A stretch of DNA of 64,000 nt from Parapedobacter tibetensis (GTDB taxonomy: Bacteria > Bacteroidota > Bacteroidia > Sphingobacteriales > Sphingobacteriaceae): assembly GCF_024704835.1 (NCBI RefSeq), contig NZ_JAMXBE010000005.1:378778-442777 (forward strand), given 5' to 3'. The position numbers were made by a program, and so were the translations under genes. The notes beneath the pieces are model-generated. The model saw only the letters and a list, made by a program, of their open reading frames with translations, made no database searches and was not told the origin of the DNA. The first letter of the stretch is position 1, and each line of letters begins with the position of its first letter. This document shows, one piece after another, positions 1-64,000 of the stretch.

Positions 1-576
1 CTTTACCAGATTGCGTGGAATGTCTGTATTTTTTCCATACCTAGCCGCTACCTGGAACCCAAGTTTGGCCATAGCAGTATAGGAAGCTGGATCGCTTTTG
101 TTGGCTCCTTTTGGAATGGGGGTATAATCCCTCAGGCTGTTGTATGGATCGGCAGGATTATATTCCCCTGGATAATATTTGGACCTAAACCATGTTGGTA
201 CAATTTGCAAACATACCAATGTGGCAATGTCATGTTGTTTATTCCGCTCATAGATTTTGTCATAGCTAAATCGGTAATATCCTTCTTTTTCCTCTATCCG
301 TTCCCAATCAAGGTATTGCCGAAAGCCAGTAAAGGGCTGAATAAGCTGAAATTTCTGTTCATCAATGACATTTACACTACTGGTATATTCCCAGTCAAAA
401 CCATTGATTCCGAGCATGTTTTCAAAAGGGATACCTGTTGAAGGGGTGTTTCCGTTTTGCGGATTTTCAATTTCCCCTTCTTCATCAGATAGGCTAGGAG
501 GGATGATTTTTGAACAACTTGCCGAAAAATTCATTCCGATGACAGCCAGGTATATGAAAATCTCTTTGTATAGCAT
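1..576 (-). CDS. Glycosidase-like lipoprotein, partial at 3' end
   Basis: An open frame of 192 codons runs from an ATG at 574-576 off the left edge of the window, so the C-terminus is missing. The N-terminus is a lipoprotein signal: a short hydrophobic stretch, then SASCSK, where Cys20 would be lipidated. A Ser/Pro/Asn-rich linker follows, then FRQYLDWERIEEKEGYYRF and a segment with LVCLQIVPTW. This pattern (Arg-x-Tyr-x-x-Trp, Glu, Gly-x-Tyr-x-Phe) is typical of the first beta/alpha units of TIM-barrel glycoside hydrolases, so a surface polysaccharide-degrading role is inferred. No catalytic Glu can be assigned because that part is outside the window. It may belong to a polysaccharide-utilisation locus to the left. 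Confidence 0.6.
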   Translation of the reverse strand, partial: MLYKEIFIYLAVIGMNFSASCSKIIPPSLSDEEGEIENPQNGNTPSTGIPFENMLGINGFDWEYTSSVNVIDEQKFQLIQPFTGFRQYLDWERIEEKEGYYRFSYDKIYERNKQHDIATLVCLQIVPTWFRSKYYPGEYNPADPYNSLRDYTPIPKGANKSDPASYTAMAKLGFQVAARYGKNTDIPRNLVK

Positions 577-871
577 TTTTTATGGTTTTATTAACGATTA
601 ACGTAAGCAGTTTTGATCAACCTATTCCATTGCGCCTACAGAAGGAGGGCTACTCCACATATTCCCGTAAAAGTCTTCTTTGAGCAATGGAAAAATTCTA
701 TTGTTAAGTGTTTTAAAAGAGTAGACTTCCTTAAAAGAACGTAAACATCGATATTTTATTTCAACAATCCATACAAAGAAAGGAAATTTATGATAAAAAA
801 TGTCTTTATCCTTAACTGGGTTTCGATTAAGTTTAGGTTAAGTTATGGGGGATCAGCGACAGTAAATAGCT
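577..871. other. Intergenic gap between NRPS and glycosidase genes
   Basis: No convincing gene. On the minus strand, 622-837 stays open for about 71 codons and ends ...WSSPPSVGAME, but it has no ATG near its start and no recognised relatives, so it could be a gene remnant or chance. No clear terminator hairpin follows the NRPS stop codon at 872. Confidence 0.4.
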
Positions 872-3800
872 TTATGCTATATCATGGGTAGTATGGTCTC
901 GCTGAATCTTTTCATCTAAACACCGTTGGAGCGCAATTGCCAATGCTTGGTCATGAGGTGGGAGTATGAACGTCTTGTGGTCGCCCGGCACATCGTGTAC
1001 CTTAACACCCTTTTTCGCGAAGTTATTCCATCCAAGGTATTCGGGATCGTCCAAGAAGTATAACCGTTTGGTCACCCTAAACAAGTCAATTTGAATATCC
1101 AATGGCTCAATCCAGTAATTGTCATAAGCATTGAGGTAGCTCACCAAAATCTCTTTGTTGTAGGTGAAAGACTCCAGTTCGTTGTATGTCTTTTCGGTCA
1201 CCATATCTTTAATTTTTTCCAACAGGATCAGCCGCTGATAGGCTAGTGTCTCGGCTGGGTAGGCCATAAACGTCTTGACAAAGAATGGAATTTTCCTAAA
1301 CTGCCTGACGAGTTTCTGCGTAAACCACTTCAACCGGTTTTCATGGTGGATGTCATTGCTGGCCACGGTGTCGAAAATACCGACCATCTCCACCTGTTTC
1401 CCCATGGCAAGTAGCTGGCGTGCCATTTCGTAGACGATTTTGCCCCCGAGGGAATAGCCCGCTAGGCAGTACGGTCCATCTGGGTTGCCGACCAAAATCT
1501 CTTGGATGTATTTGTCGGCTATCTGTTGCATATTGTCAAACAGCGTGGCCTCGCCGTTTAGGCCCAAAGCCTGCATGGCATATACCGGTTGGTCCTCGTC
1601 GAGGTACTTTGCCATCGACTGGAAAACCAGCACATTGAGGCCCCCACCGTGTACCAAGTAAATAGGGGGCTTAGTGCCTTCAGTCCGTATGGGCACTAGG
1701 GAATCCCACTTGACCTGCTCATCATCGCCGCTTATGAGTTTGGAGAGCTTGGCAATGGTGGGGTTTTCGAATAGGCTGGAAAGTGGCAGCCGGATACCGC
1801 GTTGTTTTTCGATGGCAAGCATCACTTTCACAGCTATTAACGAATAACCACCAAGCTCGAAGAAATCGCTATGTACACCCACCACCTCAAGCCCCAAAGC
1901 TTCTTCCCATATGTCGGCAAGGAACAGTTCGGTGGCATTACGAGGGGCAACAAAATCAGCAATTTGTTGGCTTTGGTCCACGGAAAGCAGCGATGGGGAA
2001 GGAAGCGCTTTCCGGTCAATTTTTCCACTAGGGGTCGTGGGGAAATGGTTGATAGCAACGATGGTATGGGGAACCATATAGTCGGGCAATGTCCGCGCAA
2101 GCGCGAGTTTCCATGTTTTAAGTTGCGTCTCCGCTATGGCCTCCGGCAAGATGGCGGGCGATGATCCGGGAGAAACGGATGTTGGATGGTTTTTCAATAA
2201 GACATAGGCTACCAATCGCTTCACGCCTGCGGTATCTTCGATCAACTGCACTACCGATTCGCCGATGCCTTCCAGTTTGGTCAGCTCCGATTCGATTTCA
2301 CCCAATTCGACCCGATACCCTCTAATTTTCACTTGCGAATCGCCTCTTCCAAGGAAGACAAGGTTTCCCCCGCCATCGTATTGGGCAAGGTCCCCGGTAC
2401 GGTAAATGCGCGTAGCCTTGCCATTGGTGGTGATCTCCATAAAACGTTCTGCGGTCAAGTGGGGTGCCCCGAGGTATCCATCCGCTAAGGCAACGCCCTC
2501 TACGCATAATTCGCCTATTTCCCCGGCACCTACGGGTTGCTGGTTTGTATCCAATAGGTGGATGCGGGTGTTGTATATGGGTGTTCCAATTGTGGGTATG
2601 GCTGGCCAATTGGCAGGATTTCCATCCAATTTCAATGCCGTCACCACATGGGTTTCGGTTGGTCCATAGTGGTTGCTCAGTGAGGCGTTTGGCAGGTGCG
2701 AAAAAAACCTAGCCACCTTGTCGGTAATTTTTAGTTGCTCACCAGCGGTAATCACTTCCCGCAGGCCGACTGGGAAGATATCGCTCGTACAGCCGTATTC
2801 TGCCAGTGCATGCAGCGCCACGAAGGGTAGGAATATCCGGTTGACGCTTTCCTTGTCGATATGCCTGAGCAGTTCCGGTATGTCGTAACGCATTTCCTCG
2901 GGGATGAGGCATAACGTGCCTCCTGTGGTGAGGGTCGAAAAGATTTCCTGAAAAGAGACATCGAACGTAATGGGTGCAAATTGTAGGGTCTTTGTATGCA
3001 TATCTGCATTGGAATGTTCCCGATGCCATAGTAGTAGGTTGGTCAATGCGCGTTGGCCCATGGCTACACCTTTGGGTTTGCCCGTAGAGCCTGATGTGTG
3101 CAGCACGTAAGCCATCGCATCATCGGGGATTGCAATGTCCGAAAGTTGATCCAAAGCGGTTTGTGCTGCTCGGGCAAAGTCTTCCAACGACACGATCGGT
3201 TGGTCACAATCATGTTGATGGATCAATGCTTGGTGTACGACGATGCATTTCAAATCGGCTTGGGCCGTGATGGCCGCAATACGCTGCTTAGGGAATGTGA
3301 TATCTAGGGGTACATAGGTAGCACCTATCCGGAGGATGGCGGTCACCATGGCCACCAGGTCAAACCCTCGGTACAGCGAGATGCCAACACGATCACCCGT
3401 ATTTACCCCCATTGCCAACAGTTGGTTGGCATATCGGCCAGACATGGACAATAGCTCTCCATAGGTCATCGATTCGCCCTCATGTTCCAATGCGACGCGT
3501 TCACTGTATTGTTGCAGCGCAGTATTTATCCAGGTCGTTAACGAGGTCTCGAGTGCGCGTTCTCGGTAAAGCTGGTCTGCCCACCATGCCGATGTATGTT
3601 GTGTTTCCTTGGTTTTTGGTGGTAGGGGAAACGTGGCAGGGAAATACTTAAGCAACGCCCTGCGGTCTATTACGTCTGATTTGTTTTTAGGTAATTTATC
3701 GAGTTCGATCCATTTTTCGGGGATGGACAGTGTGGCATCATCTTCGCGCAAGGCCGATTTCCAGCCGTTAACGATTTCTTGTGGCAGAAACGGCGTGCTT

Positions 3801-6511
3801 CCATGTGGAAGATTGGTGAATGTATCCAATGCCACTCCTGCTAGTACGATGCCAGTAGGGGGGGCTGGAACGGCTTTTCCGAGGGACTGCGGAATGAATA
3901 CGGCTTCTATAAGTCCGTCCGTACCGTCCGTCGACCAGCGTACATGGGTGTTGAACCCGTGTTTTTCGCCAACACGCCAAAGTGTATTGGGGAGAATTCC
4001 TTCACCTTCGGCAGTTGCTTGAAATTGGCCGATGGTATCGTCATCTGCCGCTGCCACCATGAAATGGTGCAATGCCACATCCCGGCGCAAACGCGGGTTG
4101 GGGATATGGGTAAGGCAGATGATCTCATTGTGGTTATGTGTCAATAAATGGTCTAGCGCTTCAGCAGACTGCCAAGAGTTGGTAAGAGTAGGGGAAACCA
4201 CGCTTATTTCATCCGTGGTATGCAACCACACGTCATAGTGGTATTTGGTGGTTTCGTTATCCAGCATTCCCTTGCGCAACTGCACGTCCACCGCCGTTAT
4301 TTCAGGTATAAATGTGGGCAATAGGTAAAAATATCCAGGGTCTATGGTCAACTCATGTTCAAGCTTCACCCGGTTTTGGACGATTTTCTTGAATTGGCCT
4401 ACCATGGTCTTCGGATTGGAGCGCTGCAACTGGTCACCTGCGTGGAACAGGGGTAGCGAGTTTTTACCCTGCACATCCCCAATAAATACGCAGCCCTTTT
4501 CCATATGACTTACCGCCTGAATAATCAGGTTGTATAGATACTGGTAATTGGGGAAATATTGACTTACACTATGTACAAGTATAAGATCAGTAGGTTGTTC
4601 CGGAAGATGGCTGAAGTCATCCGCATCGCGCACGAAAGCGGTGATATGGTTTAACGGCCTATCCGCGTCGCTGGAAAGCTTGTTTTTCAGGTCGGTGATG
4701 GCCGTTTCCGCATAGTCGGTTGCGATATACGATGTCACGTGTGGAGCAAGCTCAAAAATGAGCTGCCCGGCCCCACATCCTACTTCCAATATATGCCGAG
4801 GTGCCACCGCAAGAATCCGCTCAATGGATTGCTGCATCCATTCTTCGGCTTGTTGCTTTACTGTTTCATCTTGCGACCCTAATTGTTCGGCCACGACCAA
4901 GTCAAGGTTCTGTCCCTTGTTCTCGGCCGTTCCACCGGCGTTGGCGGCCATGTCATACAGCAAGTTCCATTTTTCTTTCCATGAAGACTGCCCGGCCTCC
5001 AACGTATCATGCCTCATCGTAAAGTATGTCACCATCTGTCCACTATCCCGGGCAACAACCGCTTCGTTAATGCCTGGAAGTTTGGTAAGTGCCAGTTCGA
5101 CGGTGGTGTCCGCTATACCGCTTTCAGATTGGTTTACGGAATTGGTAGATCCGATGGTTGAAATGCTCGCTTCGGGATGATCGGCAAGTTCTGCCAGGAA
5201 GTTAATGAAACGCCGTATCCAGCGTTGAATGGTTTGTTCTTTAAACAGGTTGGTATTATATGACCATTCCAATACCATGGATCCCGCAGACCCGGTCACA
5301 TTCAAATACAATTCAAAATTCTCGAACGACCGTGGATTGGAGGCCAATTCGTGTTTCAGTTCCGCAAAAGCAACGCGGCTATCCATTCCCATATCCACAT
5401 TGAAGACGACCGAGACCAACGGTATATAGCCGGGTTTCCGTGGGGGATTGAGCTTTTTCAACAAGCTACCGAAAGTAATCCGTTGATAATCGAGGTCGCT
5501 AAGCAATTCGGACTTTCGCTGTTTTATGTAGTGTAATACGCTCTTCGCTTGATCAATCCTGGCGCGAATGGGTAGGAAATTGACGCAATGGCCAACCAGT
5601 TCAAAGCGTCCGGTTGCGGCCTGCCCAGAGGCAGGCAAACCCACTACCAGATCATCCTGATGGGTGATGTCGCGAAGAAACAGTTCGAACGAAGAAAGTA
5701 GTGTGGTCACCAAGTTGGCACCAGCAGCTAAACCCAGTTTTTTGATCTTGTCGACTAGTTGGTTGTCCAAAGGCCGGTCTATCCGGTTGCCATTGTAAGT
5801 CCGCATAACTGGCCTTGGCAGGTCAATAGGCAATTCGACCACCGGTACGACATCCTCAAATTTCCGAAGCCAATACGCTTCTGTTTCCTGGTATTCAGGA
5901 GTACGGAGGTAGTTTTTTGCATCCAACGCATATAAGCGCATGGACTCCGGTGCATCCAATTGAGGTGCGTTAGCGCCCACAAGCGACGAATAGATTTTGC
6001 CAAGGTCTTCAAGGAGGATGCCGAAGGACCACCCGTCGCAGATAATGTGGTGTGCTGTGATGCGGAGTACGTGCTTGATTTCATGGAGTTTTATCACATG
6101 GAACCGGATAAGTGGCCCTTTTTCCAGATCGAATGGAAGGGAAGAGTCCTCCTCCGCCAGTTGCGTCAGTTCTTGTTGGCGATCGGGAGAATCGGCGAGA
6201 TCCACGTGTGTAATTGACGGATGCTTTTCGTTATAGACGAACATTTCCTCCCCATCGTGGCTGAAGGTAGCCCGCAAGGCTTCATGCCGCCCGATGACAA
6301 TAAGGATTGATGCCACCAGGCTAGGAATATCCAATACGCCGTCGAAGCGGATAGTTATCGATTCGTTATATGCACAGTTTGCGTCATCCGCACCCAAGGC
6401 GCATGCCAACCAGATTTCCTGCTGCGATTCGCTTATAGGGATGACTTTCTCCAATTCTCCGTCCGCAAACGGATTGAAATCAACGGGTATGAGCTTGTAA
6501 TCCAGTTCCAT
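872..6511 (-). CDS. NRPS module: C - MT (in vestigial A) - A - PCP - TE
   Basis: Terminal module of the hybrid assembly line (1879 aa). Order: condensation domain (~20-450) with HHIICDG at 154-160. Next comes a segment (~455-945) with a SAM-dependent methyltransferase (ILEVGCGAGQL near 574), flanked by what looks like the C-terminal subdomain of an adenylation domain, ending in an A10-like NKSDVIDRRAL. A complete adenylation domain follows (~985-1500; HTSGSTGKPKG, YGPTETH, YRTGDL, GKIDRKAL). Then a carrier domain with Ser1557 in LGGYSL, and a type I thioesterase with Ser1687 in GYSLGG and His1845. Specificity positions read by eye give DVQFIAHVVK, close to the known proline code DVQLIAHVVK, so Pro is the inferred substrate. 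It starts 3 nt after the upstream synthase stop and is surely co-transcribed. Odd: the first A domain lacks its whole large core (A1-A7), leaving only its MT-bearing subdomain. Confidence 0.9.
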   Translation of the reverse strand: MELDYKLIPVDFNPFADGELEKVIPISESQQEIWLACALGADDANCAYNESITIRFDGVLDIPSLVASILIVIGRHEALRATFSHDGEEMFVYNEKHPSITHVDLADSPDRQQELTQLAEEDSSLPFDLEKGPLIRFHVIKLHEIKHVLRITAHHIICDGWSFGILLEDLGKIYSSLVGANAPQLDAPESMRLYALDAKNYLRTPEYQETEAYWLRKFEDVVPVVELPIDLPRPVMRTYNGNRIDRPLDNQLVDKIKKLGLAAGANLVTTLLSSFELFLRDITHQDDLVVGLPASGQAATGRFELVGHCVNFLPIRARIDQAKSVLHYIKQRKSELLSDLDYQRITFGSLLKKLNPPRKPGYIPLVSVVFNVDMGMDSRVAFAELKHELASNPRSFENFELYLNVTGSAGSMVLEWSYNTNLFKEQTIQRWIRRFINFLAELADHPEASISTIGSTNSVNQSESGIADTTVELALTKLPGINEAVVARDSGQMVTYFTMRHDTLEAGQSSWKEKWNLLYDMAANAGGTAENKGQNLDLVVAEQLGSQDETVKQQAEEWMQQSIERILAVAPRHILEVGCGAGQLIFELAPHVTSYIATDYAETAITDLKNKLSSDADRPLNHITAFVRDADDFSHLPEQPTDLILVHSVSQYFPNYQYLYNLIIQAVSHMEKGCVFIGDVQGKNSLPLFHAGDQLQRSNPKTMVGQFKKIVQNRVKLEHELTIDPGYFYLLPTFIPEITAVDVQLRKGMLDNETTKYHYDVWLHTTDEISVVSPTLTNSWQSAEALDHLLTHNHNEIICLTHIPNPRLRRDVALHHFMVAAADDDTIGQFQATAEGEGILPNTLWRVGEKHGFNTHVRWSTDGTDGLIEAVFIPQSLGKAVPAPPTGIVLAGVALDTFTNLPHGSTPFLPQEIVNGWKSALREDDATLSIPEKWIELDKLPKNKSDVIDRRALLKYFPATFPLPPKTKETQHTSAWWADQLYRERALETSLTTWINTALQQYSERVALEHEGESMTYGELLSMSGRYANQLLAMGVNTGDRVGISLYRGFDLVAMVTAILRIGATYVPLDITFPKQRIAAITAQADLKCIVVHQALIHQHDCDQPIVSLEDFARAAQTALDQLSDIAIPDDAMAYVLHTSGSTGKPKGVAMGQRALTNLLLWHREHSNADMHTKTLQFAPITFDVSFQEIFSTLTTGGTLCLIPEEMRYDIPELLRHIDKESVNRIFLPFVALHALAEYGCTSDIFPVGLREVITAGEQLKITDKVARFFSHLPNASLSNHYGPTETHVVTALKLDGNPANWPAIPTIGTPIYNTRIHLLDTNQQPVGAGEIGELCVEGVALADGYLGAPHLTAERFMEITTNGKATRIYRTGDLAQYDGGGNLVFLGRGDSQVKIRGYRVELGEIESELTKLEGIGESVVQLIEDTAGVKRLVAYVLLKNHPTSVSPGSSPAILPEAIAETQLKTWKLALARTLPDYMVPHTIVAINHFPTTPSGKIDRKALPSPSLLSVDQSQQIADFVAPRNATELFLADIWEEALGLEVVGVHSDFFELGGYSLIAVKVMLAIEKQRGIRLPLSSLFENPTIAKLSKLISGDDEQVKWDSLVPIRTEGTKPPIYLVHGGGLNVLVFQSMAKYLDEDQPVYAMQALGLNGEATLFDNMQQIADKYIQEILVGNPDGPYCLAGYSLGGKIVYEMARQLLAMGKQVEMVGIFDTVASNDIHHENRLKWFTQKLVRQFRKIPFFVKTFMAYPAETLAYQRLILLEKIKDMVTEKTYNELESFTYNKEILVSYLNAYDNYWIEPLDIQIDLFRVTKRLYFLDDPEYLGWNNFAKKGVKVHDVPGDHKTFILPPHDQALAIALQRCLDEKIQRDHTTHDIA

Positions 6512-6514
6512 GAG

Positions 6515-9500
6515 TTAATTAAGCTGTTCGACTTGTAGGTATTTGCCCGGATGTTGTTCATCCTCGATGAACCATGCGGGGTTCCCCGCCATATCCTTAC
6601 CAAGCCTTGCGTTGGCTATGGGCGGTAGGTTATCCAAATCGAGCTCGCCCATGGTAGGGATAAATCCCACCTTCACCAATTCATGAACACTACCCTCGAA
6701 GGCATGGACGATCTGCTTGATATCTTCATCGGTATGTGCCGTGGTCAGGAAGCAAGGGAAACCATCAAGGATATGGATACCGCGGATACGCATTGCCGTA
6801 AACAGCAATTCACCATAGGCGTATTCCCCATGGTATTTTACTTTCCACAATGACCCAAATTGGGCGATGTATAACGGTATCTGGTACTTTTGGCAAACGC
6901 TATTCAGCTCATCGACGAGCGCTTTTGTTTGGTTAGTGAGGTTTTCTTGCAGTTGCGGGCCCTGAGCCTTGAGATATTCCAATGAGGCTTTGGTGGCAGC
7001 CAGTGCCAAGGGATGGCGCACAAAGGTGCCCGCGAAATAGGTAACACCTACTTCTGGCACGGAATCGTTGCCGTATTCCCAGTATCCGCCATCCAGCGCA
7101 TCCATGAATGCCCGTTTCCCAGCGATTACGCCGACCGACATTCCTGAGCCCACCACTTTTCCGTAGGTAGCCAAATCGGCCTCGATTCCCCAAAGGTGCT
7201 GCATGCCATGTAGGTGCATGCGGAATCCTGTGATGACTTCATCGAAGATAAGCGCTGTGCCTGATTCCGTAGTGATTTTACGCAATTCCTTTACAAATTC
7301 GACCGGTTGAAATTCCGGTCTGCGACTTTGGACGGGTTCCACCAATACAGCCGCCAGCTCATGCGCGCGCTCACGGATAATTTGGAGCGATTCCGGTGTG
7401 CCGTAATCGAGGATGAGCATGTTTTGCACGGCTTCGGGCATGATCCCGGACGCAGCAGGGAAAGTTTTCAGTTTCTTCGTGCCCCGCACGATCACTTCAT
7501 CCACAATACCATGGTACGAATTTGAAAAAGCGACAATCGTAGACCTTCCGGTTATGGTGCGGGCTATTCGCATAGCACCCAATACCGCTTCTGACCCGGT
7601 GTTGCATAAGGCTGCGCGGTCCATATGCGTCAATTCACATATCAATTCACAGACTTCGCCGGCCTTCTCGTGTTGCGGCCCGATTTCATAGCCTTCGTCG
7701 ATCTGTTGGTGCAGGGCGTTAGCGATAAAGTCGGGCTGGTAGCCGAGCATGTTAGAGCCGAAACCATTCAATGCATCGATGTACTCATTCCCATCAATGT
7801 CCCACAACCTGCATCCTTTTGAACGGTTTACCACGATGGAATACACCATCTCCTTAGTGGCGGGCTTGAAGCCCGATACTACCCTCGGGTCGGCCATGCG
7901 CGTGCGATGCGCCTGTGCATAGGCTTTACTTTTTGCGGTTTTGGCTACATACCGAGCGATGAGATCGGCCAGGTACCGCTCTTGTTCTTCGTTTAGTGCG
8001 GAGGATTGCCTTTCAATGCGTGCTGTCGCCCCGAAAGGCTTCTTGAGCGCTGCCATTTCTTCTGCGGCCAACGTGGTATCGGTAGGTGTGGTGCGGGTTT
8101 CGCTCACTACAGATTGGATAACTGGTACCGGTTTCCCGTTTTGATGTGCAGCCATCGGCTGTTGGAAGCTCATCGATGCCGACCCTTGCAGTAAAGCAAT
8201 CTGTTGAGATATTAAACTGATTTGTTGTGATATAAGGCTTATGGGATCCAGTTGTTGTGTAGCTGTATCGGCCACCTTTTGCGGAATACGGTTCATAGCG
8301 TTTGAGTACGAAGGCATTACGGGAGCCGTATTGAATTCCTGAGGCAATGGCGTCGACGGGCTCACCGGTGGTTGGTAAGACTCGGTAGGTAGGTGCTTAT
8401 CTAAGTACTCGCCAAGCAAGTTAAGGTTGTGGTATTCTTCGTTTAGCTTACGGAATGTGATAGGCAGGCCAAATTCTTTCTTTAAGCTTTGGGCAATTTG
8501 GGTCAACAGGAGTGAATCAAAACCGATTTCGATAAAGGTGGCGTGCAGCGGTGCATCTGCGATATCTATGCCAGAAGCTTCCTCCAATAGGGTCTTTACG
8601 TTGTTGATTAATAAATCTTTCCTCATGATTATATTACCTCTTAATTTACTATCTTCTTTGATGATTTTGTCGGTATCTTTTTCTGGTCCTATCCAATGAT
8701 ACTTTCTATCATGCGCATAGGTAGGCGCCGTATGGATGGTCTTAGGTTGCGCTGGGAGATGAATTTCATCCCAATGCGGTACGATGCCATGTGTCCATAA
8801 TTGTCCGAGCGATTGGTACATGGCGTAGTATTCGCCGCTTTCGTGAGCATATAGGCCTCCTATGGATTTTTGGGCCAATGCGGCTCCATGCTGTTTAGCC
8901 AATGTGGAGGTCACCTGGCCGGGCCCGGCTTCAAGATAGATGGGGTGTAATTCCTGTTCGAGGAAGAGGAGCGCTTCAGAAAACCGCACGGTAGCCACTA
9001 TGTGATGCGCCCAATACGCGGGATCGGTAGCCTGCTCATCTTTCAGCCAGCTTCCGCTCACCGTGGATACGATGGGCATTTTGGGAATATGTAGGGATAT
9101 GCGGGCTACCTCCGACTTGAAATCTTCCAAAATAGGCTGCATCATGCTGGAGTGGAACGCGTGACTCGTATGCAGCGGTTTGCAGGCAATCCCATGGCTT
9201 TCCAATAGCGCTGCGAAATCGGCAATGGGCTGGTCTGGCCCAGTCACCACACAGAGGTTTGGGGCATTGATGGCCGCGATGGATAGCTCGGCAGGTAATA
9301 TCGTGGCTACCCGATCGGCGGCGGCGCGTACGGACAGCATGCTCCCGTGATCAACCGAACTGGTAAGTCTGCCCCTCGTGGTAATCAGCCTCAATGCATC
9401 TTTCAATGAAAACACTCCGGCAAGGTGGGCAGCAACGAATTCTCCGATGCTATGGCCAATGTAGGCCGTAGGCTTGATGCCCCAGCTCATCCATAGTTTT

Positions 9501-12500
9501 GCGGTAGCATAGGAGGTGATGAATAGCGCTGGCTGTGTATAGTACGTGTTGCGCAAGATTTCGGCGGCTTGTGCTTGATCGGTTACAGGGTCATCGGTGA
9601 AAATAACTGCCCGTATATCTTCACCCATTTCCTGTAAAAGGATTTCGGCACATTGGTCGATGGCCTCGCGGTACACAGGCTCATGGCGGTACAGTGTGAG
9701 CCCCATATTGATGTATTGGGCTCCTTGCCCCGGAAACATGAAGACGAGTTGATCGGTGTTTTCCTCCAGGTCGCCATAGATCCATTGGCCTCCAATCAAT
9801 TTGTTGCTCAATTCTTCATGGCCTTCGGCAACGATCGCATATCTTTTATTAAGGTCTTCGCGCGTAGTCTGTAATGTATAGGATAATGCGTCCAAGGGTA
9901 CCGTGGGATTTTTGCTCAGGAAATCCACCAACCTGCCGGCATACGACCGTGCCGCCTCATCGGTTTTTGCTGACCAGTTAACCAGCACCGGACGTTTGGC
10001 AAGCGGCGGTGTAGATTCATCAGTCGGTTCGTAGACATGTGCTTCCAATAGCACATGTGCATTGGTGCCACCTACGCCAAAAGAACTTACACCGGCCCTA
10101 AGGCGCTGGTCAATGTTCCAATGGAAAGGCCTTTCGTTTACGACAAAGGGGCTATTCGAGAAATCGATGTTTGGATTCGAACAATCGAAATTAATGGATG
10201 GGGGGATGACTCGGTGGTAAAGTGAAAGGGCTACCTTGATTAGCCCGGCGACTCCGGCGGCATGGGTGAGGTGACCCATATTGCTTTTGATGGATCCGAT
10301 CCGGCAAAACTGCTTTTCCGGTGTGTCACCAAAGGCTAATTTTAGCCCTTCGACCTCTATGGGATCTCCCAACGGGGTGGCCGTACCATGGGCTTCGATA
10401 TATCCAATGGTCTCGGGCAGGAACCCTGAGTCGTCCATAGCCATTTGGATGGCCATAGCCTGGCCTGTCGCCGATGGTGCCGTGAAGCTGCCCTTGCCGC
10501 CGCCATCGTTACTCAACCCAACACCGCTAATGATCGCGTAGATTGTATCGCCGTCAACTTTGGCATTTTCCAGATCTTTCAATAGCACCACTCCCGCACC
10601 ATCGCTGAACACCGTACCGGTTGCTTGTGCATCGAACGGGCGCGTGTGGCCATCGGTGCTGAACATCGCTCCTTCTTCGTAACGTTGCCCGCTATGGATA
10701 GGTACTGTAATGGAAACACCCCCGGCAATGGCCATGTCGCATTGGCCATTTCGGATGGCTTCAACGGCTTGGGAAATAGCTACCAATGAGGTGCTGCAAG
10801 CGGTATTGAGGCTTACCGCTGGACCCTTCAAGTCCAGTTGGTAAGCAGTGCGCGTGGCGATGTAATCTTTTTCGTTGGCAACCATCACCTGAAACGCACC
10901 AATCTTTGCTATTTCTTCAGGATGGTGTTGCAGGTTGTTGATGAAGTAGGTGTTGTTGCCTGTGCCTGCATATACGCCAATCGAATGTTGGGCCCTTGAA
11001 GTGAGGTACCCCGAGGCTTCCAGCACATCGCGGCTAATCTCAAGAAATATGCGCTGTTGCGGATCCATAAGTCTGGCCATTGTTGGGTTGATGCCAAACA
11101 ACGCGGCGTCAAACCATTCGGCTTGATCAACTATGCCCCGTGCCTTGACATAATCAGGGTCATTGAGCAACTCATTGGGGATGCTGCCGTCCAGTTCCGC
11201 ATCGGAGAAAAATTTAACCGTCTCTTTTCCAGAAAGCAATATGTCCCATAGCTCTTCCACCGACGCGGCGCCCGGAAATTTTCCTGCCATGCCGATGATG
11301 GCAATAGCCTTATTTTTGTTCCCTTTCCTCACATTATGCCTTTTCGCCATCGGAGTTACCGATTCCGTGCCGTCTACGATGACAGCGAGTGCAGCCGCTG
11401 TGGGGTATTGGTAAATTTTGGTGACCGTTATTTCGATGTGGTGTCGCTGTCTAAGTTGCGCGACAGTCTGTTGTGCGAGCAACGAGTTGCCACCCAGCTC
11501 AAAAAAATTGTCGTTTACGCCTACCTTATCAATCAGCAACAACTCACACCAAAGTGCTGTGATTTCCCTTTCCCTTTCGGTAGACGGCTTTTTGAACAAC
11601 GTGCCGATATCCGGTCGGGCCACCTCTGGCGTGGGAAACGCATTGCGATCCACTTTGCCACTGGTGGTCTTTGGGAAGGATTCCAGCCACACGAAAGCAG
11701 CAGGCACCATATAATTGGGGAGCTTTTGCCCGAGATATTCCCTGATGGGAGATATGTCATGCAGATTGCCGTCTTGGGATATGAGGTAAGCAACGAGCCG
11801 CTTGATGCCTGGAGAGTCTTCACGAAGAACAACGACACTTTGTGCGATTTCAGGCAACTCAGCAAGGCAGATTTCGATTTCGCCAAGCTCTACCCGATTT
11901 CCCCTGATTTTTACTTGGTGGTCGGCCCGCCCATGGAATTCGATTTCACCGTTTGGCAGGAATCTGCCTAGGTCACCGGTACGGTACAAACGGTGTTTAT
12001 GACCTCGGGAATCCTTCCAGGACAGGTATCTTTCGCGTGTCAACTCCTCGCGATTCAGATAGCCTTTCGACACGTTGACGCCACCGATATAGATTTCACC
12101 GACCTCGCCCTTTGCCACCTCATTCATTTGCGTGTCTAGTAAGAAAATATCCGCATTGTCGATGGGTGCGCCAATGGTGGGGATATCCGGCCAGTTTTCC
12201 GCGTTGCCTGTAAGCCTCAAATCCGTGACCCAGATGCTTGTTTCCGTGGGGCCATACACATTTACCAAGGTGCAGTCCGGCTTTTGCACAAAAAACTCAC
12301 GGATCGCGGGCGTAATTTTCAATAATTCGCCCCCAGTGGTGATTTCCTTGAGCGATGGTGGATAGCATTTCAAGTTCCGAGCTGCTTCAGTCAGGTATTG
12401 CAACACGACATAAGGCACGAAAATCCGGTTGATGGACTGCTGCTCGATGTACTTGAGCAACTGTACGGCATCAAGGCGGATGTCTTCGCCGATGACGTGT

Positions 12501-13198
12501 AGGGTGCCTCCAGATGTGAGACTTACGAATACTTCCTGGAAGGAAGCATCAAAACTTAGATGCGAGAAAAGGAGGTTTTTCGAACCCCCACTGGCCTTGC
12601 TGTCGCGCAATTGGTGTTCAATGAGGTTGCGCATGCCCACATGGGTCATGCATACCCCCTTGGGAATGCCTGTAGAACCCGATGTATACAGCAGCGCAAT
12701 CAGTTCGCTGTCAACAGCAGGAGAGGGGGCCCCCAATTCTGAAGGGTCACTGCCTTCGCCAATAGCCCATGATGCGGCCAACGGTGTCAATTCGAATTTG
12801 GAGAAAAACTCGTTTTCAGCATGCTCGCAAACAACGAACTGTACACCGGCATCTTGTACCATCTGCCGTATTCGTTCTTCGGGATAAGTGATGTCTAGTG
12901 GTAGGTAAGCCTTACCGGATTTGATAATTGCCAGCATCCCCACGATGGTACCGATGCTTTTGGTAGCACTTAGGCCAACGAAGGAGGCTAGACTATTTTG
13001 TGAAATAATTAAATGCGCTAACTTATCAGCTTTTATGTTTAATTGATGAAACGTCAAGGCATCCTCCCCGCAGTGGACGGCAATACGGTCTGGTGTTTGT
13101 GCTACCCATCCATGAAAATAGTCTAGTATCGATACATAACTCGATTTTTCCATACTTTTCTTGGTTCTATATTGAACGGATGGTAGGTCGACGGTCAT
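6515..13198 (-). CDS. Hybrid NRPS-PKS: A - PCP - KS - AT - ACP - aminotransferase
   Basis: First protein of the assembly line (2227 aa). It has no N-terminal condensation domain, so it acts as a starter: adenylation (~25-520; YTSGSTG, YGPTETS, GKVDRNA) and PCP with Ser572 in LGGNSL. A ketosynthase (~629-1055) follows with Cys801 (TACSTS), His937 (EAHGTA) and His976. The acyltransferase has Ser1250 in GHSIGE and an HAFH motif around 1346-1349, the malonyl-CoA signature. ACP Ser1562 sits in GFDSL, and after a Gln/Ser-rich linker comes a class III PLP aminotransferase (~1750-2190) with Lys2014 in YGKVVGSG. The AMT arrangement resembles the mycosubtilin/iturin synthases. There is no KR, DH or ER, so the expected product is an amino acid extended by two carbons with the beta-ketone turned into an amine. 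A-domain positions read DAQFITVIWK, which I cannot match to a substrate; Trp at position 331 suggests a small pocket. Confidence 0.9.
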   Translation of the reverse strand: MTVDLPSVQYRTKKSMEKSSYVSILDYFHGWVAQTPDRIAVHCGEDALTFHQLNIKADKLAHLIISQNSLASFVGLSATKSIGTIVGMLAIIKSGKAYLPLDITYPEERIRQMVQDAGVQFVVCEHAENEFFSKFELTPLAASWAIGEGSDPSELGAPSPAVDSELIALLYTSGSTGIPKGVCMTHVGMRNLIEHQLRDSKASGGSKNLLFSHLSFDASFQEVFVSLTSGGTLHVIGEDIRLDAVQLLKYIEQQSINRIFVPYVVLQYLTEAARNLKCYPPSLKEITTGGELLKITPAIREFFVQKPDCTLVNVYGPTETSIWVTDLRLTGNAENWPDIPTIGAPIDNADIFLLDTQMNEVAKGEVGEIYIGGVNVSKGYLNREELTRERYLSWKDSRGHKHRLYRTGDLGRFLPNGEIEFHGRADHQVKIRGNRVELGEIEICLAELPEIAQSVVVLREDSPGIKRLVAYLISQDGNLHDISPIREYLGQKLPNYMVPAAFVWLESFPKTTSGKVDRNAFPTPEVARPDIGTLFKKPSTEREREITALWCELLLIDKVGVNDNFFELGGNSLLAQQTVAQLRQRHHIEITVTKIYQYPTAAALAVIVDGTESVTPMAKRHNVRKGNKNKAIAIIGMAGKFPGAASVEELWDILLSGKETVKFFSDAELDGSIPNELLNDPDYVKARGIVDQAEWFDAALFGINPTMARLMDPQQRIFLEISRDVLEASGYLTSRAQHSIGVYAGTGNNTYFINNLQHHPEEIAKIGAFQVMVANEKDYIATRTAYQLDLKGPAVSLNTACSTSLVAISQAVEAIRNGQCDMAIAGGVSITVPIHSGQRYEEGAMFSTDGHTRPFDAQATGTVFSDGAGVVLLKDLENAKVDGDTIYAIISGVGLSNDGGGKGSFTAPSATGQAMAIQMAMDDSGFLPETIGYIEAHGTATPLGDPIEVEGLKLAFGDTPEKQFCRIGSIKSNMGHLTHAAGVAGLIKVALSLYHRVIPPSINFDCSNPNIDFSNSPFVVNERPFHWNIDQRLRAGVSSFGVGGTNAHVLLEAHVYEPTDESTPPLAKRPVLVNWSAKTDEAARSYAGRLVDFLSKNPTVPLDALSYTLQTTREDLNKRYAIVAEGHEELSNKLIGGQWIYGDLEENTDQLVFMFPGQGAQYINMGLTLYRHEPVYREAIDQCAEILLQEMGEDIRAVIFTDDPVTDQAQAAEILRNTYYTQPALFITSYATAKLWMSWGIKPTAYIGHSIGEFVAAHLAGVFSLKDALRLITTRGRLTSSVDHGSMLSVRAAADRVATILPAELSIAAINAPNLCVVTGPDQPIADFAALLESHGIACKPLHTSHAFHSSMMQPILEDFKSEVARISLHIPKMPIVSTVSGSWLKDEQATDPAYWAHHIVATVRFSEALLFLEQELHPIYLEAGPGQVTSTLAKQHGAALAQKSIGGLYAHESGEYYAMYQSLGQLWTHGIVPHWDEIHLPAQPKTIHTAPTYAHDRKYHWIGPEKDTDKIIKEDSKLRGNIIMRKDLLINNVKTLLEEASGIDIADAPLHATFIEIGFDSLLLTQIAQSLKKEFGLPITFRKLNEEYHNLNLLGEYLDKHLPTESYQPPVSPSTPLPQEFNTAPVMPSYSNAMNRIPQKVADTATQQLDPISLISQQISLISQQIALLQGSASMSFQQPMAAHQNGKPVPVIQSVVSETRTTPTDTTLAAEEMAALKKPFGATARIERQSSALNEEQERYLADLIARYVAKTAKSKAYAQAHRTRMADPRVVSGFKPATKEMVYSIVVNRSKGCRLWDIDGNEYIDALNGFGSNMLGYQPDFIANALHQQIDEGYEIGPQHEKAGEVCELICELTHMDRAALCNTGSEAVLGAMRIARTITGRSTIVAFSNSYHGIVDEVIVRGTKKLKTFPAASGIMPEAVQNMLILDYGTPESLQIIRERAHELAAVLVEPVQSRRPEFQPVEFVKELRKITTESGTALIFDEVITGFRMHLHGMQHLWGIEADLATYGKVVGSGMSVGVIAGKRAFMDALDGGYWEYGNDSVPEVGVTYFAGTFVRHPLALAATKASLEYLKAQGPQLQENLTNQTKALVDELNSVCQKYQIPLYIAQFGSLWKVKYHGEYAYGELLFTAMRIRGIHILDGFPCFLTTAHTDEDIKQIVHAFEGSVHELVKVGFIPTMGELDLDNLPPIANARLGKDMAGNPAWFIEDEQHPGKYLQVEQLN

Positions 13199-13327
13199 TA
13201 AGTAATATTTAATTTAAACAAGTCGCAAAGAACGCTATTGATCAACCGTATTTAGCACGTAGAGCTACCTAACTCAAATTACGATTGGTACTATATAGCT
13301 GCAAACCACCCCTGTTTTAATACAAGC

Positions 13328-13335
13328 CAAAAGTA
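13328..13335 (-). promoter_or_regulatory. Candidate -7 box for the NRPS/PKS operon
   Basis: Minus-strand TACTTTTG fits the Bacteroidota TAnnTTTG element and lies about 130 nt upstream of the synthase ATG. No TTG is found at the usual 19-20 nt spacing, so support is weak. Confidence 0.3.
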
Positions 13336-13462
13336 AGGTCGATAGATAACAAAATGATTGAAATAGAGGCGGAAAATGTTGTTTTGTAGCGTATATGCTA
13401 CATATAATGCATGGACAATCGACCGTACTATTTTCCGGTTAGCTTACTTCAAAAAAAACAAT

Positions 13463-13470
13463 TAGTTTTG
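13463..13470 (+). promoter_or_regulatory. Candidate -7 box for glycosyltransferase gene
   Basis: TAGTTTTG matches TAnnTTTG and lies 37 nt before the ATG at 13508. The -33 TTG is not evident. An AAGGAG at 13482-13487 is too far from the start to act as a ribosome-binding site. Confidence 0.35.
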
Positions 13471-13507
13471 CGCCATCTGATAAGGAGCATCCTTTCGTTT
13501 TTAACTA

Positions 13508-14428
13508 ATGACATTAACATCCATTATTACGGTCAACTACCGGCAACCAGCGCTCACTGAAGATTTCCTACGTTCACTATCGACGTGTGCCAATGAACAG
13601 GAAGTGGAAGTGATTGTAGTGGATAATGGCGCTGAAGAGGATAACGGGGAGCGTTTCAGGGTAATTTATCCATCGCTCATCTACATCCGCTCCGAAAAAA
13701 ACCTAGGCTTCGCTGGTGGCAATAACCTGGGCATCCGGTATGCCCAAGGCGACTATCTACTGTTCCTCAATAACGATACGGAGATTACCGGAAATTTCAT
13801 CCCTATATTGCGCGATGAGCTTCACTGCCATCCGGATATTGGCCTGCTTTCACCGCTCATCTTGTATTTCGAAGATAAACGCAAAATTCAATATGCCGGT
13901 TATACGCCGATGAATTACCTCACCGGCCGCAACAACGGCATCGGCGTTATGGACGATGACGACGGGCAATACAGCTATATGACAACCCAGACGGGGTATT
14001 GCCATGGGGCAGCCATGATGTGCCGAAAGGCCGATCTCGAAAGCGTAGGATTGATGGAGGAACATTTCTTCCTTTATTATGAAGAATTGGATTGGTGCGA
14101 GAAGTTCAAACGTGCCGGTCTTAAAATCGGTTTCACCGGAAAGGCTAAGATTTACCATAAGGAATCCATGAGCGTAGGCAAGGAAAGTCCCCTGAAGAGC
14201 TATTTCATGGTTCGAAACCGGTGGCTTTTCATCAGGCGCAATGCCAAATGGCCTGCGGCGCTCCTCTTTGGTTGCTATTACCTGTTTATAGCCATACCTT
14301 ACTTAATCATCAAGCGCCTGATCCAGGGTAAGGTTGGATTAGCGAAAGCTGCGCTGAGCGGAATATGGTGGAACGTTACCCATTCTACTGATAGCAGCGA
14401 CCTGGGCATAGAACTACCTGCAACCTGA
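13508..14428 (+). CDS. Family 2 glycosyltransferase (rhamnosyltransferase-like)
   Basis: 306 aa GT-A fold enzyme. Seen: N-terminal SIITVNYRQP and VIVVDNGAEE, the nucleotide-binding loop EKNLGFAGGNNLGI, the DxD-equivalent LFLNNDTE near residue 95, and the acceptor-side FFLYYEELDWCEKFKRAG. A hydrophobic segment around residues 255-275 probably anchors it to the inner membrane. Such enzymes add a sugar from a nucleotide-sugar to lipopolysaccharide, capsule or similar glycans; donor and acceptor cannot be told. It is transcribed away from the NRPS genes and converges with dapA, 5 nt apart, so it stands alone. A role in glycosylating the NRPS product is possible but unsupported. Confidence 0.85.
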   Translation: MTLTSIITVNYRQPALTEDFLRSLSTCANEQEVEVIVVDNGAEEDNGERFRVIYPSLIYIRSEKNLGFAGGNNLGIRYAQGDYLLFLNNDTEITGNFIPILRDELHCHPDIGLLSPLILYFEDKRKIQYAGYTPMNYLTGRNNGIGVMDDDDGQYSYMTTQTGYCHGAAMMCRKADLESVGLMEEHFFLYYEELDWCEKFKRAGLKIGFTGKAKIYHKESMSVGKESPLKSYFMVRNRWLFIRRNAKWPAALLFGCYYLFIAIPYLIIKRLIQGKVGLAKAALSGIWWNVTHSTDSSDLGIELPAT

Positions 14429-14433
14429 GCAGA

Positions 14434-15318
14434 TTAGGTAGTCAATATTTTCGCTAATTCGTCACGGACAGCCGTCTCCAATTGGGCACTTGCTTCCACC
14501 AATGGCAATCTTACCGCTGCGCTACATATACCCAACTGTTCGAGGATGGCCTTTACCCCGGCCGGGTTGCCTTCCAAGAAGCATAGCTCAGTCAATCGGA
14601 TTAACTTGGAATGGATATCACGGGCCTGTATATAGTCGTTTTTGAGACATAGCTGTGCAAGTTTGGCCACTTCTGCGGGGAATGCGTTGCCCACCACGGA
14701 AATCATCCCTACTGCGCCCAATGCCATCATGGGGAGGGTCATCGCGTCATCGCCTGAAATCATGAAGAAACCATCCGGCCTATCCCGCATGATTTTACCA
14801 AATTGGTCGAAGCTACCGGACGCTTCTTTGGTGGCGATAATGTTATCACAATCTTTTGCAAGCCTTACGGTTGTTTCAGGGCTGATGTTGCTTCCAGTAC
14901 GCGCCGGTACATTATATAGGATGATTGGTAGTGGGGATGCCGATGCCACCGCTTTATAATGCTGGTAGAGGCCTTCCTGTGTGGGCTTGTTGTAATACGG
15001 ACTCACAGACAAGATGGCGATATAGCCACTGTAGTCAAAGGACTTGACATGGTGCACGATTTCGGCGGTGTTATTGCCACCTATACCAGCCACAAGCGGC
15101 ACACGTCCGCTTACTTTTTCAACGGTAAACTTCCATATGGCCTTTCGTTCGCTCTCGGTAAGGGTAGCCACCTCGCCGGTGGTGCCCAATGAAACAAGAT
15201 AATCCATTCCTCCATTGATCTGGTACTCAATGAGTCGTTCCAAACCCGCGAAGTCAATCGTTCCATCAGAATGGAAAGGCGTAATTAATGCAACACCTGC
15301 GCCGTGAAGCTCGTTCAT
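14434..15318 (-). CDS. dapA: 4-hydroxy-tetrahydrodipicolinate synthase
   Basis: 294 aa, the usual family length. It condenses pyruvate with aspartate semialdehyde in the lysine/diaminopimelate pathway, in the cytosol. Seen: the N-terminal GAGVALITPFHSDG, the SLGTTGE phosphate/pyruvate-binding motif, the catalytic Tyr in ILYNVPARTG, and the Schiff-base Lys in IIATKEASG. Third gene of the ligA operon: its start lies 1 nt beyond the stop of the DUF6913 gene. Diaminopimelate from this pathway feeds peptidoglycan synthesis. Confidence 0.95.
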   Translation of the reverse strand: MNELHGAGVALITPFHSDGTIDFAGLERLIEYQINGGMDYLVSLGTTGEVATLTESERKAIWKFTVEKVSGRVPLVAGIGGNNTAEIVHHVKSFDYSGYIAILSVSPYYNKPTQEGLYQHYKAVASASPLPIILYNVPARTGSNISPETTVRLAKDCDNIIATKEASGSFDQFGKIMRDRPDGFFMISGDDAMTLPMMALGAVGMISVVGNAFPAEVAKLAQLCLKNDYIQARDIHSKLIRLTELCFLEGNPAGVKAILEQLGICSAAVRLPLVEASAQLETAVRDELAKILTT

Positions 15319-15319
15319 G

Positions 15320-15853
15320 TTAATGTATTTTGACTAAATAGTGTTTTATTGCTTTTAATAACTCCCTGCTGTCCACAAATTCACCTTTCACCATCAACCC
15401 ATATGCCTTGTTCAGCCTAGGCTCATAACGCCCTATTCGGAATGTAGCCGGTGTCTTGATGGCAACATAATCCAAGGCCAAGTGGTTTCCGTCTGTACAG
15501 AGGTTCAACAAGAGGTCAAAATTAATGGAAATAAATGATTTTATTGCATGCTCTTTAGGAATGAGGTTCCAGGCAAGGGCCTCAGGTTCGAGGATGATGA
15601 TATTGGGGTTGGTTGGTATCTCAATAGGCGATTCCAACAGACCTAATACGACGCATTCCTTGCCGTCTTTGGAGAGTTGGTTTAACACGTCATCCACCCA
15701 TTGTATGTCGTCATTTTCTCGTAAAGGCATGAGTAAACCGATTCGCTTAATCTCTTCATAAGCAATGGTTCGTTGAGGTTCGCTATGCCGACGAAGCATG
15801 GAAAGCAATGTTATTTCGCCAGCTTTCTTACGGAGGCCCATCAAGATTCCCAT
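15320..15853 (-). CDS. DUF6913-like protein
   Basis: 177 aa, no signal peptide or membrane segment. The pattern SINFDLLLNLC followed by LDYVAIKTPATFRIGRYEP matches the small Bacteroidota family named DUF6913, whose function is unknown. It sits between ligA (2 nt gap) and dapA (1 nt gap), a gene order I recognise from other Sphingobacteria and Flavobacteria, so the three are one operon. No catalytic motif can be pointed to. Confidence 0.7.
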   Translation of the reverse strand: MGILMGLRKKAGEITLLSMLRRHSEPQRTIAYEEIKRIGLLMPLRENDDIQWVDDVLNQLSKDGKECVVLGLLESPIEIPTNPNIIILEPEALAWNLIPKEHAIKSFISINFDLLLNLCTDGNHLALDYVAIKTPATFRIGRYEPRLNKAYGLMVKGEFVDSRELLKAIKHYLVKIH

Positions 15854-15855
15854 AT

Positions 15856-17931
<2,076 letters not shown>

Positions 17932-18663
17932 CTATTCCTCGAGCTTACCCCATATTTCATAGATTGGGGCTCCCGCTGAACTCAGACCGGAATGGTGCCA
18001 TTGGCCGTTTTCGATTTTGCCATCGAAAGTGAGTGAAGCGCCGACACGGTCGTTGTCTCGGGAGAAAAATTCGATGTTTTCAGTGTACTTGCCGTTTTCA
18101 AATGTGTATGTGCCACCCCCGGTACCCGAAAACTCACCGGTTTTGATGTTGATGGCCACCCATTGGAAGCGTTTACCGCTTAGTATTTTCAGGGTTCTTC
18201 TATCCCTTAAAGGCATTTGACTCATACCATCTTCTTGTTTTCTGCCTGATATGCGCCACACACCAGCCATTGAGCCTTCGTTGCTATCAATTCGATTCCA
18301 TGTAGCATTGGTGCCAGATAGGTTGGTGGTTAAGGTATTCGCGACTTGGTAGTCAAAGGTGCTCGATTGGCCCAGCCAGTTTTCGATGGGGGTTTTGTTC
18401 GCTGCATTTTCGGTGTCATATTGCCAAGTGACGATAAGTTTGTTGCCATCGGTGGTATATGTACCACCTCGTGTAGCAATGAATTTTTTGTTTTTGACAT
18501 CGTATGTGCTGTGCGATAAGTAGCCGTTAACAAAAACCGCTGTTTGTTCGATATCGCCCTGTTGTGTATGCCAGGACCCAGCTAAAGGGTCGGTTTGCCG
18601 TGCTTGGATATTCAGGCCAAATACACATATGGCCAACAAAAAAAGGAGTGCATGTCTTTTCAT
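17932..18663 (-). CDS. Secreted two-repeat lipocalin-like protein
   Basis: 243 aa with a clear Sec signal peptide (MKRHALLFLLAICVFG ... IQARQ). The mature part is two similar halves. Each opens with a Gly-x-Trp strand (LAGSWHTQQG; MAGVWRISGRK) and holds a GGTYT motif followed by a strand with charged residues (GGTYTTDGNKL; GGTYTFENGKY), the look of small beta-barrel lipocalin-like domains found in many Bacteroidota secreted proteins. Function unknown. It stands alone upstream of ligA on the same strand, with a 48-nt gap that carries the ligA promoter. Confidence 0.6.
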   Translation of the reverse strand: MKRHALLFLLAICVFGLNIQARQTDPLAGSWHTQQGDIEQTAVFVNGYLSHSTYDVKNKKFIATRGGTYTTDGNKLIVTWQYDTENAANKTPIENWLGQSSTFDYQVANTLTTNLSGTNATWNRIDSNEGSMAGVWRISGRKQEDGMSQMPLRDRRTLKILSGKRFQWVAINIKTGEFSGTGGGTYTFENGKYTENIEFFSRDNDRVGASLTFDGKIENGQWHHSGLSSAGAPIYEIWGKLEE

Positions 18664-18687
18664 AATTGCGGTTGTTGAGTTGTTTTG

Positions 18688-18725
18688 GTTTACAATTTAC
18701 AATACTGTTTACAATTTACAATACT
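18688..18725. repeat. Perfect 19-bp tandem duplication
   Basis: GTTTACAATTTACAATACT occurs twice head to tail (18688-18706 and 18707-18725), in the leader of the secreted protein ending at 17932, 25-62 nt before its ATG. It could be a doubled regulator site or a slippage product. Confidence 0.6.
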
Positions 18726-18895
18726 TAAAATACATTGCGGAAGGAACGCGGATTTAACGAATCTATGTGCAGCATGCCAGCAAGATTGATTGGCAAACCA
18801 GCAAGCATCAGCCAGATCAGCGTTATCTGTGTTCAGTTTCCATCCATGCTAAAATAACAACTATTTATCCAAAAAGTTGCCATGTAGCCGGTATT

Positions 18896-19927
18896 TTACA
18901 AAAACCGCTTGAGATTGAGTTTGTTGAAACGGGTTTTGGCATGCATGTAGAACGCCCAAACAATGCTGCCCCGATACATGCCGGTAGTGTCGAATGTAGG
19001 GGGATACCGATTCCTTTTCTTTGCTGTTTTGAAAAAGTCGATAAAGAAACGTTGGTGGGAGCGACTGACAGCCCAAGCATCGCGGAATTTGCCGGTCAAG
19101 AGGAAATGGATGAGTGCCGTAAAGTCAATCCACATGCGGGCAAACACCACCCAAGTGGCTTCCAGAAAGGGTAGATTTTTTTGTAGCATAAATAGGCTAT
19201 TGCGGAAGTTGAGGTAGGTCTTCCTGGGATTACTGGTATCTAGCGTGCCACCCCCAACGTGATAAACTACCGAATCCGGACAATATCCAATACGGTATCC
19301 CGCACGTTTAAGACGCCAGCAAAGATCTATTTCTTCCATGTGAGCGAAGAAATCCTCATCAAACCCACCGGACGATCGCCAACATTCACGTTTTATGAAA
19401 AATGCGGCGCCACTGGCCCAAAACACTTCACATGGGTCATCGTATTGTCCGATGTCTTTTTCCGTCACATTGAGTATCCGTCCGCGGCAAAAAGGAAAGC
19501 CATACCGATCGATATATCCACCAGCTGCCCCTGCATGTTCGAAGTTATCTCGCTGATAGAATGAGCGGATTTTAGGTTGAGCCGCAGCCATATCAGGATT
19601 GCTTTCCAACAAGTCGACAACAGGCTTTATCCAACGGGGTGTTACTTCTACGTCAGAATTGAGCAACACAAAATAATCGGCTTCTATTTGCGTGAGGATG
19701 CTGTTATACCCCCCAGCAAACCCTAGGTTTCGATCATTGCGGATAATGCGGATAGTCGGATAATGTGTGGTTACGAAGGATATCGAATCGTCCGTGGAGC
19801 CATTATCACCCACGACGAACTCGATGTTTGGGTAGCATGTGTTAAACACGGAAGGTAGGAATTTCTCTAGGAAAAACCGACCGTTCCAATTCAAAATCAC
19901 GACAGCTACTTTTGGATAGTGTTTCAT
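18896..19927 (-). CDS. Family 2 glycosyltransferase
   Basis: 343 aa from the ATG at 19927, chosen because it overlaps the upstream stop as ATGA and begins directly with the GT-A strand VAVVILNWNG; an in-frame ATG 42 nt upstream would add a non-conserved tail. Seen: VVGDNGSTDDS, RNDRNLGFAGGYN, FVLLNSDVEVTP (the metal-binding acidic motif), GAAFFIKRE and HMEEIDLCWRLKRAGYRIG. These are standard features of rhamnosyl/dTDP-sugar transferases acting on cell-surface glycans. It is translationally coupled to the acyltransferase gene upstream, which suggests a shared role in the outer-membrane glycolipid. Confidence 0.85.
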   Translation of the reverse strand: MKHYPKVAVVILNWNGRFFLEKFLPSVFNTCYPNIEFVVGDNGSTDDSISFVTTHYPTIRIIRNDRNLGFAGGYNSILTQIEADYFVLLNSDVEVTPRWIKPVVDLLESNPDMAAAQPKIRSFYQRDNFEHAGAAGGYIDRYGFPFCRGRILNVTEKDIGQYDDPCEVFWASGAAFFIKRECWRSSGGFDEDFFAHMEEIDLCWRLKRAGYRIGYCPDSVVYHVGGGTLDTSNPRKTYLNFRNSLFMLQKNLPFLEATWVVFARMWIDFTALIHFLLTGKFRDAWAVSRSHQRFFIDFFKTAKKRNRYPPTFDTTGMYRGSIVWAFYMHAKTRFNKLNLKRFL

Positions 19928-20790
19928 TGTTTGGGTTTCCTTTTCCATCGCCTGTGTGACCAAAGCCATAGTTCTGGCTTATTGCGAATGATATCTTCTG
20001 TGAATTTGTTATACAGATCAGTAACCTCATGCTCCGCTGTTTCGGCAGGATTCTCGACAAGCGTCGTAAATGTACAGCAATAATATCCCCGCTTAATTCG
20101 ATCAATATGACAAAATATTACTGGGGCATTTGTCTTTCTGGCAATTTTTTCAGCCCCCATAAATACCAAGGTGTTTTGATTGAGGAATTGAACGTAATAG
20201 TCGGATTCTGTGTAACTCGGCGTTTGGTCGGCAACAAATACACTGATATGCGGCCTGTTACGGTATTCCAAAACTTTTCTTAACGTCTGTTTCATGGGCA
20301 CCATAATCGCCCCGAATCGGCTGCGGATGCGGTTATAGATTTCGTTAATGGTTTTGTTGCTGAGCGGTTTATAGATGATCAGCGCTGGGTTTTTTGTGGA
20401 TACACTAATTTTATGGATTCCCCATTCCCAATTGCCGTAATGTGCCGTAAGGGCGATGATGTCTTTTCCGAGCTCAAAATGCCTTTCAAGCTCTTCGGGT
20501 TGACGATATGCCATTCTTTTGTTTACCTCCTTCGCCGACATGCTACGCATCTTAATGGCTTCCACTATTAAGTCTGGCAGAAAGCGGTAGAATTTCCGGG
20601 CGATTTCCATACGCTCTTTATGGGTTTTGTCCGGAAAAGCGTTCGTCAAGTTTTCATATACCACCTGCCTTCGGTAACCGATGACATAGTATAGCAATAC
20701 AAACAGCACATCCGAGCATGCATATAACACCCAAAAGGGCAATAAGGATATCAAGTAAATAAAGAAAGATAACAACGAAGTTTTTCGCAT
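19924..20790 (-). CDS. Lipid A-type lysophospholipid acyltransferase
   Basis: 288 aa from the preferred start at 20790; an ATG 30 nt upstream is possible. It belongs to the LpxL/HtrB acyltransferase family, which adds secondary acyl chains to lipid A or related lipids at the inner membrane. Seen: one N-terminal membrane segment (LLSFFIYLISLLPFWVLYAC), the catalytic HX4E box (HYGNWEWG), and a later VFVADQTPS segment that corresponds to the substrate-binding block. Its stop overlaps the next glycosyltransferase start. Divergent from the WbqC-like gene, 83 nt away. Confidence 0.88.
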   Translation of the reverse strand: MRKTSLLSFFIYLISLLPFWVLYACSDVLFVLLYYVIGYRRQVVYENLTNAFPDKTHKERMEIARKFYRFLPDLIVEAIKMRSMSAKEVNKRMAYRQPEELERHFELGKDIIALTAHYGNWEWGIHKISVSTKNPALIIYKPLSNKTINEIYNRIRSRFGAIMVPMKQTLRKVLEYRNRPHISVFVADQTPSYTESDYYVQFLNQNTLVFMGAEKIARKTNAPVIFCHIDRIKRGYYCCTFTTLVENPAETAEHEVTDLYNKFTEDIIRNKPELWLWSHRRWKRKPKQ

Positions 20791-20873
20791 TACGGCCAAT
20801 GATCGAGCGTGATGCTGCAAATATCCTTAATTTAAGTTATTTTTACGGCACAAAAATAGATTTCTTGCAATCC

Positions 20874-21485
20874 ATGGATAACTATCTGATATTACCAGCA
20901 TTATACCTTCCTCCGATATCTTTTTTCAGTACCATCCGGTCTTCCTCGGAACCGATTTTGTTGGACCGATATGAGCATTTTCCTAAGCAGACGTACCGTA
21001 ACCGTGCTTCGATTTATTCAGCCAACGGGAAATTGGATCTGATTATACCCATACGGAAAGGACGTCATGAGCATACCAAAATGAAGGATGTGCGGATTAA
21101 TGATGAGGCGGATTGGCAGCGACTACATTGGATGAGCTTGCAGACTGCATACCGTAGCTCAGCCTATTTTGAGTATTATGAAGACGATTTTGCCGTGTTC
21201 TACCAACAACAGCATGAACTGCTGTTTGATTATAACGTATCTCAAATCAAGCTATTATTAAGATTACTTAAAATAAATAGGCAGATCGGATATACTGATA
21301 GTTATCGGGAAGACTATGCGCCGGAAATTGATTTCAGGAAATCCATTCATCCAAAAAAAGAAAATCCCGGTGGGGCTAATAAACCGTATTATCAGGTATT
21401 TGACAACAAACATGGTTTCATCGCCAACCTGAGTATTGTGGATTTGTTATTTAACCATGGACCACAGAGCAAAGGGTATTTATAA
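20874..21485 (+). CDS. WbqC-like family protein
   Basis: 203 aa from ATG 20874; a longer frame begins at 20799 but its first 25 residues lie in the divergent promoter region. It is similar to the WbqC family found in O-antigen and other surface-sugar loci, with a biochemical role not firmly known. Seen: an N-terminal LPALYLPPISFF segment, then RNRASIYSANGKLDLIIPI, the WQRLHWMSLQTAYRSSAYFEYY block and a C-terminal NLSIVDLLFNHGP, all recognisable family blocks. No membrane segment. Its place next to an LPS-type acyltransferase and glycosyltransferase agrees with a surface-sugar role. Confidence 0.75.
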   Translation: MDNYLILPALYLPPISFFSTIRSSSEPILLDRYEHFPKQTYRNRASIYSANGKLDLIIPIRKGRHEHTKMKDVRINDEADWQRLHWMSLQTAYRSSAYFEYYEDDFAVFYQQQHELLFDYNVSQIKLLLRLLKINRQIGYTDSYREDYAPEIDFRKSIHPKKENPGGANKPYYQVFDNKHGFIANLSIVDLLFNHGPQSKGYL

Positions 21486-21564
21486 AGGTTTAGTCCGCGT
21501 TCACTACCACTAAAACATTTGTACGCATTTTCTGTTGTAGCATACAATATTCATTCAAAATGAT

Positions 21565-22221
21565 ATGGTAAAACGACTATTATTTTTTTTACTGCTACTT
21601 GAGGCAGGAAATGCTATTTCGCAGACAGCCACTGATACTACGCTGCACCAGCGGAAAATTTATGTGGTCAGCGGGATGGGGTGGGGATTTGCTCTAGGAA
21701 AAACCAAGGAAGTGTTGCACGCTAAATTTTCCAGTAACCTGGGATTAGATATTTCGTTGGATAACCGTCATTACTTCATATATCCTTCGCTTGATTTCCT
21801 TACATTTGGGTATAACCAGCAGGTGCATGATCCCGACTATGCCTATGATTTAGAAGAGGGAAGGAGCAATTTTTATATTCTTAACCTTGCAGCGGGTGTC
21901 CGTAAACAATTTGAACAACTAAGTGTATATGCGTTTGCCGGACCGGGAGCAGGTGTGATGGTAGAGCCACGTGCAATGGTGCTGCCTGACCAACATAAAG
22001 TTACTATCGAAAATATTGTTCATGTTACGCCCTCCATGCGTAGTGGCATGGGGGTCGATTACAAACTGGGAGGGTTTTTCTTGTTCATTGAAGGTGGGTG
22101 GCTGTACAACTTCAGGAATATACAGGACAGACCGGTCAACGTGATTTCATGTTACGGAGGTCTAAAGACGGATGTAACACGCCTTGGAAACCGGGTCTCT
22201 CAGGCATTGGGGATTGAATAA
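21565..22221 (+). CDS. Secreted beta-barrel-like protein
   Basis: 218 aa. A signal peptide (MVKRLLFFLLLLEAGNAISQ) is followed by alternating hydrophobic/polar strands rich in Gly, Tyr and Phe, such as YVVSGMGWGFALGK, FYILNLAAGVRKQF and GFFLFIEGGWLYNF, which look like strands of a small outer-membrane beta-barrel. No family name can be given with confidence. It has its own 79-nt upstream gap and is followed at once by a hairpin shared with the convergent lipoprotein gene. Confidence 0.6.
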   Translation: MVKRLLFFLLLLEAGNAISQTATDTTLHQRKIYVVSGMGWGFALGKTKEVLHAKFSSNLGLDISLDNRHYFIYPSLDFLTFGYNQQVHDPDYAYDLEEGRSNFYILNLAAGVRKQFEQLSVYAFAGPGAGVMVEPRAMVLPDQHKVTIENIVHVTPSMRSGMGVDYKLGGFFLFIEGGWLYNFRNIQDRPVNVISCYGGLKTDVTRLGNRVSQALGIE

Positions 22222-22222
22222 T

Positions 22223-22253
22223 AACCTAACAGGTTTCAAAAACCTGTTAGGTT
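22223..22253. terminator. Bidirectional hairpin (dispersed palindrome type)
   Basis: A 14-bp perfect stem (AACCTAACAGGTTT paired with its complement) around a 3-nt loop CAA lies between the convergent genes ending at 22221 and 22262. It is a close relative of the hairpin at 22946-22978 and matches a palindrome type widely scattered in Bacteroidota genomes. Confidence 0.75.
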
Positions 22254-22261
22254 TATCACGA

Positions 22262-22903
22262 TTACTTCGCCGAAATACTCAGTTCCACTACTTCTACATC
22301 CAAGCTATTAAATAGCTTATGCGAAGATTTAAGCTCAGGGTCGCTCTTTACTTCATCCAATATCCGTACATCTACTCCACGTTGTTTCACAATATCCAAT
22401 TTACCTCCCAAGCATGGGTTGTTCGTTTCGATATCGCCACCATTAAAACTAGTTATGTCGGCAAATCCATCCAGGCTATTGTAGAAATTGGTCATGGTCA
22501 ATGGCATGAAATTGTTCAATTTCTTGGTTTCATCCAAGGTAGACCCAACACGCAATCCTTCGGCGGTTTGGTATGGTCCGAAATTATTGCCTACAGACAG
22601 TTTTGTGGCGGTTGAATAAGGTTCTTGGCTTTCCGCCCAATAAACGGCGATTTCTTCCGCCTCATTTGGAAATACCCTAGTGATATGTACGGTATTTCCG
22701 TTTACTTCTATCGTATCATTATCCAATTTATCCGCCCCGATTTCATTTACTAAATCGGCATAAGCATGGCTGAGTTTGACAGGGCCGATGCCCTCGCAGG
22801 TAATGGCATTGGGATCCGTAGCCGTTTCTTGGTCTTCTTCCTTTTGTCCTTGTTGGCATGCGGTAAGCAAGCCAATCAGTGTAATACTTAGCAATTTGTT
22901 CAT
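22262..22903 (-). CDS. Hypothetical lipoprotein
   Basis: 213 aa with a lipobox (LIGLLTACQQ), so a lipid-anchored envelope protein with Cys at residue 16. The mature part starts with an acidic, Gln-rich linker and has blocks such as CEGIGPVKLSHAYADLVNEIG and GLRVGSTLDETKKLNNF. The repeated pattern of a Gly-x-x-hydrophobic start followed by a short helix is seen in some small Bacteroidota periplasmic lipoproteins of unknown function. No enzyme motif is visible. It lies between two palindromic hairpins, 57 nt upstream of the valS stop, and is probably transcribed alone. Confidence 0.6.
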   Translation of the reverse strand: MNKLLSITLIGLLTACQQGQKEEDQETATDPNAITCEGIGPVKLSHAYADLVNEIGADKLDNDTIEVNGNTVHITRVFPNEAEEIAVYWAESQEPYSTATKLSVGNNFGPYQTAEGLRVGSTLDETKKLNNFMPLTMTNFYNSLDGFADITSFNGGDIETNNPCLGGKLDIVKQRGVDVRILDEVKSDPELKSSHKLFNSLDVEVVELSISAK

Positions 22904-22945
22904 AATTGTATGGGATTTTCAGTTAAGCTTGCTAAACTAATAAAA

Positions 22946-22978
22946 AAACCTCACAGGTTTCAAAAACCTGTGAGGTTT
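22946..22978. terminator. Hairpin overlapping the valS stop codon
   Basis: A 15-bp perfect stem (AAACCTCACAGGTTT and its complement) with a CAA loop. It differs from the hairpin at 22223-22253 by a compensated base pair. On the minus strand it spans the last codons and stop of valS, encoding its terminal NLTGF. Confidence 0.75.
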
Positions 22979-25593
22979 AAAAGATTTTCCTGAAGAATCT
23001 TTATTTTTATTTCGGCATCCGCCTTCTTGTTCCGTTCATTGGCCACGATTTCAGGCTTGGCATTTTGTACAAAGCGTTCGTTGGCCAGCTTGGCATTTAC
23101 TGATTTCAGGAATCCATTGAGGTAATCAATTTCTTTACTGATACGTTCTTTTTCGGCTTCCACATCGATGTTTTGGGCAATGTCAATATAAAACTCATCT
23201 TTGCCCACCAAAATGCTTGTCGTGCCGGTTTGTTTTCCGTCGATAAAACTGATCTCGGAGATGTTGGCCATTTTTTGGATGCACTCGGCATAACGAGCAA
23301 AGTCGGTGTCGGAAGTGGCATAAATGGCCATAGGCAACGGTGTTTTCGTAGAGATTTGCTTGGCATTACGCAGGTTACGGATTTCAGACACCACCTGTTG
23401 CAATGATGCGAAATCGCCCAATTCTTTTTCGTCAAACACACCTCCTTTGGGGTATTCGGCCACAATACAGCAATCACGTTCGCTGCGTTGCCCGAAAAGC
23501 TCATCATGCCACAGCTCCTCACTGATGAAGGGCATGAAGGGGTGGATGAGTTTCAGTACCGCCTCGAAGAAACTCTTGGTTGTTTCAAAGGCTTCTCTGG
23601 CAATGGGCTGTTGGTAAGCTGGTTTCACCAATTCCAGGTACCAGGAACAAAAGTCGTCCCAAACGAGTTTGTAGATAGCCATCAGGGCATCCGATATGCG
23701 GTAATTGGAAAAGTGTCCATCGATCTCGGCCACGGCTTGGTTAAACCGATGGCCAAACCAATTGGCAGCCTCTCGTTGTGCGGAGGAAGCCGGAGCTTCC
23801 GCTACTTCCCAGCCTTTGACTAAGCGGAATGCATTCCAAATTTTGTTGGCAAAATTGCGTCCCTGCTCACAGTAAGCCACATCAAACATGAGGTCGTTGC
23901 CAGCAGGGGAGGAGAGCAACATCCCTACACGTACACCATCGGTGCCGTACTGTTGCATCAGCTCAATTGGGTCGGGTGAATTGCCGAGCGATTTCGACAT
24001 TTTACGGCCCAGTTTGTCGCGCACAATGCCAGTGAGGTATACATTCTTGAATGGTGCTTTGCCCCTATATTCATGCCCGAAAATTAGCATGCGCGCCACC
24101 CAGAAGAACAGGATTTCGGGAGCCGTCACTAAATCGTTGGTGGGATAATAGTAGCGAATGTCTGCATTATCCGGATTCCGCGTTCCATCAAATACCGACA
24201 TGGGCCATAGACCTGATGAAAACCAGGTGTCCAATACGTCATCTTCTTGCCGGATACCTTCGGTGGATTTACCCTCGGCTTGGAACAGGGCTTTGGCTTC
24301 ATCACTGGTTTTGGCCACTACCCATTCGTTCTGAGCATTATACCATGCCGGAATACGTTGTCCCCACCACAGCTGGCGACTGATGGTCCAGTCCTTGATG
24401 TTTTCCATCCAATGTCGGTAGGTGCTGATGAATTTATCGGGAATGAGTTTCACCTCGCCATTGTTTACATACTCGAGGGCAGGTTTTGCCAATTCAGCCA
24501 TCCGGCAGAACCATTGCATGGAGAGCCTAGGTTCAATGGCGGCATCGGTACGTTCGGAAAAACCCACTTGCGACGTGTATGCTTCGGTCTTTTCCAGGTA
24601 TCCGGCTTCTTCCAGCAACTTCACGATGTGTTTGCGGGCCGCAAAGCGGTCTTCACCCACAAGAATCTGCGCTTTTTCATTGAGCGTACCATCGTCATTG
24701 AGGATATCGATGACTTCCAGGTTATGCTTTTGGCCCAGTTCATAGTCGTTCAGGTCATGGGCCGGAGTCACCTTGAGACAGCCTGTTCCAAATTCCACAT
24801 CCACGTATTCATCTTCAATGATCGGGATTTCACGATTGATGAGCGGTACCAAGGCTGTTTTGCCCTTCAGGTGGGCATACCGTTCGTCATTGGGGTTGAT
24901 GCATACCGCTGTGTCAGCCATGATGGTTTCAGGTCGCGTGGTAGCTATGGTGAGGTAAGTGGGTCCATCATCAATGCCTGGAACAGCATAACGTATATAG
25001 TACAGCGTCTGGTTTACCTCCTTACGGTTCACCTCTTCGTCTGATAAGGCGGTACGGCCTTGTGGATCCCAATTGACCATGCGTACCCCGCGGTAGATAT
25101 AGCCCTCGCGGTATAGCCTGATGAATGTGTCGATGACTGCATCGCTCAACTCCGGATTCATCGTGAATTTAGTGCGGTTCCAATCACAGGAGGCGCCGAG
25201 TTTTTCGAGTTGCTTGAGGATGATGCCCCCGTATTTTTCCTTCCACTCCCATGCATATTCGAGGAATTGTTCCCGGGAGAGGTCTTTTTTGTTGATACCC
25301 TTTTCCTTGAGCATGGCCACCACCTTGGCTTCCGTAGCAATGGATGCATGGTCTGTACCCGGTACCCAGCAGGCATTTTTACCCTGCATACGGGCACGAC
25401 GGATAAGCACATCCTGGATGGTGTTGTTGAGCATATGCCCCATATGCAATACGCCGGTTACATTGGGAGGAGGCATCACAATGGTATAGGGTTCGCGCTC
25501 ATCCGGAATGGACCGGAAAAAGCCCTGCTGCATCCAATAGGTATACCACTTGTCTTCAGCTTCCTTGGGGTCATATGTCTTTGATATACTCAT
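22960..25593 (-). CDS. valS: Valyl-tRNA synthetase
   Basis: 877 aa, full length. Class I aminoacyl-tRNA synthetase that charges tRNA-Val in the cytosol. Seen: N-terminal tail SKTYDPKEAEDKWYTYW, the HIGH-equivalent PPNVTGVLHMGHMLN near residue 45, the CP1 editing domain (TTRPETIMADTAVCINP), the DVLDTWFSSGLWP block, the KMSKS loop in GRKMSKSLGN, the anticodon-binding domain, and a C-terminal coiled coil rich in Glu/Lys. Its last residues and stop are made by a palindromic repeat. A strong promoter lies 26 nt upstream of the ATG. Confidence 0.98.
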   Translation of the reverse strand: MSISKTYDPKEAEDKWYTYWMQQGFFRSIPDEREPYTIVMPPPNVTGVLHMGHMLNNTIQDVLIRRARMQGKNACWVPGTDHASIATEAKVVAMLKEKGINKKDLSREQFLEYAWEWKEKYGGIILKQLEKLGASCDWNRTKFTMNPELSDAVIDTFIRLYREGYIYRGVRMVNWDPQGRTALSDEEVNRKEVNQTLYYIRYAVPGIDDGPTYLTIATTRPETIMADTAVCINPNDERYAHLKGKTALVPLINREIPIIEDEYVDVEFGTGCLKVTPAHDLNDYELGQKHNLEVIDILNDDGTLNEKAQILVGEDRFAARKHIVKLLEEAGYLEKTEAYTSQVGFSERTDAAIEPRLSMQWFCRMAELAKPALEYVNNGEVKLIPDKFISTYRHWMENIKDWTISRQLWWGQRIPAWYNAQNEWVVAKTSDEAKALFQAEGKSTEGIRQEDDVLDTWFSSGLWPMSVFDGTRNPDNADIRYYYPTNDLVTAPEILFFWVARMLIFGHEYRGKAPFKNVYLTGIVRDKLGRKMSKSLGNSPDPIELMQQYGTDGVRVGMLLSSPAGNDLMFDVAYCEQGRNFANKIWNAFRLVKGWEVAEAPASSAQREAANWFGHRFNQAVAEIDGHFSNYRISDALMAIYKLVWDDFCSWYLELVKPAYQQPIAREAFETTKSFFEAVLKLIHPFMPFISEELWHDELFGQRSERDCCIVAEYPKGGVFDEKELGDFASLQQVVSEIRNLRNAKQISTKTPLPMAIYATSDTDFARYAECIQKMANISEISFIDGKQTGTTSILVGKDEFYIDIAQNIDVEAEKERISKEIDYLNGFLKSVNAKLANERFVQNAKPEIVANERNKKADAEIKIKILQENLLNLTGF

Positions 25594-25619
25594 GTAATTG
25601 TCTGCATTTTAAAGGGACG

Positions 25620-25651
25620 CAAACTTAGGGAAACTTGCGAATTAAAGCAAA
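25620..25651 (-). promoter_or_regulatory. Promoter of valS
   Basis: Minus strand TTTG, 20 nt, TAAGTTTG: a full match to the Bacteroidota primary-sigma consensus. The -7 box ends 26 nt before the valS start. Confidence 0.75.
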
Positions 25652-25794
25652 TTTTAAGGGCCTTGCATGGTATCATTTCTTTTTGGTGGTTATTGTGTAG
25701 CACAATATCTACAATACAATTTTTCTATAAGAAAATATATAAACTTATTTATTATGGTGTCGTTACTTTGATGGGATTTATATAGTCATTAGAA

Positions 25795-27162
25795 ATGTTA
25801 GTTATGTATTTCAGTAGACGTGTATTCCTTCAAATCCAGCGGCCTGCTACGCTGGGTATTTCCGTGCTATTGTTGTTGGCTTCCTGTGTGTGGGGTTCTC
25901 ATCAACCGGCAGATCTGTCATACAAACCGAATCCGGGAGACCCTGTAGAAACGCGTCGCGGAAACAGTGCTGGGTATCAACCTGTGTTCGAGGGCCAGAC
26001 TCGCGGACCAAGTGTTATCACCGCTACCCCGATTGAAATCTCATTGATTGCTGCGGACGCGGAGCTCTACAAGCCATGGAGCTTAAAATTTATTTCTCGC
26101 AGCGAATTCCTGGTTGCCCAGAAAAATGGTTTTATTCGTGTTGTTTCTACGGACGGCACGATTGGCACGCCTATCTCTGGTGTGCCGCCCGTATTTTTCA
26201 ACGATGATATTCCCGGGAGTAATGCCGGATTGTTTGACATTGCCCTCGACCCCGATTTCCTAAGCAACAGAACAGTGTATTTTTCGTACGCCAAGGGGGA
26301 TATTAATAGGAGCCGGCTCACCGTGGCACGAGCAACGCTTGATTCGGCCAATAATCGCTTGGAAGATGTCAGGGATATTTATCAGGTAACGCCCGCAATT
26401 GCTGGTGCAGCCGTGTATGGCGGTAGGCTGGTGTTTGACCCATCCGGCTTTCTCATGGTAAGTGTCGGCGACCGGCACCGAAACGATAGCCAGTATATGG
26501 CACAAAATCTCGATGCATCCGTCGGTAAGATTTTGCGCATTGATAAGGAAGGGAATCCCGCTCCAGGCAACCCATTTGTGGGCAAAGCAGGTGCACTACC
26601 AGAAATCTGGGCATACGGCATCCGCAGCCCGTTAGGACTGGCTTTCCATCCCATGACGGGTGAGCTTTGGGAAATTGAACATGGCCCCAAAGGTGGTGAT
26701 GAGGTCAACATCATCAAGCCCGGTGTCAATTACGGATGGCCGGTTATTAGCTATGGCGTCAAGTCTGACGGTTCGATAGCCAGTAGCGGTATTCATAAGG
26801 AACCGGGTTCCAATCCGGCAAGCTACTACTTTGATCGGGAGAACACGACCGGAGGAGGCATCTCCCAGTTCGAGGGAATGGAACAACCGAGGTATTACTG
26901 GGATCCTTCCATCGCCCCTGGCGGCATGACATTCTATCGATCAGATGTGATTCGCGAGTGGAAAAATAACATCTTTGTGGCGGCATTGAGTGGGAAACAC
27001 CTCATCCGGCTGATTGTGAGAGATGGGAAAGTCATCGGAGAAGAGCGCTTTCTTGCCGATCAGGGCGTACGGCTACGTGATGTGCAGGAAGGGCCGGACG
27101 GTGCGTTGTACGTCATCTGTGACATGGCGGAAGGCCGGATCTACCGGATTAGCAAAAAATAG
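25795..27162 (+). CDS. PQQ-dependent sugar (sorbosone) dehydrogenase-like lipoprotein
   Basis: 455 aa (or 452 from the ATG at 25804). The N-terminus has a hydrophobic run ending in a lipobox (LLLASC), so it should be a lipoprotein of the periplasm or outer membrane. The rest is a six-bladed beta-propeller of the glucose/sorbosone dehydrogenase family: PWSLKFIS-type first blade, GLFDIALDPDFLSNRTVYFSY, GGRLVFDPSGFLMVSVGDR, IWAYGIRSPLGLAFHP and GELWEIEHGPKGGDEVN, where the His and Arg residues correspond to the PQQ/Ca site of soluble glucose dehydrogenase. Probable role: oxidation of aldose sugars. No PQQ synthesis genes are in the window. The next gene, 91 nt downstream, is a transporter. Confidence 0.85.
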   Translation: MLVMYFSRRVFLQIQRPATLGISVLLLLASCVWGSHQPADLSYKPNPGDPVETRRGNSAGYQPVFEGQTRGPSVITATPIEISLIAADAELYKPWSLKFISRSEFLVAQKNGFIRVVSTDGTIGTPISGVPPVFFNDDIPGSNAGLFDIALDPDFLSNRTVYFSYAKGDINRSRLTVARATLDSANNRLEDVRDIYQVTPAIAGAAVYGGRLVFDPSGFLMVSVGDRHRNDSQYMAQNLDASVGKILRIDKEGNPAPGNPFVGKAGALPEIWAYGIRSPLGLAFHPMTGELWEIEHGPKGGDEVNIIKPGVNYGWPVISYGVKSDGSIASSGIHKEPGSNPASYYFDRENTTGGGISQFEGMEQPRYYWDPSIAPGGMTFYRSDVIREWKNNIFVAALSGKHLIRLIVRDGKVIGEERFLADQGVRLRDVQEGPDGALYVICDMAEGRIYRISKK

Positions 27163-27253
27163 ATCCGTATTCTTTTAAAGAATAGGGTCAGCCACTTCCC
27201 TGGTTACCCTTTTTACATTAACTTCGCCGGCATAATATCCAACAAATATCGAT

Positions 27254-28117
27254 ATGGGTTACGTATTGCTCAGTGTTGTTTGCAGCGTCACCGTCTCCGT
27301 CATCTTGAAACTGGCCAGGCGTTATCAGGTAGATACGTTCCAGATTATCGTGTGGAATTACCCAATAGCGGTATTGTGTACCTGGTTTTTACTCCAACCC
27401 CAGTGGGAACCCGGCATCCTGTCGGCAGCTCCCATGGCTTTATACCTTGTGCTTGCCATCCTGTTGCCGACTATTTTTTTTGCGCTTAGCGCTTCCATTC
27501 GCTATGCGGGCATTGTACGCACCGAGGTAGCTCAGCGCCTCTCCCTCTTCATTGCGTTGGTGGCAGCGTTTTGGCTGTTCGGGGAAACCCCGCAAATCGG
27601 CAAGCTTATTGGCGTTGCCATCGGCATTGTGGGCATACTATGCAGTATCGGCTGGCATAAGGGGCACAATCAATATGGGCGCAACAACCGAATGTGGCTA
27701 TTTCCCCTGTTGGTATTCTTCGGCTATGGCGTCATCGATATCCTATTCAAACAAATCGCCCAACATGCCGGTATACCCTATACCACCTCGATGCTCTTGG
27801 TATTCAGCATGGCCATGGTGGCCGCGTTTTGCTATTTGGGCTATCGGGTTTTCATTGCCCAGAAGCGGTTTTCGGTCCACGCTATATTTTGGGGGATGGT
27901 TTTGGGTGGCTTCAATTTTGCCAATATCCTATTTTACATGAAGGCCCATCGGGCATTGCCTGAAAATCCATCCATCGTGTTTACGGGGATGAACGTCGGG
28001 GTCATTACCCTTGGTTCCCTTGTTGGGATCTTCCTTTTCAGCGAAAAATTGTCGTTTATTAATAAAATTGGGATACTTTTGGCGATCATGTCCGTTTTAA
28101 TCATTGCCTATTCGTGA
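27254..28117 (+). CDS. EamA/DMT-superfamily transporter
   Basis: 287 aa, almost wholly hydrophobic, with about ten predicted membrane helices arranged as two EamA-type halves (for instance YVLLSVVCSVTVSVILKL at the N-terminus and FINKIGILLAIMSVLIIAY at the end). Conserved small-residue helices such as LIGVAIGIVGILCSIGWH fit drug/metabolite exporters. The substrate cannot be told. Its stop overlaps the former GTG start of the yigZ remnant, so they once formed one transcription unit. Confidence 0.85.
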   Translation: MGYVLLSVVCSVTVSVILKLARRYQVDTFQIIVWNYPIAVLCTWFLLQPQWEPGILSAAPMALYLVLAILLPTIFFALSASIRYAGIVRTEVAQRLSLFIALVAAFWLFGETPQIGKLIGVAIGIVGILCSIGWHKGHNQYGRNNRMWLFPLLVFFGYGVIDILFKQIAQHAGIPYTTSMLLVFSMAMVAAFCYLGYRVFIAQKRFSVHAIFWGMVLGGFNFANILFYMKAHRALPENPSIVFTGMNVGVITLGSLVGIFLFSEKLSFINKIGILLAIMSVLIIAYS

Positions 28118-28606
28118 ATTTGTTTGAAGATACGTACAAGACAATCGCCACTCCTTCCGAGGGCCTATCGGATTACGCCCGACCGCACAGTTTTTCGCAT
28201 CAATGACGATGGCGAACCCTCAGGAACCGCCGGCCGCCCCATCCTCAATACACTATTGTCTTATGACGTGACCAATATCCTTGTCGTGGTGGTACGCTAT
28301 TTCGGCGGGACCTTGTTGGGGGTGCCGGGTCTTATCCATGCGTATAAAACCGCTGCGCAAGAGGCTTTAGCTTCGGCCAATATCGTGGAACTCACCGTTA
28401 ATGATATTTATCGTGTATCCTTCAATTATGTACAATTAAACGAAGTGATGCGCATCGTGAAAACGGAAAACCTGGATATATTGAAGCAAAACTTTGACAA
28501 CAACTGTGTCTTGGAGTTGCAAATCCGACAGACTCAAGTGAACAGCATTTTGGATAGGCTGGCAAAAATCGAAAGTGTGGAAGCGGCTTATCACTATACA
28601 CGGTGA
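28114..28606 (+). pseudogene. yigZ/IMPACT family gene with internal deletion and frameshift
   Basis: The C-terminal two thirds are a textbook YigZ/IMPACT protein (VFRINDDGEPSGTAGRPIL, VVVVRYFGGTLLGVPGLI). The family's normal N-terminus is also present but in another frame: GTG at 28114 reads NLFEDTYKTIATPSEG and then meets AYRITPDRTVF in the +1 frame near 28162. The conserved block between them, which normally carries the DKGSKF and HHCYAY motifs, about 40-45 residues, is absent. So an internal deletion with frameshift has split the gene. A shorter frame from a TTG at 28124 could make a 160-aa truncated protein. Intact family members are ~205 aa and linked to translation control. The GTG overlaps the upstream transporter stop. 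Confidence 0.75.
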
Positions 28607-28655
28607 TTCCTGAAATCGACCTGATTCAAACAAAACCATTTGTTACTAAAATTTA

Positions 28656-28687
28656 TTTGCATAACTGTTTGGGTTTGGTTAAGTTTG
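28656..28687 (+). promoter_or_regulatory. Promoter of penicillin-acylase-like gene
   Basis: TTTG, 20 nt, TAAGTTTG, the same consensus and spacing as the valS promoter. It lies 43 nt upstream of the ATG at 28731. Confidence 0.75.
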
Positions 28688-28730
28688 GAGGTATAAAGAG
28701 ACCTTACAAGATACAACGCCTAAAAAAATT

Positions 28731-31184
28731 ATGAGATTCATCGCGCATTTTTGGCCATTGTTCATTGCGGTGGCCCTTATTTATTTGTTCCATCATTCCT
28801 GGGGTGTAGTGCCACCATTGGGGAAAGTATTCAACCCCTTTCAGGGTTTCCTCCAAAACGAAGGGACTAACCTCATCAAAGAAAATGAAGCCATCTTTAT
28901 CGAGGGGTTAATGGACGAAGTGGTTGTCCGCTATGACGACAATGCGGTACCCCATATTTTCGCCAATAGCGATGACGACTTATATTTTGCCCAAGGGTAT
29001 GTGGTTGCCCGTGACCGCCTATGGCAAATGGAATTCTACACGCTTGTCGCTGCAGGACGGCTCACGGAAGTGGTGGGTGAAGGTGCATTGGAGTACGACC
29101 GCTTTAACCGGCGCTTGGGTATGGCGCGCTCAGCAATTGCCATCACCAAAAATTTGGAAGCTGATACCTTGGCCAACCGGATCCTGCAGGCCTATGCGGC
29201 TGGTGTGAATGCGTATATTGACCAATTGGCGTATAAGGATCTGCCTGTGGAATATAAACTCCTGAATTATAAACCTGAGCACTGGTCTCCTTATAAGTCC
29301 ATCCTGATGCTGATGAACATGCGCAACACGCTCAATGGTGGGAGTAATGATTACCGACTTAGCAATGTGTTGGCCCAGTATGGTCCTGATGTTGTGGCCG
29401 ACCTGTTCCCGGACTATCCTGCGGTGGAATCGCCCATTGTACCCGAAGGGACAGATTGGACCTTTTCACCATTGGCCATCCCCGCCGTGCCGGACACCGT
29501 GTCGGCCTTGCCTGACAGCAACCTGCTGGCTTTAAATGTTCCGGCTCCCCGTCCCGAAGTGGGCAGTAACAACTGGGCGGTAGCGGGGAGCAAATCGGCC
29601 ACGGGCCTGCCTATCCTCGCCAACGATCCGCACTTGCAATTGACCTTACCATCTATTTGGTACCAAATACAGTTGTCTTCACCCCATGTCAACGCATATG
29701 GTGTGGCTTTGCCGGGCACGCCAGCCATCATTGTCGGCTTCAATAAAGACGTTGCGTGGGGAGTCACCAACGTCGGATCGGATGTGATGGATTTTTACCA
29801 TATCCGGTTCCGCGACACCACATTTGAAGCATATTGGCATGATGGGCAGTGGAAACCTACTACCATGCATATGGAAACCTTCAAGCTAAAAAACGGGAAG
29901 GAAATACAAGACACGTTATACTATACGCACCACGGACCCATTGTGTACCATGAAGCGAAACCGACCAATTACGCTAAAGGCCTACCAGTGGGCTACTCCA
30001 TGCGTTGGGTTACCAATGAAACCGATGGTGCCGATGTGCTTACTTTCCATTACCTCAACCGTGCAAAAAACTATGGTGAGTATCGCCGGGCGTTGTCCTA
30101 TTTCACCGCACCAGCCCAGAATTTTATCTTTTCGAGCAATGCCGGTGATATTGTCATCACCTCCAATGGGAAGTTGCCGTTAAAGTGGAAAGGCCAGGGC
30201 AAATACCTGTTGGATGGCACCTTGGCAGCGCATGATTGGCAAGGGTGGATTCCCAATGACCAAAACCCCGAGGTGAGAAATCCTTCCAGGGGGTATGTGA
30301 GTTCGGCCAACCAATTTCCCACGGACACCACCTATCCCTATTACCTCGACTGGAAATTTGCGCACTCCAGCCGAGCCATCCGCATCAATGAGCGCCTCGA
30401 AGCGATGGTAGGCGCCACTACCGATAGTTTACGCGCATTGCAAAACGATGTTTACAACGTGGATGCACGGCGGATTCTACCGCATTTGCTTCCAGTTTTA
30501 TCCTCGAATGAATCCACTCGGAAATCGGAGGCATTCCAAGCCATTGAGCAGTGGGACTACCTGAATGCCGCAGATGCCGTAGGCGCTTCCATTTTCGAGA
30601 ACTGGTTGGATGAATTGCTTGCTGGAATCTGGGATGATGAGTTCCCCAAGGATAAACGACTGGTATACCCGAGTCTCGACCGCACATTTGAGCTCATCAA
30701 GAACGAACCGGATGCCAAGTGGTTTGATAATGTAAACACGATGGATACGGTGGAAACCATGGACGATATCGTACGGGAGAGCTTTAAATCCGCCTTGATG
30801 ATGTTGCGTGATCGGTATGGCAATATTTCCGAAGGCAATTGGGCCTGGGGAACCGTGAAACGGACACGGATTATGCATTTGGTACCCAATTTCACCTCCT
30901 TTGGCCGTACAGGAATTATTAATGGTGGCGGTGGTGGTATTGTCAATGCCACCACGGGTACCCATGGTCCTTCGTGGCGAATGGTGGTGCAGCTGGACAC
31001 CGAATGGCCGGTGGCCTATGGTTTATATCCGGGTGGGCAATCTGGCAACCCCGGGAGTAAATACTACGATAATATGATTGACCGCTGGGCCAACGGCGAG
31101 TTGGATACGCTCCTGTTTATGAAACATGACGATGAGGAATCGGAAAGGCTGCAACATCACGTTTCATTGAAACCAAAAAAATGA
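28731..31184 (+). CDS. Penicillin acylase family N-terminal nucleophile hydrolase
   Basis: 817 aa, the usual size of the precursor. An N-terminal membrane segment (FWPLFIAVALIYLFHHSW) should send it to the periplasm. These enzymes are self-cleaved into alpha and beta chains; the beta chain begins at the catalytic Ser, here Ser279 in EVGSNNWAVAGSKS. Also seen: the alpha-chain HIFANSDDDLYFAQGYVVARDRLWQ region, ANDPHLQLTLP, the oxyanion/Asn region GVTNVGSDVMDFY, and GGQSGNPGSKYYDNMIDRW near the end. It hydrolyses amide bonds of acylated amines; known members act on penicillins, acyl-homoserine lactones or acyl amino acids, and the substrate here is open. Strong promoter upstream; the small membrane gene 7 nt downstream is probably co-transcribed. 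Confidence 0.92.
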   Translation: MRFIAHFWPLFIAVALIYLFHHSWGVVPPLGKVFNPFQGFLQNEGTNLIKENEAIFIEGLMDEVVVRYDDNAVPHIFANSDDDLYFAQGYVVARDRLWQMEFYTLVAAGRLTEVVGEGALEYDRFNRRLGMARSAIAITKNLEADTLANRILQAYAAGVNAYIDQLAYKDLPVEYKLLNYKPEHWSPYKSILMLMNMRNTLNGGSNDYRLSNVLAQYGPDVVADLFPDYPAVESPIVPEGTDWTFSPLAIPAVPDTVSALPDSNLLALNVPAPRPEVGSNNWAVAGSKSATGLPILANDPHLQLTLPSIWYQIQLSSPHVNAYGVALPGTPAIIVGFNKDVAWGVTNVGSDVMDFYHIRFRDTTFEAYWHDGQWKPTTMHMETFKLKNGKEIQDTLYYTHHGPIVYHEAKPTNYAKGLPVGYSMRWVTNETDGADVLTFHYLNRAKNYGEYRRALSYFTAPAQNFIFSSNAGDIVITSNGKLPLKWKGQGKYLLDGTLAAHDWQGWIPNDQNPEVRNPSRGYVSSANQFPTDTTYPYYLDWKFAHSSRAIRINERLEAMVGATTDSLRALQNDVYNVDARRILPHLLPVLSSNESTRKSEAFQAIEQWDYLNAADAVGASIFENWLDELLAGIWDDEFPKDKRLVYPSLDRTFELIKNEPDAKWFDNVNTMDTVETMDDIVRESFKSALMMLRDRYGNISEGNWAWGTVKRTRIMHLVPNFTSFGRTGIINGGGGGIVNATTGTHGPSWRMVVQLDTEWPVAYGLYPGGQSGNPGSKYYDNMIDRWANGELDTLLFMKHDDEESERLQHHVSLKPKK

Positions 31185-31190
31185 GCTAAC

Positions 31191-31559
31191 ATGCTATATC
31201 TACTAATTGTGCTTATCGGAGGGCTGTTGTCCTATTTTGGTCCTTGGTGGGTCATTGCTCCTGTTTGTTTCGCCGGCTGTTGGTGGAGGTCGCCAACGGC
31301 ATCCTATGCCTTTTGGGTATCGGCTCTGGCGGGACTTACCCTATGGTTAGGTTATTCAACCTATCTTCATGTGTTGTCCGAAGTGGATTTGGTAAGCAAG
31401 GTTGCCGGTGTTTTCACCGGCGGCGCGCCGGCATTAGCGAATGTGCCCGGCACTATACTGGTGTTCGTCATCGCCGCATTGGTCGTCGGCCTTGTAAGTG
31501 GGTTTTCCGGATTGGCCGGAATGAAAGTGGGCCGGTTTATACACCGGCCTGCCGAATAA
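31191..31559 (+). CDS. Small membrane protein of unknown function
   Basis: 122 aa with four likely membrane segments (residues ~2-32, 36-60, 78-98 and 100-118) and Gly/Ala-rich helices. No family recognised. It starts 7 nt after the penicillin-acylase-like gene and so probably shares its transcript. The Gly/Trp-rich first segment and the final GFSGLAGMKVGRFI look like many short Bacteroidota inner-membrane proteins. Confidence 0.6.
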   Translation: MLYLLIVLIGGLLSYFGPWWVIAPVCFAGCWWRSPTASYAFWVSALAGLTLWLGYSTYLHVLSEVDLVSKVAGVFTGGAPALANVPGTILVFVIAALVVGLVSGFSGLAGMKVGRFIHRPAE

Positions 31560-31653
31560 TCTCGAGATATACATGTGGCAGGTGTCCGGTATGATTAAGG
31601 CATCGGGATGATCGGCGTCAAGTGCTACGCCATTTGCGTAGTGTCCTGCATCC

Positions 31654-32925
31654 TTAAACAATCCCTTTCCTGTTCGAATCGAATTTAAGCATAATGAAGA
31701 GCAAAATGGTGAAACTCCATAGCGAGGACCCTCCATAGCTGAGGAAGGGTAGGGGAATGCCGATAATGGGCACGATGCCGATGGTCATGCCAATGTTAAT
31801 GGCGAAGTGAAAAAACAGGATGCATGCCACTCCATAGGCATAAATGCGTGCAAAGGCCGTACGTTGTCGCTCAGCAATATTGACGATGCGTAACAATAGC
31901 GTGAGGTAGATGCCAATGACCACCATGGAGCCTACAAAACCCCACTCTTCGCCAATGGTGCAGAAAATAAAATCCGTGCTTTGCTCAGGTACGAAATTAT
32001 ATTTGGTTTGGGTACCTTGAAGGTAACCTTTGCCCCAAAATTGCCCGGATCCAATAGCGATTTTGGATTGATTGAGGTTGTATCCCTGTCCCCGAGGATC
32101 ATCTATTTTGCCTAGAATTACATCAATACGGTTGCGTTGGTGCGATTGTAATACATTATCGTATACAAATTCCACACAGAATACATAGGCGGCGCAGATG
32201 GCAAAGAGTACGACCAGGTTGGTGATTATTTTCCGTTTCTTCCGAAAATAATATATGCCTAATCCACAAATGGCAGCCAAGGTGAGGATGACGGCCCAAT
32301 GGCTGAAGGCCAGTGTAAGGACAAATAACATAATGCAAAGGCCGCCAAACAGCAACCAAGGGCCAGAGATATAGCCTTCTCTATAGAAAACGAACACGAG
32401 GGCAAAGAAAGCTAGCGCCGAACCTGTATCGGGTTGGAGCAACACCAGCAATACGGGAAGCAATACAATGGCCGCACCGAAAAACAAGGTTTTGAGATTG
32501 GGATTTCTATTGCTGTTGGCGCTCAGGTACCTAGCTAATAATAAACAGGTGGCCAATTTGGCAAATTCAGCGGGCTGTAGGCGGAAACTGCCGATGGGTA
32601 TCCAGGCTTGGTTGCCCCCCACGTTGCGCCCCACAATGAGTACGGTCACTAATAACAGTATGGTAATGGCATAAAGGACGGGAGCAATGGAACTGTAAAA
32701 CTTAGCATCGACAACGAGCATGGTTACGGCAATAAGCATCGCCGAAAAGATATAGATGGATTGCTTGCCGTAATTGGTATTCATGCTGAACAAACTTGGA
32801 TAATTGGGGTCAAAAACCGCCGCCTGAATATTGAACCAACCAATGATACACAGCAATAGCCAAAGGAGGACGGTGAACCAATCCACGTCTCCGCCAAATA
32901 GTTTATTTCGATGCGGATTATTCAT
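31654..32925 (-). CDS. rodA: Rod shape-determining peptidoglycan polymerase RodA
   Basis: 423 aa, about ten membrane helices, SEDS family. With its partner PBP2 it polymerises lipid II into glycan strands during side-wall growth. Seen: RNVGGNQAWIPIGSFRLQPAEFAKL, the family's hallmark block with the Trp-Ile and Pro-Ala-Glu residues, LLVLLQPDTGSALAF with the catalytic Asp in QPDTGSA, and the C-terminal GIPLPFLSYGGSSL. Longer than many RodA (~370) because of a loop of ~50 residues between central helices, as is common in this phylum. Last gene of the mre operon, overlapping mrdA by 8 nt. Confidence 0.95.
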   Translation of the reverse strand: MNNPHRNKLFGGDVDWFTVLLWLLLCIIGWFNIQAAVFDPNYPSLFSMNTNYGKQSIYIFSAMLIAVTMLVVDAKFYSSIAPVLYAITILLLVTVLIVGRNVGGNQAWIPIGSFRLQPAEFAKLATCLLLARYLSANSNRNPNLKTLFFGAAIVLLPVLLVLLQPDTGSALAFFALVFVFYREGYISGPWLLFGGLCIMLFVLTLAFSHWAVILTLAAICGLGIYYFRKKRKIITNLVVLFAICAAYVFCVEFVYDNVLQSHQRNRIDVILGKIDDPRGQGYNLNQSKIAIGSGQFWGKGYLQGTQTKYNFVPEQSTDFIFCTIGEEWGFVGSMVVIGIYLTLLLRIVNIAERQRTAFARIYAYGVACILFFHFAINIGMTIGIVPIIGIPLPFLSYGGSSLWSFTILLFIMLKFDSNRKGIV

Positions 32926-34873
32926 ACCTGTTCATGATGGCACTGTGGTGAACAAATAAGACTTCTTCCTCTTTTCTCGGCTCTTCCTTAGGCTTGGCTT
33001 GCCGTTTGGGCGCTGCCATGGTAACCTCTTGCGGTTTCTCCGTTTCCAGTTTGGGCAAGAGATCGGCGTTATATATCCGGTCTTGGATATATTTGGGAAG
33101 GGTAACCGTGTCTTTCAAATACTTTTCGATTAGCATGCTGGCAATGGGGCCGGCCCATGTGCCGCCATAACCTGCATTCTCCACGACTACGGCAATGGCA
33201 ATTTTGGGGTTTTCACGCGGGGCGAAGGCGAAAAATACAGCATGGTCTGCTCCATGTGGATTTTGCGCGGTCCCCGTTTTTCCACACATTTCGATATCAG
33301 CAATCCGTACGGCATATCCGGTGCCACCGGGTATATTTACCGCCCGGCTCAACCCTTCTATCACGGGTTCGTAATACTTTCCGTCTACACCGGCAGAAAT
33401 TTTTTCCGTAAATTCCTCCTTAACGATTTTTTGCTCCCCAATGCCCTTAATCAGATGTGGGCGATAGTAAAAGCCCCGGTTGGCCACAATGGCCATGATA
33501 TTGGCCATCTGTAAGGGAGTAATACCCATTTCACCCTGACCAATGGATAAGGATATGTTATAGCTCGAACCCCACTTGGCATTGCCGTACGCCTTGGTGT
33601 AGTAATCCGCCGTCGGTAGCAACCCTGACTTTTCTCCCGGTAAGTCAATACCAAGGGTGTGTCCGATACCAAATTTCATGACAGCTTCGCGCCACAACTC
33701 GTATGCCTCCGCGCTAGGCATATTGCGATGGTCTATCATCCGTGCATAGGTATGCCCGTAATAGGTATTGCAGGAGCGTTGGATGGATTTGATTAATGCG
33801 GTGGCCCCATCCACATGCGTGCATCGCATGATGGCCCTGCCACCACCATATCGGTATCCGCCCGGACAGTTGAATACGGTATGCTCGTCTATGAGGTTTG
33901 CTTGCTGGGCGGTGAGGGCGCTCACTACCTTGAACACCGAACCCGGAGGGTACTGTGCTTGTATGGGGCGGATAAACATGGGCTTGTGTGGATCATGGAG
34001 CATGGTCATGTAATTGTTGCCACGTTCGCGCCCCACCATCAGGTTAGGATCATAGCTGGGACTGCTCACGAATGTGAGTATCTCGCCCGTGTTGGGCTCG
34101 ATAGCCACTACGCTGCCGATTTTATTACGCATCAGCTTTTCGGCTAGGATTTGCAGTTCCTTGTCCAATGAAGAAACCAAACCATCCCCAGCCATGGCCA
34201 AGGTATCATATTTCCCTTCAGCGAAGACGCCTTTGGGTCTGTTGAAAGCATCCACCAACACATTCTTCACGCCCCGCTGGCCTCGTAATAGGTCTTCATA
34301 GGCATATTCAACGCCGCTGGCACCAATGTAATCGCCGGGACGGTAAAAGCCGTTGGAGCGTTCGATATTTCGATCGTTCACCTCTTGGATATATCCCAAA
34401 AATTGTGCGGCAATACTATCGGGATAGCTGCGTACCGTCCTGTTCTGTACATAGAATCCCCTGAACTTATAGAGATGTTCCTGCAATGTGGCGTATGCGG
34501 TGGAAGGTATTTGCTTCTCAAATTGCGAGGCTTTGTATGGGGAATAGTTGCGCGCCGTTGTCATCCGTCGCTCAAAGCCTGCTTTGTCTATTCCCACCAG
34601 TTCACATAGCAGCGCCGTATCGAGGGCCTTTACCTCGCGCGGTGTCACCAGTAGGTCATATACCGGTTCATTTTGCACCAATACTTTTCCATCGCGATCG
34701 AGAATAACCCCCCTAGCGGGGTAGATGACCATTTTTCGTAACACATTGTTATTGGCGGAGAGCAAGTAGGACTGATCAATCAACTGAAGGTAAAACAGGC
34801 GGGCAGAAATGATGACCGCCACAACGATAAAAATGCCTTGAATGATGTATTTCCTTGCAAATAGACTATTCAT
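32918..34873 (-). CDS. mrdA: Penicillin-binding protein 2 (elongasome transpeptidase)
   Basis: 651 aa. Cross-links peptidoglycan in the elongasome together with RodA. Seen: one N-terminal membrane helix (IIQGIFIVVAVIISARLFYLQ), a pedestal/dimerisation domain (PARGVILDRDGKVL), and the transpeptidase domain with SxxK at Ser312-Lys315 (GSVFKVV), SxN at Ser367 (SCNTYY) and KTG at Lys532 (CGKTGTAQN). The C-terminal ~50 residues are a Pro/Lys/Glu-rich tail (APKRQAKPKEEPRKEEE), an extension not needed for catalysis. Fourth gene of the mreBCD-mrdA-rodA operon. Confidence 0.95.
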   Translation of the reverse strand: MNSLFARKYIIQGIFIVVAVIISARLFYLQLIDQSYLLSANNNVLRKMVIYPARGVILDRDGKVLVQNEPVYDLLVTPREVKALDTALLCELVGIDKAGFERRMTTARNYSPYKASQFEKQIPSTAYATLQEHLYKFRGFYVQNRTVRSYPDSIAAQFLGYIQEVNDRNIERSNGFYRPGDYIGASGVEYAYEDLLRGQRGVKNVLVDAFNRPKGVFAEGKYDTLAMAGDGLVSSLDKELQILAEKLMRNKIGSVVAIEPNTGEILTFVSSPSYDPNLMVGRERGNNYMTMLHDPHKPMFIRPIQAQYPPGSVFKVVSALTAQQANLIDEHTVFNCPGGYRYGGGRAIMRCTHVDGATALIKSIQRSCNTYYGHTYARMIDHRNMPSAEAYELWREAVMKFGIGHTLGIDLPGEKSGLLPTADYYTKAYGNAKWGSSYNISLSIGQGEMGITPLQMANIMAIVANRGFYYRPHLIKGIGEQKIVKEEFTEKISAGVDGKYYEPVIEGLSRAVNIPGGTGYAVRIADIEMCGKTGTAQNPHGADHAVFFAFAPRENPKIAIAVVVENAGYGGTWAGPIASMLIEKYLKDTVTLPKYIQDRIYNADLLPKLETEKPQEVTMAAPKRQAKPKEEPRKEEEVLFVHHSAIMNRYE

Positions 34874-34939
34874 TTATTGTAAAATGCTTATACCAATACC
34901 AAAAGGGCAATTGGCCGCCCAAATCCACTCCATTCCAAA

Positions 34940-35455
34940 TTAACGCTGCTTCTTTCGATAAAACAGCAAACTGAATAACAAAATGGTAATGACCGTAAAT
35001 ATACAACTTAAAAGAATACGGATGATGGTGTAATGGAATTGATGGAAAGTAAAGGTTTCCATCATAAACAATACGGCATGATGGAATAAGGTGAGCACAA
35101 ACACATAGAGGAAATACCATCTGAATGGTACGGTACCCCATGACGGGGTCATGTAATTTTCATAATGGTCTGTTTGCAACGTAATGCGAAGGAACATGAT
35201 GCGACCCCAGGCGAGTGCTACACAGGCGGCTGCATTGACTCCTAAGGTATCATAGAAGGCATCGATGGTAATGCCGGTGACAAATGCGAGAAAATATAAG
35301 ATGAAATTAGGAATGCCAACCGGTAATAACAGGATAATCAGGATATATGGAAATGGTGTAGCGAGGTTGTAATAGCCAATATTTTTGAACAAAAACACCT
35401 GCAAAATGACTAGCGCGATAAAACGGACAATATTGTATGAGAGTAGCTTAGCCAT
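34940..35455 (-). CDS. mreD: Rod shape-determining protein MreD
   Basis: 171 aa with five or six membrane helices. MreD is an inner-membrane part of the rod complex that balances MreC. Sequence conservation in this family is low, so the call rests on length, hydrophobic profile (IVRFIALVILQVFLFKNIGY; YILIILLLPVGIPNFILYF; GITIDAFYDTLGVNAAACV) and its place between mreC and mrdA. The GxxxDxxxxTLG block is typical. It overlaps mreC by 8 nt. Confidence 0.88.
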   Translation of the reverse strand: MAKLLSYNIVRFIALVILQVFLFKNIGYYNLATPFPYILIILLLPVGIPNFILYFLAFVTGITIDAFYDTLGVNAAACVALAWGRIMFLRITLQTDHYENYMTPSWGTVPFRWYFLYVFVLTLFHHAVLFMMETFTFHQFHYTIIRILLSCIFTVITILLFSLLFYRKKQR

Positions 35456-36281
35456 TGTCGTCGTTTTGGGCTTCTAAATCTGCTTTTTCCTCTGCAAACA
35501 AGTCTTCCACAATATATACCTGCTGCAGATTGTGAAACTGCGTGCTGAGTTCTATTTTGATGTTTAGAAAACTGTCGCCACCTGAATTCCCCGTTTCAAT
35601 AACTTTACCCACCGGTATGCCTGGGGGGAAGAGGGAAAACCCCGACGTATAGACCGATTCGCCTTTCCTCACCTTCACATGGTTCGGTATATCTTTCAGG
35701 GTGGCCATACGGGCATCATAGCTGTCTCCCCAAACCAATGACCCAAAAGCCTGGCTGTCTTCCAGTGAAGCACTGATGCGGCTTTCGCTGTGCAATAACG
35801 ATTGTACGGTGGAAAAATGGTCGGACACATTAAGGACAATACCCACGATGCCACTGGCGGATATAACCCCCATGCCTTTTTGGATACCATGTTTCTTGCC
35901 CTTGTCTAGGGTAATGTAGTTGTTTTTTTGGTGGATGCTGTTGTTGGTCACCTTGGCAACGATGTAATGATATTGCACATCACGTGCGCTGTCAATGACC
36001 AGATCACTTTCCACACTATCCGGTGCTATAAAGTACTGCAATTGTTTGCGCAGCATTGCATTTTCTTCGGCCAGTAGCGCATTTTCCTGACTGAGGTTTA
36101 GGTAGCTTTTCCATGCGTTTATCTTGGCGTAAGTAGCACCTATGAAGTGGTTTGATGAGTTGACGGCCGATGCGCGCTGGAATGTATTATTCCGTATAAC
36201 TAGATAAAAAGCAAACCCAAAAAACCCAACAAAAAGAAAAAAAGCATTGTATTTATTGATGAGTATCCAAAGGTTCTTCAT
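35448..36281 (-). CDS. mreC: Rod shape-determining protein MreC
   Basis: 277 aa: a membrane anchor near residues 12-28 (AFFLFVGFFGFAFYLVI), a coiled coil (LNLSQENALLAEENAMLRKQL) and a periplasmic double beta-barrel with GIQKGMGVISASGIVGIV and the later GIPVGKVIETGNSGG. It links the MreB filament to PBP2 at the membrane. Starts 47 nt downstream of mreB and ends in an acidic tail overlapping mreD. Confidence 0.94.
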   Translation of the reverse strand: MKNLWILINKYNAFFLFVGFFGFAFYLVIRNNTFQRASAVNSSNHFIGATYAKINAWKSYLNLSQENALLAEENAMLRKQLQYFIAPDSVESDLVIDSARDVQYHYIVAKVTNNSIHQKNNYITLDKGKKHGIQKGMGVISASGIVGIVLNVSDHFSTVQSLLHSESRISASLEDSQAFGSLVWGDSYDARMATLKDIPNHVKVRKGESVYTSGFSLFPPGIPVGKVIETGNSGGDSFLNIKIELSTQFHNLQQVYIVEDLFAEEKADLEAQNDDNG

Positions 36282-36328
36282 GATAGCTTAATAGCTTATA
36301 TGCATACACCAAAAGCTGATCGCTGATT

Positions 36329-37351
36329 TTACTGCATCAAAAACTTAAACGTGCCGATATTTTTCAATGCGATACCGGTGCCTCGTACTACCGCACGTAG
36401 GGGGTCTTCTGCCACATGTACGGGCAGCTTGGTTTTGGCTTGAATGCGTTTGTCCAAACCGCGCAACAATGCGCCGCCACCTGTCAGGTAAATCCCTGTT
36501 TGGTAAATGTCAGCCGAAAGTTCGGGAGGAGTGATTTCCAAGGCTTTTAATATGGCCTCCTCTATTTTTGAGATCGACTTATCAAGGCAATGTGCAATTT
36601 CAGTATAGGAAACGGTGATTTGCTTGGGCACACCTGTCATCAAATCACGGCCTTGCACCGCGAAATCAGCCGGCGGATCTTGGAGCTCGGGAAGGGCAGA
36701 CCCTACCTCGATTTTGATTTTCTCCGCTGTGCGGTCGCCAATCATGATGTTGTGTTGCCTGCGGATATATTGAACAATATCTGAATCGAAATTGTCGCCA
36801 GCCACGCGGATGGATTGATCACAAACAATCCCCGAAAGCGCAATGACTGCGATTTCCGTAGTACCTCCACCGATATCGATGACCATGTTTCCCATCGGTT
36901 CTTCCACGTCTATGCCGATGCCGACCGCGGCGGCCATGGGCTCATGCACAAGGTACACTTCCTTGGCACCTGCTATTTCGGCCGAATCGCGTACCGCTCG
37001 TTTCTCCACCTCGGTAATACCCGAAGGGATGCAGATGACCATGCGTAGCGAAGGAAAAAACCAACCTTTGCCATTGTTTACCATCTTAATCATCCCCCTG
37101 ATCATGTGCTCGGCAGCGTTGAAATCCGCAATCACACCATCTTTCAATGGTCTTACGGTGCGGATATTGTCGTGTGTTTTACCCTCCATCTGCATGGCCT
37201 GCCGGCCAATGGCGATGATCTTATTGGTCGTGCGATCAAATGCGACAATAGAAGGTTCATCCACCACTACTTTATCATTATGGATAATCAGTGTATTGGC
37301 CGTACCTAAATCAATAGCAACTTCTTGAGTAAACCAGTTAAACAACCCCAT
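36329..37351 (-). CDS. mreB: Actin-like rod shape protein MreB
   Basis: 340 aa from the ATG at 37351, giving the usual start MGLFNWFTQEVAIDLGTANT; a second ATG 6 nt upstream adds only two residues. Bacterial actin that orients cell-wall synthesis. Seen: phosphate-1 loop DLGTANTLI, DEPSIVAFD, the amphipathic N-terminal segment, VHEPMAAAVGIGIDV, phosphate-2 loop DIGGGTTEIAV, and the adenosine motif LTGGGALLRGLD. First gene of the elongasome operon, with a -7 box upstream. Confidence 0.97.
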   Translation of the reverse strand: MGLFNWFTQEVAIDLGTANTLIIHNDKVVVDEPSIVAFDRTTNKIIAIGRQAMQMEGKTHDNIRTVRPLKDGVIADFNAAEHMIRGMIKMVNNGKGWFFPSLRMVICIPSGITEVEKRAVRDSAEIAGAKEVYLVHEPMAAAVGIGIDVEEPMGNMVIDIGGGTTEIAVIALSGIVCDQSIRVAGDNFDSDIVQYIRRQHNIMIGDRTAEKIKIEVGSALPELQDPPADFAVQGRDLMTGVPKQITVSYTEIAHCLDKSISKIEEAILKALEITPPELSADIYQTGIYLTGGGALLRGLDKRIQAKTKLPVHVAEDPLRAVVRGTGIALKNIGTFKFLMQ

Positions 37352-37384
37352 TGGCAAGTATATAATGCAGTTTCAAAGAATGTG

Positions 37385-37392
37385 CAAACCTA
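37385..37392 (-). promoter_or_regulatory. Candidate -7 box of mreB operon
   Basis: Minus-strand TAGGTTTG fits TAnnTTTG and ends 33 nt before the mreB start. The -33 TTG is not conserved at the right spacing. Confidence 0.45.
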
Positions 37393-37594
37393 ACCAAAAA
37401 ACTTATATAATTCATCAGAATTATATGATTTTTTTACCTCCGGATATCGATATCATCGGAACCTCGAAACCTAGAACTGCGCAAACCTGTCGAGTTTAGT
37501 CCAAATGGTATACAAGTGTTAAAAAAATGATAAAATTTAGCGATAAGCCTCAAGTTAATTATATTGCGAGCGAATCATCTTATACTATCAATAA

Positions 37595-39586
37595 ATGAAG
37601 ACAACCTATCTAACCTTAGCTCTTCTAGCGTTGCTCCAATTGAGTTTGCTCGGACAGGATTTTGAATTTGGCTCAGTGACCGCTGATGATGTCAAACTTA
37701 GCAAAAACGATCTGGATAGCTTTTCCAATGCGGCCGTATTGAACGAATACGGCAAAGCCTATATGATTTACAACGATGCAAAAAATATCACCGAATTGAT
37801 TGTGGAGTACCATGTGCGTATCAAAATTTTCAATAGGGATGGGTATAAGTATGCCAACATTGTGATACCTACCTATCGGGATGATAGCGGTAACCGCGTG
37901 GAAACGCTAACTGAAATCAAGGCAACCACCATCAACATTGTCAATGGACGTATTGTATCTATTCCGTTGGATAAGAACCAGGTATTCAAGGAAAATGCTA
38001 ACAAATATTTGACCAACAATAAGTTTACCTTCCCGGATCTGCAGGATGGGAGCATCGTCGAATACAGCTATCGTTTGGTTTCGCCCCATATTTTCAATTT
38101 CAAGACCTGGTACCTGCAAGACGATATCCCGAAGGTCAACAGTACATTTGTAGCATCCATCCCCGGAATGTATACCTACAATGTGATCCTGAGGGGACCG
38201 TACCCCCTCGCTACGCAAGATGCCAAATTGGATAGAGGGTGTTTCCGGATTGCGGGTCGGGACATTGATTGCTCGCGCATGACATATGGAATGCGCAATA
38301 TACCCGCTTTTGTAGCCGAAGATTATATGACGGCTCCAAGCAATTTTAAATCAGCTATTTATTTTGAATTATCAGATATATATCGACTCAATGGAACGAA
38401 CCTCAAGATCACCAAGGAATGGCGGGATGTGGACCGTGAGTTGACTAGTGACGGGGATTTTGGCGGGCAGATGAAACGTGAAAACGTATTCAAATCGCTC
38501 CTGCCGGATATTTTGAAGAGCGCGTCGGACGACCTCAGTAAGGCAAAGGCCTTATATGGCTATATCCAAAAGAATATCAAATGGAACAACTATATTGGGA
38601 AATATGGTGAGCATGGTATCAAAGACGCATTGGAGGACCGATCGGGTAATGTGGGTGATATCAACCTTGCATTAATCGCGGGATTACGTGCTGCGGGCTT
38701 GGATGCGGAGGCGGCGATCCTTTCCACTCGTGATAATGGTGTGGTCAACGACATACACCCCGTGCTGAGCGATTTTAACTATGTAGTGGCCAAAGTGAAT
38801 ATCGCCGATGACTATTACCTATTGGATGCTTCCGACCCATTGTTGCCTTTCGGGTTGCTGCCCTTGCGTTGTATTAATGGCAAGGCACGGGTGATTAACC
38901 TTAAAAACCCTTCCTATTGGATCGAGCTTCACGCATCAGAGAAGTCCACTACCGACTATACATTGACCGCAGAACTCGCTCCCGATGGTATGCTGAAAGG
39001 GAAGATGATAACCAGAAGCCGTGGGTATGCCGCTTATAACAAACGGAGGGCCATTGCCAAATACAATACCGTGGCCGAGTACATTGAACACATCGATGAA
39101 CAGATGCCGAGAATAAACATCATGGATGGCGAAATCAGTGGGGTAGATATCGTGGAACAATCCTTAATAGAATCATATGAGGTGGAAATGAAGCTGTACG
39201 ACAATTTGAATGCCCGAGAGATGTTTTTCAATCCGTTTTTTATTAACCGATTGAAAAGCAATCCCTTTAACCTCGATGAACGCACCTATCCTGTAGATAT
39301 GGGTACTGCCAGCCAAGAACGGGTGCAGATGACCATCAAGTTGCCCAGCACTTATGAAATCAAAGCGAAACCCAATGATTACAATTTGGCGATTGAAAAC
39401 AAGGGGGGAAGGTATCTGACGCAAACCAACTTGGTTAACGGGGATACGTTTACGTTTTCGCAACTGATGGCACTCAACCAGGCTATCTATTCTCCCGAAA
39501 GTTATTTTTCGTTGAAAGAGTTTTTCAGTCGGATTATCCAGCATGAGAAAATTGATGTGGTTTTACGTAAAACGGAAGAAAAATGA
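37595..39586 (+). CDS. DUF3857/transglutaminase-fold protein lacking the catalytic Cys
   Basis: 663 aa, secreted (MKTTYLTLALLALLQLSLLGQ). N-terminal DUF3857 beta domain (LIVEYHVRIKIFNRDGYKYANIV), then a transglutaminase-like core at ~330-450, then a DUF3858-type beta region. In the core, the block that normally carries the nucleophile reads GNVGDINLALIAGLRAAGLDA: Val or Gly stands where Cys is expected, while His in DIHPVLSDFNYVV and Asp in LDASDPLLPFG remain. So it is probably a non-catalytic binding protein; this substitution is known in Bacteroidota homologues. It overlaps the next gene, a catalytically complete paralogue, by 4 nt (ATGA). Confidence 0.85.
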   Translation: MKTTYLTLALLALLQLSLLGQDFEFGSVTADDVKLSKNDLDSFSNAAVLNEYGKAYMIYNDAKNITELIVEYHVRIKIFNRDGYKYANIVIPTYRDDSGNRVETLTEIKATTINIVNGRIVSIPLDKNQVFKENANKYLTNNKFTFPDLQDGSIVEYSYRLVSPHIFNFKTWYLQDDIPKVNSTFVASIPGMYTYNVILRGPYPLATQDAKLDRGCFRIAGRDIDCSRMTYGMRNIPAFVAEDYMTAPSNFKSAIYFELSDIYRLNGTNLKITKEWRDVDRELTSDGDFGGQMKRENVFKSLLPDILKSASDDLSKAKALYGYIQKNIKWNNYIGKYGEHGIKDALEDRSGNVGDINLALIAGLRAAGLDAEAAILSTRDNGVVNDIHPVLSDFNYVVAKVNIADDYYLLDASDPLLPFGLLPLRCINGKARVINLKNPSYWIELHASEKSTTDYTLTAELAPDGMLKGKMITRSRGYAAYNKRRAIAKYNTVAEYIEHIDEQMPRINIMDGEISGVDIVEQSLIESYEVEMKLYDNLNAREMFFNPFFINRLKSNPFNLDERTYPVDMGTASQERVQMTIKLPSTYEIKAKPNDYNLAIENKGGRYLTQTNLVNGDTFTFSQLMALNQAIYSPESYFSLKEFFSRIIQHEKIDVVLRKTEEK

Positions 39587-41490
39587 TGGCAAAAATAGGA
39601 TGGATCATCATGGTCTTGTTGTCGGTAGGATGCCTCGCCCATGCGCAACAGGATTATGCGGTGGCACAGATTGCCGATAGCCTAAAGAGCAGGGCGAACG
39701 CAGTGGTACGCCATCAACACATTGTGGTAGACATGCTGGCACCCACCAAGGTGCGTTATCATGTTAAAGAAGCGATTACCGTATTTAACAAAGGCGGCGA
39801 ACGCAAGGCAAGGATGGTCATTTATTACGACAAGAGCACGGCCATCAAACGCGTTTCGGGGCGGGTATTTGATGCCGATGGCTTCCAGATCGGCAAATTC
39901 AGCCACAAGGACTTCAGTGACGAGAGCGCGGTGAGCAGCTATTCGCTATATGAAGATAGTCGGGTAAAACACTTCCTGCCTTCCGTGACTTCTTATCCAT
40001 ATACGGTTGAATATGACTGTGAAATAGAACGCAAGCAAAACCTCATTATCCCCGATTGGCGGCCCAATACTTCTCGGGATGTCGCTGTAGAAGAGAGCCA
40101 ATATACATTCATGTGTGGCGCCTCGGATGCGGTACGCACTAAATCCATAAACTACGCTGGCGAGCCCATCGTGGGTAGCCTCGATGGGCGGACAACCAGG
40201 ACCTGGAAAGTCTCAACTATTCCTGCGCAACGGCATGAACCCTATAGCCCCGACCCCGAGACCTATCAGACCATCGTAAGAATAGCCCCGGTGGATTTTG
40301 TATACTACAAGCACAAAGGGAGTTATTCCAACTGGCAGGAGCTAGGGAAATGGATGCATCATGCATTGCTGACTGAAGGTTCGGCACTTCCTGCCGGGAC
40401 TGTACAGGAGGTAAGGTCCTTGGTGGAGGGCGTGGAGACTGATCAAGAAAAAGCTAGGGTGCTGTATGAATATATGCAGCGTAAGACACGGTACATCAGT
40501 GTGCAAATCGGTATTGGTGGATTCAAGCCCATGGCTGCGAGCGAGGTGGATAGGCTTGGGTACGGCGACTGCAAGGCGCTGGTCAACTACATGCAGGCTT
40601 TATTAATGGTTGTGGATATCCCCTCGTACTATTGCGTGGTCAATGCCGGAAGTGCCAAGCGGGATATCCAGCCCGATTTTGCAGAGATGGACCAAGGTAA
40701 TCACATCATCCTATGCCTACCATTTGAAAAGGACACCATATGGCTGGAATGCACCAACCAACGCGTTCCATTCGGTTTTCTGGGTTCCTTTACAGACGAC
40801 CGCACAGTATGGGCATGCACACCGGAGGGTGGACAACTCTTGCGGACACCTCGCTTTGATGAGGCGGAAAGTTCGCAAATCAGGCATGCCGAATTGGTGC
40901 TGGATGGCGATGGAAACCTCTCGGGCAAGGTGGAGACGATGTTTGCCGCCGGACAGTACGACAACCATTTGGAAATCGCCGAAAGCAGTGGGATGGAACA
41001 GCTAAAATTGCTGAAGGAGACCTATGATATCGACCACATCGGTTTTAGGAATATTGACTATCAAAAATCCAATGCTGAACGGCCAACATTGGTCGAAGCA
41101 TTTGATGTGACATTAGCGAAGTATGCACCCGAAAACAACCGCCAAATTTTCATGGTAGCCAATGTATTCAATCGACGAGGAACCATTCCTACCATAAAGA
41201 ATCGGATACTTCCAGTTTATATCAATAGGGGATATACTGATGAAGATTATATTGTGTACACACTTCCAGCTAATTATGTGATGGTATCGCCATCCTTTGA
41301 TGAAGTGATTGAAACACCGTTCGGCTACTATCATGCCATCTTGAGCCAAGATGGTGACCGCATGACGTATCATCGAAAATTCATCCTCAATGAAGGGACT
41401 TTCCCTGCTGAGCAATATATCGAATTCAGCGCATTCATCAATCGGGTGAGTATGCTTGACCAGTACAAAGCGGTGTTGGCCAAGGAATGA
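39583..41490 (+). CDS. DUF3857/transglutaminase-fold protein with intact catalytic site
   Basis: 635 aa, signal peptide (IIMVLLSVGCLAHAQQ). DUF3857 domain (VRYHVKEAITVFNKGGERKARM), then a transglutaminase core with Cys in RLGYGDCKALVNY, His in GNHIILCLPF and the acidic third residue in WLECTNQRVPFG, so peptide- or amide-cleaving/transferring activity is plausible. Paralogue of the gene just upstream and translationally coupled to it. The pair may work as a complex in the periplasm, but substrates are unknown. Converges with the M1 peptidase gene, only 2 nt apart. Confidence 0.85.
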   Translation: MMAKIGWIIMVLLSVGCLAHAQQDYAVAQIADSLKSRANAVVRHQHIVVDMLAPTKVRYHVKEAITVFNKGGERKARMVIYYDKSTAIKRVSGRVFDADGFQIGKFSHKDFSDESAVSSYSLYEDSRVKHFLPSVTSYPYTVEYDCEIERKQNLIIPDWRPNTSRDVAVEESQYTFMCGASDAVRTKSINYAGEPIVGSLDGRTTRTWKVSTIPAQRHEPYSPDPETYQTIVRIAPVDFVYYKHKGSYSNWQELGKWMHHALLTEGSALPAGTVQEVRSLVEGVETDQEKARVLYEYMQRKTRYISVQIGIGGFKPMAASEVDRLGYGDCKALVNYMQALLMVVDIPSYYCVVNAGSAKRDIQPDFAEMDQGNHIILCLPFEKDTIWLECTNQRVPFGFLGSFTDDRTVWACTPEGGQLLRTPRFDEAESSQIRHAELVLDGDGNLSGKVETMFAAGQYDNHLEIAESSGMEQLKLLKETYDIDHIGFRNIDYQKSNAERPTLVEAFDVTLAKYAPENNRQIFMVANVFNRRGTIPTIKNRILPVYINRGYTDEDYIVYTLPANYVMVSPSFDEVIETPFGYYHAILSQDGDRMTYHRKFILNEGTFPAEQYIEFSAFINRVSMLDQYKAVLAKE

Positions 41491-41492
41491 GG

Positions 41493-43151
41493 TTATTCGT
41501 TCATCAAAACACCGATGTAGAAATTGAAGGTGTCTACCTCCAGGTTATCCCGCGACAAGCCAGGTAAGTCGACTAGGGTCAGTTTGCGTGTGGGTTGGAT
41601 GAATTGGTACTCACCACCTTTTGTGCGGATGCGTACCGGCATGTCGAAACCCGGCTCATCGGCAATCCATCGGCAAAGAACCTTGTTTCCTTCATCGAAA
41701 TAAAATTCCAATGTGGGGATATTGGCATGCCGCACGTATTGGGCAAATACCGCGCTAAGGTCTTTCCCCGCATGCTTGCTGATGTAACTAACGATATCCT
41801 CATAGTCTACTGTACTGTGATGAAACGTTTTGTTTAGCCCCCGAAGGATCTGCCGCCATTTCTCGTCGTCATCGATAATGGTGCGCACCATATTAAGCAA
41901 TACGCCACCTTTATTATACATGTCGCCGGAACCTTCGTTGTTTACGTGGTAGTTGCCGATAATGGGAGTGAGGTTCTGGATGCCGCGGCGGTTGCCGTGC
42001 ACGTATTCCTGTGAAGCCTTTTTGCCAAAATGATAGTTGATATAGAGGGCTTCAGAATAGTTAGTGAAGCTTTCGTGAATCCACATGTCGGCAAGGTCGT
42101 TGGAGGTGATGTTGTTTCCGAACCATTCATGGCCGGCCTCGTGCACGATGATGAAATCCCATTTGTTGCCCCATCCCGTGCCGGAACCGTCTCTACCCAA
42201 ATAGCCATTCTGGTACTTGTTTCCATAAGCAATGGCGCTCTGGTGCTCCATACCGAGGTGGGCGGTCTCTACCAACTTGAAGCCATCTTCATAAAAAGGG
42301 TAAGGCCCAAACCAATGTTCGAAGGCACGGAGCATGGGTTTTACATTGGCGCCGAAATGGGGCTTCGCCTTGGCCTCATTCTCGCGGAGCACCCAATAAT
42401 CCAGGTTGAGCACGCCGTTTTCGCCATTGAAGGTATCTGCAAAATGCACGTAGTCGCCGATATTGGCGGATACGTTGTAGTTGTTTATCGGATTGCTCAC
42501 AAACCAGTTGAAGCGCATGTACCCATCACCGAGGTCTTCACTGCCACGGAAACGTCCGTTCGATACATTGGTCAATCCATTGGGTACGCTGATGCTGATG
42601 AGCATGCTGTCCACTTCATCCGATTGGTGATCTTTATTGGGCCACCACACACTGGCACCCAGTCCTTGGCAGGCAGTGGCAATCCAATGTTTACCGTTGC
42701 TGTCTTTTTTGAAGTCGAACCCCCCGTCCCAGGGTGCCCGTTTGGCCTGCACGGGATGTCCGGAGTAATGGACGGTGAAGGAATCCGATTGGCCTTTACG
42801 TATCGGTTGCGCGAAATCGATGAATACCGCATGGTACTCCCGTTTGAAAGGTAGCTCCTGTCCGTTGTACAGCACTTTTTCGATTTTCAGGTTGTCGAAC
42901 AAATCAAACTGTAAGCGAGAAAAATCCTCCACCGCTGTAAACTGAAATAGGTTGGAACCGCTAATATGCCGCTTATCTGGATCCACCCTCACATCAAGGT
43001 GGTAATAATTGATATCATAACAAGTACGCAACGGAGTGAGCTTTCCGCGCAAGGAATCCGCACGGTTGAAGATTTCACGGGCTTTCAATAATTGCGTGTG
43101 GCCATCCACCGCTACGGATATCAAAAGGAATAGAATAAATAATCGTTTCAT
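41493..43151 (-). CDS. M1-family zinc metallopeptidase
   Basis: 552 aa from the ATG at 43151, chosen because it gives a clean signal peptide (MKRLFILFLLISVAVDGHTQ) and avoids overlap with the upstream peptidase; the open frame extends to 43256. Aminopeptidase N-like. Seen: N-terminal beta domain (YYHLDVRVDPDKRHISG), substrate loop GMEHQSAIAYGN in place of GxMEN, zinc site HEAGH at 337-341 with Glu360 in MWIHESFT 18 residues later. Lacks the large C-terminal ERAP-type domain, as usual for the short M1 group. Lies in a run of three peptidases. Confidence 0.92.
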   Translation of the reverse strand: MKRLFILFLLISVAVDGHTQLLKAREIFNRADSLRGKLTPLRTCYDINYYHLDVRVDPDKRHISGSNLFQFTAVEDFSRLQFDLFDNLKIEKVLYNGQELPFKREYHAVFIDFAQPIRKGQSDSFTVHYSGHPVQAKRAPWDGGFDFKKDSNGKHWIATACQGLGASVWWPNKDHQSDEVDSMLISISVPNGLTNVSNGRFRGSEDLGDGYMRFNWFVSNPINNYNVSANIGDYVHFADTFNGENGVLNLDYWVLRENEAKAKPHFGANVKPMLRAFEHWFGPYPFYEDGFKLVETAHLGMEHQSAIAYGNKYQNGYLGRDGSGTGWGNKWDFIIVHEAGHEWFGNNITSNDLADMWIHESFTNYSEALYINYHFGKKASQEYVHGNRRGIQNLTPIIGNYHVNNEGSGDMYNKGGVLLNMVRTIIDDDEKWRQILRGLNKTFHHSTVDYEDIVSYISKHAGKDLSAVFAQYVRHANIPTLEFYFDEGNKVLCRWIADEPGFDMPVRIRTKGGEYQFIQPTRKLTLVDLPGLSRDNLEVDTFNFYIGVLMNE

Positions 43152-43164
43152 CGTGTTGTAGGGA

Positions 43165-45351
43165 TTATTTCCCACCCGGTGGGCAATGTTGCTTAAGGAA
43201 GTTGGTATATAACGTAGAAAGGTGTTCCCCCGTTCCTTCTCCTTCACTGATACCATGGCTCCGGTTTGGGTAAGGCATCATCGAAAATTGCTTATTATGT
43301 TTGATCAGTTCGTTTATCAATAGCTCCGCATTTTGGTAATGCACATTATCATCGGCGGTACCATGGATATAAAGTAGGTTTCCCTGAAGGTTTTTGGCGT
43401 GCGTGACAGGTGAACCGTTCACGAAATCTTCGCGGGCCTCTTGGGGAATACCCATATAACGTTCTTGGTAGATGTTGTCATACATCAATTGATCAGCCAC
43501 CGCGGCCACCGCAATGCCGGTTTGATAGATTTCAGGATATTGGAAAAGGAGGTTGAGTGTGGATGAACCCCCTCCACTCCATCCCCATACGGCGATGCGG
43601 GAGGAATCTACAAAAGGCCATTTTACTATCTCCTTGGCGGCCATGGCTTGGTCGCGGATGTTGAGGATGCCAATGTTTCGATAGATGGATTTCCGCCATT
43701 CCCTGCCCTTCGGGGCTGGAGTTCCGCGGTTTTCCACGGAAATATATAGATAGCCATCATCCGCCATGCTACCTTTATAAAGCCGGTTGCCACCCGCACC
43801 ATATGTATCGGTAACGGTCTGTCCGGCAGGCTCACCATACACATAGAAAACCACCGGGTATTTTTTAGCGGGGTCAAAGTTAGTCGGCTTAACCATCCAG
43901 CCGTCCATTTCCACACTGTCTGCAGTGGTTACCTTGAAAAACTCAACTTTCGGGGCATCGTCTGGCACTTGCATAACCTGCCCGCTGAGCAATGTTTTGT
44001 GGTTGGGCAGGCTTATCACATGGCCCCTGCTCATGCCGGTGTGGCTGCTGAACTGGTGTAAAGCAACCGTGCCGTTTGGCGAAAGCGTATAACTATGACT
44101 GCCGTTCTGCCCATCGGGGGTTATCTTTTCGGCTTTGCCGCCGGTCAGCTTTATCCGATAGAGGTATTTTTGCGTAGCATTTTCCGGCGAAGCCGAAAAG
44201 TAGATGTAGCCGTTTATCTCATCGATTAAGTCGATGCCAATGACATCAAAATCACCGGGAGATATTAATTTTTCATTGCCTTTGCGGTCGATACGATACA
44301 AATGACGCCATCCATCTTTTTCGCTCATCCAGATGAACGCTTTGCCATTGTCTATCCATTCCCATTCCGAGGGGTCATCATGGTTCCATCGGGCTTTGAT
44401 ATCAATCCAAGCATCGTCTTTTTCATGGTAAATCATGGTGCACGTTCCATCCATGGCATGGGCAATATAGATATTGCTTTCCTGCTGTTTACGGTTGAGT
44501 TGCTGAATGATGAGTTCATCCGAATTGGCCGCCCACTCCATACGGGGCAGGTAATGTTGTACCGGATCGCCGGGGATATCCATTTTAACGGCATGTCCCT
44601 CATCGATATCCACGACAGAGACAAATGCGCCACTCGGTGCTTCACCTACTTTGGGGTATTCCACAGGAATGGTGTATGCGTATGCCGAGTCCGTATTGTT
44701 TATCATCAGGAAATTGCGGATCGTACGCGCATCTATTGTCCAATACGCGATTTTCTGGCCATCAGGTGACCAGCGGAAGCCATCCCTGCATCCAAACTCT
44801 TCTTCATACGCCCAATCAAAGGTGCCGTGGATGATGCGATCGCTGCCGTCTTGGGTCAATGGGGTGATTTTGCCGGAGGCAAGGTCCTCTACATACAGGT
44901 TATGCGCGCTCACATAAGCGGCCTTGCTGCCATCTGGCGATAATTTGGCATACATCAACGAAGATTCAGGGAGGCTGCCTCCCAGTTTCCTGAGTGATTT
45001 ATCGCGTTGGTCAAATACCCAGTAGTCACCCCGGGTATCATAGCGCCATACGCGCTTCGTATTGGTGTTGATCAATATTTTATGCCCGTCGTCCGATAAG
45101 GCGAAGCGTCTTATGGATAAGGGTTCACGGCCACTTGGGGTGAGGTCTGTTTTAGATGCCAGCGTATCACGCTGTTCCGGATTGGCTACCGTTTCCCTTA
45201 TCACTTCGCCTTGCGCTACTTTGATGATGGCATTGCCATCTGCCGACCACTGTGTGCGTTGCCCGAATTGGGCATTAGCAACGCAGAATAGGGCCATCAT
45301 CACGAAGGTTACGTAGATTCGGAGTATCACAATATTTCCTGTTTTATTCAT
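43165..45351 (-). CDS. Dipeptidyl peptidase IV-like S9 serine peptidase
   Basis: 728 aa from the ATG at 45351; an ATG 24 nt upstream is possible. A signal peptide follows (YVTFVMMALFCVANAQ). N-terminal eight-bladed propeller (DPPIV N domain) with the Glu-Glu motif DWAYEEEFGCRDGFRWSPDG that binds the free N-terminus of substrates. The C-terminal alpha/beta-hydrolase domain has Ser592 in WGWSGGGSST, Asp in GTADDNVHYQN and His in NRSHGIS. Cleaves X-Pro dipeptides from peptide N-termini in the periplasm. Neighbours are an M1 peptidase and an Xaa-Pro aminopeptidase. Confidence 0.95.
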   Translation of the reverse strand: MNKTGNIVILRIYVTFVMMALFCVANAQFGQRTQWSADGNAIIKVAQGEVIRETVANPEQRDTLASKTDLTPSGREPLSIRRFALSDDGHKILINTNTKRVWRYDTRGDYWVFDQRDKSLRKLGGSLPESSLMYAKLSPDGSKAAYVSAHNLYVEDLASGKITPLTQDGSDRIIHGTFDWAYEEEFGCRDGFRWSPDGQKIAYWTIDARTIRNFLMINNTDSAYAYTIPVEYPKVGEAPSGAFVSVVDIDEGHAVKMDIPGDPVQHYLPRMEWAANSDELIIQQLNRKQQESNIYIAHAMDGTCTMIYHEKDDAWIDIKARWNHDDPSEWEWIDNGKAFIWMSEKDGWRHLYRIDRKGNEKLISPGDFDVIGIDLIDEINGYIYFSASPENATQKYLYRIKLTGGKAEKITPDGQNGSHSYTLSPNGTVALHQFSSHTGMSRGHVISLPNHKTLLSGQVMQVPDDAPKVEFFKVTTADSVEMDGWMVKPTNFDPAKKYPVVFYVYGEPAGQTVTDTYGAGGNRLYKGSMADDGYLYISVENRGTPAPKGREWRKSIYRNIGILNIRDQAMAAKEIVKWPFVDSSRIAVWGWSGGGSSTLNLLFQYPEIYQTGIAVAAVADQLMYDNIYQERYMGIPQEAREDFVNGSPVTHAKNLQGNLLYIHGTADDNVHYQNAELLINELIKHNKQFSMMPYPNRSHGISEGEGTGEHLSTLYTNFLKQHCPPGGK

Positions 45352-45413
45352 GGTATACTTAATTGTTATTAGCAATTAGTTGTTAGCAAAGTCTTCCGCG
45401 TTCCATCATCAAC

Positions 45414-46811
45414 TCAATATGCCCCATCCCTGATAGCTTCAATCTCCGCCACGCTTTTGGCCAGCGGTTTCCCCAATATACGGTAGCCTGTTTCAGTAAT
45501 CAGTATATCATCTTCTATCCGGATGCCCCCAAACCCCCTAAAAGCCTCCACTTGGTCATAGTTGATGAATTGCGAAAGTTTATGTTCGGCTTTCCAGCTG
45601 TCGATAAGTTCTGGAATGAAGTACAGACCAGGCTCCACGGTCAGCACATAGCCCGCCTCCAATTCCTTGGCCAACCGTAGCGATTTCAATCCGAAGGTGG
45701 TGCTGTCTTTCTTTAAGGTATCCGTATAGCCCACATACTGTTCACCGAGGTCTTCCATGTCATGCACATCGAGTCCCATCATATGGCCCGTTCCACATTG
45801 GAAAAACAAAGTATGCGCACCATGTTCTACCGCTTCCGCCGCATCGCCATGCATCAGCCCCATTGCCTTCAACCCCTCCACCAGCGTGCGGCATGACAGG
45901 AAGTGGATGTCGAGGTAGCGGACACCGGGTTTAAGTGCCGCTGTTGCCGTTTCCAATGCCGTTAATACGGTTTCATAAGCCTCCTTTTGCAGTGAGGAGA
46001 ACCGCTTGCCCACAGGAAGGGTACGGGTGAGATCACCCGCATAGCCCATGGCCGTTTCGGCACCCGAATCATTGAGTACCAGCTGTCCCTCCCGCAGTAT
46101 GTTGCCATGGTAGTGATTGTGGAGCACTTCGCCGTGTATAGTCATGATGGTAGGGTAAGCCAACGTGCCACCGGCCTCTTGCGCAATATGCTGTACCTTG
46201 GCTGCGAGGATGTGTTCAGGCATGCCTGGCTTTGCAAGCTGCATGGCCGCCAAGTGCATATCCACGCTGGTGTTCACGGCCTTTTCTATTTCATCAACTT
46301 CTTCTTCGGATTTTATGGAACGTTGGGACACCACGACCTTGATGAGTTCCACTGATGCCGATTGGGCTATGTGTTCAAGGGGTATGTCGAGGAGTCTGGA
46401 TAACCTGATGTGATTATCAGGTTGGTAGGGTGGGAGGAAATGGATGGGACGTTGCTGATGCATCGCATTTTGGATCACTTGTGCCAATGCATTGGAGGGC
46501 AAGGTTTCTGTCACCCCAACTTTGGCAGCTTTTTCATGCAGCGGTTCCAACTGTCCCATCCAAACGATATCGTCCATGCTGAGCTCATCCCCAAATATGA
46601 TCGTACGGCCTTCGTCCACATCGATAATAGCTGCCAAATGTGGGGCACTGATTCCAAAATAGTAAAGGAACGTGCTATCTTGTCTGAACGGGTAGGTATT
46701 GTCCTTGAAGTTGATGGGTGATTCACCGTTGCCAAGGAGGAGTATCACACCTGTAGTGATCCGCTCTTGGAGCGTTTTACGACGTGATTGGTATGTTGTC
46801 TGGTCAAACAT
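45414..46811 (-). CDS. pepP: Xaa-Pro aminopeptidase (M24B)
   Basis: 465 aa, cytosolic. Removes an N-terminal residue next to proline. Seen: creatinase-like N domain (TFLYYFGISAPHLAAIIDVD), and the pita-bread catalytic domain with metal ligands Asp in VLNDSGAE, Asp in GYAGDLTRT, His in GTGHMMGLDVHD, Glu in LTVEPGLY and Glu in GGIRIEDDILIT. All five are present, so it should be active. Same strand as the DPP4-like gene but separated by 62 nt with a short palindromic AT-rich stretch. Confidence 0.93.
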   Translation of the reverse strand: MFDQTTYQSRRKTLQERITTGVILLLGNGESPINFKDNTYPFRQDSTFLYYFGISAPHLAAIIDVDEGRTIIFGDELSMDDIVWMGQLEPLHEKAAKVGVTETLPSNALAQVIQNAMHQQRPIHFLPPYQPDNHIRLSRLLDIPLEHIAQSASVELIKVVVSQRSIKSEEEVDEIEKAVNTSVDMHLAAMQLAKPGMPEHILAAKVQHIAQEAGGTLAYPTIMTIHGEVLHNHYHGNILREGQLVLNDSGAETAMGYAGDLTRTLPVGKRFSSLQKEAYETVLTALETATAALKPGVRYLDIHFLSCRTLVEGLKAMGLMHGDAAEAVEHGAHTLFFQCGTGHMMGLDVHDMEDLGEQYVGYTDTLKKDSTTFGLKSLRLAKELEAGYVLTVEPGLYFIPELIDSWKAEHKLSQFINYDQVEAFRGFGGIRIEDDILITETGYRILGKPLAKSVAEIEAIRDGAY

Positions 46812-46831
46812 TGCGTTGGATTCGTTGGAAT

Positions 46832-46839
46832 CAAAAGTA
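46832..46839 (-). promoter_or_regulatory. Candidate -7 box of pepP
   Basis: Minus-strand TACTTTTG (TAnnTTTG) ends 20 nt before the pepP ATG; no TTG at -33. The rest of the gap to 47086 holds two small inverted repeats (GAGCT-CGCA-AGCTC near 47000; TGATTTT-G-AAAATCA near 47047) that may end transcription of the pseudopilin operon. Confidence 0.4.
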
Positions 46840-47086
46840 ATAAAAGAAGCTGGATAAAAGTAAAAGGAGCAGTTGAATGCGACTAATCATTTTTTGCTGA
46901 ATCGTTCTCAAAAATGAACGTTGTCTTTCATCTGTATAAATTTGTTTTTAAAGGTGACGAAGCTGTCATGATTTTTCACAAGTGTTTACTAAATGGGTGT
47001 TCAAGAGCTCGCAAGCTCGGTTTATTCATTCCACTATGTGATTTTGAAAATCATGACGGTTTCTTGAAGTCAAACTTTTTCTTCTA

Positions 47087-48235
47087 TCACGCAAACATAT
47101 CACCCATCTGGAACATCGGCAGGTACATGGCAATGAGGATGAGCCCCACGAAGAGTCCGAGGAAAATGATGATGAGCGGCTCCAGTAAGGCAGCGATGGT
47201 GGCCGATTGATATTCTACTTCGTCGTTATACTGATCGGCCACCTTGCCAAAGAAATCGGCAAGCTGGTTCACTTCCTCGCCCACCTTCACCAAGGAAATC
47301 AGCTTGGAATCATAGATGGCATAGGCGGCGAGGCTACTGTGTAGCGAATGGCCATGCAGTATCCGGTCTTCCACGGTGACGAGCGAGCGCTCGATGGGAT
47401 AGAAGCCCACCATCTGCTTGCAGAGCTGCAGGGCACGGATCAGGGGAACCTTCGCGCCGGTCAGCAACGCCATCGAATTGCAAAAGCGCGCAAGGTATAT
47501 TTTGCGGACCATGCTACCGAAGATCGGCAAGTGGAGCATCAGCTGGGCCATCCATTTTCGGTACCAACCGGTAAGGCGTTGGGTGTATAGCCATATGGCC
47601 AATGCCACTAGGGCGAGCAAGGTCAGTGGGAGATATTTCCGGGTGAAAGTCGACACCGAAACGATGAATTGCGTAATGGGAGGCAGGTCACTGCCCGATC
47701 GCTGGAAGATATCCGCAAACATCGGCACGATGAAATTCATCATGAAAAAGATGGCGCCCATGGAAGTGAGCACCACAATGCAAGGGTAGGTGAGGGCGCT
47801 GGTAATCTGGCGTTTCTGCTTCAGCCGCTTGCGGAAATATAAGGCCAGATCTTGCAATACTGGAGCAATTTTGCCCGTTTCTTCACCGATTTGAACGCTA
47901 TGGTACTCGTATGCACTGAAGGGAGTGTGTTGTTGCATGGCGCCGGATAGCGAGCTGCCCTGCACCACGGCCTCCTGCACTTGGCTCAGCATGGCTTTGT
48001 TTCGTTTGTTCTGCTGCTGTCCGATGAGCATATCCAGCGTCGATTTGAGGTCGATGCCCGCCGTAAGCAGGATGCCTAGCTCATGGTAGAATGCCTCTTT
48101 CTGCTTATCGCCAAAGGTAGGAAACAAGGCGTGGTCTTTAGTAAGCCATTCCGATAGTCCCCCTTTGTCGTGGTTTTTGTGGGCAGGTTGTGTTGTTTTT
48201 GCCTTGAATTTTTGGATATCAATACCGTTGCTCAT
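47087..48235 (-). CDS. GspF/PilC-like inner-membrane platform protein
   Basis: 382 aa. Polytopic core protein on which type II secretion or type IV pilus systems assemble their fibre. Two GspF repeats are visible, each with a cytosolic helical domain and membrane helices: the first with LLTAGIDLKSTLD and QIGEETGKIAPVL, the second with LLTGAKVPLIRALQ and LVKVGEEVNQLADFF. Membrane stretches: TYPCIVVLTSMGAIFFMMNF and EPLIIIFLGLFVGLILIAMY. Last gene of a four-gene operon with 4-nt overlaps. No GspE-type ATPase or GspD secretin gene is near. Confidence 0.92.
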   Translation of the reverse strand: MSNGIDIQKFKAKTTQPAHKNHDKGGLSEWLTKDHALFPTFGDKQKEAFYHELGILLTAGIDLKSTLDMLIGQQQNKRNKAMLSQVQEAVVQGSSLSGAMQQHTPFSAYEYHSVQIGEETGKIAPVLQDLALYFRKRLKQKRQITSALTYPCIVVLTSMGAIFFMMNFIVPMFADIFQRSGSDLPPITQFIVSVSTFTRKYLPLTLLALVALAIWLYTQRLTGWYRKWMAQLMLHLPIFGSMVRKIYLARFCNSMALLTGAKVPLIRALQLCKQMVGFYPIERSLVTVEDRILHGHSLHSSLAAYAIYDSKLISLVKVGEEVNQLADFFGKVADQYNDEVEYQSATIAALLEPLIIIFLGLFVGLILIAMYLPMFQMGDMFA

Positions 48236-48741
48236 TGGAGATTGGTTGAAGAGGTTAGATCGATCAATGTGGCTGCGTCATAGACCTTTTCCAAGGCGAT
48301 GGCCAATGGATTGCCAAATACGGAGACATGGATGGCAGCTCGGTCAAGCGGACTTCCGGTTCCCTCCAGCCTCATTCCTTCAAACCAGCAGGCCATGCTA
48401 TCCACCCGGATATTAAAGGTGTCGGCCGCGACGCCGGACACTTCGCGTATGCATACCGAATCGATGGGGATGAAGCTGACGGCTTTGTCTCGCGACTGGA
48501 AGTCGATACCCGTACCATAATACCGGATTTCATCGGCGCCATTGGCATCCGATTGCAAGGCCCTATGCAGTCGGTTGAACTCATCAAAATGGGCCAGTTG
48601 CTGTGTAAGCGCCGTGTTTTGCCGGTGCACAAACCGTATCCCAGCATATACAAAAGAGATGGCCAGGGCCGTAAGCACCAGTGCCACCATCAGCTCGATG
48701 ACGGTGAATGCCTTTAGCCGGATATGTTTTCTATTGGTCAT
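48232..48741 (-). CDS. Prepilin-like protein (minor pseudopilin, PulJ/GspJ type)
   Basis: 169 aa. A short positive leader followed by FTVIELMVALVLTALAISFVY, the type IV prepilin signature with Glu at position +5. The residue before the cut is Ala rather than the usual Gly (KAFTVIEL), unusual but tolerated in some prepilins. The rest is a small globular domain. Probable minor pseudopilin at the tip of a fibre. ATGA overlap with the genes on both sides. Confidence 0.82.
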   Translation of the reverse strand: MTNRKHIRLKAFTVIELMVALVLTALAISFVYAGIRFVHRQNTALTQQLAHFDEFNRLHRALQSDANGADEIRYYGTGIDFQSRDKAVSFIPIDSVCIREVSGVAADTFNIRVDSMACWFEGMRLEGTGSPLDRAAIHVSVFGNPLAIALEKVYDAATLIDLTSSTNLQ

Positions 48742-49109
48742 GGTATATCCTTGATAATGATTTCGCGGTAGATGCCCGTTTCACCCGTGCCCTTTTTTTG
48801 GCCGGTCAGTTCGAGCAACAGCAGCAAAGTATCCCCGCGGTAAGGCTCCGTATGTCGGTCGATGAGTAAGTTGTCATCCGTTTCATAATGAGCGGTCTCA
48901 AAATCCCCCTCCCGCTTAGCCTCCTGCGCCAGCGCTTTCAGCCGGAGTTGCAAGGCTACCGTGTTATCCGGCCGTTTATAGGCGATTTTAGCATATAGTG
49001 TAGCGGCAAGCGCCATTACAAGCGTAATGATCACCAAGGCCACCAGCACCTCCACCAAGGTAGAACCCTTTAGCTGGGTATGTAGACATCGTTTCTTCAT
49101 CAGCGTCAT
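48738..49109 (-). CDS. Prepilin-like protein (minor pseudopilin)
   Basis: 123 aa. Leader ends in Lys-Gly, then STLVEVLVALVIITLVMALA, a type III signal with Glu at +5 and a single N-terminal helix. The globular part is short, fitting a GspI/GspH-like minor pseudopilin. The start at 49109 was chosen for its ATGA overlap with the upstream stop; a Met three codons later is also possible. Confidence 0.8.
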   Translation of the reverse strand: MTLMKKRCLHTQLKGSTLVEVLVALVIITLVMALAATLYAKIAYKRPDNTVALQLRLKALAQEAKREGDFETAHYETDDNLLIDRHTEPYRGDTLLLLLELTGQKKGTGETGIYREIIIKDIP

Positions 49110-50446
49110 TCTCCTCCTTGTTTATCCCCCCTTGAGGGGGGTAGGGGGGTGTTCAACCATTTCATTACCGCTCCCCGTCTTCCCCCATTCAACAGCGGGC
49201 TCCCCACATAGTGAGGCGATAGCCGCGAGTAATCCATCACCCCATTGAGCACAAAGTTTTCATACAAACTCGAAGGAGTTTGCAGCGTAAACCGTCGGCA
49301 GGAGGTCATCCCCTGCACCGTGCCGCGCAATTCGAGCAAGCCATCGGCATACACCTGTCCATGCACGGTGGTCTCCTTACCAAGCTGTATTTTCGCCAAG
49401 AGCAGCTCCTCATCTCCCGGAAAATGTGTAAACACGATGCCATTTACCGTACTGGCGCTATCCACGCGTAGTAGGGGTTGGAATTCGCTGAAGGTGCTAT
49501 CGACAGGGATGTTTATCAAGCCCAATGCCGAGGGATAACCAAAAGAGCAATTCTTACCTACAGAAATGGAATCACGCGCGAATACCTGCAGGCGACCCGA
49601 GAAACCATCGACAAAGGTGATGCTAGGCGCAAACACAAGGATATCTTCCAGTTGGGCTGAGGGCATGATGGTGACGGGCCCTTTAGCCAGTACCAGTACA
49701 TGTCCTTTCAGTATATGGGCATCGATAACGAGGCTATCTTCATACAGCAACAGCAAGGGCTGCTCGGCAAAAGCGCGGTATATGGGATTGGGGCCATAGG
49801 CAGGGAAGTCATCGATGGTCATGCCCGCCCAAGTTTCATCCTCATCGGGATAAAGATAAGCCGTTAAGCGATCGATGATGGCGCTATTGAGTGCTGGCAA
49901 ATCGGGATTACTCGTGTAGCTAGTACCACCAGACACCACCTCTTCGCCCTCATACGCCTGGTTTTCGATGTAAGCCTTGCGGATACCCGCCTCTGGGAGG
50001 AAAGCATCCCCTTGGATGCGCGTATGTCCCGATAGGGAAAGCGGTCGGTGTTCATCAGCCAGATACAGCGCGTATCGCTCCGTTTTATCGGGCACCAGGC
50101 CAAAGAGGAACCATTTGCCCAAGGTATCCCGGCCTTCCACGGCCTGCACGGACCCTACGTCATAGATGCCCCATGCATGTTTGGTCAGTATGACCGAGTC
50201 CTGCGTGGTGTTGTATAAGCTTAGTGAGACGGTATCCTGGTCGAGGTCGCCTTCATGGGTCAGCAGCAGGCTGATGCCAGAAGCCAAATGCTGTTGCAGC
50301 CGCTCCTGCCGCAAGGTTTGGGCACCATATTGCCGGTGGTATTGCAGCAATAGCAGTAGCCCGGCGGTTACCACCGCGATGATCACGGTCAGCATGAGGG
50401 CCAGAAGCAGGGCTCCGGCCTTGAGGTATCTTGGAGGCTTTAGCAT
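49106..50446 (-). CDS. Large PilX/GspK-like pseudopilin-associated protein
   Basis: 446 aa. N-terminal KAGALLLALMLTVIIAVVTAGLLL is a single membrane helix like those of pilin-system minor components but lacks the Glu at +5, as GspK-type proteins do. The rest is beta-rich (GHTRIQGDAFLPEAG; DSLVIDAHILKGHVLVLAKG; SAQLEDILVFAPSI) and looks like a right-handed beta-helix or solenoid, with SGRLQVFARDSISVG as another turn. First gene of the operon. Its last ~16 codons (LNTPLPPSRGDKQGG) are made of a G/C-rich palindromic repeat, so the C-terminus was probably changed by insertion of that element. Confidence 0.65.
   Translation of the reverse strand: MLKPPRYLKAGALLLALMLTVIIAVVTAGLLLLLQYHRQYGAQTLRQERLQQHLASGISLLLTHEGDLDQDTVSLSLYNTTQDSVILTKHAWGIYDVGSVQAVEGRDTLGKWFLFGLVPDKTERYALYLADEHRPLSLSGHTRIQGDAFLPEAGIRKAYIENQAYEGEEVVSGGTSYTSNPDLPALNSAIIDRLTAYLYPDEDETWAGMTIDDFPAYGPNPIYRAFAEQPLLLLYEDSLVIDAHILKGHVLVLAKGPVTIMPSAQLEDILVFAPSITFVDGFSGRLQVFARDSISVGKNCSFGYPSALGLINIPVDSTFSEFQPLLRVDSASTVNGIVFTHFPGDEELLLAKIQLGKETTVHGQVYADGLLELRGTVQGMTSCRRFTLQTPSSLYENFVLNGVMDYSRLSPHYVGSPLLNGGRRGAVMKWLNTPLPPSRGDKQGGE
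49126..49149. repeat. G-rich palindromic repeat (six-C / six-G / six-G)
   Basis: CCCCCC-TTGA-GGGGGG-TA-GGGGGG, a palindrome with a second G6 tract. It lies inside the 3' end of the pseudopilin gene ending at 49106. Similar ACCCCC...CAAGGGGG elements are scattered in many Bacteroidota genomes. Confidence 0.7.
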
Positions 50447-50845
50447 CGTTAAGGATATCGCCTGTGAAAATAAACCAAAAGCTCCGGAAATCCAATGTTT
50501 TTCTTATCCGATATTAATCCATTGTCTAAGCCTGTTGTTATCGCGAGATTTCCATCTAGTCAATGGGAGCTATGCCACATTGAGCGTAGTCGAAATGGAG
50601 CACAATCGAAATAAACATAAACCCACTACAAAAAGTTAAAACTTAATTTGGAATTGTGGGAATGTATCCCGATAATTACAGTGGATTAAACATCAGCCTA
50701 AACGTGTGTAAGATTCCATCAGGATGTGTTTTCGGCTAATGTGTGCGGGGGTGAATGGTCCCAAGGGCATATTATAATGATTAAACCGGCTTGTGTAAAC
50801 CAACAGATCAACTTGAGGAATTAACATACATCAAATTAATAATTT
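50447..50845. other. Divergent intergenic region before the accessory island
   Basis: 399 nt with no gene. Holds TTGAGCGTAGTCGAAATG near 50580, which resembles a short dispersed Bacteroidota repeat, and the first copy of an ~87-bp repeat at 50631-50717. Promoters of the pseudopilin operon (minus) and the first secreted protein (plus) must be here, but no full consensus is seen. Confidence 0.45.
50631..50717. repeat. Direct repeat copy A (~87 bp)
   Basis: Nearly identical to 52214-52300, including an uninterrupted shared run TGTATCCCGATAATTACAGT and the block CATCAGCCTAAAC. It lies about 130 nt before the first secreted-protein gene; copy B lies about 150 nt before the second. Confidence 0.85.
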
Positions 50846-51517
50846 ATGAAGCCCATACTCACCTGCATTGCTTTGCTATGCGCATGTACTGTGCATCTTT
50901 CCGCCCAGAATTTATTCCCAACTGCCAAAAACACCTATGTAAAGATAGACGGTGGGGGAGTTGATTTGATTAGTCCGGTTACAACGGGCGGATGGGCAAG
51001 GGGGATAAGTTTTTATACCAACCAGCAACCGAGCATACGAGCTATGGCAATGGGAATGTTCGGATCCGCTGAAGAAGTCCAGCGTTTTTACATGGCTTTC
51101 GGTTCATCGCCTTATAATAGCAAATTAGGTCTTTATATTCTGCCGAATGGCAATACCGGCATCGGCACCATTGACCCACAAGCGAAGCTGGCTGTTGATG
51201 GCAACATCTTAGCCAAGGAGGTGAAGGTAAAGACAGATATCACCGTCCCAGATTATGTATTTGAGCCGGACTACGAGCTACCAACCCTACAGTATATAGA
51301 ATCCTACGTGAAGGAGCATAAGCACCTGCCGGAAATCCCTTCGGCGGCAGATATCCAGCGCGATGGGTTGGATTTGGCGGAAATGAATCTGCTATTGCTG
51401 AAGAAGGTAGAGGAGATTACTTTGCTTTTAATCGAGAAGGAGAAGGTAGAAAAAGTGATGAAAGCCGATTTCGAGCGCATGAAAATTGAGATAGAACAAT
51501 TAAAAACCAATAAATAA
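50846..51517 (+). CDS. Secreted protein with RHS-locus-type C-terminal domain
   Basis: 223 aa with a signal peptide (MKPILTCIALLCACTVHLSAQ). A central beta region ends in a NGNTGIGTIDPQAKLAVDG motif, typical of fibre-like beta stacks in Bacteroidota 'tail fibre' proteins. The C-terminal ~85 residues (VPDYVFEPDYELPTLQ ... LPEIPSAADIQRDGLDLAEM, then a Leu/Glu/Lys-rich coiled coil) are nearly the same as in the protein at 53316-53999 and resemble an S74-type intramolecular chaperone tail, probably for trimer assembly. Function unknown; usually found beside YD/RHS proteins. Confidence 0.7.
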   Translation: MKPILTCIALLCACTVHLSAQNLFPTAKNTYVKIDGGGVDLISPVTTGGWARGISFYTNQQPSIRAMAMGMFGSAEEVQRFYMAFGSSPYNSKLGLYILPNGNTGIGTIDPQAKLAVDGNILAKEVKVKTDITVPDYVFEPDYELPTLQYIESYVKEHKHLPEIPSAADIQRDGLDLAEMNLLLLKKVEEITLLLIEKEKVEKVMKADFERMKIEIEQLKTNK

Positions 51518-51649
51518 TTCTACGACATGAAGAGTTTCCTATAACGAGTACGGTTTTGAGGTTATTGGGGGTATACCTGTGACCTCAATAGCAACTTCCC
51601 TTTCTTCCTTTCGCCTATCTTATACCCTACCATTTCCTTATCGGGCTTG

Positions 51650-51680
51650 TTTGACGTTAAAAAATTTTCTTGTATCTTTG
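51650..51680 (+). promoter_or_regulatory. Promoter of toxin-antitoxin pair
   Basis: TTTG, 19 nt, TATCTTTG: a full consensus. The -7 box ends only 3 nt before the ATG at 51684, so the mRNA is leaderless or starts inside the reading frame. Confidence 0.7.
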
Positions 51681-51683
51681 AAC

Positions 51684-51848
51684 ATGCGTAAAGTTAAAAC
51701 AGATAAAGTAAATTATGCGATTCCTGGAGACCCAATGACCCCGGAAGAGTTGCAGCAGATGATCCATGAGGCTGAAAATGGAAAGTTTAACAGCATGCAT
51801 GCCGTTAAGCAAAAAATTGAAGCTTGGAAGCGAAAATACGCGAGGTAG
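51684..51848 (+). CDS. Small antitoxin-like protein
   Basis: 54 aa from 51684; the open frame extends to 51579, but the promoter lies inside that extension, so the later start is preferred. Helical and charged (MTPEELQQMIHEAENGKF, VKQKIEAWKRKYAR), like small antitoxins that pair with ParE/RelE toxins. The toxin frame starts within its last codons. With the toxin broken, it may be a free-standing antitoxin that could still protect against related toxins. Confidence 0.6.
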   Translation: MRKVKTDKVNYAIPGDPMTPEELQQMIHEAENGKFNSMHAVKQKIEAWKRKYAR

Positions 51849-52132
51849 TTGTCAGTGACCTCGCCTTACAAAGTTTGGAGCAAATCTATGAATACGGAAT
51901 AGAGACATTTGCTTATAATGCAGTTACCTTCTATATCTAGGAAGTTTATAACCGCATATACCAATTATCGACTGAATACCTGATGCACCCCGAATGCCGG
52001 TTTCTTCGCACTAAAAAGAAAATATACCGAAATCTTATACAGGGCAATTATTTGGTCATCTACCGTGTCATTACCGGACGAATTGAAGTCTTGAATATCA
52101 TAAACATGGAATTGCAACACAACCTACACTAA
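51824..52132 (+). pseudogene. ParE/RelE-type toxin gene with in-frame stop
   Basis: From a TTG at 51824, overlapping the antitoxin end by 25 nt, the frame reads EAKIREVVVSDLALQSLEQI, then hits TAG at 51938-51940 after FYI. The same frame continues with EVYNRIYQLSTEYLMHPECRF and KKKIYRNLIQGNYLVIYRV to a natural TAA at 52130-52132. Both halves are one RelE/ParE fold of ~102 residues, with the C-terminal YLVIYRV strand typical of the family. So a single nonsense change has inactivated the toxin. No ORF caller would report it as a whole. Confidence 0.75.
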
Positions 52133-52213
52133 TTCCAAAAAAGCCGAAAGAACCTTGCCACCGTCAACCGGCATTTCCAAGGCAATAATGAATTACGGAA
52201 CAGGAAACCCCGA

Positions 52214-52300
52214 AAAAAAGTCAAAATTTAATTTGGAATTCTGGAAATGTATCCCGATAATTACAGTGGATAAGACATCAGCCTAAACTTGTAAGATTCC
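52214..52300. repeat. Direct repeat copy B (~87 bp)
   Basis: Partner of 50631-50717; differs by about eight substitutions and a 2-nt gap. The two copies bracket a ~1.58-kb unit holding one secreted protein and the toxin-antitoxin pair. The rest of the 52133-52453 gap shows no gene. Confidence 0.85.
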
Positions 52301-52453
52301 GAAGATAACGTATTGCTAGGCCTGTCAGTGAAGAAGAGAGCGTGCAAACCACCTGTTGGCTTTGGCTTAGCCTGTGCCTGTAGGGGGGAGGTTGTACGAT
52401 GGCCGTTTGAACAACGAAACCTTGATAATTGACGTTAAACCAAAAAAAAACAT

Positions 52454-53299
52454 ATGCAAGTAAAATACATGTTATCGATGCTGCTTCCGCTGGCCCTCAC
52501 CTCGGTATGCCTGGCACAGACACCGACCAACAAGTTTCCGGACTCGGGGAGCGTGGGCATCGGCACCACCAGTCCATATCTCAACAGTGTGTACAGCGTA
52601 CTGGACATCACCGGTAAGACAGTATCCAATGGAGGCTATATCCGCTTCGCTACATCCGATGGATCCGGGACAGCCCGGATATTCAATACCCATCAGCGTT
52701 TACTATTCGACCTGCAGAGCGCGAACATGTACTTCCAATGGCGCAATTCGGATTCCAAGGAGCTCTACCGTGTCAACTCGGACGGCTCCGCAAAATGGAG
52801 TGGCAACGAATCCAGTTATACCGAGGTTGCGTCCAACGCGTCCGGACCGTTCATGCGGCAATATTCGAACAACGGCACCACGGTGAGCTGGCTGATCCGT
52901 GGATATGCATCCAACGGCATCCAGGCACAGTTCCACTTGGGTGGCATCGAAGTCAATGGCCGGGTGCGCGCAAAGGAGGTCAAGGTGGAAACGGCCAACT
53001 GGCCGGACTATGTGTTCCACGAGGATTACGCCCTGCCTACCCTGCCCGAGCTGGAAGCCTACATCAAGCGACACGGCCGCCTGCCAGGAATTCCGAGCGC
53101 ACAGGAAGCGGAAACCGAAGGCATCGATTTGGGCGAAATGAACCGCAAGCTGCTGGAGAAGGTGGAACAGTTGACGCTTTATCTGCTGGCACAGGAAAAA
53201 CAACTGAAAGCCAACGATGAACGGGAGCGGGAGCAAAACCAACGGATGGAACAACTGGAAAAGCTAGTCCACGGCCTACTGCCGGAAAGCAGCCAATAG
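52454..53299 (+). CDS. Secreted protein with RHS-locus-type C-terminal domain
   Basis: 281 aa, signal peptide (MLSMLLPLALTSVCLAQ). SGSVGIGTTSPYLNSVYSVLDI at the start of the mature part is the fibre-type GIGT motif. The C-terminal domain (WPDYVFHEDYALPTLPELEA, LPGIPSAQEAETEGIDLGEM) and coiled-coil tail are more distant from the other two paralogues. Noticeably GC-richer than the paralogue at 50846. Its leader region carries repeat copy B. It is probably the first gene of the operon that runs through the RHS genes (gaps of 16, 25, 12 and 3 nt). Confidence 0.7.
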   Translation: MQVKYMLSMLLPLALTSVCLAQTPTNKFPDSGSVGIGTTSPYLNSVYSVLDITGKTVSNGGYIRFATSDGSGTARIFNTHQRLLFDLQSANMYFQWRNSDSKELYRVNSDGSAKWSGNESSYTEVASNASGPFMRQYSNNGTTVSWLIRGYASNGIQAQFHLGGIEVNGRVRAKEVKVETANWPDYVFHEDYALPTLPELEAYIKRHGRLPGIPSAQEAETEGIDLGEMNRKLLEKVEQLTLYLLAQEKQLKANDEREREQNQRMEQLEKLVHGLLPESSQ

Positions 53300-53315
53300 T
53301 ATAAAAATAAACGCA

Positions 53316-53999
53316 GTGAACAATTCGAAACCAATGAGTATAACCATTCAAAAAATCGTTAAAATGACATTTGTATTGAAGTCATTATCGATAGTCGTGG
53401 TAGTCACCCTGGCAACAACGGCCATAAATGCCCAGACCTACACGGGATTGTTCCGCACCACAAGTGGTAACACCACTTACCACCAGTTCAACAGGGACGG
53501 GGCTGGCGCGGCGGTATATATTAACCAAGAGAACACTACCAACGCAATATTGCGGCTATCCAGCGGAACCGCACAGGCCAATGTAAATGTGCGGTTTACG
53601 GTGGAGAACAATGGCAACGTCGGCATCGGCACGACCACCCCGCAAGCGAAGCTGTCGGTAAACGGCAACATCCTTGCCACGGAAGTGAAGGTGAAAACGG
53701 ATATCAATGTGCCGGACTATGTCTTCGAGCCGGACTACGAGCTGCCTTCGCTGGCTGAGGTGGAGGCTTATGTGAAGGAGCATAAACACCTGCCGGAAAT
53801 CCCATCGGCGGCGGACATCCAGCGTGATGGGTTGGATCTGGCGGAGATGAACCTGCTGCTCTTGAAGAAGGTTGAGGAAATGATGCTGCATTTGATAGAA
53901 AGGGAAAAGGAACACCAGGCCTTGAAAGAGCAAGTAAATATCCAAAATGTTCTTTTAGAGGAATTAAAAGTAAAAGTGAGTCAGATTTCGAATGATTAA
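53316..53999 (+). CDS. Secreted protein with RHS-locus-type C-terminal domain
   Basis: 227 aa; a later ATG at 53364 (MTFVLKSLSIVVVVTLATTA) would give a more standard signal peptide. NNGNVGIGTTTPQAKLSVNG marks the fibre region; the C-terminal ~75 residues (DYVFEPDYELPSLAEVEAYV, LPEIPSAADIQRDGLDLAEM) are almost identical to those of the protein at 50846, showing recent duplication or gene conversion. Lies 25 nt before the first giant RHS-type gene. Confidence 0.7.
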   Translation: MNNSKPMSITIQKIVKMTFVLKSLSIVVVVTLATTAINAQTYTGLFRTTSGNTTYHQFNRDGAGAAVYINQENTTNAILRLSSGTAQANVNVRFTVENNGNVGIGTTTPQAKLSVNGNILATEVKVKTDINVPDYVFEPDYELPSLAEVEAYVKEHKHLPEIPSAADIQRDGLDLAEMNLLLLKKVEEMMLHLIEREKEHQALKEQVNIQNVLLEELKVKVSQISND

Positions 54000-54024
54000 T
54001 TTTTTATAGAAAGTGTAAATTCCA

Positions 54025-57000
54025 ATGAGATATAAATCAGAATTAAGAATAGCCAGCATTTTTGCATTATTTTATTTTGCCTTCTTCGCCACTGCTTATT
54101 GTCAGCAACAGGGTCAGGCGATTAGTATCCCGCAGATTATTCCGTCGGCACCGGAAGCGGATAATTTAGGAAGATACGGTGAAATTGGTGTGGGTGAATA
54201 TACCGGGAATCCGAACATCAGTATACCGCTGCACACCGTTAGATCAGGAAAAATTGAGTTTCCTATTAGTCTCTATTACAATGCCACGGGTATAAAAGTT
54301 AATCAGGAAGCTACATGGGTTGGACTTGGCTGGGAACTAAGTGCTGTAGCAGGTATCACTTATATCCCGGCTGAAGGTAATGATCAATCAGTGGTAAGAG
54401 TGGCAACATGGAATGACTGGCAAGGGTTGATTGATTATATAAATCCATATAAAATTAATCCAATAATGGGAACTGAACATATTCCATGGGGTGAATGTCC
54501 TTATAATGCCCCAATTTCTACATTGACACCAGGAACTGTCATCGGAAATGCCATTGCTGGTTTAGGGGCTGTGGATCTTTTTCATGTCAATTGCATGGAT
54601 CTGTCGTTTAAATTTTATATTCATCCAGGTACAGGGGAACTTAAAATCTATGGGGAACAGCAAGATGTTAAAATAGAAAAGGTTAACACTACAGGATTTC
54701 AAATCACCGATAGATCGGGAGTAAAATATTTATTTCTTGCCCAGGAAGGTACTCCCTATTTAAAGGAAATTACCTGTTGGTATCTGTCAGAAATTAGAAG
54801 GCCTGAAGGTGATTGGATGAAATTTAAATATCAAAATTTTGGATTGATAAAAATGATTCCGGCCCTTAGCGAACAATCGCTATACAATGCCAATGCAACC
54901 GTCTCGCAGGGATTAGGATATTCTCCAAGACGGATTCACACAAGTACTATACAAAATCTGTATTTGGTTGAAATCGAGTCTTCTCTGGAAAAGCTTGTAT
55001 TCAATTTAAGTGCAAACAGATTGGACTTGGCGGGTGAAGGGGCAAGAAAGTTGGATTCTATTTCGGTTAGCAGTAAGATTTCTGATAGTAAAAAGACTTA
55101 TGTGTTTGAATATAGCTATTTCGACAGTAGTACCATTGGAGCCAATTACTTAAATGATGATACCTTTTCTGCTGGCATCTGGAATGGTCTGGGAATCAGC
55201 GAAGAAAATTTAAGAAAAAGGCTTAAACTGGTTGGTTTAAAACAAAAAGATCCACGTACATTAAAAACAAAAAATTATAGTTTTGAATATGATGAAACCA
55301 ATCTTTTACCTTATAAAACATCATTTGCTATCGATCATTGGGGCAATTACAATGGAATGGAAAATAGTAGCAACTTGCTTAATTATAACGGGTCTTCCCA
55401 TACAACAATACCTTACTTGTTCTCAATCTTTTATTCCGGGGGTGCCGGAGAAGACATTGTCACAGGAAAAGACTTTTACCTGGGCGCTGCAAGGGGAGCA
55501 AGCAGTAAATTCATAACTGCGGGAACCTTGAAGTCTATAACCTATCCAACGGGAGGCAAAACGATCTTTACTTTTGAACCCCATGATTTTCATAATCAAT
55601 TAATTTTATCGGCGGAGGATGAAAAGAAGATAAAGGAAAGTATTTCAGCTTATACGGTTATGGATTTTGGGAATGATACAGGAAAACAGGCAGAATTTCG
55701 TTTAACAGAACAGACAGAAATACAGTTTTCTGGGCATATGAATAACAAAAATGGCAGTTATAATTGTCAGCAGTTAGCGAATATGTACATACGGTTGATA
55801 AGAGTTCCTGAAGCCAATCCGAATATGGTATGGAGATTTAATTGCTCAGATTTTCCATCTGGGGTTTACAATAAAACATGGAATGAAACCATCACGCTTC
55901 AACCAGGTATATATCAATTAAGTTGTGCTATCGGTAATTCCTCTTTAGGATTTCAAAATTATGTACCCCTTGTAACTGCTACCGTAAAGTCTAGAAAAAG
56001 CCCTTCAGATATTATTCCCACTGAAAACTACAGGTCAATCGGTGGTGGGCTTAGAATAAAAGAACTCAGAAATCTAAATAGTGATGATGGTTTTATCTCA
56101 TCTAGAACATATGAATATACAAATAGCGATGGCAATTCAAGCGGGAAACTGATGGTGCCGATGAGTTATAGCTATAGTAAATATTATAAATATAAGATTC
56201 ATCCTGATGATTTTGCTTTCAGATATGGTGTAGGGCTCCTTGTGAACTCGAATAATTCTTTTTCGCAATCTACCTCACCGGTAAAAGCTTCGATTGGATA
56301 CTCAAGCGTAACTGTTATCGATAAGAATGCTGCTCTGTCAAATAATGGAAAAATTATAAAAAAGTTTATTAATGAAAATCCGATGGGTCATTTTTTTGGC
56401 AATATTATAATGAATGATGCCTCACTCAATGGAAATGTTGCGACAGAAACTTACTTTAATAGTAATTCCGAAATAGTCAAGGTCGATTCATCTGTGTATG
56501 AAAGCGCCGATGTTGAACGGGACTGGATAAATGTAAAGATTGAACGAATAGTAGCCGGACCCATCCCATGTTCCGTAGAAGGTCGTATGGATACTGAAGG
56601 TGCCTATTTTATAGGTGTTTATCCTTATGTGAGATATAAAAATTTATTAAAGAAAAGATTTGAACTTAATTACACGAAAACAGCAGTCAATAAAGTGGAG
56701 ATAGAATACAGGTATGATAATCCATTATTGCTACAGCCAAACGGTGTTATTGTGACCAAAAGTGATGGTAGTAAGGAGATCAGCTATACCACTTATCCAG
56801 ATGATTATCCAGCTGGCAATATGGCTATTGACAATATGAAAAAAGCTTATGGGCATTTAGTGTCTTATCCGATTGAGCAGGTGACATATAAAGAGGTGGG
56901 AACTACTAGAACTATCCTATCGGGAACTATCACAAAATATCTTGCAGGAGGAAGGGGGCGAATCGATCAGGTGATGGCGCTGGAGACGGCTGCGCCAATC

Positions 57001-57513
57001 GCTTTGAGTTCGTTCAAGTTTAGTAACCGCGGGCAGGGTGTCCTTCCGCCATCGGGAACCGCCTCGACATTTTCTCCTGACAATTTGTATCAAACAAGGC
57101 TTGTCTATAGTAACTATGATAGTTATGGCAATCCACGACAGATCACACCAACGCTGGGGGCGCCTGTCACTTATATTTGGAGCTACCTAGGTCAATATCC
57201 TGTTGCCGAGATAAGGAACGCAGACTTTGCTACTGTACAATCGGCCTTGGGAGGTTCTGCCGCTGTGACGAGCTTTACAGGCAGTAGTCCTGCAGACGTG
57301 GATTTACGGAGTAAGTTTAATGGCCTTCGTGCACCATTGCCGAATTCCTCACTGACCTATTATACTTACGACCCACTCAGAGGCATGACCAGCTCCACGG
57401 ACGCCTCGGGGCGCACGGTGTGGTACGACTATGACGGTTTTGGCTGGCTGTGGCGGGTAAGGGACCATTCCGGCAATGTCATCGAGGAGTACAAGTACAA
57501 TTACCGTCCATAG
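54025..57513 (+). CDS. Giant secreted YD-repeat (RHS-type) protein, first of two
   Basis: 1162 aa with a signal peptide (RIASIFALFYFAFFATAYCQ). Opens with IPQIIPSAPEADNLGRYGEI and VGEYTGNPNISIPLHTV, the usual start of the Bacteroidota RHS partner, including YYNATGIKVNQEATWVGLGW. The C-terminal part is a run of YD-type strands (YSNYDSYGNPRQITPTLG, YDPLRGMTSSTDASGRTVWY, NVIEEYKYNYRP). Such repeats wrap into a hollow beta-shell. It has no toxin tip and ends 12 nt before the second RHS gene, so the two probably form one shell. The first ~970 codons are AT-rich, the last ~190 GC-rich like the next gene. Confidence 0.75.
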   Translation: MRYKSELRIASIFALFYFAFFATAYCQQQGQAISIPQIIPSAPEADNLGRYGEIGVGEYTGNPNISIPLHTVRSGKIEFPISLYYNATGIKVNQEATWVGLGWELSAVAGITYIPAEGNDQSVVRVATWNDWQGLIDYINPYKINPIMGTEHIPWGECPYNAPISTLTPGTVIGNAIAGLGAVDLFHVNCMDLSFKFYIHPGTGELKIYGEQQDVKIEKVNTTGFQITDRSGVKYLFLAQEGTPYLKEITCWYLSEIRRPEGDWMKFKYQNFGLIKMIPALSEQSLYNANATVSQGLGYSPRRIHTSTIQNLYLVEIESSLEKLVFNLSANRLDLAGEGARKLDSISVSSKISDSKKTYVFEYSYFDSSTIGANYLNDDTFSAGIWNGLGISEENLRKRLKLVGLKQKDPRTLKTKNYSFEYDETNLLPYKTSFAIDHWGNYNGMENSSNLLNYNGSSHTTIPYLFSIFYSGGAGEDIVTGKDFYLGAARGASSKFITAGTLKSITYPTGGKTIFTFEPHDFHNQLILSAEDEKKIKESISAYTVMDFGNDTGKQAEFRLTEQTEIQFSGHMNNKNGSYNCQQLANMYIRLIRVPEANPNMVWRFNCSDFPSGVYNKTWNETITLQPGIYQLSCAIGNSSLGFQNYVPLVTATVKSRKSPSDIIPTENYRSIGGGLRIKELRNLNSDDGFISSRTYEYTNSDGNSSGKLMVPMSYSYSKYYKYKIHPDDFAFRYGVGLLVNSNNSFSQSTSPVKASIGYSSVTVIDKNAALSNNGKIIKKFINENPMGHFFGNIIMNDASLNGNVATETYFNSNSEIVKVDSSVYESADVERDWINVKIERIVAGPIPCSVEGRMDTEGAYFIGVYPYVRYKNLLKKRFELNYTKTAVNKVEIEYRYDNPLLLQPNGVIVTKSDGSKEISYTTYPDDYPAGNMAIDNMKKAYGHLVSYPIEQVTYKEVGTTRTILSGTITKYLAGGRGRIDQVMALETAAPIALSSFKFSNRGQGVLPPSGTASTFSPDNLYQTRLVYSNYDSYGNPRQITPTLGAPVTYIWSYLGQYPVAEIRNADFATVQSALGGSAAVTSFTGSSPADVDLRSKFNGLRAPLPNSSLTYYTYDPLRGMTSSTDASGRTVWYDYDGFGWLWRVRDHSGNVIEEYKYNYRP

Positions 57514-57525
57514 AAACCGACAGCT

Positions 57526-60500
57526 ATGAATATCCAAGAAATGAAGACCATGAGATACCCGATAACCGCGCTGCTTTTTGTATGCCTTTCGATAACGGCC
57601 AGCGGGCAGCTGGTTCTGAACCAGCCCGGCGCGACGGGGGAATACACGGCGCCGACGACGATCACGCTGTCACCTGGATTCCACGCCACGGACAATTTCC
57701 GCGCATACATCGCGGCATCGCTTCCCGCACTGGGCAGCGGTGGGAGTAGCACGCAGAACTATGTCCAGGTTACGCGTTACCTCCGGGGCTATGGCACACC
57801 GCCTCCGGCCACCACGCTCACGGTTGCCGATGCGATGCGTGACATCACCTATTACGACGGGTTCGGCCGCCCGCTGCAGGAATTGGCAGTCAAGGCGGCA
57901 CCGAACCACCGGGACATAGTGACCCCCATGACATATGACGCCTTTGGCCGGCAGGACAGGTCCTACCTGCCCTATGCGACACCCACGGGTGCCGGGGGTG
58001 CCTTCAAGGCCAACACGGTGTCCCTCCAGGCCACGTACTACAACAGCCCGCCAACAGGGGTGGTGCAGATCGCCCCTTCCGGTGGCACGACGCCATCCTT
58101 CTCGCAGACGGTCTTCGAGCCCTCCCCGCTCAACCGGGTGCAGAAACAGGGTTTCCCGGGGCAGGCCTGGCAACCGGCCGCCGCGAGGGGCACCACCACG
58201 GGCCGTACGGTCGATACCGAATACGCCACCAACAACGGCACCGCCTTCGGCACGTTGGCCGGCACCAAACGGGTGGCGCTTTACCGGGTGACGCTGTCCG
58301 GCACGGGAGTGCCCACGCTTGCCCTCACGGCAAGCCAGGCCTATGCCGCAAACGAACTCCATGTGACGGTGACCACGGACGAGAACTGGGCCGGGGGCAG
58401 CGGCACCTTCGCGAGCCGATTGCATACCACCGAGGAGTACACGGACAAGCAGGGACGCGTGGTGCTCCGCCGGACCTTCAACGACAACGGCGGCACGCCG
58501 GAGATGCTGAGCACCTATTACGTATATGACGACTTCGGGAGGCTAAGCTACGTGCTGCCCCCGGGGGCGGATCCGGACCGCAGCGACCTTCCGGCTGCCG
58601 GTGCCACGCGCACGGCATGGTTGGCCGACCATGCCTACCAATACCGGTACGACGGGCGGGGCCGTATGGTGGAGAAACAGCTGCCGGGCAAGGGGCGGGA
58701 GTACATCATCTACAACAAACTGGACCAAGTGGTGGCCACCCAGGATGCGAACCGGCGGGCCGCCAAGGAGTGGCTGGTGACCAAATATGACGGTCTTGGA
58801 AGGGTGGTGCTTACGGGCATCTGGACCAACGGTGGCACGGCGATCGGCAGGGAAGCCGTCCAGGCGGCGGTGGACAACCAGACGGGTTCCAACGCCTGGG
58901 AGGAACGCACGGGCACTGCTTACACGACCCGTTCGTGGCCGGCGGGTGCATCGGCCATCGCCACGGTGCTGACGGAGCATTTCCACGACGATTACAACGT
59001 CGCGGGATTCGTGTCATTGCCATCGGTCTACCGTCCCACGGCATACAGCGCGATGACACACGGACTGCCCACGGTATCCCGGGTCCGGGTGCTGGGCACA
59101 TCCACCTTCCTGTGGAACGCGGTTTACTACGATGACCGGGGGAATGCGGTGCGGACGTTCTCGCAGCATTACCAGGGAGGGGTGTATTCGACGAGCAAGT
59201 TCGACGACACCGCCAAAGAATACAGCTTCACGCGGCAGGTGAAGAAGGAAACCAGGAAACACCACACCACGAGCGCCACCACGCCGGCGGTGACGGTGAC
59301 CACGGAGTACGGATACGACCACCGCGACCGGCCCGTCGATACATGGAAGACGGTCAGCCCCGGAAGCACCCGGACACTCATCGCACGCAACGGATACAAC
59401 GAGGTGGGGCAACTGATGAAAAAGGGGCTGCACGTGGACGGCAACGGGTCCGCCAAGCAGACGGTGGCCTACACCTACAACGAGCGGGGCTGGCTGCGTA
59501 CCTCCACGGCGGGGCTTTTCGCCATGGACCTGAAATACGAGAAGGACGTGCCGGACAACCAGAAGCAATACAACGGCAACATCTCCCGCCAGGGCTGGGG
59601 CGTACAGGGCAACCTGGACAAGGTGTACGACTACCGGTATGACAGGCTGGACCGGCTGGTGCTGGGCACGATGGCCGGCAACGGGGCCCGGGAGGCGGTT
59701 GCCTATGACCGGATGGGCAACATCACGGCACTCAACCGGATGGACGCCACGGGCACGCGCGTGGATTCGCTCGGATACGACTACACGGGATGGGGCAACC
59801 GGCTTAAGGGCGTGGCCGACCGGGTGACGAACAACACCGTGGCACCCTACCAATTGCCGGGCACGACGGGTTACACCTACGATGCCAACGGGAACCTGCT
59901 CACGCGCAGCAACGCGGCCAATGATGGCAATAACCTCACGGTAAACGGATACAACCACCTCAACCTGCCCCAACAGGTAACGACCCCCTCGGGCACGGTG
60001 AACTACACGTATGATGCGACGGGGCGGAAGCTCCGCAAAACGGTGGGATCCCAGGCCACGGAATACATCGACGGCATCCACTATAACGGCACGGCCATCG
60101 AATTCATCCAGACGGAAGTGGGCAGGGCCTACAAGGGGAATTCTACCACATACGGCCACGAATACACGCTCACGGACCACCTGGGCAACGCGCGGGTGGG
60201 TTTCGACCTCAATGGCGGCACGGTCCGCAGGATCCAGGCGGATGACTATTACCCGTTCGGGTTGGTTTTCAACAGTTACCTGAACGGAGTGAAAAATAAG
60301 TATCTTTACAACGGGAAGGAGCTCCAGGACGAGCTGAAGCAGTACGATTACGGCGCTAGGTTCTATGACCCGGTGATAGGCAGGTGGGGAACGGTGGATC
60401 CGTTGGCTGAATTATATGAAAATGTATCCCCATACAACTATACCTTAAACAATCCTATCAGATTTTCAGATCCGGATGGGATGTCTGTAGCGGATAGTGT

Positions 60501-61011
60501 AAAAAAAGATGAACCAAAGGCTATCGAGTTAGAAGAAGTGGCGGTGACAAGGCAAGCACCTATGTCAGCTAAAATTTATTTTGGTGGAGAACGGGTGATG
60601 GGGCCAGTGTATGGATTAGGGTCTAATATATATCATTATTTCTTTAGGAGAGAATTTATTGATAACTTGGGCCAAACAGTATATGTTGATAATGATGGAA
60701 AAACAATAACCCCAGTATTAGGAGGTACGGCCCCTACTCCAGGGATGCCTAAGCTAAATCCTACAAATGCTCTTAAACTTGGCAAAGCATTGAAATCTTT
60801 AACAAGAAAAGGTAATATGCCTAAACAGGTTGATAGGGTAGACATTCCTAAATTAGATCCGTCTGGAAATCCAATACACGGTCAACAGACCCACATTCAT
60901 TTAAATGATGGAAGGGCTTTGAATATGGATGGAACATGGAAACATGGGAGTGGAGAGGTTCCTAACGCCGTTCTTAAATGGATTGAAGATGTTGCAAAAA
61001 AAGTATTATAA
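57526..61011 (+). CDS. RHS-repeat polymorphic toxin with DUF6443-type N-terminus
   Basis: 1161 aa. Signal peptide, then a TTITLSPGFHA segment, a DUF6443-like domain (NYVQVTRYLRGYGT, ITYYDGFGRPLQELAVKA), YD repeats, and the RHS core end ([53 protein letters not shown]) at ~885-990. The last ~170 residues are a different, AT-rich tip ending QTHIHLNDGRALNMDGTWKH, a small variable tip domain seen in many RHS and other polymorphic toxins but whose activity I cannot name. Expected role: secreted or surface-borne effector whose tip is released into rivals. The putative immunity gene begins 3 nt after its stop. Confidence 0.85.
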   Translation: MNIQEMKTMRYPITALLFVCLSITASGQLVLNQPGATGEYTAPTTITLSPGFHATDNFRAYIAASLPALGSGGSSTQNYVQVTRYLRGYGTPPPATTLTVADAMRDITYYDGFGRPLQELAVKAAPNHRDIVTPMTYDAFGRQDRSYLPYATPTGAGGAFKANTVSLQATYYNSPPTGVVQIAPSGGTTPSFSQTVFEPSPLNRVQKQGFPGQAWQPAAARGTTTGRTVDTEYATNNGTAFGTLAGTKRVALYRVTLSGTGVPTLALTASQAYAANELHVTVTTDENWAGGSGTFASRLHTTEEYTDKQGRVVLRRTFNDNGGTPEMLSTYYVYDDFGRLSYVLPPGADPDRSDLPAAGATRTAWLADHAYQYRYDGRGRMVEKQLPGKGREYIIYNKLDQVVATQDANRRAAKEWLVTKYDGLGRVVLTGIWTNGGTAIGREAVQAAVDNQTGSNAWEERTGTAYTTRSWPAGASAIATVLTEHFHDDYNVAGFVSLPSVYRPTAYSAMTHGLPTVSRVRVLGTSTFLWNAVYYDDRGNAVRTFSQHYQGGVYSTSKFDDTAKEYSFTRQVKKETRKHHTTSATTPAVTVTTEYGYDHRDRPVDTWKTVSPGSTRTLIARNGYNEVGQLMKKGLHVDGNGSAKQTVAYTYNERGWLRTSTAGLFAMDLKYEKDVPDNQKQYNGNISRQGWGVQGNLDKVYDYRYDRLDRLVLGTMAGNGAREAVAYDRMGNITALNRMDATGTRVDSLGYDYTGWGNRLKGVADRVTNNTVAPYQLPGTTGYTYDANGNLLTRSNAANDGNNLTVNGYNHLNLPQQVTTPSGTVNYTYDATGRKLRKTVGSQATEYIDGIHYNGTAIEFIQTEVGRAYKGNSTTYGHEYTLTDHLGNARVGFDLNGGTVRRIQADDYYPFGLVFNSYLNGVKNKYLYNGKELQDELKQYDYGARFYDPVIGRWGTVDPLAELYENVSPYNYTLNNPIRFSDPDGMSVADSVKKDEPKAIELEEVAVTRQAPMSAKIYFGGERVMGPVYGLGSNIYHYFFRREFIDNLGQTVYVDNDGKTITPVLGGTAPTPGMPKLNPTNALKLGKALKSLTRKGNMPKQVDRVDIPKLDPSGNPIHGQQTHIHLNDGRALNMDGTWKHGSGEVPNAVLKWIEDVAKKVL

Positions 61012-61014
61012 ATA

Positions 61015-61512
61015 ATGGATAAGAATAAAATTATAACATCGGCGCTGGATAGCTTCTATGAAACAAAAACTCCTTCCTTCCTTCATTTAGATGAGATATA
61101 TCCGAAAAACGAGTTAATGTCAAAAGGCCAACTTTTTGTAAATGGCATAAGTTTGTTTAATGAAATCGTTCACTTATGTGTGGAGCGGAGGATGTTGGAT
61201 TGCATGATTGATTTACAGATCGAATTGGAAAGCAATTCGACTAATATTGTAAGGGTTCCAAATGATGAACAGTCATTAATTAGTATGGTTGACACGTTGT
61301 CAATGCCAGAGATAACAGTCTCCGTATGTAAGACCCCGATTTGGCCTCCAAAAATTGAGCTTTATATTGCTCCATTACCTTTCAAAATAAGTAATATGTT
61401 AGATGGCGGTTTCGCTTTGTATGAAGAATATAGGACTTTAGAAGAGCTTGTGAGCAATATGGAATACAGTCGATGGTTGACGTTAAGCTTCGAACAAAAC
61501 AAACCTGATTAA
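61015..61512 (+). CDS. Putative immunity protein for the RHS tip
   Basis: 165 aa, cytosolic (no signal), acidic, AT-rich. No recognised family. The call rests on position: it begins 3 nt after the stop of the RHS toxin gene and shares its low-GC composition. Features seen: ALDSFYETKTPSFLHLDEIY, a Cys/Met-rich middle and EYRTLEELVSNMEYSRWLTL at the end. It should bind and block the 170-residue tip domain. Confidence 0.6.
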   Translation: MDKNKIITSALDSFYETKTPSFLHLDEIYPKNELMSKGQLFVNGISLFNEIVHLCVERRMLDCMIDLQIELESNSTNIVRVPNDEQSLISMVDTLSMPEITVSVCKTPIWPPKIELYIAPLPFKISNMLDGGFALYEEYRTLEELVSNMEYSRWLTLSFEQNKPD

Positions 61513-61545
61513 TGCCTGTCAAGCCTGGCTCTTGCGTCTGGCTTT

Positions 61546-61680
61546 TCATTTGAGTATGGCCTGCATCTTGCTTTTTGCAAGGAACGCACCAATCAGGGCG
61601 AAGACATGTTCCCTATCGCTCTCGTCGAGGGTGACGCCGCGCGCCAGCTTCTTGGCGACCTCAATGGATGGCATGACCTC
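61546..61680 (-). pseudogene. Fragment of an XRE/HTH-type regulator
   Basis: A 44-codon minus-strand frame reads MPSIEVAKKLARGVTLDESD, then REHVFALIGAFLAKSKMQAI and a stop. PSIEVAKKLA is the last helix of a Cro/CI HTH domain and the DREHVFALIGAFLAKSKMQ part is the C-terminal tail of small Bacteroidota XRE regulators; the usual VSLDYLVG link between them is missing, as is the N-terminus. So it is a deleted remnant, left between the immunity gene and the RHS cassette. Confidence 0.5.
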
Positions 61681-61775
61681 TTATTATGCGTGCTATGCCG
61701 ATTTCGGGGGCGAGTTTGCCCTGTGACAGCCCTAAGCAACCTAAACCCAAGTGGCTTATAAATCCGCAAAAATTC

Positions 61776-61783
61776 TATCTTTG
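61776..61783 (+). promoter_or_regulatory. Candidate -7 box before the orphan RHS cassette
   Basis: TATCTTTG (TAnnTTTG) on the plus strand, 75 nt before the RHS remnant. No TTG at 19-20 nt upstream. Could drive the orphan immunity gene at 62039. Confidence 0.35.
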
Positions 61784-61857
61784 AAGTGTTAGACGTTCTT
61801 TGAGAAAGGCAAAATTTCGCTGTAAGGAAAACGGCGGGAACGCAAAAAATCCGTGGA

Positions 61858-62067
61858 AAGCAGTATGACTACGGCGCTAGGTTCTATGATCCGGTGATCG
61901 GCAGGTGGGGGACGGTGGATCCGCTGGCGGAGCAGGGCAGGAGGTGGTCGCCGTATACATACGCGATGCGGTACAACATGGAGAGCACGGCCCACTACAA
62001 CGGAAATATCGCCGACCAGGTGTTTCGCGCAAGCACAGATGGCAACGATTTTAAAAGAAACAATTAA
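61858..62067 (+). pseudogene. Orphan RHS core-end fragment
   Basis: In frame it reads [40 protein letters not shown] and on to a TAA at 62065. The first ~75 nt are nearly identical to the core end of the toxin gene at 60344-60415. It has no start, no YD repeats and no toxin domain, so it is a displaced tip cassette or the leftover of an earlier tip whose toxin part was lost. The immunity-like gene at 62039 overlaps its last codons. Confidence 0.75.
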
Positions 62068-62587
62068 ACATTTTCCTTTTGATTGGGCAAATCTTAATTC
62101 TTATAGGGAAAGTTCCGCTCATAGAAAGGAAATATATTTAAAGGATCAAAATAGCTTAATTGAAGGTTTAATGTTTTTATTTTATTCTTTGTTTGGAGAT
62201 TCCAAGGGTAGATTGATAATTTATAATAAGTCATGGTGGGACTTTTGTTTGGATGCCTGGGATTTGGATAAGGATCAGTACAATTACGATTTAGAAGGAA
62301 AGTCTGCCGAAACTCAAGAATATTTGAAAATATTAAAGGAGTCTGGAATACAGGCCAATTATTCTGGTTGTTGTGTATGTATGGATTGGGACAGATTTCT
62401 GTTTGTTGTTCTTGAATGCATTATTAATCGTAAAGCGCCTTACATTCCATTATTTTGTGATGTAGAAAATAAATACTTTTTCTCCTTTCATCATACAGGA
62501 AGCATTGGTATTTATTATAAGGAAGAAAACAATGTAATAAAACAAATTTTATCAAAAGCTTACGAGAGGTGTGCCGTGGACGATTGA
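62039..62587 (+). CDS. Orphan putative immunity protein
   Basis: 182 aa, AT-rich, no signal peptide. Not a recognised family. Notable: [53 protein letters not shown] and [15 protein letters not shown]. It starts inside the orphan RHS core end, so the first ~10 residues may be borrowed from it and the native start may lie slightly downstream. Arrangement and composition match immunity genes kept after loss of their toxin, giving protection against neighbours that still have it. Confidence 0.5.
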
Positions 62588-62847
62588 AGCAGTTGCCGCT
62601 AAGACGGGAAGAGGGTTAAACCTTATATCCGATTCACCTTTTTCCTATTTTTTATGACGGCATGTATCATAAAACATATAATTCTTATGATACCAAATGG
62701 GCCTCGCTACCGCACAGACGTAGGAAATTCATCGGAAGCCAGAGGGGGTTACATCACAATTGGAGGTAGCCATGTTAAAAGCAGCATGCCTGCGCACTCA
62801 TTGCAAAACCCGACAAATTCCCTAAATTTGACGCTATAACAAAAAAA
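62588..62847. other. Gap between orphan immunity gene and unknown gene
   Basis: 260 nt. A plus-strand frame ([17 protein letters not shown] ... SPFSYFL) runs from within the preceding gene to about 62657 and could be the end of a lost coding region. The rest is AT-rich until the promoter at 62801. Confidence 0.3.
62801..62830 (+). promoter_or_regulatory. Consensus promoter of the unknown gene at 62848
   Basis: TTG, exactly 19 nt, TAAATTTG: a perfect match to the Bacteroidota consensus, with the -7 box ending 17 nt before the ATG. Confidence 0.75.
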
Positions 62848-63549
62848 ATGAAGCCCATGACCTCGGCCAAGCCCGTCCATATCGAATATGATATCCATGC
62901 CATTGACCTGGCGGTCATTGCCTATTTGCAGCAATGCCGGGAAGAATGGGGCTGGATGGCCAGTGAGATCACTTTCCTGATTGGCAGCCGCAACAACCAA
63001 GAAATCGAAGCCATTGAAGACCCCTCGCTCAAACTGGCACCCAATGCCCGCATCAAACGGAAAACGGGCCATTTTGCCCTCTCGGAACGGCAGGTATCGG
63101 TCTATGACCTGGAAACCTTCAATACCCTGCGGCTTATTTTTGGATTCGCACTGGAAGCGTGCTTTCCGAATCCTTATTTTGACGATGACCTGCTGCATGT
63201 ACTGTTCAGCAAAGTGCCCGATGAACATGGGGCAATGGTGCAGATACAGAGCCTGGGCGGTACGCCTGTCGAATACACCTACCGGTTGCAACGGGAAGAC
63301 CTGTTCGTGGCAGACGCCCCCGAAGCCCAAACCACTTTCAACCACGTAAAGGAGTTATATGGAAACGGCTATTTCAAAACACCCCAAACAGCATTGGATA
63401 TACTGCTTGACTTGCGCGAAGCCGGGAAAACCGCCAGGCCCTACTACCTGGAGCAAGCCCTGCGCACGCTGACCGGCAAGGGCAAGGAAGGCGGCAAGCT
63501 GAAAAGGAAGCGTACCGCGGGCATCCGCCTGGAGTATGAGGAGAAGTAA
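62848..63549 (+). CDS. Unknown cytosolic protein
   Basis: 233 aa, no signal or membrane segment, basic C-terminus (KGKEGGKLKRKRTAGIRLEY). Not recognised. Seen: HIEYDIHAIDLAVIAYLQQC and LETFNTLRLIFGFALEACFP as helical blocks, and YEE near the end. Codon use is GC-rich like the RHS core, unlike the AT-rich immunity gene before it. Has its own perfect promoter. The basic tail suggests nucleic-acid binding, but this is only a guess. Confidence 0.6.
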   Translation: MKPMTSAKPVHIEYDIHAIDLAVIAYLQQCREEWGWMASEITFLIGSRNNQEIEAIEDPSLKLAPNARIKRKTGHFALSERQVSVYDLETFNTLRLIFGFALEACFPNPYFDDDLLHVLFSKVPDEHGAMVQIQSLGGTPVEYTYRLQREDLFVADAPEAQTTFNHVKELYGNGYFKTPQTALDILLDLREAGKTARPYYLEQALRTLTGKGKEGGKLKRKRTAGIRLEYEEK

Positions 63550-63731
63550 GCGGTTAAAGCCCTTTGAAAACTGCCCTAAATGCGTTACATTTCTGTGATG
63601 GCAACAAATTAAAGCAAAACCAATATTTGAATTGAACCTCAGACTTTCGCCTTATTGGAACGTTTTTACGATTGCGTTGCCATTAATTACTGAGTATATT
63701 CTTAAGCATGACGTCAAGCCCGCTTGTTACA

Positions 63732-64000
63732 TCAAGGAATAGGATTGATACATTTTAATTTTTTAATACGCTCAAAATCTTTCAGGTTTCTGGTGTATAA
63801 GCTCAGATCATGCACTAATGAGGTTGCGGCAAAATACTGTCACCCAGCTTTAAATTATACTTTTGACGAACCTCTATTGCCATATCAAATATCTCCTTTG
63901 TAGGTGTTATGACTGTCGTGTAGCTAAATATATCCAGAAAATACTTTTTCTGAACTTCGTTTAAACCATGATAGCCTAGTACCTCTACCCGTGAAATTTC
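63732..64000 (-). pseudogene. Frameshifted PIN-domain (VapC-like) toxin gene, partial
   Basis: On the minus strand from the window edge the frame reads EISRVEVLGYHGLNEVQKKY ... EVRQKYNLKLGDSI, then, after a one-nucleotide loss near 63829-63834, the next frame goes on AATSLVHDLSLYTRNLKDFE and ends at TGA 63732. Joined, the parts form the C-terminal two thirds of a PIN ribonuclease, with the acidic Asp in KLGDSI and the YTRNLKDF motif. The N-terminus lies outside the window. The shift breaks it before the final catalytic helix, so it is inactive unless the gap is a sequencing error. Confidence 0.7.

Follow-up and report, generated by a model that had tools for sequence, protein, structure and literature searches.

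Which compound could a compact two-gene NRPS/PKS line in Parapedobacter tibetensis assemble, and why does a methyltransferase (MT) follow directly on a condensation domain in its second protein? In the window (the whole stretch of 64,000 nucleotides that was analyzed), the synthase consists of two intact open reading frames on the minus strand, which are separated by 3 bases (Table 1). We favor the reading that they form a complete small line, which would build a 3,4-diamino acyl unit and join it to a proline-type residue, and in which the surviving MT probably methylates in cis.

Architecture of the synthase

According to Pfam, protein 1 contains AMP-binding, PP-binding (two stretches), ketoacyl-synt N and C, Acyl_transf_1, and Aminotran_3 domains, and protein 2 contains Condensation, Methyltransf_12/25, AMP-binding, PP-binding, and Thioesterase domains; the top domain match (E 8.7e-83) is far beyond chance. 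A sequence-only reading had proposed the start-to-release order A-T-KS-AT-ACP-AMT followed by C-MT-A-T-TE, free of reductive domains. The Pfam order agrees with this and the active-site motifs are there, with the meanings that we take them to have; no KR, DH, or ER family was found in the synthase proteins (Pfam, E 0.001). As in other hybrid NRPS/PKS lines with an in-line aminotransferase, the adenylation (A) and carrier (T) domains, ketosynthase (KS), acyltransferase (AT), acyl carrier (ACP), and class-III aminotransferase (AMT) are united in one protein, and the catalytic motifs of KS, AT, and carriers as well as the AMT lysine are all present. The A10 motifs SGKVD and SGKID were also found in the synthase.

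Table 1. Features of the synthase and of its immediate surroundings, in window coordinates.
Feature	Position	Strand	Basis
Protein 1, A-T-KS-AT-ACP-AMT (2227 aa)	6515..13198	-	ORF, Pfam, motifs
Starter adenylation domain, code DAQFTGVIV	11639..13129	-	Pfam, code alignment
Loading-module carrier domain, GGNSL	11384..11566	-	Pfam, motif
Ketosynthase, catalytic Cys and both His motifs	10037..11311	-	Pfam, motifs TACSTS / EAHGT / NMGH..HAAG
Acyltransferase, GHSIGE and HAFH	8879..9751	-	Pfam, motifs
Acyl carrier domain, GFDSL (limits approximate)	8429..8626	-	Pfam, motif
Class-III PLP aminotransferase domain, YGK	6659..7891	-	Pfam, motif
Protein 2, C-(A8 remnant-MT-A10 remnant)-A-T-TE (1879 aa)	872..6511	-	ORF, Pfam, motifs
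Condensation domain, HHIICDG	5132..6451	-	Pfam, motif
Decayed A8-side remnant of lost adenylation domain	5042..5116	-	Alignment with relatives
Orphan methyltransferase, EVGCGAG	4136..4915	-	Pfam, motif, structure model
Decayed A9/A10-side remnant, A10 lysine lost (SDVIDRR)	3650..3784	-	Alignment with relatives
Adenylation domain A2, code DVQFIAHVV	1997..3544	-	Code alignment, solved-structure match
Carrier domain, GGYSL	1733..1921	-	Pfam, motif
Type I thioesterase, GYSLGG	932..1666	-	Pfam, motif
5' part of 531-aa protein without Pfam match, between synthase and exopolysaccharide locus	1..576	-	Pfam
Family-2 glycosyltransferase between synthase and dapA	13508..14428	+	Cluster c1

Predicted substrates and chemistry

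The codes of the A domains were read provisionally, by alignment to a GrsA fragment. To our knowledge, no known code fits that of the starter domain, which is also found (as the aligned 9-residue code) in the lines of two Parapedobacter relatives, L006 and L067. The A2 code is presumably of the proline type, and the best single-stretch solved matches of this domain are GrsB and TycB chains (8p5o and 9bfd_B), which we assume to take proline. The AT motif HAFH is taken to be malonyl-type.

On these assignments, A1-T1 would load an amino acid, which KS and the malonyl-type AT would extend by one ketide unit to a beta-keto-gamma-amino thioester. The in-line AMT would then convert the ketone to an amine, yielding a 3,4-diamino acyl-ACP, whose chain C would couple to the residue on A2-T2. 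Finally, a short cationic pseudo-dipeptide, possibly methylated, would be released by the thioesterase (TE). That malonate is added, the beta-keto group transaminated, and one more residue joined had been predicted before, and this part of the putative chemistry stands; because the starter would be an amino acid, the expected unit is a 3,4-(beta,gamma)-diamino acid and not the plain beta-amino acid of the sequence-only reading. The same difference separates the line from the synthases of the iturin/mycosubtilin type, to which the nearest solved AMT chains belong (mycosubtilin MycA AMT, 6kfu and 6kfm). Those synthases share the KS-AT-ACP-AMT order with protein 1, but convert a fatty acyl starter to a beta-amino fatty acid, whereas here an amino acid is expected on A-T.

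No product for this domain order was found in the portion of the literature that was accessible to the search. The structure of TAN-1057 would call for a 2,3-diaminopropionate-specific A domain with N-methylation. TAN-1057 as the product is disfavored, though not conclusively, by the presumed proline-type code of A2 and by the lack of diaminopropionate genes recognizable by eye among the neighbors of the synthase; a TAN-1057 gene cluster was not found in the accessible part of the literature.

An orphan methyltransferase, probably left from a lost module

The MT of protein 2 is of the kind that is inserted in an adenylation domain and not an ordinary in-line MT. Remnants of the A8 and A9/A10 regions flank it on both sides, and the best fold match to the model of the remnant-MT-remnant stretch (mean pLDDT 78.5) is 5wmm, an A domain of an NRPS that is interrupted by an MT (514 alignment columns). 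As in 5wmm, traces of A8 and A10 surround the MT; unlike in 5wmm, the A core (A1-A7) of the interrupted domain is absent and the A10 lysine is lost, so that the stretch is derived from the MT-interrupted adenylation domains without being a member of them. In comparison with the relatives, the adenylation core, the carrier of that unit, and the next condensation domain are gone beside the MT. The near-invariant residues are kept at 59 of 63 positions in the MT, at 6 of 23 on the A8 side, and at 9 of 18 on the A10 side; the A8 block and the A10 lysine have disappeared, while the MT motifs stay. The C-MT-A order given by the sequence-only reading is correct at the level of Pfam domains, but the degenerate module, with its missing core and carrier, had been overlooked. 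Among the matches listed (80 loci), an A core precedes the MT in 11/11 MT-bearing proteins. A second C-MT junction of this kind was present in none of the 11 MT-bearing relatives, and the same junction did not occur among the matches from 395 class genomes and 60 relatives.

The lines of Parapedobacter pyrenivorans (L067) and P. defluvii (L006) resemble the window in their site (beside dapA/ligA) and in their starter code. Their second proteins (2850 and 2808 aa) read C-A(Gly-type)+MT-T-C-A-T-TE and have a full extra module in comparison with the window. In these two close relatives, the putative N-methylating module is still present. Protein 1 shares 67-89% identity with L006 and L067 in A1, AT, KS, and AMT (carriers: ACP 50-51%, first carrier 64-69%). 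Protein 2 shows 47-63% identity to L067 (C 47, MT 48, A2 47, T 61, and TE 63%), and the values to L006 are 48% for C, 47% for MT, 31% for TE, and 32% for the last A domain; its condensation domain shares 47-48% identity with the first condensation domains of L067, L006, and L021. L006 and L067 are 72-77% identical to each other across C1-A-MT. Because its identity to both relatives is far lower than that of protein 1, protein 2 appears to be mosaic or fast-evolving. Its segments 5-463, 471-955, and 975-1878 align to L067 residues 27-487, 910-1402, and 1961-2846, thereby skipping the A core and the T-C of L067. A loss from an L067-like parent is a simplification, and two separate losses are needed; a recent single deletion from such a parent is too simple, given how much further protein 2 has diverged than protein 1.

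On the favored reading, the MT would be what is left of an earlier module for N-methylation, which consisted of a Gly-type A domain carrying the MT as an insertion, a T domain, and a C domain. It seems to stay under constraint while its A flanks decay, and it probably still acts in cis for that reason, methylating a chain amine. The likeliest target would be the diamino acyl unit, because an N-methylated prolyl thioester would block condensation. Alternatively, the MT may be dead weight after the module loss, with an unmethylated product and a sequence that is intact only because the loss was recent. The MT has lost its own A core and T, a prolyl thioester on the remaining proline-type A domain would presumably not be usefully N-methylated, and preservation can also reflect a recent loss. 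The decay of the flanks next to a well-preserved MT with only ~47-48% identity to its nearest relatives, however, does not look like a recent loss, and we consider this alternative unlikely.

Distribution of the two-gene order and PPTase genes

The order had been regarded as special in its phylum, which is contradicted by its occurrence as neighboring same-strand genes in 59 of the 80 loci among the matches listed. TE is present in 51 of these 59, and the loci with this order come from Bacteroidota, cyanobacteria, and proteobacteria; five fused proteins running AMT-C in the same 80 loci support the order of transfer. Pedobacter (L010) and Mucilaginibacter (L042), for example, have the same domain order as the window in neighboring same-strand genes, with C-A-T-TE as second protein. 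The adjacent genes of the window fit this widespread A-T-KS-AT-ACP-AMT plus C-A-T-TE cassette, yet differ from it in the starter code, the proline-type second A domain, the orphan MT, and the lack of an adjacent PPTase gene. Among the matches listed, 41 of 73 starter domains (the window's counted) have a DVQ-code, 25 of them DVQFMAQVV, and 40 of 98 other A domains have a DILQ-code, which we take to be proline-type and glycine-type, respectively.

A PPTase gene next to the cassette is frequent but not universal: members of the PPTase cluster are found in 46 of the 80 loci among the matches listed, in 40 of them within 500 bp. A search of the genome did reveal two proteins of the PPTase superfamily, of 251 and 213 aa, both stand-alone. 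One of them, of the type usual for this cassette family, is encoded 41 kb from the synthase on the same contig. The genome's matches contain no second copy of the line. Its other KS matches are a two-gene KS/AT/KR/PPTase cluster on contig C34 and frames of 388-434 aa, which are FabF-like by length only.

Exopolysaccharide genes beside the synthase

The sequence-only reading had further stated that no transporter, PPTase, or regulator lies beside the synthase. This has to be corrected, since, apart from the distant PPTase, an exopolysaccharide locus starts ~2 kb downstream and continues beyond the left end of the window, at about C45:362-378 kb. It encodes a flippase, a sugar transferase, an outer-membrane export protein, and glycosyltransferases (Pfam); by reading alone, one further gene was taken for a response regulator and one for a Wzc-like protein. 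The glycosyltransferase on the dapA side belongs to cluster c1, which is represented in 19 of the compared loci among the matches listed.

The chances are about even that this co-location reflects a shared variable chromosomal spot and that the line makes a diffusible metabolite (antibiotic, chelator, or signal). The last modules of L006 and L067 differ, with 31-41% identity for the best matches of C2, A, and TE, compared with 66-89% in A1, KS, AT, and AMT; only two of eight congeners gave matches, which were weak and synthetase-like; and 42 of the 80 loci among the matches listed have no surface-polysaccharide gene in the stretch examined. Against this, the link to polysaccharide genes returns in four of the five genera tested (35 kb), with differing gene orders.

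It is improbable, in our view, that the line serves the exopolysaccharide, for instance by putting a diamino acyl-peptide onto the polysaccharide or a sugar precursor. At least three surface-polysaccharide genes occur in 24 of the 80 loci among the matches listed and, for 10 relatives, in 12 of the 20 flanking stretches (control stretches, 0 of 20), although the HMMs behind these counts were trained on those same flanks. In profile searches (PF02397 and PF13440 in 11 genomes, PF00535 in four), a PF13440 flippase lies at most 10 kb from the line in 9/11 genomes and at most 35 kb in 10/11, and a PF02397 sugar transferase at most 35 kb in 8/11, but at most 10 kb in just 1/11. Counted by genus, both families reach 4/5 at 35 kb (chance ~2e-4 and 4e-5), a limit that was set after the distances were seen. 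Just upstream and on the same strand, the Mucilaginibacter loci L007 and L056 carry two glycosyltransferases and a gene that was read as acyltransferase-like. However, besides the 42 loci mentioned above, genome G003 has a polysaccharide locus without the synthase line, the synthase and polysaccharide genes face opposite ways in the window, and no obvious thioester-accepting gene was noticed when its neighbors were read. Still more doubtful is the broader idea that the cassette, which recurs next to exopolysaccharide loci of Bacteroidota, makes vicinal-diamino acyl-peptides attached to surface polysaccharide, with the orphan MT here acting in line, in a newly evolved architecture, on the transaminated polyketide amine without its own A domain or carrier.

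Implications

The lines of this order, for which no product was found in the accessible literature (59 of the 80 loci among the matches listed), would be united by one predicted chemistry, namely amino-acid-primed diamino acyl peptides, and by a link to surface polysaccharides that can be tested. With the orphan MT, nature seems to provide an example in which an A core, a carrier, and a condensation domain were lost and the tailoring enzyme was kept, which bears on the shrinkage of NRPS modules and on NRPS engineering.

Architecture and distribution of the line

The two-gene NRPS/PKS line recognized in the sequence-only reading was borne out by two ORFs separated by a 3-base gap, by their Pfam domains, and by active-site motifs found in both proteins, to which we presumptively attach their usual functional meaning. 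The line is real and intact, and it is of a widespread kind.

Features of the P. tibetensis genome (contigs C34, C45, and C85; C45 carries the window)
Feature	Location	Strand	Size	Content
Protein 1	window 6515-13198	-	2227 aa	A, T, KS, AT, ACP, class-III aminotransferase (AMT) (Pfam)
Protein 2	window 872-6511	-	1879 aa	C, MT, A, T, TE (Pfam)
PPTase	C45, ~41 kb from the line		251 aa	PF01648
PPTase-superfamily protein	C85		213 aa	PF01648
PPTase domain inside KS/AT protein	C34			PF01648
Two-gene cluster	G000:C34:172.1-183.4 kb (L177:4121-15438)	-		KS/AT/PPTase and NMO/KS/AT/carrier/KR

With protein 1 as query against genome contigs, at least 596 stretches matched a pattern, and at least 590 encode some relative of protein 1, counting a match to any one domain at E up to 1e-3. 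Among the best 80 of these at least 590 relatives, several of which are cut by contig ends, an A-T-KS-AT-ACP-AMT-type protein was found by script pattern in 69 loci; a same-strand protein starting with a C domain lies within the next two ORFs in 59 loci (with a TE in 51 of those), and five fused proteins continue from AMT into C. Pedobacter, Mucilaginibacter, Spirosoma, Larkinella, Flavobacteriia, Nostoc, Luteibacter, and Variovorax are among the hosts. The domain order of the line is common.

An expanded line was observed in P. soli (stretch L054, 6008-27943), where C-A-MT-T-TE is followed by two successive A-T-KS-AT-ACP-AMT proteins, whose starter codes we take to be Thr-type and Ser-type, and then by more C domains, where the stretch breaks off. 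No product or cluster with this domain order was found in those parts of the literature covered (PMC9248904 and PMC7440613, each in part, included; subscription journals, preprints, and MIBiG lay outside the scope).

Divergence of protein 2 and its stranded methyltransferase

Protein 1 is 67-89% identical to its counterparts in P. defluvii (locus L006) and Parapedobacter pyrenivorans (L067) over the starter A domain, KS, AT, and AMT, 64-69% over the first carrier, and 50-51% over the ACP. The domains of protein 2 share 47-63% identity with those of L067; compared with L006, C and MT reach 47-48%, and the last A domain and TE 31-34%. The two relatives are 72-77% alike from the first C domain through A and MT, but for the last C, A, and TE of L067 the best matches in L006 reach 31-41%, so they do not share the last module. 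On these comparisons, protein 2 of the window is either mosaic or fast-evolving, and this speaks against a simple history.

Whereas protein 2 of L067 and L006 (2850 and 2808 aa) has the order C-A(Gly-type)+MT-T-C-A-T-TE, that of the window is C-MT-A-T-TE. It aligns to L067 in three blocks (5-463/27-487, 471-955/910-1402, and 975-1878/1961-2846), which skip L067's A core and T-C. The stranded METHYLTRANSFERASE is the MT of protein 2, with traces of a lost A domain on either side, namely an A8-side stretch and an A10 stretch that reads SDVIDRR, where a lysine precedes ID in the 10 relatives with readable A10 (10 of 11 MT-bearing relatives; L030 was left out, its A10 lying beyond the coordinates taken). 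Positions near-invariant among the 11 relatives are kept in the window at 59/63 in the MT and 11/11 in the stretch after it, at 6/23 on the A8 side, and at 9/18 on the A10 side. A predicted model of the remnant-MT-remnant stretch (513 residues, 12 sequences, mean pLDDT 78.5) has as its best match 5wmm, in which a methylation domain interrupts the A domain.

An A core precedes the MT in all 11 MT-bearing proteins found in the best 80 loci. When the C-MT junction was used as query, six of 395 class genomes matched (E up to 1e-20), P. tibetensis itself and five others, whose alignments all start on the MT side of the junction, from query residue 58. A weakly similar C end could likewise stop an alignment, and the absence describes the searched set and is not proven uniqueness. 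Among the matches listed for 60 relatives, no MT without an A core was found, the frames also matching the A core. No second case of the C-MT-A variant module turned up among the loci and genomes searched. Adenylation cores are known recombination hotspots, with the Asub part left in place (PMC8097286); the core in the window seems to have been lost and not exchanged.

Predicted substrates and chemistry

A-domain codes were derived by aligning each domain with a manually entered GrsA fragment, and only where an A3 motif was recognizable. A DVQ-code, which we take to be Pro-type, was found in 41 of 73 starter domains (the window's being in the set), 25 of the 41 reading DVQFMAQVV, and a DILQ-code, presumably Gly-type, in 40 of 98 other A domains. 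The window's starter code, DAQFTGVIV, is common to L006 and L067 and was not assigned a substrate; the second A domain carries DVQFIAHVV, again presumably Pro-type. Among solved structures, GrsB and TycB chains (8p5o, 9bfd_B) give both A domains their best single-stretch matches, and the AMT comes closest to that of mycosubtilin synthase. With an amino acid as starter, a 3,4-diamino acyl chain is the expected outcome once the beta-keto intermediate is transaminated.

PPTases and other polyketide genes

A genome-wide PPTase search, as suggested by the sequence-only reading, located PF01648 at three places. The C34 two-gene cluster has the appearance of a distinct set of genes for a glycosylated polyketide or lipid. 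Among the best 80 loci, 46 hold a member of a PPTase-type protein cluster, and in 40 it lies no more than 500 bp from a synthase gene; the C45 PPTase matches 45 of the 46 cluster members (best 39%) and adjoins a glycosyltransferase of protein cluster c2 (67% to that of locus L068), and the two genes are likewise adjacent and convergent in six loci. An FAD oxidoreductase and two UDP-glycosyltransferase-type genes were observed beside the KS/AT/KR cluster on C34.

Genomic neighborhood and a possible link to polysaccharide genes

Upstream of the line lies a glycosyltransferase (Pfam), and beyond it dapA and then ligA (named by reading). An exopolysaccharide locus lies ~2 kb downstream on the opposite strand, in which Pfam identified a sugar transferase, an outer-membrane export protein, glycosyltransferases, a carbohydrate esterase, and a flippase; a response regulator, a Wzc-like protein, and a polymerase-like protein (no match in the Pfam scan) were named by reading alone. 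A ~1.1-kb tandem repeat open in two frames, its units reading ...KGKHVPYKVWRSPL..., was observed at L005:8804-9975 (C45:348.8-350.0 kb), adjoined by a transposase-like ORF (L005:7420-8604, by reading).

HMMs built from, and thus trained on, the same flanks on which they were scored found at least three surface-polysaccharide genes in 24 of the best 80 loci, 12 of 20 flanks of ten relatives, and 0 of 20 control stretches, and at least one in 38, 14, and 1, respectively (Fisher P for the 80 loci against controls, 0.002 and 0.0002); no such gene was found by HMM in 42 of the 80. The controls were chosen by hand from contigs met in earlier matches, one flank measures just 207 bases, another two do not reach 20 kb, and loci and relatives overlap in the same genomes (L067/G004, L006/G007, L021/G005, L054/G008, L036/G020, and L051/G021).

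As an independent check, the Pfam models PF13440 and PF02397 were applied to 11 genomes from five genera. In 9/11 genomes (3/5 genera) a PF13440 flippase is no more than 10 kb from the line, and in 10/11 (4/5 genera) no more than 35 kb; for a PF02397 sugar transferase the counts are 1/11 at 10 kb, 3/11 at 20 kb, and 8/11 (4/5 genera) at 35 kb. The chance of the genus counts at 35 kb, a limit picked after seeing the distances, is ~2e-4 and ~4e-5, respectively. Within 35 kb of the line, PF02397 was not found in G007, G008, and G010, nor PF13440 in G010, and a contig end falls within 35 kb in each. In P. tibetensis, 3 of 30 PF00535 glycosyltransferases lie within 35 kb of the line, against 0.41 expected.

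Among relatives' genomes, G003 lacks the line but carries a polysaccharide locus at the dapA site, neither was found in the 30 kb read of G002, and in G001 both stand together beside the valS neighborhood, with dapA 430 kb away. These arrangements and the co-occurrence counts indicate that the line is accessory and tends to adjoin a polysaccharide locus. At the line's expected place in G003 (L172, G003:C18:222-242 kb), ~20 kb of other genes were observed, including five for 566-589-aa proteins.

Upstream of the synthase genes in three Mucilaginibacter loci (L007, L056, and L068), an extra 883-885-aa A-T-TE protein is encoded, together with an acyltransferase-like gene and two glycosyltransferases.
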